Below are positions 1 to 39,427 of a stretch of DNA of 39,427 bases, in pieces. Within the stretch, counting starts at the first letter, position 1. Every line of letters starts with the position of its first letter. Origin of the DNA: Caldilineaceae bacterium (GTDB taxonomy: Bacteria; Chloroflexota; Anaerolineae; Caldilineales; Caldilineaceae); NCBI GenBank assembly GCA_026989655.1, contig JALSIX010000143.1:1-39427 (forward strand), written 5' to 3'. Position numbers and translations under genes: made by a program. The notes beneath the pieces are model-generated. The model had not been told where the DNA came from, did no database searches, and saw only the letters and a program-made list of their open reading frames with translations.

Positions 1-27
1 CTCCCTTTGGGCACGACTCTTCTTCAT
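1..27 (-). CDS. start of an unidentified gene running off the left edge (partial)
   Basis: On the minus strand an ATG at 27-25 opens nine codons (MKKSRAQRE) before the window ends. It is preceded by a strong Shine-Dalgarno stretch (GGAGGGAG, complement of 32-39) at normal spacing. The ATG, the SD and the Lys/Arg-rich N-terminus are what I can see. The product cannot be named. It lies downstream of the peptide-transporter genes on the same strand, and a missing ATPase subunit of that transporter would be a natural guess. A possible terminator at 121-140 argues that it could instead be a separate unit. Confidence 0.45.
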
Positions 28-120
28 GGGGCTCCCTCCAGCTCCTCTGGATCAACTCGAACCTCGACGACATCCCCATCCTATCACAGCTTCGCTCGAT
101 CTCTGCCCCCAAATCTGAAT

Positions 121-140
121 ACACCCCCCTGGCGGGGTGT
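121..140 (-). terminator. possible weak intrinsic terminator after the permease genes
   Basis: ACACCCC (121-127) and GGGGTGT (134-140) form a 7-bp stem around a 6-base loop. Read on the minus strand it is followed by ATTCAGATTT, which is T-rich but not a true U-tract. It lies 40 bases past the stop of the last permease gene. Termination is inferred and may be partial. Confidence 0.35.
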
Positions 141-179
141 GTGGGGACCGCGGGGGGGCCGAGGACTGATGCATCCGGC

Positions 180-1028
180 CTAGAGCACCTCCCGGTGGTG
201 TGGGTCCAGGATGTCCCGGACCATATCTCCGGCCAGGTTGATGCTCAGGATGAGCCCGGCCAGGGCCGCGCCGGGGTAGAGGACCGTCCACGGTGCCAGC
301 TCCATGAAGGCCCGGCCCTCGCTGAGCATGGAGCCCAGGGAGGGCGTCGGCGGGACCGCGCCCAGGCCCAGGAAGCTCAGCGCGGCCTCCACGATCACGG
401 CACTGGAGAGGCTCAGGGCCATCTGCACCAGGATGGGCGCGAGGATGTTGGGCCGCACATGGCGCCAGAGGATGCGGGGTGTGCTGCTGCCGATGGCCAC
501 TGCGGCCACGATGTACTCCTGGGCCTTGACGCTCAGGGTAGGGGCCCGGGCTACCCGGGCGAAGATGGGGGTGTAGACGATGGCAATGGCCACCACCACG
601 CTATGCAGCCCCGCGCCCAGGACCGCGGCCAGGGCAATGGCCAGGAGCAGGGAGGGGAACGCGAAGACGGTGTCCATCACCCGCATGACCAGGTAGTCCA
701 CCGTGCGGCCGAAGTAGGCGGCCCACACCCCCAGAGTGCTGCCCAGAAGGGCCGCGGCCAGCACGGCCAAGACCGCGACCACAAAGGAGATCCGGGTGCC
801 GTACGCGATGCGGCTCAGGACATCGCGGCCGTAGCGATCCGTGCCGAAGAGGTGTTGGGCGCTGGGAGGGGCCAGGCGTTCCGGCCCCATGGCCACCGGG
901 TCCTGCCGGGCTACCAGGCCAGGGGCCAGGGCGACGAGCAGATAGAGAGCCAGGAGCAGGAGGCCGAGAAGGCCGATCCGATGGGCCCGTCCGAGATAGC
1001 CAAGCATGCGCACAGGGTCACTCCTCAA
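180..1028 (-). CDS. ABC peptide/oligopeptide transporter permease, DppC/OppC type
   Basis: This 282-residue protein is the second transmembrane subunit of a peptide-type ABC importer (BPD_transp_1 family). It has an N-terminal membrane segment (about residues 15-40), then a periplasmic stretch with the DppC-type sequence HLFGTDRYGRDVLSR, and then a core of about five helices. The cytoplasmic EAA loop, which docks the ATPase, is visible around VKAQEYIVAA...RHVRPNI. Its start overlaps the end of the upstream DppB-type permease by 11 bases, so the two are translationally coupled. Length is normal for the family. The substrate cannot be fixed: peptides, nickel, glycosides and opines all use this family. 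No ATPase gene is visible in the window. Confidence 0.93.
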   Translation of the reverse strand: MRSDPVRMLGYLGRAHRIGLLGLLLLALYLLVALAPGLVARQDPVAMGPERLAPPSAQHLFGTDRYGRDVLSRIAYGTRISFVVAVLAVLAAALLGSTLGVWAAYFGRTVDYLVMRVMDTVFAFPSLLLAIALAAVLGAGLHSVVVAIAIVYTPIFARVARAPTLSVKAQEYIVAAVAIGSSTPRILWRHVRPNILAPILVQMALSLSSAVIVEAALSFLGLGAVPPTPSLGSMLSEGRAFMELAPWTVLYPGAALAGLILSINLAGDMVRDILDPHHREVL

Positions 1029-1977
1029 GCCGGATCCGGGGATCGATGAGGCTGTAGGTCAGGTCCGTGACCAGGTTCACCAGGACGAAGGCGAACGCGA
1101 TGAAGAGCACTGCGCCCTGGACCACCGGGTAGTCCCGCTGATAGATGGCGTTGAGGGTCAGGCGGCCAAGCCCGGGGATGGCGAAGATCTCCTCGATGAT
1201 CACCGTTCCCCCCAGGAGGTACCCGGCCTGGATCCCCACCACCGTCACCACCGGGATCAGGCCGTTGCGCAGGGCATGGCCCCGGAGCACCTGGAGCTCG
1301 GACAGGCCCTTGCCTCGGGCTACCCGGATGTAGTCCTGGTGTAGGGTCTCCAGCAGAGAGGAACGGGTGATGCGCATCACCGAGGCGCTCATGGCCAGGG
1401 CCAGGGCCAGGGCAGGCAGGAAGAGGGAGCGGAGGTTGGCCACCACACCCTGGGAGAGGGGCACGTAGCCCGTGGTGGGGAAGAGCCCCGGCGCGTAGAG
1501 GGAGACGCCCAGGACAGCCAGGGTGCCCAGCAGGAAGTTGGGCACGGAGAGCCCCATCAGGCCCAGGAGCCGGGCCCCCAGGTCGATCCAGCCGTTGGGG
1601 CGGATGGCCGAGAGGATCCCCAGGGGCAGGGCCAGGCCCACGGCCAGGACCAGGGCCAGGAACGCGAGCTCCAGGGTGACGGGCAGCCGGGCCCGGATCT
1701 CGTGCCACACCGGCTGGCCGGTCCGCAGGGAGGTGCCCAGGTCTCCCTGGAGCACCTTCCCCAGCCAGTGCAGGTACTGGATGGGCAGAGGCCTGTCCAG
1801 CCCGTAGGCCCGGACGATCTGGGCCCGCTGTTCCTCGGTGATGTCCGTGCCGATGCCCACGAGGACGTCCACGAAGCTGCCGGGGATCAGGTGCATGATG
1901 GCGAAGACCGCGATGGAGATCCCCAGCAGGGTGGGGAGGAAGACCGTCGCCAGGCGTCGTACCAGGTAGTTCCACAT
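1018..1977 (-). CDS. ABC peptide/oligopeptide transporter permease, DppB/OppB type
   Basis: A 319-residue inner-membrane permease. It has the DppB hallmark N-terminus (MWNYLVRRL, then the first helix), a large periplasmic loop with YGLDRPLPIQYLHWL, and a helical core. The EAA loop is at ARGKGLSELQVLRGHALRN. The C-terminal signature GLGRLTLNAIYQRDYPVVQG is typical of the family. It pairs with the overlapping DppC-type permease to form the translocation channel. It follows the binding-protein gene after about 100 bases with no clear promoter, which suggests a single transcript. Length and topology match the family; the imported substrate is not known. Confidence 0.94.
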   Translation of the reverse strand: MWNYLVRRLATVFLPTLLGISIAVFAIMHLIPGSFVDVLVGIGTDITEEQRAQIVRAYGLDRPLPIQYLHWLGKVLQGDLGTSLRTGQPVWHEIRARLPVTLELAFLALVLAVGLALPLGILSAIRPNGWIDLGARLLGLMGLSVPNFLLGTLAVLGVSLYAPGLFPTTGYVPLSQGVVANLRSLFLPALALALAMSASVMRITRSSLLETLHQDYIRVARGKGLSELQVLRGHALRNGLIPVVTVVGIQAGYLLGGTVIIEEIFAIPGLGRLTLNAIYQRDYPVVQGAVLFIAFAFVLVNLVTDLTYSLIDPRIRLEE

Positions 1978-2080
1978 GGGCGCACAGAGCTATGCCGCGG
2001 AGCGTTTCCCCATCCCCTCGGCCCCGGGGACACCGGCCCGATGGCAGGCCTTCCTCCACCGGGCCGGTGCCGTGTGGGCC

Positions 2081-3694
2081 TCACGGGGCCAGCCACACCT
2101 GCCGCAGAGACCGGTAGGTGTCCACCGGCGAGAGCACGAAGTCCTGGACGGCCTCGCGGGTCGCCACGTACTCCGTGCGGGTGTTGAGGAAGATCAGGGG
2201 CGCTTCCTGGGCGATGGCCTGGGCCAGCTCGTGGTAGAGCTGGATCCGCCGCTCCTGGTCCACGGTGGTGCGGGCCTCCTCCAGCAGGCGGTCGATCTCG
2301 GGGTTGCTGTACTGGAACGCGTTGACCGAGCCGCCCGTGTGCAGCATGGGGTACAGGGCTCGATCGGGATCGTTGCCGCTGCCGTTGTAGCTGACAAAGG
2401 TGTCGTAGTCCCGGTCCTTCCACTTCTGGATGAAGGTGCCCCATTCCACCTGGTCCAGGGTGGCCTGGATGCCCACCCGCTTGAGCTGGTTCTGGATCAC
2501 CAGCGCGATGCTGGTGAACTCGGGGAAGCGGGGCGAGGCGGTGATGGTGGTCTCGAAGCCGTCTGGGTAGCCCGCCTCGGCCAGCAGGGCCTTGGCCTGC
2601 TCGGGGTCGTACCGGTAGAAGGGGAGCTCCTCCGGGGGCACGGACCACTTGCCCAGGGTGGGGACGATGGGGCCGGTCACCAGGCCCTCGCCGAAGAAGA
2701 CCGAGTCCACGATCTCCTGGCGGTCGATGGCCAGGCTGAGGGCCTGGCGAACCCGCACGTCGTTGAAGGGTTCCCGGGCGTTGTTCAGGCCCAGCAGGTA
2801 GTAGTCTGTGGTCTGTTGGCTGTGGACCGAGACGCCCGGACTGCGGGCGGCCAACCCTGCCGAGGCCGCGTTGCTCAGCGCGGTCATGTGGATCTCCCCG
2901 GTCCGCAGGGCCGCGATCCGGGCGGCCTCGTCGGGGATGATCCGGTACTCGATCCTGTCCAACAGAGGGGCCCCGTCGAAGTAGTCCGGGTTCGCGGCCA
3001 GGACGGTTCGGGTCTCCTCCACGAACTCCTCCAGGGTGAAGGGCCCGGTGCCCACCATCACCCGCTGGAGGTCGCCGTTGGCCTCCACGGCCTCTCGGGG
3101 GACGATGGCCGCCCAGGTGCTGGCGATGGTGGACATGAACGCGCCGAAGGGCGCGCGGAGGCGGATGACCACCGTCCGCTCGTCCGGGGTCTCGATGCTC
3201 TCCACCAGATCCAGCTGGGAGGACCAGGGGGAGGCCACGTCCGGGTCCGTGATGCGCTCGAAGCTGAACTTCACGTCCTCGGCCACCAGGGGCCGCCCGT
3301 TGTGGAAGACCACATCGGGGCGCAGGTAGAAGATGAAGGTGAGGTCGTCGGGGTTCTCCCAGCGCTCGGCCAGCTCGGGCACGGGCAGGAAATCGTCGTC
3401 CAGGTCGACCAGTTGGTTGTACACCTGGGCGATGATCTCGAAGGATGAGCGGGCCGTCACCAGATGGGGGTCCAGCCCCACCGCCTCCGCGGACTTGCCG
3501 ACGACCAAGGTGCCGCCGGGCTTGGGGCCCAGGGGCGCGGGGGCGCCCCCGGCCTGGGGCGCGGCCGGGGCTGCCTGGGGTGGCGCTGGGGCCGCGCAGG
3601 CGGTCAGGGCGAACGCGCCCAGCCCCAGGGCGCTTCGACGGAGGAACTCACGACGGCTGACGCCTCTTGTGGGGAGCCGAGGTCTGTGGGCCAT
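2081..3694 (-). CDS. extracellular solute-binding protein, family 5 (peptide/oligosaccharide type), Tat lipoprotein
   Basis: A 537-residue SBP_bac_5 protein that captures substrate outside the membrane and delivers it to the two permeases downstream. The N-terminus has a twin-arginine motif (SRREFLRR, residues 13-20), a hydrophobic stretch and the lipobox LTAC with Cys33. It should therefore be exported folded by Tat and lipid-anchored. A Pro/Ala linker follows. Typical family motifs include VAEDVKFSFERITDP, VGTGPFTLEEF and VRQALSLAIDRQEIV. An AGGAGG Shine-Dalgarno lies 7 bases before the ATG, fixing the start. The gene sits 61 bases after the GntR regulator on the same strand, so it is probably under its control. 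The ligand cannot be read from sequence. Confidence 0.95.
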   Translation of the reverse strand: MAHRPRLPTRGVSRREFLRRSALGLGAFALTACAAPAPPQAAPAAPQAGGAPAPLGPKPGGTLVVGKSAEAVGLDPHLVTARSSFEIIAQVYNQLVDLDDDFLPVPELAERWENPDDLTFIFYLRPDVVFHNGRPLVAEDVKFSFERITDPDVASPWSSQLDLVESIETPDERTVVIRLRAPFGAFMSTIASTWAAIVPREAVEANGDLQRVMVGTGPFTLEEFVEETRTVLAANPDYFDGAPLLDRIEYRIIPDEAARIAALRTGEIHMTALSNAASAGLAARSPGVSVHSQQTTDYYLLGLNNAREPFNDVRVRQALSLAIDRQEIVDSVFFGEGLVTGPIVPTLGKWSVPPEELPFYRYDPEQAKALLAEAGYPDGFETTITASPRFPEFTSIALVIQNQLKRVGIQATLDQVEWGTFIQKWKDRDYDTFVSYNGSGNDPDRALYPMLHTGGSVNAFQYSNPEIDRLLEEARTTVDQERRIQLYHELAQAIAQEAPLIFLNTRTEYVATREAVQDFVLSPVDTYRSLRQVWLAP

Positions 3695-3755
3695 GGGATT
3701 GCCTCCTTGATGGTGTGGAAGGGACGGAGAGAGCCGTTCGGGATGCGGACAACGC

Positions 3756-4487
3756 CTATCGAGTGGTCAGTTCCACGTAGAAGACGTACCGATCGCCCCG
3801 ATAGGCCGATTCGGTGTACTCGAAGGGACGATCGTGCTGGTCGTAGGTGACCCGGCGGTTGCGCAACACCGGGCTGTTGGGCGGCAGGTGGAGCAGCTTC
3901 CGCTCCCGGGCCGTGGCCAGGACGGCCTCCACCTGCTGTTCTGCCCGGGAGGGAATCACCTCGAACTCCTCCACCAGGGTGTGGTAGAGGGAGGAGGCCG
4001 TGAAGTCCCGGGTGAGCAGCCCCGTGTTTCCCGGAAAGTGGAGGTAGCAGGTCTCCAGAGCGATGGGTTCCTCCTCGGCCAGGCGCAGCCGTTCCAGGAG
4101 GAGCACCGACTGCCAGGGCCGGAGCCGCAGGGCAGTGGCCGCATCCGGCGAGGGCTCCACCATCTCCAGGCGGAGCACCTGGGAACGGCTGCGCAGCCCT
4201 CGCTGGCGCATGTCCTCGGTGAAGCCGGTGAGGCGGGTGAGGTGCTGGCGGAGCTTGGGAGTGGCCACAAAGGTGCCCCGGCCATGCTCCCGGCGCAACA
4301 GGCCCTCCTGGACCAGCCGGTGGATGGCCTGGCGCACGGTCATCCGACTGATCCCGAACCGCTCGCTCAGCTCCCGTTCCGAGGGGATGGTGTCGCCGGG
4401 CTTCCAGACACCCTGGGCGATGCCCGCTCGGATGTGTTCCATGAGCCGGTAGTATTTCGGATAGGCCGAGGATCCGCTGCCCATCAT
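3756..4487 (-). CDS. GntR/HutC-family transcriptional regulator with UTRA ligand domain
   Basis: A 243-residue repressor-type protein. Residues about 10-77 form the GntR winged helix (PSERELSERFGISRMTVRQA), and about 95-236 the UTRA effector domain. The reading frame is open up to 4631, but I start at the ATG at 4487. A GAGG Shine-Dalgarno precedes it, and the promoter (4524-4553) and operator (4504-4515) would otherwise lie inside the gene. UTRA regulators sense small metabolites, often sugar phosphates, amino acids or fatty acids; the effector here is unknown. The operator over the transcription start implies autorepression. The transporter genes follow on the same strand, so they are the probable targets. 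Starting at the adjacent ATG (4484) is equally possible. Confidence 0.92.
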   Translation of the reverse strand: MMGSGSSAYPKYYRLMEHIRAGIAQGVWKPGDTIPSERELSERFGISRMTVRQAIHRLVQEGLLRREHGRGTFVATPKLRQHLTRLTGFTEDMRQRGLRSRSQVLRLEMVEPSPDAATALRLRPWQSVLLLERLRLAEEEPIALETCYLHFPGNTGLLTRDFTASSLYHTLVEEFEVIPSRAEQQVEAVLATARERKLLHLPPNSPVLRNRRVTYDQHDRPFEYTESAYRGDRYVFYVELTTR

Positions 4488-4503
4488 GGCCTCGGAGCGC
4501 GCG

Positions 4504-4515
4504 TGGTCTATACCA
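4504..4515. promoter_or_regulatory. palindromic GntR/HutC-type operator
   Basis: TGGTCTATACCA is a near-perfect palindrome containing GTCTATAC, which fits the GTnTAnAC core established for HutC-subfamily GntR operators (DasR/NagR-type sites are very similar). It lies 8 bases downstream of the regulator's -10 box, over the expected start of transcription. Binding would block initiation. A half-related GTATAC sits at 4525-4530 within the -10 region. Confidence 0.75.
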
Positions 4516-4523
4516 GTGCTTCC

Positions 4524-4553
4524 AGTATACCCCGAGGCCGAGAGGGGTGTCAA
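4524..4553 (-). promoter_or_regulatory. sigma-70-type promoter of the gntR-transporter operon
   Basis: On the minus strand TTGACA (complement of 4548-4553) and TATACT (complement of 4524-4529) are separated by 18 bases. The -35 is perfect and the -10 matches 5 of 6. Expected transcription start is near 4517, about 30 bases before the gntR ATG and inside the operator. Confidence 0.8.
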
Positions 4554-4724
4554 TCGAGGTTTTTCGGGCCCAGGGTGCCCCCCCCCAGGATGGCCCGCGG
4601 CTTGGGGCATCCTGCGCACAGGCCACTCCATGGGCGGGGGAAGGGCCGAAGGGATCGGGGCCGTTCCCGAAGCGCCCTCCCGGGCGGTGGGGTGGGCTTC
4701 GGGTTAGGTGGCCCTGGAGGCCTG

Positions 4725-4733
4725 TGATATACT
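4725..4733 (+). promoter_or_regulatory. extended -10 promoter for the glycan operon
   Basis: TGATATACT contains the extended -10 motif TGn followed by TATACT (4728-4733), 68 bases before the first glycosyltransferase start. No good -35 is seen at 17 bases, which is tolerable for extended -10 promoters. It faces away from the gntR promoter, so the gap 4488-4800 is a divergent promoter region. Confidence 0.5.
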
Positions 4734-4800
4734 GGGCCCGTGCCGGCCGAACCCGTCCACTCCGCCCCCGGCCCGACCGATGCCCGTAGCCTGAACGACG

Positions 4801-5874
4801 ATGACCACGTCCCACACGCCGCGGATGGGTAGCCTCCCCCAGCCGCTCCAGGTTGCCCAGCCCCAGACCGCCCCCTCCCGCTCCGTGCACGTCAGCGTGG
4901 TGGTGATCAACCTGGACGGCGCCCACCATCTTCCTCGTCTTCTGGGCGCCCTGCGAGAGCAGACCTACGGGCACTTCGAGCTGATCCTGGTGGACAACGG
5001 CTCCCAGGACGGCTCCCCGGAGCTGGTGGAGACCTACTGTCGGGAGCACGGGCTGGCCTGCACGGTCATGCGCAACCTCTGCAATCGGGGCTTCGCGCCG
5101 GCCTGCAACCAGGCCCTTCAGGTGGCCCGGGGCCGTTGGATCGCGCTCCTCAACAACGACGCCTGGCCAGAGCCAGATTGGCTGGAACACCTTCTACGTA
5201 CCGGCGAGAGCGGGGCCGATGTGGGCATGGTCGCGGCCAAGCTCCTCTTCGCCCACGCCCCCCAGCGCATCAACTCGGCCGGCATCGCCATCGACCGGGC
5301 CTGTATCGCCTGGGATTGGCGGGGGGGCGAGCTGGACCGACGGGACGAGACCGAGCCCGTGGAGGTCTTCGGGGCCTGTGGCGGCGCGGCCCTCTACTCC
5401 CGCCACATGTTGGAGGAGATCGGCGGCTTCGACGAGGACTTCTTCGCCTACCTGGAGGACGTGGACCTGGCCTGGCGAGCTCGATTGGCCGGATGGCGCT
5501 GTCTGTTGGAACCCAGGGCCCGGGTCTACCACGTCCACTCCGCGACCCTGGGGCAGGCATCCCCCCTCAAACACTATCTCCTGGGGCGCAACAAGATCTG
5601 GCTGGTGGTCAAGAACTATCCCATGCCCTGGCTGCTGCGCTATCTGCCGCTCATCCTGGCCTACGACCTGCTCTCCGCGCTGATGAGCGCGGTGCGCCTG
5701 CGCCACACGGCCCCCATCCGAGGACGGATCGACGGCCTGCGTCGGCTGCCCCACTTCCTGCGCAAGCGTCGCCGTATCCAGGGGCGGTGGCAGAACGTGG
5801 CCAACTGGTACGTGTGGACCCAGCCTGTGGCCTCACCCCAGGCCGTCCTCCAACGCTACAACCACCTCCGTTAG
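4801..5874 (+). CDS. family 2 glycosyltransferase (WbbL/rhamnosyltransferase-like)
   Basis: A 357-residue inverting GT-A enzyme that probably adds a sugar to a surface glycan from a nucleotide-sugar donor. The GT2 fold begins near residue 30 (VSVVVINLDGAHHLPRLL). The first nucleotide-binding signature is LVDNGSQDGS. The metal-binding region is LLNNDAWPEPDWL, and the catalytic-site signature is FAYLEDVDLAWRARLAGWR. The C-terminal part contains hydrophobic stretches (YLPLILAYDLLSALMSA) that may associate with the membrane. It opens a seven-gene plus-strand operon and is followed after 7 bases by a GT-C protein. The first 25 residues are not conserved-looking, so an internal start is possible. 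Donor and acceptor are unknown. Confidence 0.9.
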   Translation: MTTSHTPRMGSLPQPLQVAQPQTAPSRSVHVSVVVINLDGAHHLPRLLGALREQTYGHFELILVDNGSQDGSPELVETYCREHGLACTVMRNLCNRGFAPACNQALQVARGRWIALLNNDAWPEPDWLEHLLRTGESGADVGMVAAKLLFAHAPQRINSAGIAIDRACIAWDWRGGELDRRDETEPVEVFGACGGAALYSRHMLEEIGGFDEDFFAYLEDVDLAWRARLAGWRCLLEPRARVYHVHSATLGQASPLKHYLLGRNKIWLVVKNYPMPWLLRYLPLILAYDLLSALMSAVRLRHTAPIRGRIDGLRRLPHFLRKRRRIQGRWQNVANWYVWTQPVASPQAVLQRYNHLR

Positions 5875-5881
5875 CCCACCC

Positions 5882-8344
5882 ATGTCCACGCCGTACCGCC
5901 TCTGTGGCCTCGGGCTCCTGGGGATCGCGCTGGCCCTGGTCCTGGCTGGCTGCCGGCCGACACCGGCCCTCACCCGAACGATCCAGCCCCAGCGCGAGGG
6001 GTTCCAGCCCTTGGCCACCCGGCCGGGGCAGACCTTCGTCGCGCTCCATGCGGGCCTGACCGGGCTGGAGCTTTACCTGGTGCCGGATCCCGAGCTCTCC
6101 TCCGCTGCCGAGCCGGTCACCGTCACCCTGCATCTGCGGGTCCCCGGGGAGACCGTGGACCTTCTCCAGGCCCAGGCCCCCCTGCCCTCCAGGGCAGGCT
6201 ACGTGCGGTTCGCGTTTCCCCCCCAACGGGACTCCCACGGTCGGCGCTACTACTTCTTCCTGGAAGGGGCCCAGGGTCAGGTGGCCTTCGCAGAGGGCGA
6301 CGCCTATCTGGACGGCAGCCGCTACGCGGACCACCGACCCCTGGACGGGGACCTGAGCCTGCGGGCCCGCTACGGGCTCCTGGACATGGCCCAGGACCTG
6401 GTTCGCTTCGCCTTGGCGGTGTTCCTGGCCCTCCTCCTCGCAGGGTACCTCTTCGTGCTCCCTGGGCTGGGAGGGCTTCTCCTGGCCGGGTCGGCTGCCC
6501 CGAGGCACTGGGAGTCCTGGTTGGGCCTCTCGGTGGCCGTCAGCGCGGCGCTGTATCCCCTGGTGCTCCTCTGGGGCAATGTGCTGGGCGTTCGCCCTCT
6601 GGGCTGGGTGGCCGGTACGCTGCCCGGCCTGGGCCTGCTGGCCTTGGTCTGGAGGTTCCGCGGAGCCCGTCCGCGGCTCCGGCGCCCCAGGGACAGGTTC
6701 GATCTCCTGTTCGGGATCACCCTGATCCTGGTGTTCTTCGTCCGCCTGTTGCCTGTCCGCACCCTGCCTGCCCCCTTCTGGGGAGACTCGGTGCAGCACA
6801 CCTACATCGTGCAGTTGTTGCTGGACCGTGGGGGGCTCTTCACCTCCTGGGAGCCCTACGCGCCCATGGACAGCTTCACCTACCATTTCGGTTTCCACAC
6901 CGCTGCAGCCCTGTGGAGCCTCCTGACCACATCGGGGCAGCCGGCCACCACCCCCCGGGCGGTCCTGGAGGCGGGCCAGGTCCTGAACGCCCTCTCCGTG
7001 GTGGCCCTCGTGCCCCTGGCCGTGCGTTTGAGCGGACGCAATCGCTGGGCCGGCCTGGCCGCCCTCCTGATCGGTGGGCTCCTCTCGCCCCTGCCCGCCT
7101 ACTACGTGAACTGGGGGCGCTACACCCAGATGGCCGGCCAGATCGTGCTTCCCGGTCTGCTCTGGGCCTTCGATGTCTGGTGGACGGAGCGGGAACGGCC
7201 GGGCCCGGGTTTCCTGGCCCTCGTGGGGATCCTGGCCGCGGGCCTGGGCCTGACCCATTACCGGGTGGCCACGGTGGCCGTGGTGGCCGGCCTGGCCTGG
7301 GCCCTTTGGGGGCTGTGGAGCCATCGGCGCTCTCCGCGGGAATGGGCCCTCCGGCTGGGCCTGTTGGCCGTCACCGGGGGGATTGCGGGGCTCGCCATCG
7401 CCCCCTGGCTCTTCCGGGTGCGGACAGGTCGCCTGATGACCGTGGCCACGGCCATCGCCGCATACCGGGGAGAACGGTACGCGGCCTTTCTCGCCGAGCT
7501 GGGCGTGTGGCGTCGCCTGGACCTCCACTACCCGGCCTGGCTCTGGAGAGGCGGGATCCTGGCCGTCCTTCTGGCCCTGAGATGGCGGCGGGCCCTGGCC
7601 ATCCCCTGGCTTCTCTTCGGGGCCCTGATCTTCCTGGCCACCAATCCGTTTCTGTTCGGCCTTCCTGGAAGCGGCTGGATCACCAACTTCCTGCTGGTCA
7701 TCGCGGTCTACATCCCCCTGTCCCTGTTCGGTGGCTGGCTGCTGGGCACCCTGTGGCGTGGGCTCACGGTTCGATATCCCTGGGGCTCCTTCCTGGTCGC
7801 GGCCACCTGGCTGCCCCTGCTGGCCGTGGGGGCGCGGACGCAGCTCACCGTGGTGGATCCCTTCTTCCAGATGGTCACCTGGAGCGATGTGGCCGCCTTC
7901 CGGTGGATCCGGGCGGAGATCCCCGAGGAATCTCGTTTCCTGGTCAACGGATTTCTGGCCTACAATGACAGTGTGGCCGTCGGTTCGGACGCCGGCTGGT
8001 GGCTGCCCTTCTACACCCAGCGGGACAGCACCCTGCCTCCCCTGCTCTACGCGACGGAACAGGGACCCACGCCCGAGTTCCAACAACAGGTGCGCCAGAC
8101 GGTCATCGACGTGGCGGCCACCCAGGGCCAGCCTGAAGCCCTGACCCAGGCCCTGTGTGAACGGGGCATCACCCATGTCTACCTGGGGCAACGGCGGGGA
8201 AGGGTAGGCTATGGGGCAACGCCTCTGATCCCCGAGATCTGGCTCCAGGGCCATCCGGGCTTCACCCTGGTGCATCAGGAAGACGCGGCCCAGGTGTGGG
8301 CCTTCGACCGCGGCCAATGCACGACCCGCGAACGCCCCCCATGA
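5882..8344 (+). CDS. large polytopic GT-C-like membrane protein with lipoprotein-type N-terminus
   Basis: An 820-residue integral membrane protein. The N-terminus is a signal sequence with lipobox LAGC (Cys24), followed by an extracytoplasmic domain of about 140 residues with no helices. From about residue 170 there are many hydrophobic helices (roughly ten or more). A loop after the early helices reads WGDSVQHTYIVQLLLDRGG and FTYHFGFHTAAALW. Acidic and aromatic residues in such a loop are typical of GT-C glycosyltransferases that use polyprenyl-phosphate sugars. A soluble C-terminal segment follows (about 670-820). The gene ends in an ATGA overlap with the next glycosyltransferase. Function is inferred from topology and context; it could instead be a non-catalytic glycan assembly protein. 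Confidence 0.75.
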   Translation: MSTPYRLCGLGLLGIALALVLAGCRPTPALTRTIQPQREGFQPLATRPGQTFVALHAGLTGLELYLVPDPELSSAAEPVTVTLHLRVPGETVDLLQAQAPLPSRAGYVRFAFPPQRDSHGRRYYFFLEGAQGQVAFAEGDAYLDGSRYADHRPLDGDLSLRARYGLLDMAQDLVRFALAVFLALLLAGYLFVLPGLGGLLLAGSAAPRHWESWLGLSVAVSAALYPLVLLWGNVLGVRPLGWVAGTLPGLGLLALVWRFRGARPRLRRPRDRFDLLFGITLILVFFVRLLPVRTLPAPFWGDSVQHTYIVQLLLDRGGLFTSWEPYAPMDSFTYHFGFHTAAALWSLLTTSGQPATTPRAVLEAGQVLNALSVVALVPLAVRLSGRNRWAGLAALLIGGLLSPLPAYYVNWGRYTQMAGQIVLPGLLWAFDVWWTERERPGPGFLALVGILAAGLGLTHYRVATVAVVAGLAWALWGLWSHRRSPREWALRLGLLAVTGGIAGLAIAPWLFRVRTGRLMTVATAIAAYRGERYAAFLAELGVWRRLDLHYPAWLWRGGILAVLLALRWRRALAIPWLLFGALIFLATNPFLFGLPGSGWITNFLLVIAVYIPLSLFGGWLLGTLWRGLTVRYPWGSFLVAATWLPLLAVGARTQLTVVDPFFQMVTWSDVAAFRWIRAEIPEESRFLVNGFLAYNDSVAVGSDAGWWLPFYTQRDSTLPPLLYATEQGPTPEFQQQVRQTVIDVAATQGQPEALTQALCERGITHVYLGQRRGRVGYGATPLIPEIWLQGHPGFTLVHQEDAAQVWAFDRGQCTTRERPP

Positions 8345-11208
8345 ACGTCCATCCTCTGCCCGAAGCCCCGGGAGGCGAAGGCGATCCATCCCTGGCGTCT
8401 CCGACCCGGTGGATCGTCTGGGTGGTCCACCATATCCGCCCGGATCACCCCGTCCCCGCGGTGGGATGTACCGATATCCTGGACCTGCCGGCACTGGCCC
8501 GTTGGGGGGTCCATCTGGTTCCCTGTTCTTCCCCGCTGGAGGCGGCCTGGCCAGATCCCTGTGCCCTGGCCATCCTGGCTACCATGCCCGCGGATCCCGG
8601 GCTTCGGGTCCGTTGGGCGGAACACCTGGCCCGCTCTACCCAGGCCGTGCTGTTGATCTCCCCGGGGCCCGCGGGCCGGGAAGAAGGGATCCCCGGCCCG
8701 GAGCTGGACGTCCTGGCCCGCCACCGTTTCCTCCCGGACCCCCTCGCCCCACCGGAACTGGTCCGCGAGGGCCTGTTCCTCCTGCGCCGGTTCGATGGAG
8801 ACCTCCACCAGGTCCTCCTGGAGATGGGGTGGACCCTTCTCCGGGAGCGGGCGGAGATGGGGGCCCTGCGGGAGATGCTCCAGGAGGGGGACCACCGCTA
8901 CGCCCAGGCGGTCCACCAGCTCTGGCGGTTGGAGGAACGGGCCGCCACCTGGCGCGAGCGGGAGCGGACGTTGGAGGAGCGGCTCCAGGAGATGGCCCGG
9001 CGCTGGCAGGCCCTGGAACAGAGCCCCGGCTACGCGGTCCTCGTCGGCCTCCAGCGGGCTCGGGCCCGCTTCCTCCCCTCTGGGAGCCGTCGCGAACGGC
9101 TGGGGGCCATGGTGGCAGGCTGGCTGCGGATCGTCCAGGAACGGGGCGCTCGAGGGCTGGTGCACCACCTGCGGGGAGAGGTGCACTGGCGGGCACAGGC
9201 CCTGGGACGACGCCTGGCCCCTGGCCATCGTCGCGGTCCCGTCCAGATTCCCTCTATCCCCCAGCGTCCGCCGGTGAGCCCCCACACGGCGCCTGTGGAC
9301 ATCGTGGTCTGTGTCCACAACGCGCTGGAGGAGGTGCGGCGTTGCCTGGCCTCGGTGGAACAACACACCGCGCCGCCGTATCGCCTCATCCTGGTGGATG
9401 ACGGCAGCGCTCCGCCCACCCGGGATTTCCTGGCCGAGTTCGCCCGGGAGCGGGAGCACGTGGTGCTCCTGCGCCATGAGGAGCCCTTGGGCTACACCCG
9501 GGCCGCCAATCGGGGACTGCGCCGGACGGACGCGGCCTTCGTCCTGCTGCTCAACAGCGACACCGCGGTCACCCCAGGCTGGCTGGATCGCTTGGTGGCC
9601 TGCGCGGAGAGCCACCCTCGCATCGGCCTGGTGGGCCCTCTCTCCAACACCGCCTCCTGGCAGTCCGTGCCTCGGGTCAGCCTGGGCGACGACTGGGCCG
9701 ACAACCCCTTGCCCAACGGCCTGGACCTGGACACCTGGTCCCAGGCCCTCGGTGCCCACGCCTCCCGGCTCTACCCGGCCATGCCCTTCCTCAACGGTTT
9801 CTGTCTCCTCATCCGTCGGGATGTGTTGGACCAGGTGGGCCTGTTCGACGAGCTCCACTTTCCCCAGGGATACGGCGAGGAGAACGACTACGCGCTGCGG
9901 GCCAGGGCCGCGGGCTGGCGGTTGGCCCTGGCCGACGACACCTTCGTCTACCACGCCCAGTCTCGCAGCTACGACCATCGTCGCCGACGGGAGCTCAGTG
10001 CCCACGCCGATCGGGTGTTGCGCCAGCTTCACCCCCCCGAGGCCATCGAGCGGGGCGTGGCCTACTGCCGGGAGGGCCTGGTTCTGGAGGGGATCCGGGC
10101 TCGGGTGGCCGCCCTACCCTCTCGTCTGGAGCGTCTGCACCAGGGACGACGACGTTTCGCAGGGCGGCGGGTGCTCTTCCTCCTGCCGGCCGATGCCCCG
10201 GGCGGAGGCGCCAATGTGGTCCTCACCGAGGCCCGGGCCATGGCATCCATGGGCGTGGAGGTGGCCATCTTCAACCTGGAGACGAAACGGCCGGGCTTCC
10301 TCCAGGGCTACCCAGACCTGGAGCTGCCGGTCCTCTTCGGTCGGCCCGAGGACGTGCCTCTTCTGGCCCCGGGCTACGACGCGGTGGTGGCCACCTGGTT
10401 CGAGAGCCTGGACTGGCTGCGACCGCTCCAGGGCCAGGAACGGTCCTTGGGGTACTACATCCAGGATGTGGAGGCCTATTTCTTCCCCCGGGGCAGCCCG
10501 GAACAGGGTCGAGCCCTGGCCAGCTACACCGCCGTTCCCGGGATACGATGTTTCACCAAGACCGCCTGGAACCGGGCAGAGCTCCAGCGGCTGGTGGGGA
10601 TCCGCCCGGCCGTGGTGGGGCCTTCCGTGGACCTCCAGCGCTTCTGTCCCCGGGACGATGCCTGGGAGGCCGACGGTCCGGCCCTGCGGCTCGCGGCCAT
10701 GATCCGGCCCAGCTCGCCCCGGCGAGGCCCCGCGATCACCATGCGGGTCTTGCGCCGGGTGGCCCGGCGCTACGGATCTCGGGTGCAGATCACCCTCTTT
10801 GGCGTGGACCCCGCGGATCCGGGGTTCGCGGCCCTTCCCCAGGACTTCGACTGGCGCCTGGCCGGGGTGATCCCGCCGCCTCAGGTGGCCTGGCTCCTGG
10901 GCCATACGGACATCTTCGTGGACTTCTCCACCTACCAGGCCATGGGCCTCACGGGGCTGGAGGCCATGGCCGCGGGCGCGGCCGTCATCGTGCCGGCCTG
11001 CGGGGGCGCCACCAGCTACGCGCGCCACGGGGAAAATGCCCTGGTGGTGGACACCCGTTCCGAGGAGAGCTGCTACCGGGCCCTCTGCCGCCTGATCGAG
11101 GAGAGGGCCCTCCGCGAGCAGATCCGCCGACGGGCTGTGTGGGATGTCTGTCGACACGCGCCGGAACATGCGGCCTACCGGATCCTGGAGGTGCTCTTCG
11201 GCCCATGA
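8341..11208 (+). CDS. bifunctional glycosyltransferase: coiled coil, GT2 domain, GT4 domain
   Basis: A 955-residue protein with two glycosyltransferase folds. Residues 1-150 are of unknown type. About 155-255 is Glu/Arg/Leu-rich and predicted coiled coil. About 315-575 is a GT2 domain (VDIVVCVHNALEEVRRCL, LVDDGSAPPTRDF, LLNSDTAVTPGWLDRL, GYGEENDYALRARAAGW). About 600-955 is a GT-B/GT4 domain (VLFLLPADAPGGGANVVL, QDVEAYFFP, STYQAMGLTGLEAMAAGA). The frame is open from 8296, but the ATG at 8341 overlaps the upstream TGA as ATGA, so I take it as the start. Two transferases in one chain suggest addition of two successive sugars, or polymerisation of an alternating repeat. Substrates are unknown. 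Confidence 0.88.
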   Translation: MNVHPLPEAPGGEGDPSLASPTRWIVWVVHHIRPDHPVPAVGCTDILDLPALARWGVHLVPCSSPLEAAWPDPCALAILATMPADPGLRVRWAEHLARSTQAVLLISPGPAGREEGIPGPELDVLARHRFLPDPLAPPELVREGLFLLRRFDGDLHQVLLEMGWTLLRERAEMGALREMLQEGDHRYAQAVHQLWRLEERAATWRERERTLEERLQEMARRWQALEQSPGYAVLVGLQRARARFLPSGSRRERLGAMVAGWLRIVQERGARGLVHHLRGEVHWRAQALGRRLAPGHRRGPVQIPSIPQRPPVSPHTAPVDIVVCVHNALEEVRRCLASVEQHTAPPYRLILVDDGSAPPTRDFLAEFAREREHVVLLRHEEPLGYTRAANRGLRRTDAAFVLLLNSDTAVTPGWLDRLVACAESHPRIGLVGPLSNTASWQSVPRVSLGDDWADNPLPNGLDLDTWSQALGAHASRLYPAMPFLNGFCLLIRRDVLDQVGLFDELHFPQGYGEENDYALRARAAGWRLALADDTFVYHAQSRSYDHRRRRELSAHADRVLRQLHPPEAIERGVAYCREGLVLEGIRARVAALPSRLERLHQGRRRFAGRRVLFLLPADAPGGGANVVLTEARAMASMGVEVAIFNLETKRPGFLQGYPDLELPVLFGRPEDVPLLAPGYDAVVATWFESLDWLRPLQGQERSLGYYIQDVEAYFFPRGSPEQGRALASYTAVPGIRCFTKTAWNRAELQRLVGIRPAVVGPSVDLQRFCPRDDAWEADGPALRLAAMIRPSSPRRGPAITMRVLRRVARRYGSRVQITLFGVDPADPGFAALPQDFDWRLAGVIPPPQVAWLLGHTDIFVDFSTYQAMGLTGLEAMAAGAAVIVPACGGATSYARHGENALVVDTRSEESCYRALCRLIEERALREQIRRRAVWDVCRHAPEHAAYRILEVLFGP

Positions 11209-12266
11209 TCCCTCGTGTCGTGGTCCTTCCCGAGTTCACGCCGGTGGGGTTGCCCACGGGGGCCGCCCACCTGCGCCTGCTGCGTCCCCTGGCCCATCCC
11301 CGGGTCCGGGAGCGGATCCACGTGTATGTCCGCCCCACCTATGCGGGGGAGGAGACGGAGCTGGTGGTGGTGGATCGGCTGTGGCATCCCCAGGTGGATC
11401 GACGCCGGGCCGAGGCCCTGGTCCGGGATGTGCGTCGGGGAAAGGCCCGGCTGGTCCTCCATCTGGACGACGACCTGTGGGCCCTGCCTCCTGAGCGGGC
11501 GGCGGAGCGGCCGGAGGGCTTCCAGGAGGTGTTGGATCTGTGGCTGGCCGAGGCCGATGCGGTCTGGGTTTCCACCCCGGCCCTGGCCCACCGGCTGCAG
11601 GATCGGGCCTCCCGGATCCAGGTCCTGCCTCCGGCCCTGGACGAACAATTGCTCATCCTGCGGGATTGGAGTACACTGCCCAGGCCCCCCGGGCCGGGAC
11701 GGACCGTGCTGGGCTACATGGGCACGGCCACCCACGACGAGGATCTGGCCCTGGTGATCCCGGCCCTGGCAGAGGTAGCGGCCCGGCGGAAGGGCCAGAT
11801 CGCCCTGGAGATCATCGGTGGGGCGGCCCGAGCAGGAACCCGGGAGGCGCTGGCCGGGCTGCCCATGCCGGTGCATTTCTGGCAGGGATACCCGGTGGAG
11901 TACCCGGCCTTTCTGGCCTGGTTCACCGGGCATGTGCGTTGGGACATCGGGCTGGCTCCCCTGGCGCCCACACCCTTCAACCAAGCCAAGTCGGATGTGA
12001 AGTTCCTGGACTACGCGGCGTTGGGCGCAGCCACGGTCGCCAGCCGGGAGCCCGTCTACGGCCGGACGGTCCACCATCGCGTCACCGGCTGGCTGGTGGA
12101 CAACCGGACCGAGGCGTGGGTGCAGGCTCTCCTGTATCTGATCGACCATCCGGAGGAACGGATCCGGCTGGCCCGCAACGCCCGGGCCTTCCTGCTGCGG
12201 GAGCGGATCCTGGACCGTCGGGCCGGCGACTGGCTTCGAGCCATCCAGGCGGTGCTGCATGGCTGA
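11205..12266 (+). CDS. GT-B-fold glycosyltransferase
   Basis: A 353-residue protein that starts at an ATGA overlap with the upstream gene; the frame itself is open much further upstream. The N-terminal half has an acidic stretch HLDDDLWALPPERA, seen in a GT4-like group of glycosyltransferases. The C-terminal half has the donor-binding features of GT-B enzymes: VLGYMGTATHDEDLAL, then IGLAPLAPTPFNQAKSDVKF, where the Lys and acidic residues would contact the nucleotide sugar. It is cytoplasmic, without helices. Its last 8 bases overlap the next glycosyltransferase gene. The exact sugar is unknown. Confidence 0.82.
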   Translation: MIPRVVVLPEFTPVGLPTGAAHLRLLRPLAHPRVRERIHVYVRPTYAGEETELVVVDRLWHPQVDRRRAEALVRDVRRGKARLVLHLDDDLWALPPERAAERPEGFQEVLDLWLAEADAVWVSTPALAHRLQDRASRIQVLPPALDEQLLILRDWSTLPRPPGPGRTVLGYMGTATHDEDLALVIPALAEVAARRKGQIALEIIGGAARAGTREALAGLPMPVHFWQGYPVEYPAFLAWFTGHVRWDIGLAPLAPTPFNQAKSDVKFLDYAALGAATVASREPVYGRTVHHRVTGWLVDNRTEAWVQALLYLIDHPEERIRLARNARAFLLRERILDRRAGDWLRAIQAVLHG

Positions 12267-13437
12267 ACCCCAGGTCTCGTTCATCGTCCCCCTCTGGAAC
12301 GGTGCACCTTGGATCCGAGCCTGTCTGAACAGCCTCCGGGCCACCCTGGCGGCCGCGGCTGTCCGGGGGGAGATCCTGGTGGTGGACGATGGCTCCACAG
12401 ATGCCGGCCCCCAGACGGTGGTGGAGGCCTTTCCAGAGGTGACGCTGCTCTCCACCGGGGAGAACCAGGGCTTCCCCGGAGCCTGCAACCAGGGGCTGCG
12501 GCGGGCTCGAGGCCCTGTGGTGGTCCTGGTCAACCAGGATGTGGAGGTGGATCCAGGGTGGTTGTCGGCCCTGTTGGCGGCCCTGGCCGACCCCAGAGTG
12601 GGTGCGGCCGGAGGGCTGGCCCTCTTTCCAGATCGGCGCACCGTCCAGCATGGAGGGGGGTGGGTGGATTGGCCACTGGGGCTGGCCCGCCATCGAGGCC
12701 ATGGGGAACGCCCCGCGTCCCGATGGCGGCGGCCTGCGGATGTGGACTTCGTCACCGGAGCCGGCCTGGCCCTGCGACGGGAGGTGTTGGCCCAGGTCGG
12801 GCTCCTGGACGAGGGCTTCGCGCCGGGGTACTACGAGGATGTGGACCTCTGCTGGCGGATTCGAGAGAGAGGTTACAGCATCCGCTATGTGCCGGATGCT
12901 ACCCTGACCCATGTGGAGGGCAGCGCGTTCCGCGACAGGTTCCGGACCGCCCAGGCCCGGCTGCGGGGCCGTCTACGTTTCGTCCTCAAACACAGCTCTC
13001 GTCTCCAGGTGTTGCAGCGTTTCCTGCCCGCGGAACAGGGCTACGCGGCGGTGGCCACCGCCGGCGATCTGGACGGCTCTGTGGCCCAGGCCTACCTGGA
13101 GGCCGTGGTCATGGCCCTGGAGTGTGGATGGGCCCAGGCCCCTGCTCGGGAGCTGTTGGCCCTCGCGCTGGGCATGCATGGCCTGTACCTGTCCACCCGT
13201 GCTCAGGGCCCGGTGGACACGAGCTGGCCGGCGAGGTCGATCCACCCCGTGCTGATGCCCTCCCGCCTGGAACAGATCCCTGGCCTCGGAACCCTGTGGC
13301 GACCGATGCGGATGGCTCTCCATCGGCTGGTCCTCTTCTACATCCAACGGCAGGAGATGGCCCTGGCCGCCCGGATCCGGGAACTGGAGGCCCGCCTGGC
13401 CCTGGCGGACGAGCAGCGAACCGGCCACAGACCATGA
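12259..13437 (+). CDS. family 2 glycosyltransferase
   Basis: A 392-residue GT2 enzyme. Motifs in order are QVSFIVPLWNGAPWIRAC (residues 4-21), VVDDGSTDAGPQTV, NQDVEVDPGWLSAL (the metal-site region, with N-x-D in place of D-x-D), TGAGLALRREVL, and GYYEDVDLCWRIRERGY. The C-terminal end (about 355-388) is rich in Ala, Arg, Glu and Leu and may form a short coiled coil. The ATG lies inside the 3' end of the upstream gene (8-base overlap), indicating translational coupling. Acceptor and donor cannot be assigned. Confidence 0.9.
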   Translation: MAEPQVSFIVPLWNGAPWIRACLNSLRATLAAAAVRGEILVVDDGSTDAGPQTVVEAFPEVTLLSTGENQGFPGACNQGLRRARGPVVVLVNQDVEVDPGWLSALLAALADPRVGAAGGLALFPDRRTVQHGGGWVDWPLGLARHRGHGERPASRWRRPADVDFVTGAGLALRREVLAQVGLLDEGFAPGYYEDVDLCWRIRERGYSIRYVPDATLTHVEGSAFRDRFRTAQARLRGRLRFVLKHSSRLQVLQRFLPAEQGYAAVATAGDLDGSVAQAYLEAVVMALECGWAQAPARELLALALGMHGLYLSTRAQGPVDTSWPARSIHPVLMPSRLEQIPGLGTLWRPMRMALHRLVLFYIQRQEMALAARIRELEARLALADEQRTGHRP

Positions 13438-13474
13438 GCAAGGGGCTGGGGGCTCTGTCCAGGGGGCCGTTCCG

Positions 13475-14764
13475 TTGACCGTCTCCTCCATGCATACCCT
13501 CTTCGTGGTGCCGGCCTATGCGCCGTCTGTAGGGGGCGCACAGACCTTGGTGGAACGCTTGGCGGCCTGTATGAGGGCCGATGGCCGGCCGGTCACGGTC
13601 CTGACCACCACCGCCCGTCGAGCTGCGGACTTCTGGTCGCCGCCGGCCCAGGCCCTGCCGCCAGGCCCGACCGTCCATCGGGGTGTGGCCGTCCATCGGC
13701 TGGGCCTCCGCCATCCCTGGCCCGCGCCCTATCGGTTTGCCCTGTTGCGCCGGCTGGGCCCCTGGCTGAACCGGGTCCGGGTGGGGCAGACGGCCGGAGG
13801 CACCCTGCTGTTGAGACATATCGCCCGTTGGATGCCTCCCCTGGTGGCGCTAGAATCGGAGTTGGAGGCGGCTGTTCGCAGGGCCTGCCTGGTCTATCTG
13901 GTGGACGCTTCCTGGGACGGTCTGTTCGTCCAGGCGGCGACCACGGCCCAGCGCCTGGGGCGGCCCTTTGTGGCCGTGCCCCTGATCCACACGGGGAGCC
14001 CGGCCATCCAGGCCCATTTCACCATGCCCCACCAGGTCCAGGCCTATCGTCAGGCCGGGGCTGTGTGGGTCCTGGCCCGGGCCGAGGCTCGGGTCCTCCA
14101 GGAGCTGGGGGTCCTGCCGGAGCGGATCCATCGGATCCCCCTGGGGGTTGCCCCCCCAGAGCCACCCCCGTCCGACCGGGATGTGGAGCGGCTGCGCCGG
14201 AGCCACCGGCTGGACGGGCCTTGGGTCCTCTTCCTGGGCGCGGCCACCCGGGACAAGGGGGCCTTCACCCTGTTGGAGGCTGCCACAGACCTCTGGCAGG
14301 CCGGTTGGACCTTCGACCTGGTCTACGCGGGGCCCCAGCAGGAGGCCCTGGCGGGGGCGGTTCGGGCGCTGGATTCCCCCTGGCGGGATCGGGTGCGTCT
14401 GTTGGGGGTGGTGGACGAGAGGACCAAACACGCGCTGCTGGCCGGTGCTTGGGTGCTGGCTCTGCCCAGCCGGGTGGACACCTTCGGGCTGGCGGTGCTG
14501 GAGGCCTGGCTCCACGGTTGTCCCGTGGTGGTGGCCCGGGCCGGCGGGCTGGCCGAACGGGTGCACCACCAGGTCTCAGGCCTCCAGATCCCTTACGGCC
14601 AGCCCAGGGCGTTGGCCCAGGCCCTGGAACGGCTGCTTCAATGCCCCGACCTGGCCCGTCGCCTGGGCCGTCGAGGCCGGCAGGAAGCGCAGCGTTACAC
14701 CTGGGAACGGACCTATGCACGACTGCGGACCATTGAGGAACAGATCCGGGACGCCCGTCCATGA
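13475..14764 (+). CDS. family 4 glycosyltransferase
   Basis: A 429-residue retaining GT-B enzyme. The N-terminal domain opens with HTLFVVPAYAPSVGGAQTLVE, a common GT4 acceptor-side signature. The C-terminal domain holds LFLGAATRDKGAFTLLEA and the donor-site pattern LPSRVDTFGLAVLEAWLHGCP, where the Glu contacts the sugar nucleotide. Two starts are possible: TTG at 13475 with AGGGGG 8 bases upstream, or ATG at 13490 with no clear Shine-Dalgarno. I list the TTG, with low certainty on the start only. The gap from the previous gene (13438-13474) shows nothing else. It overlaps the next gene. Confidence 0.88.
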   Translation: MTVSSMHTLFVVPAYAPSVGGAQTLVERLAACMRADGRPVTVLTTTARRAADFWSPPAQALPPGPTVHRGVAVHRLGLRHPWPAPYRFALLRRLGPWLNRVRVGQTAGGTLLLRHIARWMPPLVALESELEAAVRRACLVYLVDASWDGLFVQAATTAQRLGRPFVAVPLIHTGSPAIQAHFTMPHQVQAYRQAGAVWVLARAEARVLQELGVLPERIHRIPLGVAPPEPPPSDRDVERLRRSHRLDGPWVLFLGAATRDKGAFTLLEAATDLWQAGWTFDLVYAGPQQEALAGAVRALDSPWRDRVRLLGVVDERTKHALLAGAWVLALPSRVDTFGLAVLEAWLHGCPVVVARAGGLAERVHHQVSGLQIPYGQPRALAQALERLLQCPDLARRLGRRGRQEAQRYTWERTYARLRTIEEQIRDARP

Positions 14765-16157
14765 ACCTCGGAGCCGCGCGCCCCTGCCCGGGGTTTCGGC
14801 CTCTCCAACGACCCCGTCCCCGGTTCCTCCGGAGCGGCGCAAGCGGATCGCATACGTGGTGCACAAGTTCCCGCCGGAGAGCATCGGCGGGACCGAGGTC
14901 TACACCTGGAGCCTGGCCCGGCACATGGCCCGGGCTGGCCACCAGGTGCACATCTTCTACCCGGCCCCTCACCCCCCCGTGGGTCCGAACCCGGTCCAGC
15001 GCGAGGGGGTGTCCCTGTGGCGGGTGCCCTTGCCGCCGGACCGCTTGGGGGAAGACCCCGTCCGCCAGTACTGGCACACCTTCCGGGATCTGGGGTTCGA
15101 GGGGGCCTTCCAGGCCTTTCTGGACCATGCCCAGCCGGAGATCGTCCACTTTCAACACGTCCAGGGCGTGTCGGCCCGGCTCATCGAGCTGGCTGCTCCG
15201 GCCTATCGTCTGGTGACCCTCCACGACTACTGGTATTTCTGCGCCAACAGCCAGCTCGTCCGCCCCGATCGGACCCCGTGCAAGGGGCCCGATGCCCTCT
15301 GCTCCAACTGCGTGGACTGCGCGACAGAGCGGGCCGACCTCCAGTGGATGCGGGCCCTCCGTCCTCTGGTGGCCCTTCCCTTCGCCTACCGAAACCACTA
15401 TCTGCGTCGGATGGCCGAGCAGGTGGATCTGTTCATTGCTCCCAGCCGCTTTCTCCAGCGCCTCTACGTGGAGCAGGGGTTTCCCGAGGAGCGGCTGATC
15501 GTGGTGGAGAACGGCCTGGACGAGGAGAAACTTCTCCGTTCCGAGGAGCCACTCCTGCCCGAACCGCCGGTCCGCCCTCATTTCGGCTTCCTGGGCGCTC
15601 TGGCCTGGCAGAAGGGCGTCCACGTCCTGGTCCAGGCCTTCAACCGGCTGGGCCCCGAGGCATCGTTGACCATCTACGGCAGCGAGACCCTGTTCCCCGA
15701 CTATGTGGCCGAGGTCAAGGCCCAGGTGCGGCACCCCTATGTGCGTTTTGCCGGCCTGGTGCAGCCCCATCAGGTGGGGGCCTGTCTGCGCCAGTTGGAC
15801 TGCCTGGTGGTGCCCTCTCTGTGGTATGAGAACTCGCCCCTGGTGATCCAGGAGGCCTACGGCGTGGGCGTGCCGGTGTTGGCCAGCGATCTCGGCGCAC
15901 TGCCGGAGAAGGTCTGGGACGGCTACACGGGACGGCTCTTCCCTCCGGGGGACGCGGACGTGCTGGCCCAGCTCCTGGCCGAGCTGGCGGCGGCACCGGA
16001 GCGGTTGCAGGAGATGGCCCGCCACGTGACACCGGGGCCCAGCATGGCCGAACATGCCGCCCATCTGGGGGCCGTGTACGACGCGGTGGCCATGGCCATG
16101 CCGGTCCCGGCTGCTCCCTGCCCCCGCATGGTCCCCCTGCCCGCGGAGGTGGCCTGA
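14715..16157 (+). CDS. family 4 glycosyltransferase with Cys cluster
   Basis: A GT-B enzyme of about 480 residues. The conserved part begins near residue 43 (KRIAYVVHKFPPESIGGTE). A Cys-rich insert follows the acceptor-side motif HDYWYFC; it carries further cysteines in TPCKGPDALCSNCVDC and could bind a metal or be structural. The donor domain has FGFLGALAWQKGVHVLVQAF and PSLWYENSPLVIQEAYGVGVP. The start is uncertain. ATG 14715 is in frame but overlaps the upstream gene by 50 bases, and TTG 14733 is also in frame. The ATGA at 14761, which resembles the coupled starts elsewhere in this operon, is in another frame. It is the last gene of the glycan operon. Confidence 0.87.
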   Translation: MHDCGPLRNRSGTPVHEPRSRAPLPGVSASPTTPSPVPPERRKRIAYVVHKFPPESIGGTEVYTWSLARHMARAGHQVHIFYPAPHPPVGPNPVQREGVSLWRVPLPPDRLGEDPVRQYWHTFRDLGFEGAFQAFLDHAQPEIVHFQHVQGVSARLIELAAPAYRLVTLHDYWYFCANSQLVRPDRTPCKGPDALCSNCVDCATERADLQWMRALRPLVALPFAYRNHYLRRMAEQVDLFIAPSRFLQRLYVEQGFPEERLIVVENGLDEEKLLRSEEPLLPEPPVRPHFGFLGALAWQKGVHVLVQAFNRLGPEASLTIYGSETLFPDYVAEVKAQVRHPYVRFAGLVQPHQVGACLRQLDCLVVPSLWYENSPLVIQEAYGVGVPVLASDLGALPEKVWDGYTGRLFPPGDADVLAQLLAELAAAPERLQEMARHVTPGPSMAEHAAHLGAVYDAVAMAMPVPAAPCPRMVPLPAEVA

Positions 16158-16221
16158 TCTCGGTGGGGGCCTCTGGGCACGGAGGGGCCCCCACAGGCTG
16201 TCCCCAGGAATCCCCCAGCGC

Positions 16222-16251
16222 TTGCCCTGTTCCCCCGATCTCATGTACCAT
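16222..16251 (+). promoter_or_regulatory. weak candidate promoter upstream of the small membrane protein
   Basis: TTGCCC (16222-16227) and TACCAT (16246-16251) are separated by 18 bases. Each box matches its consensus at 4 of 6 positions. It lies in the 184-base gap after the glycan operon. The 18-base spacing equals that of the two stronger promoters in this window. No terminator was recognised in this gap. Confidence 0.25.
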
Positions 16252-16341
16252 GGTGTGTCCGAAGACCCGGCCTCCGAGCCCGGGACAGGGGCCGGGTGTG
16301 TTCGAGTGGGGCAGTGCGTTTCGGTGGCAGGAGAGATGGCC

Positions 16342-16647
16342 ATGGGCTTGAAGCTCGTCGGCGTGCTCCTCCTCCTGGGGGGGGCTGTGTATCCCATGTG
16401 GGGCATCGTCGATCTGGTCCGCTGGACCAATCGCCAACAGGTCCCTTTTCAGAACCCCCTGCCGCTCATGGTGCGGATGGTGCTCATTGCCACCGTGCCC
16501 CTGGCCGGCATTCTGGGGGGCCTGGCCTTCTTCCTGCCCGCCGTATGGGCCAGCGAGATCCTGCGTCTGATCATCCTGGCCACAGGGAGCCTCTCTGTCC
16601 TGGGCCTCCTGCTCCTGGCCCTCCTGGGGCGGGTGGGGCTCGGGTAG
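16342..16647 (+). CDS. small membrane protein, function unknown
   Basis: About 101 residues with three hydrophobic segments: roughly residues 5-25, 42-66 and 73-97. A polar loop (RWTNRQQVPFQNPLP) lies between the first two. The start is chosen at ATG 16342 because AGGAG (16329-16333) lies 8 bases upstream; the ATG at 16336 sits too close to it. The frame stays open upstream without coding character. I do not recognise the family. It is followed after 11 bases by the LysE-type exporter, so the two are probably co-transcribed. Confidence 0.6.
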   Translation: MGLKLVGVLLLLGGAVYPMWGIVDLVRWTNRQQVPFQNPLPLMVRMVLIATVPLAGILGGLAFFLPAVWASEILRLIILATGSLSVLGLLLLALLGRVGLG

Positions 16648-16658
16648 GGGCAGCCACC

Positions 16659-17270
16659 GTGCAGGCCCTTCTGATGGGGATCGGGCTGGGGCTCGCGGCC
16701 GGGCTCAGCCCGGGCCCTCTGTTGACCCTGGTGGTCACCACGGCCCTCCAGCGGGGGTTCCGGGCCGGGTTGGCCGTGGCCCTGGCTCCGCTCCTCTCGG
16801 ATCTCCCCGTCATCCTGCTCTCGCTCTGGGTGTTGGACCGGTTGCCGCCGCTCTTTCTCCAGGGCGTCACCGCATTGGGGGGACTCTTCGTGGTCTATCT
16901 AGGGGTGGAGGTATGGCGGGGCATCCCTCAGGCCCTGGCCCTCTCCGCCGAGGCGTTCAAGGCCCGTCACGATCTGGGGCGAGGTGTGTTGGTGAACCTG
17001 CTCAGCCCGCACCCCTGGCTGTTCTGGCTCGCTGTGGGGGGGCCGCTGACACTCCGCTACGCGGCCGGGGGCTGGGTCGGGGCGATCGCCTTTCCGGCGG
17101 GCTTCTACCTGTGTCTGGTGGGGAGCAAGGTGGTGTTGGCCTGGGGCATGGCCCGGGCCCGACATCGGCTCCACGCCCGTCTCTACCGCGGCGCTCTTCT
17201 GGCCGGGGGCGGCATGCTGGTGGGGCTGGGGCTGTGGCTGCTGGGCCAGGGTGTTCTGGGGCTCGGCTAG
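16659..17270 (+). CDS. LysE/RhtB-family membrane exporter
   Basis: A 203-residue protein with about six hydrophobic segments. The family signature is close to the N-terminus (GLAAGLSPGPLLTLV, with SPGP near residue 16). Members export amino acids or related small molecules by proton exchange. The conserved NLLSPHPWLFWL segment, with its Asn and Pro, lies mid-protein. I choose GTG 16659 because AGGGG lies 8 bases upstream; the internal ATG at 16674 would remove part of the first helix. It is probably co-transcribed with the small membrane protein upstream. The exported solute is not predictable. Confidence 0.85.
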   Translation: MQALLMGIGLGLAAGLSPGPLLTLVVTTALQRGFRAGLAVALAPLLSDLPVILLSLWVLDRLPPLFLQGVTALGGLFVVYLGVEVWRGIPQALALSAEAFKARHDLGRGVLVNLLSPHPWLFWLAVGGPLTLRYAAGGWVGAIAFPAGFYLCLVGSKVVLAWGMARARHRLHARLYRGALLAGGGMLVGLGLWLLGQGVLGLG

Positions 17271-17308
17271 CTCAGAGGTTCCCCTGTCCGTGCCAAATGC
17301 TGCCCAAC

Positions 17309-17423
17309 TCAGCAGTTCACGAATTCGTAGAGGAGTCGGCATCCTCAGATGCCGATTCCAGAGGGGCAATGCCACATCGGAGGATGCTCACTCCTCCGTT
17401 TGGCTCGAATCGCGAATTACTGA
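17309..17423. repeat. 115-bp imperfect inverted-repeat element, copy 1 (MITE/REP-like)
   Basis: Ends are TCAGCAGTTCACGA on the left and TCGCGAATTACTGA on the right, so terminal inverted repeats of about 14 bases with a few mismatches. Inside, TCGGCATC-CTCA-GATGCCGA forms a perfect 8-bp hairpin (about 17336-17355). A second, shorter hairpin lies near 17373-17387. The second copy, of identical length, is at 39121-39235, with about eight differences. No target-site duplication is visible and no protein is encoded. It lies 38 bases after the LysE-type exporter stop. Confidence 0.85.
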
Positions 17424-17440
17424 AATTCGGAGAAAACATC

Positions 17441-17471
17441 CAGACATGGGGGCGGCGTTCCGTAGTATAGT
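17441..17471 (+). promoter_or_regulatory. candidate promoter for a small RNA
   Basis: TATAGT (17466-17471) is a good -10 box. CAGACA (17441-17446) is the nearest -35-like sequence, with a long 19-base spacer. It directs transcription into 110 bases with no gene that end at a good intrinsic terminator. Confidence 0.35.
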
Positions 17472-17477
17472 GGGGGT

Positions 17478-17580
17478 AGCTAGGCTGGATAGGGCCTGGG
17501 AAGGAGCTGGGCCCGCCACGACAGGGTTTCCGACGACATTTTGAGCTGGTCCTGTTTCCCCCGTCAGGATCAGCTTTTTT
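17478..17580 (+). ncRNA. candidate small non-coding RNA (about 100 nt)
   Basis: The stretch between a TATAGT box and a strong intrinsic terminator has no open frame of coding character on the plus strand. It contains GGGCC (17492-17496) able to pair with GGCCC (17510-17514), and the terminator hairpin at its 3' end. The first part resembles a tRNA D-arm (TAGCTAGGCTGGATAGGGC), but no complete cloverleaf can be drawn. I do not recognise it as SRP, 6S, tmRNA or RNase P RNA. The alternative is that this is simply the 3' tail and terminator of the LysE transcript. Confidence 0.35.
17544..17580 (+). terminator. strong intrinsic terminator (plus strand)
   Basis: AGCTGGTCCTG (17544-17554) pairs with CAGGATCAGCT (17565-17575) as an 11-bp stem with one G-U pair. 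The run of T at 17575-17580 follows at once. It ends the LysE-operon transcript, the candidate small RNA, or both. On the minus strand the hairpin lacks a U-tract, so it does not serve the converging methyltransferase gene. Confidence 0.85.
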
Positions 17581-17605
17581 CTTGGCTCCACCGGCACGTC
17601 GAAAA

Positions 17606-18244
17606 CTACCGGGGTCGAGCTTTCCCCTTGTAGAGGAATCCCACCACTCGGGGGCCCAGGCCGTACTCCGCGCGCAGCTCTGCCAGCCGGAAACCTGCCT
17701 CCCGGAACAGCCGATCCATAGGGCGGTTCAGATGACACCCCCCGGCCACGATCTGCCAGGCCGGATTGAGACGATCCTGGAGACGGCGTATCCAGGGCTC
17801 CGGTGCAGCCCCATGCTCCAGAAAGAGCACCTGGCCGCCAGGGCGGAGCACCCGCCGCATCTCGGCCAATGCACCCTGTACACCCGGCACACTGCATAGG
17901 GTGAAGGTGGTGACCACGGTGTCCACGCTGGCATCGTCCAGGGGGATGGCCTCCGCGGACCCCTCCAACAGTTCCACCGGAATCCGGATGCGGGGAAGGC
18001 GCTCCTGGGCCCAGGCCAGGAGCGTCGGCGAAGGGTCCAGGCCCCAGATCCGCTGGACCTGGCCTGGACGGTAGTGGTCCAGGTTGTGGCCTGCGCCGAT
18101 CCCGATCTCCAGCACCCGTCCTTCGGCTGCGGGGACCACCTGTGCCCGTTCCCGGGCGATCTCGGGGGTGGAACACGCGCGCACGATGACGTGGGGCAGC
18201 ACGTGCTCGTTGTAGAGATGGAGGAGGCGATGGAAGGGGGACAT
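17606..18244 (-). CDS. class I SAM-dependent methyltransferase (UbiE/METTL7-like)
   Basis: A 212-residue methyltransferase. Motif I, for S-adenosylmethionine, is VLEIGIGAGHN (about residues 44-54). The acidic end of strand 2 is GLDPSPTLL, then LLEGSAEAIPLDDASVDTVV and the post-motif LAEMRRVLRPGGQVLFLEHG, which is typical of the Methyltransf_11 group. The C-terminal part (HLNRPMDRLFREAGF) resembles METTL7/UbiE-related proteins. The substrate is unknown; lipids, quinones and small molecules are all possible. It lies 34 bases after the SNF2 helicase gene and is probably transcribed with it. Confidence 0.9.
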   Translation of the reverse strand: MSPFHRLLHLYNEHVLPHVIVRACSTPEIARERAQVVPAAEGRVLEIGIGAGHNLDHYRPGQVQRIWGLDPSPTLLAWAQERLPRIRIPVELLEGSAEAIPLDDASVDTVVTTFTLCSVPGVQGALAEMRRVLRPGGQVLFLEHGAAPEPWIRRLQDRLNPAWQIVAGGCHLNRPMDRLFREAGFRLAELRAEYGLGPRVVGFLYKGKARPR

Positions 18245-18278
18245 GGTTCTGGATTTCCTCTCGGGGGGCGTGGGCCGC

Positions 18279-20261
<1,983 letters not shown>

Positions 20262-20338
20262 CTGTCCTCTCGGTCCTTGCCCCTGAAAGGGCCACCGGGC
20301 CCTTCAGGCGCGCCGTATCTCGGTTCGTTCCCCCGGTG

Positions 20339-22645
20339 TCACCGGACCTCCACGGTCCCGAGCTGGATCCGTTCGTCCTGGACCGGTCGATTCGCGTCCT
20401 CCACGGGCACCCGTGGGGAGCCGTCTGTCCCCGAGGGGTAGAGCCCCACCCACAGGGTGTAGGTTCCAGGGCGCAGATCGGGGGGCAGGGGGATCTGGAA
20501 CATGCTCAGGCTGGCGTCTCCAGGGCGCCAACGGCTGGTGGGAAAACGCCCTTCTGCTGGGGGTTGGTCGAAGGTGGCCACGAAGGCTCCCTGGGGATCC
20601 ACCAGGTGCACGAAGGCCGTGTAGTCCGCCTTCAGGGCCCGGCGGGTCTCCCAGTACAGTGTAACCGGCAGGGGAGGGCGCTGTCCAGCCCGGATCTGGC
20701 GGGGGTATCGGTATCCGGTGAGGACGATCCCCGGGGCCCATGTTCCCCGGATCGGTCGCAGGTCCACTGGACGCGGGTAGCCCTCGGGGCCGGCCTCCAC
20801 CTCCACCACGCCCACCACCCGGCTCTCGATCTTGGGCCCTCCTCCCTGCACGGGCATCAGCCCTTCGCTCTCAGGCTCGGTGGAGTCTGGGTCCACGAAG
20901 CCGATGTAGACCCGGGCCAGGATGGGGGAGGGGAGATCGATGGTGTCCGCGAGCTGGACCTGGTAGCGATCCACATAGATCACGCCGGGCTGCCACAGGG
21001 TCAGGGGGCGGGTTCCCCAGCCGGGATGGGTGGTGACGTTGCCGATGGGCACGTTGTCCGGGTCCAGGAGCTGGACGAAGAGCTCGTGGTCCTGGGCCAG
21101 GGGCACCTGGGTGCGCATGTACAGGACAATGGGGACCTCCTGGCCCGGGCGAAAGCGCCTGGAGGGCAGCTCCACCGCGAGCAGCTCGATCCCAGGGCCG
21201 TAGACCCGTTCCACCGGGGTCGCGCGGGGCGGCACCTGGGCCACCACTTGGCCGGTAAGCCCCTGGCCGTAGGCCTCGGGCAGCACCGTGGTCAGCGCGT
21301 AGAGGGAGGAGAGCCAGAGCCCGGCCGGCAGGGCCAAGGCCACCACCGGCCGCCAGGAGCCTGGCAGCCGGCCCAGCCAGATCCCGATCCCCGCGGCGAA
21401 GACCAGGGCGAAGGCGGGCAGGGCCGGGAAGAGCAGTCGGCCCTGGGCTCCTTCGGCCACCCAGAGCCAGTAGGCCATGAGCCCCAGGGAGAGGAGCAGC
21501 CAGGTGAGGGCCAGGAGGTGCACTCGGGCCACCGGCGATCTCAGCAGGGCCCTAGGGCGCAGGCGCTCTCGGGGGAGCTGGGCCAGGGCCCACCATGCGC
21601 CCACGAAGGCCAGCAGGCCGAGCCCGTCCACCAGCCGGTACCAGCCCCGGGGCATCAGGACGCTGAACCAGCCGAACAGCCCCCAGAAGGACCACCGCAG
21701 GCCCCGCAGCTCGCCCATCAGCCGGCCCAGGGTCAGGGGTTCCGTGCGTTGACCGGTGATGGTGAGGAGATGGCGCACCCCCAGCACGTCGCCGTAGAGG
21801 AGCCAGTTGCGCAGGTACCACCAACCGGCCACCAGCCCCGCGATCCCCAGCACGGCTGCGCCGCCCCGCCAGAGCTGGGAACGGTCCCGTTCCAGGTAGC
21901 TGCGCAGGAGCACCACCAGCCCGGCCAGGACCAGCAGGCCCAGCCCGTGGAGCTTGCCCAGGGCGGCCAGCCCCAGGAGGACCCCCAGCCCCATCCATTC
22001 GCGCAGGCGCACCGGCTGGTGGGAGGGACGCACGGCCAGACGGGCCATGAAGAGGAGGTTCGCCCCGGCCAGGGCATTGATCACGTTGTCGTTGGAGACA
22101 CTGGCGCTGATGAACGCGAACTGGGGCAAGGTGGCCATCCAGGCCAGGGCCAACAGCCGGGTCTCTCGGTCCTCGGGAAAGGCCAGCCGAGCCAGGCCGT
22201 AGGTACACAGGAGCGTGGCGATCCCCAGGAGCACCGAGACCCCTCGGGCCACATGGACCGCCAGAACGGTGTCCTGGAGAGGCCGTCTCCGCGCGCTGTA
22301 GAGGATGAAGTTCTTGTTGCCGGGATAGGTGGGATCGCCCAGATTGGCCCGGGGATTCCGGACGGCCACCTGCTCGAAGTCGTCCTGGTCGATCCAGCGG
22401 ATGGCCCCGGCCACCAATGCGTAGTAGAGGGGGGCCTGGGAGCCTTCCTGAGCCCAGGGCCCTGTCGCGGTCTCGGCCTGGACGGGCAGGCCTTTGCCCT
22501 GGGCCAGATGGCGGGCGAACGCGTAGTGGTAGAGCTCATCGGGGGTCTCGAACGGCGGCACCACCAGGCTGTAGGCCAGGCCGGTCGCCGCGAACACCGC
22601 GACCCACAGGCCCACCCACCACCGTTCGGATAGGTTCCCGGGCAT
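20339..22645 (-). CDS. polytopic GT-C membrane glycosyltransferase-like protein (PMT/DUF2142-like)
   Basis: A 768-residue membrane protein. The first helix (about 9-28) is followed by PPFETPDELYHYAFARHLAQ, where the Asp-Glu pair in the first external loop is the usual catalytic signature of PMT/GT39-type GT-C enzymes. About eleven further helices extend to about residue 480. The C-terminal third is soluble and beta-rich, probably extracytoplasmic. It likely transfers a sugar from a polyprenyl-phosphate carrier to protein or glycan at the outer face. It precedes the SNF2 helicase by 77 bases. The family name is tentative; the topology and the DE loop are what I see. Confidence 0.8.
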   Translation of the reverse strand: MPGNLSERWWVGLWVAVFAATGLAYSLVVPPFETPDELYHYAFARHLAQGKGLPVQAETATGPWAQEGSQAPLYYALVAGAIRWIDQDDFEQVAVRNPRANLGDPTYPGNKNFILYSARRRPLQDTVLAVHVARGVSVLLGIATLLCTYGLARLAFPEDRETRLLALAWMATLPQFAFISASVSNDNVINALAGANLLFMARLAVRPSHQPVRLREWMGLGVLLGLAALGKLHGLGLLVLAGLVVLLRSYLERDRSQLWRGGAAVLGIAGLVAGWWYLRNWLLYGDVLGVRHLLTITGQRTEPLTLGRLMGELRGLRWSFWGLFGWFSVLMPRGWYRLVDGLGLLAFVGAWWALAQLPRERLRPRALLRSPVARVHLLALTWLLLSLGLMAYWLWVAEGAQGRLLFPALPAFALVFAAGIGIWLGRLPGSWRPVVALALPAGLWLSSLYALTTVLPEAYGQGLTGQVVAQVPPRATPVERVYGPGIELLAVELPSRRFRPGQEVPIVLYMRTQVPLAQDHELFVQLLDPDNVPIGNVTTHPGWGTRPLTLWQPGVIYVDRYQVQLADTIDLPSPILARVYIGFVDPDSTEPESEGLMPVQGGGPKIESRVVGVVEVEAGPEGYPRPVDLRPIRGTWAPGIVLTGYRYPRQIRAGQRPPLPVTLYWETRRALKADYTAFVHLVDPQGAFVATFDQPPAEGRFPTSRWRPGDASLSMFQIPLPPDLRPGTYTLWVGLYPSGTDGSPRVPVEDANRPVQDERIQLGTVEVR

Positions 22646-22692
22646 GGACCGGTCTCGTCCTTGTCGTCAGGGTCGAGCAGCTCAAGATCCCA

Positions 22693-22722
22693 ATCATACC
22701 GTGTCCGCTGCCCGGTGGGGAA
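22693..22722 (-). promoter_or_regulatory. candidate promoter of the GT-C/SNF2/methyltransferase unit
   Basis: On the minus strand TTCCCC (complement of 22717-22722) and TATGAT (complement of 22693-22698) are spaced by 18 bases. The -10 is good and the -35 poor. Transcription would start about 40 bases before the ATG at 22645. Confidence 0.45.
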
Positions 22723-22765
22723 ATTTCCCAGGGCCTGGGCCGGACGCCGGGGCCGGGATTTCCGC

Positions 22766-23149
22766 TCACCCCTCCGGCAGGACGGCCACGCAGTCCACCT
22801 CGATGAGGATGCCCGGCAACTGGGCCCCCACGGTGGTCCGGGCCGGGTAGGGGGTGGACACGTACTGGCGGTAGATCTCGTTCATCTCCGGGAAGTCCTT
22901 CAGGTCGGCCAGGAACACCCCCACCTTCACCACATGTTCCCAGGAAGTCCCCGCGGCCTCCAACAGGATGGAGATGTTCTCGAAGACCCGGACGGCCTGT
23001 TCCCGAAATCCACCTGGGACCACCTGCCCCGTGGCCGGGTCGATGGGCCCCTGGCCCGAGATGTAGACGGTGGGGCCGCTGGCCAGGATGGCCTGGGAGT
23101 AGACGCCCATGGGCGGCGCGCCTCGTTGGGTGAAGATCTCCTTTCGCAT
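22766..23149 (-). CDS. ridA: RidA family enamine/imine deaminase
   Basis: A 127-residue protein of the YjgF/YER057c/UK114 family. Members hydrolyse reactive 2-aminoacrylate and related enamines released by PLP enzymes. Family features are APPMGVYSQAI near the N-terminus, the ISGQGPIDPATG loop, and TPYPARTTVGA with Arg104 in the position of the conserved catalytic arginine. The C-terminal end is VDCVAVLP. The frame is open upstream to 23245, but AGGAGG lies 5 bases before ATG 23149, which decides the start. It follows the dipeptidase gene by 83 bases. Some family members lack deaminase activity; the Arg argues that this one is active. Confidence 0.93.
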   Translation of the reverse strand: MRKEIFTQRGAPPMGVYSQAILASGPTVYISGQGPIDPATGQVVPGGFREQAVRVFENISILLEAAGTSWEHVVKVGVFLADLKDFPEMNEIYRQYVSTPYPARTTVGAQLPGILIEVDCVAVLPEG

Positions 23150-23232
23150 GGTGGACCTCCTAGATGGTCGTGGTCGTCGGCTCGCGTCCGATGGGGGGCA
23201 GGGCACCGGGGGCCGATGGCGGCCTCCCGATA

Positions 23233-24312
23233 TCAGTCGCTCCATCCGGTACGCAGCAGACGCAGCCAGTTGCCGTGGGCGATGGCGGCCACGTCTGCCT
23301 CGGTGTACCCCCGCTCACGCAGCAGGGCGGGGATCCGCTGCAGGTCGGCGATGGTGTCCAGGTCCCGAGGCGACTGTTCCTGGCCGAAGCCACCGTCCAG
23401 GTCGGAGCCGATGCCCACGTGTTGGCTGCTCCCCGCGAGCTGACAGATGTGGTCGATGTGCGCGACGACCTTGTCCAACGTGGCCGGCTCGGGAGAGCCC
23501 GGGCCCTGGATCCAGCCGGGCACCAGCATCCAGGCATCGCAGGCCACCCCGATGACCCCGCCCCGCTCGATGATGGCCCGGATCTGCGCGTCGCTGAACT
23601 GTCGCTGGTGGGGAACCAAGGCCCGGGCGTTGGTGTGGGAGGCCAAGACCGGCCCTGGGTAGCGGTCCAACGCCTCCCAGAAGGCCACGTCCGAAAGGTG
23701 GGTCAGGTCCAGCAGCATGCCCAGCTCGGCCATGTGGGCCAGGAGCGCGTGTCCCCGGTCTGTGAGCCCCCGCTCCGTGCCTGTGCCGCCCGCGTACCGT
23801 CCCCGGCCGTAGTGGGAGAGGCCCAGCACCCGCAGGCCCATCGCGTACCAGTCCACCAGGTCGTCCGGCTCCAGGATGGGATCCGCGCCCTCCATGGCGA
23901 TGACCAAGCCCAGGGGAGGTTCCATGCCCGGGATGGCCTCTGCCTCGGCCCAGGTGACCCAGGCATCCCAGTGGGCATCCAGCCCAGGCCGGTCCTCCAC
24001 TACCCGGACCGCTCCCAGGGCCTCCAGTGCCCGATAGTAGGCCAGTTGTCCGCGGGCCACGCCGAAGGCCTGGGCCGGAGAGCCGTAGTCCAGATCGGGC
24101 TCCGGGCAGCCCGTGGAGCGGGCCAGGAGGGTGGCGAAGCAGAGGGCCACCCATCCCCGGCGCATGTCCGGAAGGGCCACCGTGCCCCGGGCTCGGCCCC
24201 GCCCAGGGGTCTTGGCCTCCAGTGTGCGGATGGTGTGGGCGGGCAGCCGCAGGTCCCGGTTCCACTGCAGCGCGTTCCAGGCCAGGTCCAGATGGGCGTC
24301 GATGATCAGCAC
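23233..24312 (-). CDS. peptidase family M19 (membrane/renal-type) dipeptidase
   Basis: A 359-residue zinc dipeptidase of the amidohydrolase fold. Metal-ligand regions are visible: IIDAHLDLAWN (His7, Asp9), the AMEGADPI segment with its bridging Glu, LLDLTHLSDVAFW, ASHTNARAL and GIGSDLDGGF. Members cleave dipeptides, including D-amino-acid-containing ones. There is no signal peptide, so it should act in the cytoplasm. The start is GTG with AGGAGG 9 bases upstream. It may process peptides brought in by a transporter, but the ABC system of this window is far away, so no direct link can be claimed. RidA follows on the same strand. Confidence 0.94.
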   Translation of the reverse strand: MLIIDAHLDLAWNALQWNRDLRLPAHTIRTLEAKTPGRGRARGTVALPDMRRGWVALCFATLLARSTGCPEPDLDYGSPAQAFGVARGQLAYYRALEALGAVRVVEDRPGLDAHWDAWVTWAEAEAIPGMEPPLGLVIAMEGADPILEPDDLVDWYAMGLRVLGLSHYGRGRYAGGTGTERGLTDRGHALLAHMAELGMLLDLTHLSDVAFWEALDRYPGPVLASHTNARALVPHQRQFSDAQIRAIIERGGVIGVACDAWMLVPGWIQGPGSPEPATLDKVVAHIDHICQLAGSSQHVGIGSDLDGGFGQEQSPRDLDTIADLQRIPALLRERGYTEADVAAIAHGNWLRLLRTGWSD

Positions 24313-24444
24313 AGCCGTCTTCCTCCTTGCGACGCGGGTCTCCTGTTTCGGCCGGAGTGCCGACTCCCCCTGTGCCTCTGCCCCGCCCCGGCTCAGATGG
24401 GGGGCGGGGCCAGCCTGGAGGACAGGAGCTGGCCGGGATGTTCC

Positions 24445-24678
24445 TCAGGTGGGATCCCTTCGCCGTGACCATCGGCGGCCTATCCAGAGCGCCCCCAACA
24501 CCACGCTGATCGGTCCCAGGACGATGATGGCGGCCCCCAACATCACCCGCAGGAGGAGGTTGGGGACGAAGAGGAAGAGGGCCAGGGCCAACAGAAAGGC
24601 CACGGTGACGCCGAGCCACTTTCGGCCCAGGTTCTGGTACAGGGGAGGTTCGCCGGTGGACGGAGGTGTTGGGTGCAT
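24445..24678 (-). CDS. small two-helix membrane protein, function unknown
   Basis: A 77-residue protein. A Pro-rich N-terminus is followed by two hydrophobic segments, about residues 22-40 and 44-66, and a basic tail (GRRWSRRRDPT). No family is recognised and no good Shine-Dalgarno precedes the ATG. It sits between threonine synthase and the dipeptidase on the same strand, with gaps of about 87 and 130 bases. The membrane pattern and position support a real gene. Confidence 0.55.
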   Translation of the reverse strand: MHPTPPSTGEPPLYQNLGRKWLGVTVAFLLALALFLFVPNLLLRVMLGAAIIVLGPISVVLGALWIGRRWSRRRDPT

Positions 24679-24765
24679 GGGTCACGAGAGATCCGAGTGT
24701 CTGGGGAAAGGGGCCCGGCGGGCCGAGGGCACTGGGCCGATCTCTGGGCATCCTGCCCTGTCCTC

Positions 24766-25983
24766 TCAATCCGCGGCCCCCTCCCTTCCCTGCCACAGAT
24801 GCGCGTACTTCAGGCCCGTGCCCGTGTTGAACAGGACCACCCGTTCATGGGGCTGGATCCAGCCCTCTCGGAGGAGGCGGCGCAGCGCGGACAGGGTGGC
24901 GGCACCCTCTGGCGCGGGAAAGACCCCGGTGAGGGCGCCCATGAGCCGGGCATCCTCCAGGAGCTCCCGGTCCTCCACGGCCACCGCGGTTCCCTGGCTC
25001 TCCCGCAGGGCCCGGAGGATGAGGAAGTCGCCGACGGCCGCGGGCACCCGCAACCCGCTGGCCACGGTGTGGGCGTCCTGCCACGTCTCCGCGTGGTCGG
25101 CACCGGCGTGGAAGGCCCGGACAATGGGCGCGCAGCCGCTGCTCTGGACACTGACCATGCGGGGACGCTCAGGGCCCACCAGACCCAGGCGCTCCATCTC
25201 GTGGAAGGCCTTCCACATGCCGATGAGGCCGGTGCCGCCGCCGGTGGGGTAGAGGATCACGTCGGGCAGGGTCCAGCCGAGCTGCTCCGCGAGCTCGTAG
25301 CCCATGGTCTTCTTGCCCTCCACCCGGTAGGGCTCTCGGAGGGTGGAGACATCGAACCAGCCCTGTTGCCTGGCCCCTTCCCGCACCTCCGTGCCGCAGT
25401 CGGTGATGAGGCCGTCCACCAGGGTCACCTGGGCCCCCAGGCTGTGGCACTCCACCTGGAAGGGGGCGGGGGTGTCCACGGGCATGAAGACATGGATCGG
25501 GAGCCCGGCCAGGGCCGCGTAGGCGCTGGCGGCTCCGGCCGCGTTGCCCGCGCTGGGGATCGCGAGGGCCGGGGCGCCCAGCTCCCAGGCTCGGCTGACA
25601 GCCACGGACAGCCCCCGGGCCTTGAAGCTGCCGGTGGGGTTCAGGGCCTCGTCCTTGATGTACAGGTTCGGACAGCCCAGGTGCTCGCCCAGGCGACGGG
25701 CGTGCAGGAGGGGGGTCCATCCCTCGCCCAGGCTGAGGCGACGGGCACGATCCTGCACCGGGAGGACCTCCACGTAGCGCCACAGGGAGGCAGGACGGCG
25801 AAGCAGGCCCTGGGGGGTCAGGGTGCGGCGGGCCTGGTCCAGGTCGTAGCGGGCCAACAGGGGCCTGTCGCAGGCCGGGCAGAGGCCCATCGGTCTATCG
25901 GCCGGATAGGTGGCGCCACACGCGCCGCACTCCAGATGGGTCAGGGTGGAGGAGGCAGTCTCTGCATTCCCGTGGACGGCCAT
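24766..25983 (-). CDS. thrC: threonine synthase
   Basis: A 405-residue PLP enzyme of fold type II that converts O-phosphohomoserine to threonine. A zinc-finger-like N-terminus (Cys19, Cys22, Cys35, Cys38) is typical of one threonine synthase group. GEGWTPLL precedes the PLP lysine in NPTGSFKARG (Lys121). Further PLP-binding regions are AIPSAGNAAGAASAYAA and the phosphate loop PTGGGTGLIGMW. The frame extends to a GTG at 26037, but the ATG at 25983 gives a normal N-terminus; GGAGG lies 13 bases upstream, rather far. Threonine dehydratase-like enzymes share the fold, but the Cys cluster and length favour threonine synthase. Confidence 0.92.
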   Translation of the reverse strand: MAVHGNAETASSTLTHLECGACGATYPADRPMGLCPACDRPLLARYDLDQARRTLTPQGLLRRPASLWRYVEVLPVQDRARRLSLGEGWTPLLHARRLGEHLGCPNLYIKDEALNPTGSFKARGLSVAVSRAWELGAPALAIPSAGNAAGAASAYAALAGLPIHVFMPVDTPAPFQVECHSLGAQVTLVDGLITDCGTEVREGARQQGWFDVSTLREPYRVEGKKTMGYELAEQLGWTLPDVILYPTGGGTGLIGMWKAFHEMERLGLVGPERPRMVSVQSSGCAPIVRAFHAGADHAETWQDAHTVASGLRVPAAVGDFLILRALRESQGTAVAVEDRELLEDARLMGALTGVFPAPEGAATLSALRRLLREGWIQPHERVVLFNTGTGLKYAHLWQGREGAAD

Positions 25984-26073
25984 GATGGGTGCGTTCCTCC
26001 CTGGGGAGGTGGATCCATCGAGGGGGCGACAGGGCACGCCAGGCTGCCGCGGAGCCTTGCGGTTCCAGGGGCC

Positions 26074-26101
26074 AGTCTACCAGAGGGCGTGGGAAATGCA
26101 A
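26074..26101 (-). promoter_or_regulatory. candidate promoter of the thrC operon
   Basis: On the minus strand an extended -10 TGGTAGACT (box is the complement of 26074-26079) is preceded at 16 bases by TTGCAT (complement of 26096-26101). It lies about 90 bases before the thrC ATG. The -35 is weak; the TG extension supports the call. Confidence 0.4.
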
Positions 26102-26104
26102 AGA

Positions 26105-26150
26105 GCGCTTCCTGGGGCGGCCGGATGGGCAGGGACAGGGCCGGAAGCGC
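26105..26150 (-). terminator. possible terminator after the secreted protease gene
   Basis: GCGCTTCC and GGAAGCGC (26105-26112 and 26143-26150) form a perfect 8-bp stem, with an inner GGCC/GGCC pairing possible. On the minus strand it is followed by TCTTTGCATTT. The loop is large and the U-tract interrupted, so efficiency is doubtful. Confidence 0.4.
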
Positions 26151-26177
26151 CCTCGGCGTGGGGGAGCGCCCTCGGGC

Positions 26178-28940
26178 TCAACGGAAGAGCACGGGCATGT
26201 AGAGATAGGCTAGGTCGGAGACCAGCGTGGGCGCGGGGAAGGTGTCCGCCAGGAAGACCTCGGCCTGGGTGGGGACAGCGGCGGGCCGTTCCACCCGGAT
26301 GACCACGATGCTGTCCTCCTCCAGTGGATAGGAGCGACCGTCCTCCCAACGGGCGTTGCCCAGGTTGAGCACCCAGTAGCCCTGGGCGTCGGTCAGGGTG
26401 GACAGGGGCAGGCTTTCCCCTGCCCCCTGTGTCCGTAGTTCCAGCAGGACCCGAGCCCCTGCCACAGGGCGGTTCTCCCGATCGACCACCCGGCCGTAGG
26501 CAGACTGGCTCCGAGGGATCGTCTTGGGCACCGGGAGGGCCCTGATCTCGATCTCCTGCTCGTAGAAGGCCGTGGTCTCCTCGTCCCAGGCAATGGCCCG
26601 GAGGGAGTAGAGCGAGGACGGTTCCAGGCCGGTCACGGTCACATGGTGGAGCCGGGCCACGGTGCCCTCGCCCCGATCGTCGAAGAAGACGGCCAGGGGC
26701 TGTCCGTCCGCCAGGACCTCCACCCGGCTCTGGGTGGGCACCTCCGTGGTCCAGGTGAGGGTGAGGGCCGTGTCCCGCTGATTGGTGACCTGGAGATCGG
26801 CAATGGGTTGGCTCAGTGCTCCCTGGCCGCCCGGGAGGGGGGAGAGGGTCGTGGCGGGAAGGGTGGGGCGCCGTACGCCCGGTGTGGCCGAATCGGCCTT
26901 GACAAAATAGCCCCGAGCTGTCGCCAGCTCGAAGTCGTTGATGCCCACATCGCACAGGTAGCCATCCCACCCGCTGTGCTGCCAACGGTCCACCTCCACC
27001 ACTCCGGCCTGGCAGAGATCCGAGGCCCGGTCCCGGATCCACCCGGTGGTGCCGATGCTGTTCCAGCCCACGGTGAACGAGGGCAGGGTGGTGGTGAGAG
27101 GCTGTCCTACCCAGAGGAGGGCACCGTCCATCTCCGCGCGCACGAAGTAGCCCACGTCCGGCTCCAGCGGGAAATCCTGGGAGGAAACGTCGCATACAAA
27201 GCTCTCCCAGCCGCCGTCGCGCCAACGGACGACCTCGGCCACCCCGCGAGCCGGATCTCTGTACAGAAGAGGCGAATCCAGCGGTTGCAGGTCCCGCAGC
27301 TCGCACAGACGGCTTGCAGTCAGGGGCACCACGGATTCCCCCGGGAGGGCCACGAAGTTCCATCCCGCGTCCATGAAGATCATCTGGCGCTGGGTGGCCT
27401 GTACGGTGACGATGTCCGACACGGGGGTGTCCTGGCCGGTGTCCACCACGGCGAACCCTCGCTCCATGGGGCTACACTGGATCTCGATCTCCACCTGGTC
27501 GCCGCTGGGGGAGTAGGTGAAGGGGGCCCGGAGATCCGCGGTGCGGGCGTTGCCCAGGTTCGCCGTCCATCTGCCCGTGTCGTCGGTGACGGCGGAGAGC
27601 AGCCCGGAGCGTCCGCTGCTGTCCTGGCCGTCCGCGTCCACTACCACCAGGAGCACCACACAGCCCTCGGCCGGGCTGCCGTCCGCGCGGAGGGCCCGCC
27701 CGTAGATGGTGTCGCTGGGGGGGATGGTGTCCAGCACCGGACCGGTGCGGCCGTTGTATTCGGGGCTTACCTGCTGACCCTGGGCGTTCATCAGGGTGAA
27801 GGGGTACAGGCGCTCGGGCTCCAGCCGGTCCACCTGGGCCCAGCGGGCCGTGTTGCCCCGTCCGGGAAACCGGTCGCTCCCGTCCTGGTTGTAGTCGGAT
27901 GTCAGGTAGACTCCGTCCGGGTCCTGAGACGGGGTCTCGTCCAGCCAGGTGACCACGAAGCTGGTGTCCCGCACGTTGCTCACCACCACGTGGCTCCGGG
28001 AGGGCCAGGTGGGCAGAGGTGTGGGGGTGGGCGTGACAAAGGGTGTGGGCGTTGGGGTGGGTGTGGGTGTTGGGGTGGCGGTGGGCGTGGGCGATGTCCC
28101 CTGGATGTAGCTCTGGATCCAGGGGATGAAGCGGGAGACCCGGGTGTAGACGCCGTAGTAGTTGGGCTGGGCACAGTCGTAGCCCCAGCTCACAATGCCT
28201 GCCTGCACCCATCCCTCGCCACCGGGACCGGGCACCATGAGCGGCCCTCCGCTGTCCCCCTGGCAGGAGTCCTTGCCCCCCTCGGGGTAGCCCGCGCACA
28301 TCATGTTGTCCGTGATCTGGCCCGGGTAAGCAGCGCCACAGACCTGGGCCGAGACGATGGGCACGGAGACCTGCATGAGCGCGTCCGCGTAGGTGCCTGT
28401 CTGGCCGTTCTGCCGGGTGTCTCCCCAGCCGATGACCGTGGCCAGCACGCCCGGCGCGGTGAGGAGGGTATCTCCTTCAGGGACCAGGGGAATCGGCGGG
28501 TAGCTGGCCGCCTGGCTCAACTGGAGCAGGGCCAGGTCCGAGTCCAGGGTGGTGTTGTTGTAGGCGGGGTGGACGGTGATCGCGGCCACGGGGATCCGTT
28601 GGCCGCCGCTGTCGCTCAGCCGGTGGCGCCCGAGGAGAACATCGATCTCCGCGGCATCCATCTCCTGGACACAGTGGGCCGCGGTCAGCACCCATTGGGG
28701 CGCGATCAGGGAGCCGCCACAGTACTGGCCCAGATAGGCGTTGGGCTCGTTCCTGAAGACCAGGGCGGCCATCCAGGGCCAGGCGCCGGGGGCGGCCTCG
28801 GTGCCGCCCACGATCTCCGGCGTGGAACGCCCGGCCCCCTGGGGCTCTGCAACCTGGGCCCGCAGGGCGGCCGCTGCCCATGCACCGTTCCACAGCACCG
28901 TGAGCAGAAGGGCGAGGAGGGCCAGTCTGGGACGGGACAT
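26178..28940 (-). CDS. secreted trypsin-like serine protease (S1A) with long modular C-terminal region
   Basis: A 920-residue exported protease. A signal peptide (about 1-29) and a short propeptide precede the activation site IVGG (43-46). The triad is His89 (LTAAHC), Asp135 (DSDLALLQL) and Ser230 (GDSGGPL). Asp224, six residues before the Ser, predicts trypsin-like cleavage after Lys/Arg. Cysteines are placed as in trypsins. A Thr-Pro linker (284-310) leads to beta-rich modules: two fibronectin-III-like stretches (from about 315 and about 690) around two copies of a GWN...C...GYFV repeat (about 535-690). The frame opens at 29015, but AAGGTG lies 6 bases before ATG 28940. No sortase motif or other anchor is seen. 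Confidence 0.9.
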   Translation of the reverse strand: MSRPRLALLALLLTVLWNGAWAAAALRAQVAEPQGAGRSTPEIVGGTEAAPGAWPWMAALVFRNEPNAYLGQYCGGSLIAPQWVLTAAHCVQEMDAAEIDVLLGRHRLSDSGGQRIPVAAITVHPAYNNTTLDSDLALLQLSQAASYPPIPLVPEGDTLLTAPGVLATVIGWGDTRQNGQTGTYADALMQVSVPIVSAQVCGAAYPGQITDNMMCAGYPEGGKDSCQGDSGGPLMVPGPGGEGWVQAGIVSWGYDCAQPNYYGVYTRVSRFIPWIQSYIQGTSPTPTATPTPTPTPTPTPFVTPTPTPLPTWPSRSHVVVSNVRDTSFVVTWLDETPSQDPDGVYLTSDYNQDGSDRFPGRGNTARWAQVDRLEPERLYPFTLMNAQGQQVSPEYNGRTGPVLDTIPPSDTIYGRALRADGSPAEGCVVLLVVVDADGQDSSGRSGLLSAVTDDTGRWTANLGNARTADLRAPFTYSPSGDQVEIEIQCSPMERGFAVVDTGQDTPVSDIVTVQATQRQMIFMDAGWNFVALPGESVVPLTASRLCELRDLQPLDSPLLYRDPARGVAEVVRWRDGGWESFVCDVSSQDFPLEPDVGYFVRAEMDGALLWVGQPLTTTLPSFTVGWNSIGTTGWIRDRASDLCQAGVVEVDRWQHSGWDGYLCDVGINDFELATARGYFVKADSATPGVRRPTLPATTLSPLPGGQGALSQPIADLQVTNQRDTALTLTWTTEVPTQSRVEVLADGQPLAVFFDDRGEGTVARLHHVTVTGLEPSSLYSLRAIAWDEETTAFYEQEIEIRALPVPKTIPRSQSAYGRVVDRENRPVAGARVLLELRTQGAGESLPLSTLTDAQGYWVLNLGNARWEDGRSYPLEEDSIVVIRVERPAAVPTQAEVFLADTFPAPTLVSDLAYLYMPVLFR
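28011..28094 (-). repeat. low-complexity Thr-Pro repeat tract in the protease gene
   Basis: This GT-rich tract (plus-strand view) encodes alternating Thr-Pro, broken by TAT and FVT. It forms an extended, probably glycosylatable linker between the protease domain and the C-terminal modules. Short tandem repeats of this kind can change length by slippage. Confidence 0.8.
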
Positions 28941-29029
28941 TGGGAACACCTTGAGATGGCTCGGGGGAAGGAAGAAGGAACACGTGACGGCCCTGGGGCC
29001 GCCCACCCTCTTCAACGATGTCCTCTTCC

Positions 29030-29038
29030 ACTATACCA
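29030..29038 (-). promoter_or_regulatory. extended -10 promoter of the protease gene
   Basis: On the minus strand TGGTATAGT (complement of 29030-29038) is an extended -10 with no recognisable -35. It sits about 90 bases before ATG 28940, in the gap after the YbaK-type gene. Confidence 0.45.
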
Positions 29039-29081
29039 CAGGAAACGGGCGCAGGGCTATGCGGTTCCGCACACCGAGCTG

Positions 29082-29582
29082 TCAGTTGGCTTGCGGGTCC
29101 TCCGCAAAACGGCCTGTTTCGTACCGTTCCAGGCCGGCAAGCAGGTCCTCCACCCGCAGGATCACCGCGGTGCCCGGTTCCCCAGAGCCGATGGAGATCT
29201 CCTCCTGGTCCAACACGCCCTCGTCCACCAACACCGGGACCGGCTGGGCCAGCCCCAGAGGCCCCACGGTGCCCACGGCGTATCCGGTGATCGCCTGGAC
29301 CTCCTCCGGCCGGGCCAGGGTGATGCGCGAGCGGCCCAGATGCCGTCGGAGGGCCTTCCAGTCGACGCGACGGGAGCCGTTGACCAGCACCAGCACGTAG
29401 GCATCTGCCTCCAGTCGAAAGAGGAGGCTCCGCACCACCTGGGCGGGACGTTGGCCCCGTTCCGCGGCGGCCTGTTCCAGGGAGGAGAGGGGCCTGGGAT
29501 GGCGGAAGAGCCGATGGGGGATGCCCCGGACGGACAGCGCCCGGGAGACAGGCGGGAGGACGGGGGTTTCGGGCCGGGCCAT
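29082..29582 (-). CDS. YbaK/ProX-family aminoacyl-tRNA deacylase
   Basis: A 166-residue protein of the YbaK/EbsC/prolyl-tRNA editing family. Members hydrolyse mischarged tRNAs (for example Cys- or Ala-tRNAPro) in trans. Family features seen are RGIPHRLFRHP, AAERGQRPAQVVRSLLFRL, YVLVLVNGSRRVDWKALRR and VGPLGLAQPVPVLVDEGVL, ending in the substrate loop region ISIGSGEPGTAVIL. The frame starts at 29639, inside the tRNA terminator region, but ATG 29582 with GGAGGG about 9 bases upstream is the sensible start. It lies directly after a tRNA operon on the same strand; read-through could link them. The tRNA specificity cannot be told. Confidence 0.9.
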   Translation of the reverse strand: MARPETPVLPPVSRALSVRGIPHRLFRHPRPLSSLEQAAAERGQRPAQVVRSLLFRLEADAYVLVLVNGSRRVDWKALRRHLGRSRITLARPEEVQAITGYAVGTVGPLGLAQPVPVLVDEGVLDQEEISIGSGEPGTAVILRVEDLLAGLERYETGRFAEDPQAN

Positions 29583-29624
29583 GGGGGGAACCCTCCAGGG
29601 GCTGTGGTATGGATGGAGGAACGC

Positions 29625-29650
29625 AAAAGCCCTGTCCACAGACAGGGCTT
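29625..29650 (-). terminator. intrinsic terminator of the tRNA operon
   Basis: AAGCCCTGTC and GACAGGGCTT (complements of 29641-29650 and 29627-29636) form a perfect 10-bp stem with a 4-base loop. On the minus strand the stem runs into TTTT. It lies 32 bases after the tRNA-Arg. Confidence 0.85.
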
Positions 29651-29681
29651 CGGGACATGCCCGGTGGACCGGGCGCTGCTG

Positions 29682-29754
29682 TACGCCCGGCAGGATTTGA
29701 ACCTGCGACCTCTTCCTCCGCAGGGAAGCGCTCTATCCACTGAGCTACGGGCGC
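29682..29754 (-). tRNA. tRNA-Arg, anticodon GCG
   Basis: A full cloverleaf can be drawn. The acceptor is GCGCCCG/CGGGCGT with a G-U at the end pair, and the D-arm is GCTC...GAGC. The anticodon stem is CTTCC/GGAAG with loop CTGCGGA, and the T-arm is GCAGG-TTCAAAT-CCTGC. The discriminator is A and the CCA end is not encoded. Anticodon GCG reads CGC directly. Most bacteria instead use an ACG (inosine) tRNA for this box. Confidence 0.93.
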
Positions 29755-29758
29755 AAAA

Positions 29759-29854
<96 letters not shown>

Positions 29855-29879
29855 ACACGTTCGATTGGAGGCAAGCGTC

Positions 29880-29969
<90 letters not shown>

Positions 29970-30002
29970 AGGCCGGGAGAACTCCGCTTGCACCGCATTC
30001 TG

Positions 30003-30032
30003 AGTATACCGTTGGGGGCCTGGATCTGTCAA
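30003..30032 (-). promoter_or_regulatory. sigma-70-type promoter of the tRNA operon
   Basis: TTGACA (complement of 30027-30032) and TATACT (complement of 30003-30008) lie 18 bases apart on the minus strand. The -10 ends 33 bases before the mature 5' end of tRNA-Ser(TGA). The boxes and spacing are identical to those of the gntR promoter. Confidence 0.85.
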
Positions 30033-30465
30033 ATGGAACGCGGAAGGCAGGGAGAATGCGGAACCATGCGGCAGGAAGCAACGGCCAAGGTCCTGGCTCC
30101 AATGGGTGTCGATCCATCTGGGACCATCGTGCCTTGCGGATTTTTCCCAGAGCGCTGCGCCGCATCCCTTGCTTTCTCTCCAGATGGGTGCGACACCGGG
30201 GCATCGCCATCCTCCTCCGTGTTGACCCATCCCCGCGCGATCCAGGCCACCTGGCTTGGAACCCCCGGCTCTCCGCTCCACATCCCTGGACGGGAGGCGC
30301 GTCATGGGCCGGAACGCCGCACTGCCCCGATCGCCTTTCCGTCCGCACCACCCCGATCTCCTTTCCGTGATGAAACCGCGATGGAACACTTCCCCTATTG
30401 TCATGAAATCCCCATATCACAGTGGGTAGCCCCCCAATGAGGTGGACGGGAATTGCTCGTTCCGG
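30033..30465. other. gene-free stretch between the tRNA operon and the signalling cluster
   Basis: About 430 bases separate the divergent tRNA promoter from the next plus-strand promoter. Open frames on both strands here have odd composition (many Cys, Ser, Pro and His), lack Shine-Dalgarno sequences or run through the tRNAs. No tRNA, stable RNA family or strong hairpin with a U-tract was recognised. Confidence 0.5.
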
Positions 30466-30494
30466 TTCGCCATTTTCTGCTTTACTGGTCTTAT
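30466..30494 (+). promoter_or_regulatory. candidate promoter of the small membrane protein gene
   Basis: TTCGCC (30466-30471) and TCTTAT (30489-30494) are 17 bases apart, with TG one base before the -10 (TGGTCTTAT). Both boxes are imperfect. It lies about 105 bases before ATG 30599. Confidence 0.35.
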
Positions 30495-30598
30495 GGAAGG
30501 TGTCTGGCAGCGACGGCGCTCAGGCCAATGGGTTGCTCCGTGTCGCCTGGACGGACCGGTCCCCCGTGGTCCGTCCCGGAGTGAAAGGAGGGAGACCC

Positions 30599-30805
30599 AT
30601 GCTCCTGTCCCTGTGTGCCCTTGCGTATGCTCTGGGCATGGTGCTGCTGGGGGTGGCCCTGACCCTGATGGCCCTGACGACCCTCTCCGTGTACCTCAAC
30701 CAGGAGGGCTTGGAGGGCTGGGTGGGGCTTTCCTTTAGCGCCGCGGCCATGGTCACAGCCTGGCTCTGCCTCTACTTCTCCTCCACCCCCCCTCTTTGTC
30801 GGTAG
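30599..30805 (+). CDS. small two-helix membrane protein, function unknown
   Basis: A 68-residue protein with hydrophobic segments at about 3-30 and 40-63. The short loop between them is acidic (NQEGLEG), and the tail is SSTPPLCR. A strong AAGGAGG precedes ATG 30599 at normal spacing, which decides the start; the open frame reaches back to 30422 without coding character. No family recognised. It lies on the same strand 220 bases before the S1-domain kinase, but a separate promoter (30904-30912) intervenes, so co-transcription is uncertain. Confidence 0.65.
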   Translation: MLLSLCALAYALGMVLLGVALTLMALTTLSVYLNQEGLEGWVGLSFSAAAMVTAWLCLYFSSTPPLCR

Positions 30806-30903
30806 AGGAGGGGGCGGGGCCATGGTCCACCGCGGATCCTCTCCTCTGTGCGCCTCGGTGATGTTTCTGACACGAGATTCGAAGGGAGAACCGGGTATTC
30901 ATC

Positions 30904-30912
30904 TGCTATAGT
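30904..30912 (+). promoter_or_regulatory. extended -10 promoter of the kinase cluster
   Basis: TGCTATAGT carries the TGn extension and a TATAGT box (30907-30912). No -35 is evident. Expected start near 30919 gives a leader of about 105 bases before ATG 31026. It also makes the earlier in-frame GTG at 30927 an unlikely start. Confidence 0.5.
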
Positions 30913-31025
30913 GGAGACTGAGGCGAGTGGATGTGGCCACGGGCCGCCGGGGTCCACGGCCATCCCCTGGGCCGGGGATTCCGGCGATTCCCGTGGACGG
31001 AACCCGATGGTGGGGACGGAGCCCG

Positions 31026-33353
31026 ATGGTGGGCCCTCTCAGGACTGTCCATGGAACCATGAACCGCGGGAAACGCTCTCAGGGTGTCGTTCGAGTGTCC
31101 AAGGCGCTGATGGAAGAGCTTCTGTGGGTCCAGGTGGAACGGCCTCTCCAGGGATATGTCCAGGTCCGGCTCCCGGATGGCCGGCCCGGCGTGATCCATC
31201 GTCGGGAGATGTCCCTGGAACAGGATCGGGATCCACGGACCCTGGTCCGCCCGGGGCAACGGATCCTGGCCCAGGTCATCGGGGTCACGGAGAGCGGACG
31301 CAGCGTGGCCCTCAGCCACCGGCAGACCCTGGCCGATCCTTGGGAGGCCTTTGTCCAGCGCCATCAAGAGGGCGATGTGGTCCACGGGTGGGTCAAGGGC
31401 ATCGAACCACAGGGCGTGTATGTGGCCCTCCAGCCCGGCATCGACGGGCTCATCCCACGGCGGGAGCTGGCCCCCTGGCCGGTGGCACGCCTGGAGGACG
31501 TGCTCCGGGTGGGGGACTCGGTGGAGGTGGTGATCGTCGCTATCCGCCCCACCATCCGCCAGGTGGACCTGAGCCTTCGGGAGCGGGTGCTCCGGGACCA
31601 CCGCGGCCGTCGGCTGGCCCAGGAGCTGGGGGTGCGGGAGGACGGCCCCGGGCTGTTCTGCCACCGGGTTCGGCGGCACCCTCCCGCGCTTCCCCAGTTG
31701 CTCCTCCTGGAGGACCACCTAGATCTGGCCAAGGGATTCGCCCGGTGGGTCCAGGCACGGGGATGGGATGTGCGCCTCAACATCTCGCTGGCCGAGGCCC
31801 AGAAACTTCTCCCCAACTCCGGGCCCTGTCCCTTCGACGCCGTTCTGGTGGACGTGGGCCTGCCCGACGGCAGTGGGCTCCATTTCCTGGAACAGCTTCG
31901 AAAGCGCTGGCCCGAGATCCCAGCGGCGGCCACCAGCACTCCGGATCGGCTGGCGAGCGCAGCGGCCCGGCTCCAGGAAATGGGGGTGGAGTGGACCTTC
32001 CCCAAGCCCTGGGATTCCCAGGAGCTGCTGGCATGGCTCGACTCCCTCCGGGCGGAGGCAGGCGGAGCTCCTCCGAGGGCCCTCGAATCTGGGGCCCGGA
32101 ACGTACGGGACCCGGAACCGTTCTCCCCGCTGGAGGTGCCGTCGGAGGCATGGGAGCTGGCGAATGTCCAGCAGATCCTGGAAGAGACCTGTCGGGCCGT
32201 GAAGGCCGACGCGGGACTGGTGGCCCGCCTGCTTCCTGCCCGGGATCGGGTGGAGCTCATCGCGGCCTGGGGACGAGTTCCCCAGGAGATGGCCCCGTGC
32301 CGCCTCCTGGCAGACAGCCCCGTGGGCGACGTGATCCGGGAGGGAACATTGCTCTTCGAACGCCAGGCCGCCCGAGGTCCTCGTCGGAACTACTTCGCCA
32401 ATCTCCTACGCTGTCTGCCCTTCGAGTCCTGCATGGGGCTGCCTGTCCGGGGGACATATCGACCGGTCCATGCTCTCTTCGTCTTCCACCGGGATCCGGG
32501 CCGCTTCTCCCGACGCCATCTGCGGAGGCTTCTGGCCCAGGCCACGGTCCTGGCCGGTGCCCTGGATCGAAAGGCCTTCAGCCGCCTGTTGGAGGCCCAC
32601 AGCCAGGTCATGTTGGCCGGTTGGCTCGCGTCCGCTGCGGTCCACGAGATGGCCAATGCCGTGAACGCCATGGACGTGGCCCTGGCCAACCTGGAACCCC
32701 TCCTCCACTCCCGGTCTTCGGTGGATGAGGGGATCCAGGCCGAGATCGCGGTCCTCCAGCACAATGTCCAGGCCTTGAGACATCTCCTGGAGGGCTTCGG
32801 TGGGTTGGCTCCCCAGCAGCGGGAGCGGCCGGTGGCCCTCCACGAGCTCCTGAGACGGCTCCATGGGGTCCTGCGTCCTCTGGCCGCCCGGGAACAGGTA
32901 CGTCTGGAGTTCGTGCTGGACCCGGGCCTGTCCCGATGGCGGGTGCGGGGCTCGGCCATGGCCGTCTGCCAGATCCTGTTGAACCTGGCCTTGAACGCGG
33001 TGCAGCAGATGGCCGATCTCCCCCCTGTGGGAGAGTGGCGCGGAGTCCTGGGGGTCCGGGCCGTCCTGGTGGATGGGGGCGAGGGCCCACAGCTCCTGCT
33101 CCAGGTGGAGGACACCGGGCCAGGCGTCCACGCGGAACACCGCGACCATATCTTCGAGCCGGGCTTCACCACCCGGCCTGGGGGCTCCGGTCTGGGGCTT
33201 GCCATCGCCCGCAGCCTGGCCACTTCCTTGGGGGGGCAGGTTTGGCTGGAGGAGAGCCTGCCCCTGGTGCGTACGGTCTTCCAGGGGCTCCTGCCCCTGG
33301 AGCCCGTCTCCGTGTTCCTGGTGGATCCAGAGGGATCGGAGGGAGAGCCATGA
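31026..33353 (+). CDS. hybrid sensor histidine kinase with two S1 RNA-binding-type domains (S1-S1-REC-GAF-HisKA-HATPase)
   Basis: A 775-residue cytoplasmic protein. S1 domain 1 is about 32-99 (GYVQVRLPDGRPGVIHRREM, GRSVALSHRQ). S1 domain 2, about 107-187, is canonical (EGDVVHGWVKGIEPQGVYVA, GLIPRREL, VDLSLRER). A receiver at about 223-343 has Asp276 (LVDVGLPDGSG) and Lys327 (FPKPW). A GAF-like domain follows (about 372-517). The H-box has His540 in AAVHEMANAVNAM, then the ATPase with N-box Asn657, DTGPG (696-700) and GGSGLGLA (719-726). All catalytic residues appear intact. No membrane segment. Start: GGAG precedes ATG 31026; ATG 31059 is an alternative. It overlaps the next gene by ATGA. The fusion is unlike standard two-component kinases; RNA binding is inferred from the S1 fold. 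Confidence 0.88.
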   Translation: MVGPLRTVHGTMNRGKRSQGVVRVSKALMEELLWVQVERPLQGYVQVRLPDGRPGVIHRREMSLEQDRDPRTLVRPGQRILAQVIGVTESGRSVALSHRQTLADPWEAFVQRHQEGDVVHGWVKGIEPQGVYVALQPGIDGLIPRRELAPWPVARLEDVLRVGDSVEVVIVAIRPTIRQVDLSLRERVLRDHRGRRLAQELGVREDGPGLFCHRVRRHPPALPQLLLLEDHLDLAKGFARWVQARGWDVRLNISLAEAQKLLPNSGPCPFDAVLVDVGLPDGSGLHFLEQLRKRWPEIPAAATSTPDRLASAAARLQEMGVEWTFPKPWDSQELLAWLDSLRAEAGGAPPRALESGARNVRDPEPFSPLEVPSEAWELANVQQILEETCRAVKADAGLVARLLPARDRVELIAAWGRVPQEMAPCRLLADSPVGDVIREGTLLFERQAARGPRRNYFANLLRCLPFESCMGLPVRGTYRPVHALFVFHRDPGRFSRRHLRRLLAQATVLAGALDRKAFSRLLEAHSQVMLAGWLASAAVHEMANAVNAMDVALANLEPLLHSRSSVDEGIQAEIAVLQHNVQALRHLLEGFGGLAPQQRERPVALHELLRRLHGVLRPLAAREQVRLEFVLDPGLSRWRVRGSAMAVCQILLNLALNAVQQMADLPPVGEWRGVLGVRAVLVDGGEGPQLLLQVEDTGPGVHAEHRDHIFEPGFTTRPGGSGLGLAIARSLATSLGGQVWLEESLPLVRTVFQGLLPLEPVSVFLVDPEGSEGEP

Positions 33354-36300
33354 ACGCCACAGGGACATCTCCGTCGGCCCGGGACTGCCAACACCCACCC
33401 CAGGTCCGGGTCCTGGTGGTGGACGACGAGCGCAGTTTCCGCGAGCCCCTGGCCCGCTGGCTCCACAAGCATGCCGGCTACCATGTGGTCCAGGCCGCCA
33501 CCGCAGCCGAGGCCCGAGAAGCGGTGGCCACGGCCGCGGCGCCCTTCCACGTGGCCCTGGTGGACGACGTGCTCACCCCCCAGGGCGAGGACGCGCCCTC
33601 CAGCGTCGGGATGGAGCTGGCCCAGGAGATCCGGGCCATTTCCCCGAACACAGAGGTGATCCTCTTCACCGGATGGGGGTGGGACCCGAAACGGGCCAAG
33701 GCCGCGCTGGACGCGGGCGTCTACCGGGTGCTGCACAAGCCCTTCTACGTGGAGGAGCTGAAGTTCATCATCGACCATCTGGCCGAGGTCCACCGACTTC
33801 GGGCCCACGCCGCGGAGGGGGAGCTGTTGCAGCGATTGCACGGCCTCTCCCGCCAGTTGTTCGCCCGGGAGGATACGCCACCCCTGGCGGAGCGCATCCG
33901 TGCGGTGTTGCGCCAGATCCAGGAACTGGGCTTCGACCGGGTACGCCTCTACCGCTACGATGAGGAGAGGCAGGAGCTGGAGGCCCTGGCCTGCGTGGGC
34001 ATGGGCGAGCGGGAAGCCATCTTCCAGGGGCTGCGCATCCCCCAGGTCCAGGACCCGTACCTCCAGCGGTTGCGAGAGGCTCGGGAGGCTGTGGTCTTCA
34101 CGGAGAGGGACCGACAGGCGGTGGACCGGCAGCCGCCGGGCTTCCAGGAGCTGGGGATGGCCCAGGTGCCCGAGTGGGCCTGTGTGCCCTTGCTCTACGG
34201 GGGCCGTTTCTGGGGCAAGATCGTGGTGGACAATCGCCGCGGCCAGGCCCCCATCGACCGGAGACAGCTTCGCCCCCTGGAGCTCTTCAGTGCCCAGTTG
34301 GCCGCGGTCCTGGCCTACGAGTCCTTGCTCCAGGAGAGCCGTCGTCGGGAGGCCCTGTTGGACGCGCTGGCGGAGGCAGCCCGGCACATCCGGGCCGAGC
34401 GGGATCCGAGCCGCCTGCTCCACGAGATCGTGAGCCAGGGAGTTCAGATCCTGGGGTGCCAGGTGGGGGATCTCTGGATCAACCGACCTGCTGTCCGGGA
34501 TCTGGAGCTGGTGGCTCAGGTGGGCCTGGACGCGGTGCCGCTGGGATACCAGGTGGTCTACGGACAGGGGTTGGTAGGCCGGGTGGCTGTGGAGGGCACC
34601 CTGATCCCGGTCCCGGACTACAGCCGGTGGGAGCACCGACATCCCGCGTTCGCGGATTGCGCCATCCACGCGTCCCTGGGTATCCCCATCCACACCCGAG
34701 ACGGCCAGGTAGAGCTCATCCTGTGTCTTGGACACACCGATCCCCATGCCCGGTTCGACGATGTGGACGTGGCGATCGCCCGTCGCTTCGCGGAGCAGGC
34801 CGGCATTGCCTGGACCAAGGCCCAGTTGCTCGACCACGAGGCCCGGGCCGCGGCTCGGACCCGGATCCTCAACCGCTATCACCGTTACCTGGAGGGATGC
34901 GAGGAGGAGCTCCGCATCCTCCATGCCCTGGCCACCTGCCTCACCGCGGACTTTGGCCTCCGCTTCAACCGGGTCGCCCTCTTCCGCTGGGAGGCCGGGG
35001 TCCAGGAGGAGGACACGGGCCATCTGGTGGGCCTGGTGGGGATCGGCCAGGTGGACCAGGAGGTCGCAGAGGAGATCTGGAAACGCCTGGGCCCGTGGAG
35101 CTTCGACGACTATCTCCGTACCGTCCAGGAGGGACCGTTGGCCCTGGAGGATCCCATCCACCGGCGGATCGAGGGGATCCGGATCGAAGGCGCGGGAGAG
35201 GCCGCGGAGGACCACGTGCTCCAGGCCCTCCACACCCGGAGTCCCGTGGTGGTGGGGCCGGAGGAGCTCCACCGCCTTCCCGCGGCCCTGGTGACGGCCT
35301 TCGAGCCCACCACCGAGGTGGTCCTGGCGCCCCTGGTCTCCCGGGAGCGGATCCTGGGCCTGGTGGTGGCGGACAACAAGTTCACCGGGTCGCCCATCAC
35401 CTCGGAGATCCAGGAGACCCTGGCCGCCTTCACCAGCACCACGGCCAGCGTGCTGGCGAACCTCCAGGCCCGCCGGGAGGCGGAACAGACCTCCCGTCAG
35501 CTCCAGGCCTTTCTGACCGCCCAGAACACCCTGGTCCAGGATACGGAGCCGGACACGTTGTTGGACACCCTGAGCGACAACGTCCGGGAGGCCCTGGAGG
35601 CTGATCGGATCCTGGTGGTCCTCTACCACCCCCGATCCGGCCCCTACCGGGGTCTGGTGCGTCCATGGCGGGAAGGTCGGAGACCCCCACCGCTGACGGA
35701 GATCGTTCGCCCCCATGGGCTCACCCACCAGATCGTCCAGGAGGGACGGCCCAGGGTCGTCCAGTATCCGGAGCCCGGCGAGGAGGGCCACCGACCGGCC
35801 CCCTATTTCGATGACATCCGCACGGCCCTGGGCATCCCCATGTTGCACCAGGGCCAGGTGGTGGGGGTGACCTGGGTCCAGTATCGGGAACGACGCTCTC
35901 CATCCACCCAGGTTCTCCAGGTGGCCCAGCTCCTGGTGGACCAGGTGACCACCGCCTATATAGACGTCCGCTGGGCCCACCGACTTCGAACCATGCAGCA
36001 GGCCCTGGAGCGGCTGGGCCAGGTGGAGCACCCGGAGGCGATCCTGCAGGTGGTGGTGGACCATGCTCGCCAGCTGGTCCAGGCCGATTCCGGTGTCCTC
36101 TATGTCTTCGATCCCGCGACCTGGGCCTTCGACTACGAACGCTCCGTCCACAGTGGGCTGGATCCGGAGCGGTGGCGTCGGTTGCAGGGCGTCAACTCCC
36201 TGCCCGACGCCACCGCGGAGCGGGTCCTCGCGACCGGCTGGCTGGAGGTGCCCTCGTTGGACGACTCCCGCGAGGGCTGGATGGGGGCAGCCACCCGGCA

Positions 36301-38233
36301 GGTGTTGGCGTCTCTGGGCGTCCACGGCTTCGTCGGTCTCGCGCTGCGGACTCCCCAGCTCCCTTTATTAGGGGTCCTCTACCTGCACTTTCGGAACCCC
36401 TATCTCCTGGACGAGGGCGACCGGATCCTGCTCCGTTCCCTGGTCGAACACGCCGCGAGTGCCCTGGAACGGACACGGCTTCTGGCCCGTCTGCGCCAGG
36501 TCCACGAGGCCAGCCGTCGGATCGCGGAGCTGGCCACTCGGGAACGGCTGGAGGAGACCCTGCGGGCTGTGGCCGAGGAGGTGTCGGCCATCCTCCAGGC
36601 CGACGCGGTGACCCTGTATCCCTACCACGAGGAGAAGCATCGGCTCAGCGCCCAGCCCATTGCGGTGGGCGTGCGGCACCCGGAGCGCATGCGGGAGGCC
36701 ACGGCGATCGACCCGGACTCCATTGTCTACCGGATGTTGGAACGGCGAGAGCCCTACTACACCGAGGGGGTGAGCCAGGATCCTCTGTTCCGGGGACGGC
36801 GTTTCACCCAGGAGGAGGAGATCCAGGCGCTGGCGGCCTTTCCCCTACGGGTGCACGGCCATCCGGTGGGCGTGATGTTCGTCAACTACCGGCGTCCCCA
36901 TCGCTTTGCCAGCACCGAGAAGGAGGACCTGACCCTGTTGGCCCACCAGGCCGCGGTGGTCATCCGCTCGGCCCAGGTCCGGGACCGGCTCCAGGAGCGA
37001 GCGCAGATGCTTCGCCAGTTGGCCGAGGCTGCCCGCCAGATCAGCGCCTCTCTGGACGTCCAGACGATCCTGGAGGGAGCGGTGCGCACGGCCGCGGAGA
37101 TCACGGGCACCTACGGACCTCGGGCCAAGCTGACCTTGGTGGCTCTGGAGGACGCGGAGCAGCCAGGCACCCTGGTCTTTCGGGCCGCGGAGCCCCCGGA
37201 TCTCTTGCCGGGCCTCCGAGATGGGGTGGGGCGGCTGCTGACCCCCGAGGCGCCCAGGCTGGGGCTCATCGGGCGCACTTTCCGGGAATGTGCCTCCCAG
37301 CGGGTGGACGACGTCCGCAAGGATCCGGACTACATCTGCGTGGATGAGACCATCCGCTCCGCGTTGGCCGTGCCCATCGCGGTGGGCGATCGGGTGTTGG
37401 GCGTGTTGGGTGTGGAGTCGGACCAGATAGGGGCCTTCGACGAAGAGGATCAGGAGGCCCTGGAGCTTCTGGCCGCGGAGATCGGGGTGGCCCTGGAGAA
37501 CGCCCGCCAGTACCGGGAGCTCCAGGAGGCCAAAGGGCTGCTGGGCCAGCGCACCCTCCTGGCCTGGGCAGGCATGGCCGACAACCTGTGGCGACACACC
37601 AACGCGAAACAGGCCCTGGTCATCCGGGAGACGGCCGGGCTGATCGGCCAGGAGCTGGAGTCCTGGGGATCCTCCGAGCCCCTGGAGCAGATCCGGAAAT
37701 GGCTGCAGCGGATCGAGAAGGCTGCCTGGAACATCCAGAACCGCCCCACCCTGTCTCCTCCCAACCCCGAGGACGTGGAATCCGTTGAGCTGGTCTCCCT
37801 GGTGGCCCACCGGATCCGGATCCTGCACCGCAACCACCCCGCCTATCGGGTGGTTCGCTTCCGGCGCCCATCGTTCCAGGCCGTCTACACCCGGGCCCAT
37901 CCCGAGTGGCTGCGTCGGGCGCTGGACATCCTGGTGGACAACGCGCTGGACGCCACCATGAGGGTCAAGGCCCCTGAGGTCATCGTCTCCATTGCCCTGG
38001 AGTCGAGCTGGGCGGAGATCCGGGTCCAGGACAACGGGACCGGGATCCCGCCCGAGCTCCGGGACAAGATCGGACGGCGTTTTGCCATGAAGGCCGGGGA
38101 TGACGAGGGGCTGGGAATGGGGCTGATCATGGCCCAGGTCCTCCTGGAGGCCTACGGGGGCCAACTGCGCATCGTGGAGACCGGAGAACAGGGCACCACC
38201 ATGGCCCTGCGCCTGCCCATCTTCAGTGGATAG
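33350..38233 (+). CDS. giant REC-multi-GAF sensor protein with C-terminal HATPase
   Basis: A 1627-residue soluble protein. A receiver (18-145) has the acidic pair Asp25-Asp26, probable acceptor Asp73 (VDDVLTP), Thr107 and Lys130. About seven GAF domains follow: 178-325, 350-490, 520-705, 733-875, 893-1040, 1062-1207 and 1232-1385, joined by helical linkers. The dimerisation helix carries His1416 in LWRHTNAKQ, where the usual acidic residue after His is Thr. The HATPase is intact, with DNALDA (1530-1535), DNGTG (1561-1565) and GLGMG (1587-1591). It starts in an ATGA overlap with the S1-domain kinase, with GGAGGGAG upstream, so both are made together. Probable role is integration of many small-molecule or redox signals; none of the ligands can be named. 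Confidence 0.9.
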   Translation: MNATGTSPSARDCQHPPQVRVLVVDDERSFREPLARWLHKHAGYHVVQAATAAEAREAVATAAAPFHVALVDDVLTPQGEDAPSSVGMELAQEIRAISPNTEVILFTGWGWDPKRAKAALDAGVYRVLHKPFYVEELKFIIDHLAEVHRLRAHAAEGELLQRLHGLSRQLFAREDTPPLAERIRAVLRQIQELGFDRVRLYRYDEERQELEALACVGMGEREAIFQGLRIPQVQDPYLQRLREAREAVVFTERDRQAVDRQPPGFQELGMAQVPEWACVPLLYGGRFWGKIVVDNRRGQAPIDRRQLRPLELFSAQLAAVLAYESLLQESRRREALLDALAEAARHIRAERDPSRLLHEIVSQGVQILGCQVGDLWINRPAVRDLELVAQVGLDAVPLGYQVVYGQGLVGRVAVEGTLIPVPDYSRWEHRHPAFADCAIHASLGIPIHTRDGQVELILCLGHTDPHARFDDVDVAIARRFAEQAGIAWTKAQLLDHEARAAARTRILNRYHRYLEGCEEELRILHALATCLTADFGLRFNRVALFRWEAGVQEEDTGHLVGLVGIGQVDQEVAEEIWKRLGPWSFDDYLRTVQEGPLALEDPIHRRIEGIRIEGAGEAAEDHVLQALHTRSPVVVGPEELHRLPAALVTAFEPTTEVVLAPLVSRERILGLVVADNKFTGSPITSEIQETLAAFTSTTASVLANLQARREAEQTSRQLQAFLTAQNTLVQDTEPDTLLDTLSDNVREALEADRILVVLYHPRSGPYRGLVRPWREGRRPPPLTEIVRPHGLTHQIVQEGRPRVVQYPEPGEEGHRPAPYFDDIRTALGIPMLHQGQVVGVTWVQYRERRSPSTQVLQVAQLLVDQVTTAYIDVRWAHRLRTMQQALERLGQVEHPEAILQVVVDHARQLVQADSGVLYVFDPATWAFDYERSVHSGLDPERWRRLQGVNSLPDATAERVLATGWLEVPSLDDSREGWMGAATRQVLASLGVHGFVGLALRTPQLPLLGVLYLHFRNPYLLDEGDRILLRSLVEHAASALERTRLLARLRQVHEASRRIAELATRERLEETLRAVAEEVSAILQADAVTLYPYHEEKHRLSAQPIAVGVRHPERMREATAIDPDSIVYRMLERREPYYTEGVSQDPLFRGRRFTQEEEIQALAAFPLRVHGHPVGVMFVNYRRPHRFASTEKEDLTLLAHQAAVVIRSAQVRDRLQERAQMLRQLAEAARQISASLDVQTILEGAVRTAAEITGTYGPRAKLTLVALEDAEQPGTLVFRAAEPPDLLPGLRDGVGRLLTPEAPRLGLIGRTFRECASQRVDDVRKDPDYICVDETIRSALAVPIAVGDRVLGVLGVESDQIGAFDEEDQEALELLAAEIGVALENARQYRELQEAKGLLGQRTLLAWAGMADNLWRHTNAKQALVIRETAGLIGQELESWGSSEPLEQIRKWLQRIEKAAWNIQNRPTLSPPNPEDVESVELVSLVAHRIRILHRNHPAYRVVRFRRPSFQAVYTRAHPEWLRRALDILVDNALDATMRVKAPEVIVSIALESSWAEIRVQDNGTGIPPELRDKIGRRFAMKAGDDEGLGMGLIMAQVLLEAYGGQLRIVETGEQGTTMALRLPIFSG

Positions 38234-38353
38234 GTCAGGGCTTCTGGTCGTCTGGGGGAACCGGGAGGGTCCATCTTTCGGATCAGTCGGGAGGCTGCTC
38301 AGGCCGACCACGGGCATGGATAACTTAGGGAGGAGGGGCAGAAAAGGACCACC

Positions 38354-39109
38354 ATGGCATTCAAAGGGCGTGTGCTGATCGCCGACAATGATGCCGGATA
38401 TCGCGATACCCTGGCCGAGTACCTTCGCGGGGCCGGGTACGAAGTGGTGGAAGCAGATAGCCCCACACGGGCCCGTTATATCTTGGGCGAAGGGATGGTG
38501 GATGTGGCGATTCTTGATGTCCGGATGCGGGATGACTCGGATCCTCTTGACAGAAGCGGCTTGGAGCTCGCGCTCAATGTAACTTCCGAGATCCCAAAGA
38601 TAATCTTGACCAGTTTTCCCACACTTCACGACGTTCGCAAGATACTCCGCGAGAACGTGCGCAAAGGACGACAGGTCGTCGATTATCTTGAGCGACCTCT
38701 GAACAGTGCTGTGCCTCAGGAAGCTGGCCGAGAGGCCATTCTGGTGGCTGTTCGGGAGGCATTGGCCCTCCGCAGGGAGCGTCAACTGGAACACCAGCGA
38801 CAGGAACTGCTCGAGCTTACGGAGGAGATTCGGGCGAACTGCCGAGAACGGCGTCAACAGGCCCGCTTGAACCATCGTTTTGCGCTCTTGGTTTTCGGGA
38901 TCATAGTGCTCATGTTTCTGGGAACGTTTTTTGGGTGGCTTTTGGGGTATATTCCTATGGGGGTGGCGGCAGCGTTCACGGTTGGTGATGTGCTGTTCGC
39001 CGGCATCGGGGGTATTTTATGGAAGATCCTCCAGGAGGCCAATGTCTGGATGGAGGAGTGTGAGAAGCGTCTCTCCGATCTCCAGAAACGTATAGCTCGG
39101 AAAACGTGA
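38354..39109 (+). CDS. membrane-anchored response-regulator receiver protein
   Basis: A 251-residue protein. A receiver domain (6-120) has Asp11/Asp13, acceptor Asp55 (AILDVRM) and Thr86 (ILTSF), but the usual Lys is replaced by Arg114 (LERPLN). A charged helix (about 125-172) is probably coiled coil. Two hydrophobic segments follow (176-199 and 201-224), then a second charged helix (228-250). There is no DNA-binding or enzymatic output domain. The DNA is visibly AT-richer than the kinases before it: 38881-38940 has 29 G/C of 60, against 44 of 60 at 37501-37560. AAGGAC precedes the ATG. It starts 120 bases after the giant sensor gene, with no clear promoter or terminator between. Confidence 0.85.
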   Translation: MAFKGRVLIADNDAGYRDTLAEYLRGAGYEVVEADSPTRARYILGEGMVDVAILDVRMRDDSDPLDRSGLELALNVTSEIPKIILTSFPTLHDVRKILRENVRKGRQVVDYLERPLNSAVPQEAGREAILVAVREALALRRERQLEHQRQELLELTEEIRANCRERRQQARLNHRFALLVFGIIVLMFLGTFFGWLLGYIPMGVAAAFTVGDVLFAGIGGILWKILQEANVWMEECEKRLSDLQKRIARKT

Positions 39110-39120
39110 ACGAAGGAATC

Positions 39121-39235
39121 TCAGCAGTTCACGAATTCGTAGCGGAGTCGGCATCCTCAGATGCCGATTCCAGAGGGGCGATGCCGCATCTGAGGATGCT
39201 CACCCCTCCGTTTGGCTAAAATCGTGAATTACTGA
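39121..39235. repeat. 115-bp imperfect inverted-repeat element, copy 2 (MITE/REP-like)
   Basis: Same length as copy 1 (17309-17423) and about 93% identical by eye. Ends are TCAGCAGTTCACGA and TCGTGAATTACTGA. The hairpin TCGGCATC-CTCA-GATGCCGA is identical to copy 1; a second hairpin, GCATC-TGAG-GATGC, has a loop complementary to the first. It lies 12 bases after the membrane-anchored receiver gene and 43 bases before the next receiver gene. Transcribed, it would fold into a long hairpin between the two. Confidence 0.85.
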
Positions 39236-39277
39236 GGATGGAACCTGAAGCCAAGAGAACAAGGAGCTCAGACCGGT

Positions 39278-39427
39278 ATGACAGATGCTGAAGCCCTACC
39301 TCGGGCGCTCATCCTCTATGTGGACAACGACGAGGCCTTTCTCCAGACCCGGGCCGAATACCTGGAGCAGGCCGGCTACCAGGTGGTCCCCGCGCACACC
39401 GTCGAGGACGCCCGCGAGCTCTTCGAG
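39278..39427 (+). CDS. response-regulator receiver protein, N-terminal part (right edge)
   Basis: The first 50 residues of a receiver domain: ALILYVDNDEAFLQTRAEYL with the acidic pair Asp16/Asp18 (VDND), then EQAGYQVVPAHTVEDARELF. It resembles the membrane-anchored receiver protein upstream in this part (both have DND and an E-Y-L-x-x-A-G-Y pattern). AAGGAG lies 11 bases before the ATG, just after the inverted-repeat element. The rest of the gene, including any output domain, is outside the window. Confidence 0.88.
   Translation, partial: MTDAEALPRALILYVDNDEAFLQTRAEYLEQAGYQVVPAHTVEDARELFE

What the first reader, a model, noticed from the sequence alone, without database searches (positions are those of the whole stretch)
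31026..33353. S1 RNA-binding domains fused to a receiver-GAF-histidine kinase
Two tandem S1-type domains precede a complete receiver, a GAF-like domain and a kinase core with intact H-box (HE), N-box and G-boxes. S1 domains are known from ribosomal protein S1, PNPase, RNase E/G and Tex. Joining them to a hybrid kinase would link RNA or ribosome binding to phosphosignalling. I know of no standard two-component architecture of this kind.
Basis: partly seen in the sequence, partly recalled or inferred. Interest (0 to 1): 0.88.

Follow-up and report, generated by a model that had tools for sequence, protein, structure and literature searches.

The report
Ribosomal-S1-like sensor kinase operon
A bacterial sensor kinase carries, at its front end, a pair of domains copied from the RNA-binding ribosomal protein S1, and it heads a conserved gene cluster whose output proteins range from a DNA-binding regulator to cell-death-type enzymes, so it may let cells turn the state of their RNA or ribosomes into a stress or defence response.

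Summary
Window 31026-33353 (+; in-frame ATG at 31059 is the likelier start) encodes one unbroken S1-S1-REC-GAF-histidine kinase. Pfam finds every domain except the dimerisation helices. AlphaFold of the S1 pair (pLDDT 91) superposes along its whole length on domains 3-4 of ribosomal protein bS1 (Z 16.6). It is not a frameshift or misassembly: I found 27 complete members and 7 cut by contig ends, 25-34% identical to the window protein, scattered through Chloroflexota and three MAGs labelled Acidobacteria.

The gene heads a conserved operon. A REC-multi-GAF-kinase follows in 29 of 29 loci that can be judged, then a REC- and/or TCAD9-bearing output protein in 25 of 25. The output module changes between genomes: winged-helix (window's genome), TIR, caspase or CHAT protease. 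These parts are known from predicted bacterial conflict systems, reported to lack histidine kinases.

RNA binding is not shown. In the window protein the classical S1 RNA-contact residues are mostly replaced; most relatives keep more of them in domain 1, with Arg for His. I found no paper on this fusion. Best reading: a cytoplasmic RNA/translation-state sensor driving a phosphorelay to swappable effectors. Sensor ligand and output role are inferred.

The parts
31026..33353 (+). S1-S1-REC-GAF-histidine kinase gene (776 codons incl. stop from ATG 31026; likelier start ATG 31059)
31113..31334 (+). S1 domain 1 (bS1 D3-like); Pfam S1 match at 31158-31322
   Evidence: boundaries approximate
31362..31580 (+). 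S1 domain 2 (bS1 D4-like), joined to domain 1 by the DPW linker typical of bS1
31701..32036 (+). Receiver (REC) domain; phospho-Asp and Lys invariant in the family
32166..32567 (+). GAF_2 domain
32600..33299 (+). Histidine kinase core: DHp helices with invariant His (32643-32645) and HATPase_c 32958-33299
33350..38233 (+). Second gene: REC - array of GAF domains (7 matched stretches) - HATPase kinase, 1627 aa; its ATG overlaps the stop of the S1 kinase
38354..39109 (+). Third gene: REC + coil + two apparent TM segments; a second version of this gene on contig C13 scores as REC + CyanoTRADDas_TM
39278..39427 (+). First 150 nt of the fourth gene, REC-(degenerate APH/TCAD9-like)-OmpR winged helix, cut by the contig end; complete (672 aa) on G000 contig C13 971-2989, which shares 126 nt with the window end

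Best explanation
This is the sensor head of a cytoplasmic multi-kinase phosphorelay operon. The N-terminal tandem S1 module, derived from a ribosomal-protein-S1 domain pair, is the input and most likely reads RNA or the translation machinery (for example free mRNA, stalled ribosomes or damaged RNA). REC and GAF add inputs (phosphate from a partner kinase, a small molecule). The kinase core then autophosphorylates and shares phosphate with the RECs of the co-encoded multi-GAF kinase, the REC-membrane protein and the REC-TCAD9-type output protein. In the window's genome the output ends in an OmpR-type winged helix, so the response is transcriptional; in relatives the same slot holds TIR, caspase or CHAT domains, so the system probably serves a stress or invader response. 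Shown: domains, predicted fold, conserved catalytic residues, operon conservation, output swapping. Inferred: ligand of the S1 pair, direction of phosphotransfer, physiological role.
For: Pfam domains and an unbroken frame; S1 pair predicted at pLDDT 91 and superposed on bS1 D3-D4 over 169 residues, Z 16.6; bS1-style DPW linker and sequence match to E. coli bS1 at 2.9e-35. S1 tandems of the kinases group apart from 51 bS1 tandems in the best tree (one change; 72% of bootstrap trees), and their divergence tracks that of the rest of the protein (r 0.94, Mantel p 0.0002), so the fusion looks old and co-inherited. Kinase and REC catalytic residues invariant. Same downstream order in 29/29 (multi-GAF kinase) and 25/25 (output protein) loci that can be judged. 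Output swapping: EAD7-REC-CHAT, REC-TCAD9-TIR, REC-TCAD9-caspase, TCAD9-CHAT, REC-TCAD9-wHTH; catalytic His/Cys motifs of the caspase (SGHG/DACH) and of one CHAT (SGHG/NACYS) present. S1-less REC-GAF-kinase cousins sit beside ordinary REC or REC-wHTH genes, without this cluster.
Against: Classical RNA-contact residues of S1 are largely lost in this protein, and His34 is Arg in domain 1 and mostly Pro in domain 2 across the family; the tandem is near neutral in charge, not basic. No RNA-binding, autophosphorylation or phosphotransfer data exist. PADLOC gives no defence-system match for the kinases or the output protein, only a weak match (0.00047) covering the REC of the C13 REC-membrane protein. 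In the window's genome the output is transcriptional, not a death effector.
Confidence: 0.5

Rival explanations
1. The S1 pair has lost RNA binding and is a protein-protein or dimerisation module that positions the kinase, for example docking it onto the partner kinase or onto ribosomal proteins; the real inputs are the GAF domains and REC.
For: Loss or replacement of canonical contact residues, near-neutral charge; the conserved domain-1 motif (IRRREL) differs from the HxSE(L/M) motif of ordinary S1 domains; GAF arrays in the neighbouring kinase.
Against: F/Y19 kept in domain 1 in 16 of 23 members and F/Y22 in domain 2 in 20 of 23; position 34 is basic in 22 of 23 in domain 1 and position 68 basic in 22 of 23 in domain 2; the whole bS1-like tandem geometry is kept in the model.
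Confidence: 0.3
2. An ordinary two-component stress regulator whose S1 module senses something else (nucleotide, DNA, polyphosphate); the cell-death-type outputs in relatives are later, unrelated recruitments and do not inform its role.
For: In the window's genome and in many members the output is a winged-helix DNA-binding domain.
Against: TCAD9, EAD7, CHAT, caspase, TIR and TRADD-N-associated membrane domains all recur in this one operon context, which chance recruitment explains poorly.
Confidence: 0.19
3. Artefact: sequencing or assembly fused two separate genes.
For: The genome is a draft of 150 contigs.
Against: 34 members with the same fusion in independent assemblies.
Confidence: 0.01

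Closest known systems
Ribosomal protein bS1, domains 3-4 (and GSP13/CvfD-type S1 proteins)
   Same: Two S1 OB folds joined by a D/NPW linker, same tandem geometry (Z 16.6 over 169 residues).
   Different: Fused to REC-GAF-kinase; RNA-contact residues altered; the other bS1 domains are absent.
Hybrid proteins with a receiver in front of the kinase core (e.g. LvrB, PDB 8vc9; top full-length Foldseek hit)
   Same: REC upstream of DHp and HATPase.
   Different: S1 pair in front and a GAF between REC and kinase.
Predicted bacterial conflict systems with EAD, TCAD, TRADD-N, CHAT and caspase parts (Kaur et al. 2020 PMC7159879; 2021 PMC8195603)
   Same: TCAD9, EAD7, CHAT, caspase, TIR and TRADD-N-associated 2-TM domains in the output genes.
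   Different: No vWA or MoxR found in the operon genes scanned; two histidine kinases form the core. The 2020 paper states that no histidine kinase domains were found among the vWA-associated effectors.
TERNS3 conflict systems with OST-HTH fused to multiple S1 domains (PMC8195603)
   Same: S1 domains used in a predicted conflict context.
   Different: There S1 is fused to OST-HTH in effectors; here it is the front of a kinase.
Response regulators with RNA-binding outputs such as ANTAR (general knowledge)
   Same: Link between phosphosignalling and RNA.
   Different: There RNA binding is the output; here it would be the input.

Membership tests
Histidine kinase (two-component) | Phospho-acceptor His, N-box and G-boxes intact | tested here: met
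   His invariant in 24/24; N-box Asn pair and DxGxG invariant in all members that cover them; HATPase_c 8.1e-16
Histidine kinase (two-component) | Autophosphorylation and phosphotransfer | not testable with these tools
   needs purified protein
Receiver domain | Acidic pocket, phospho-Asp, Thr/Ser, Lys | tested here: met
   Asp and Lys invariant in 23/23, T/S in 22/23; the window's acidic pocket residues are ED
S1 domain PF00575 | Sequence profile and OB fold | tested here: met
S1 domain, RNA-binding competent | Canonical contact residues F19/F22/H34/D64/R68 (positions from general knowledge of PNPase S1) | tested here: not met
   window D1 G/Q/H/T/R, D2 Q/Y/P/R/R; relatives partly keep them
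Ribosomal protein bS1 | 4-6 S1 domains, no kinase | tested here: not met
   two S1 domains fused to a kinase; the genome has separate four-S1 proteins on C26 and C145
vWA-MoxR ternary conflict system | vWA, MoxR ATPase and third component in the operon | tested here: inconclusive
   Absent from Pfam hits of the operon genes scanned; most flanking genes and the wider genomes were not scanned
vWA-MoxR ternary conflict system | TCAD/EAD/TRADD-N-type adaptors and TIR/CHAT/caspase effectors | tested here: met
   (TIR/CHAT/caspase in relatives only; the window genome has the REC-membrane protein and a degenerate TCAD9-like output with wHTH)

The most novel reading that the evidence does not exclude
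A previously undescribed class of two-component-driven conflict or programmed-death systems in which a ribosomal-S1-derived sensor detects RNA or translation disturbance (for example during phage infection) and phosphorylates swappable REC effectors (wHTH, TIR, caspase, CHAT, membrane).
Probability: 0.3. Interest if true: 0.92.

Novelty: new variant of a known kind. Interest (0 to 1): 0.76.

Why it matters
Few bacterial sensor kinases are thought to read RNA or ribosomes directly. A conserved family with a ribosomal-S1-derived front end, sitting in an operon whose output slot is swapped between a DNA-binding domain, TIR, caspase and CHAT, would connect translation or RNA surveillance to two-component signalling and to cell-death-type effectors. 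It makes a testable bridge between two fields usually treated apart, and it gives a genomic handle (S1 kinase, multi-GAF kinase, REC-TCAD9) for finding more such systems.

Tried and rejected
Frameshift or misassembly: rejected by homologues. Single-genome oddity: rejected (27 complete members). First genome-contig scan with the single protein found nothing, as its peptide patterns were too specific; an alignment query worked. Searching for the same operon without S1: the S1-less REC-GAF-kinases that the profile also catches lie beside ordinary REC or REC-wHTH genes, so they are a different family. Defence-system library PADLOC: no match for the kinases or the output protein, one weak match covering the REC of the C13 REC-membrane protein. 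Literature: five full-text searches for S1 plus histidine kinase or RNA-binding two-component proteins gave no description of this architecture; only open-licence papers are held, so a description elsewhere is possible. The class of L108 could not be surveyed, so the Acidobacteria labels of three MAGs were not verified.

Full report
Observation. The window encodes on the + strand a single open frame from 31026 to 33353. Pfam assigns two S1 domains, a receiver, a GAF_2 domain and a HATPase_c domain; NCBIfam scores the first part as 30S ribosomal protein S1-like and the last as sensor kinase-like. The relatives start about where ATG 31059 would put this protein, so 31059 is the likelier start. 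The second gene begins with an ATG that overlaps the stop codon at 33351-33353.

The S1 pair. The first 198 residues match E. coli bS1 at 2.9e-35, with the DPW linker typical of bS1 between domains. AlphaFold with 13 sequences gives the S1 region about pLDDT 90 in the full protein and 91 when folded alone with 14 sequences. Foldseek places it on bS1 in a 30S mRNA-delivery complex and on domains 3-4 of Vibrio bS1; VIA-align gives Z 16.6 (rmsd 4.9) over 169 residues for the latter. The OB-fold claim is therefore well supported. The classical RNA-contact positions are another matter: in the window protein they are mostly replaced in both domains, while most relatives keep F/Y at position 19 of domain 1 (16 of 23) and have Arg in place of His at position 34. 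RNA binding is plausible for the family but unproven, and weakest for this very protein. The positions are taken from general knowledge of the PNPase S1 domain.

A conserved family. Searches of related genomes found full-length relatives at 26-33% identity. Profile searches found about 22 in 396 genomes of the class, scoring 476-1121 bits, with one contig-cut member at 346 bits and the next hit at 220 bits; more in another class of the phylum; and 12 named loci in a whole-GTDB scan, including three MAGs labelled Acidobacteria (members confirmed). Counting loci once, 27 are complete from S1 to HATPase and 7 more are cut by contig ends. The scan patterns miss the more divergent subgroup, so the true range may be wider. 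Kinase and receiver catalytic residues are invariant. A tree of S1 tandems puts the kinases apart from 51 bS1 tandems with one change (72% of bootstraps), and S1 divergence tracks divergence of the rest (r 0.94), in keeping with one old fusion inherited as a unit.

The operon. In all 29 loci where it can be judged, the next gene is a large REC-multi-GAF-kinase; in all 25 with sequence beyond that, a REC- and/or TCAD9-bearing output protein follows, sometimes after a short REC or REC-membrane gene. In the window's genome the contig ends 150 nt into this output gene; contig C13 shares 99 nt with the end of the second kinase gene and 126 nt with the window end, and carries the complete REC-...-winged-helix gene plus a second REC-membrane gene. 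Whether the two REC-membrane genes are tandem or alternative versions is unresolved.

Outputs. The APH-like/TCAD9 centre keeps the HGDLHxxN catalytic motif in some members and has lost it in the winged-helix versions, including the window's genome. The C-terminal module is swapped: OmpR winged helix, TIR at 2.3e-23 (L095), caspase at 8.9e-20 (L198), CHAT at 8.8e-11 (L092), and in G323 (L082) the slot holds EAD7-REC-CHAT. The caspase and the L092 CHAT keep His and Cys motifs. The REC-membrane gene matches the TRADD-N-associated 2-TM family in three loci. Kaur et al. describe such apoptosis-like parts in predicted bacterial conflict systems; their 2020 paper reports receivers but no histidine kinases among the vWA-associated effectors, and their 2021 paper reports S1 domains fused to OST-HTH in one system. 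TCAD9 and EAD7 are described as associated with vWA-MoxR-VMAP systems in PMC10910872. Here two histidine kinases form the core.

Mechanism. Shown: architecture, predicted fold, intact catalytic residues, operon, output swapping. Inferred from family knowledge: the kinase is cytoplasmic (no membrane domain among the Pfam hits or in the model), the S1 pair is its input, and phosphate flows to the co-encoded receivers. The most likely signal is RNA or translation state; the rival is a pure docking role. In the window's genome the outcome is transcriptional; in relatives it would be proteolytic or TIR-type, which points to a stress or conflict response.

Limits. No biochemical data; only open-licence papers were searched; the MAG labels were not verified; the operon's flanks were scanned only in part for vWA or MoxR genes; full-model confidence outside S1, GAF and HATPase is moderate (pTM 0.50).

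Noticed in passing
window 38135-38233 and 39302-39427 versus G000 contig C13 (L202): Contig C13 shares both junction sequences with the window, forming an assembly bubble with two different REC-membrane genes (251 aa in the window, about 270 aa on C13) before the REC-TCAD9-like-wHTH gene; may be tandem copies or strain variants.
   Followed up: partly
L116 8377-9147 (G123): A truncated family member: two S1 domains and only the start of a receiver, without kinase or the operon; probably a decayed copy.
   Followed up: partly
window 33350-38233, 1627 aa: The multi-GAF kinase seems to have an unusual H-box (W-R/M-H instead of HE/HD) in the three members read by eye (window, G049, G056), while G011 has a normal-looking AHDI box.
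   Followed up: no
L212 858-3299 (G208): Gene near the operon whose C-terminus resembles a CHAT protease end (by eye only).
   Followed up: no
G000 C46 (L002), 327 aa frame: Stand-alone protein with two canonical S1 domains (F, F, H kept), a natural comparison for the kinase's S1 pair.
   Followed up: no
window 26178-29015 (-): Large predicted secreted trypsin-like protease with repeated C-terminal modules; looks ordinary but long (by eye).
   Followed up: no
window 29681-29969 (-): Cluster of three tRNA genes (Arg, Ser, Ser) upstream of the operon.
   Followed up: no
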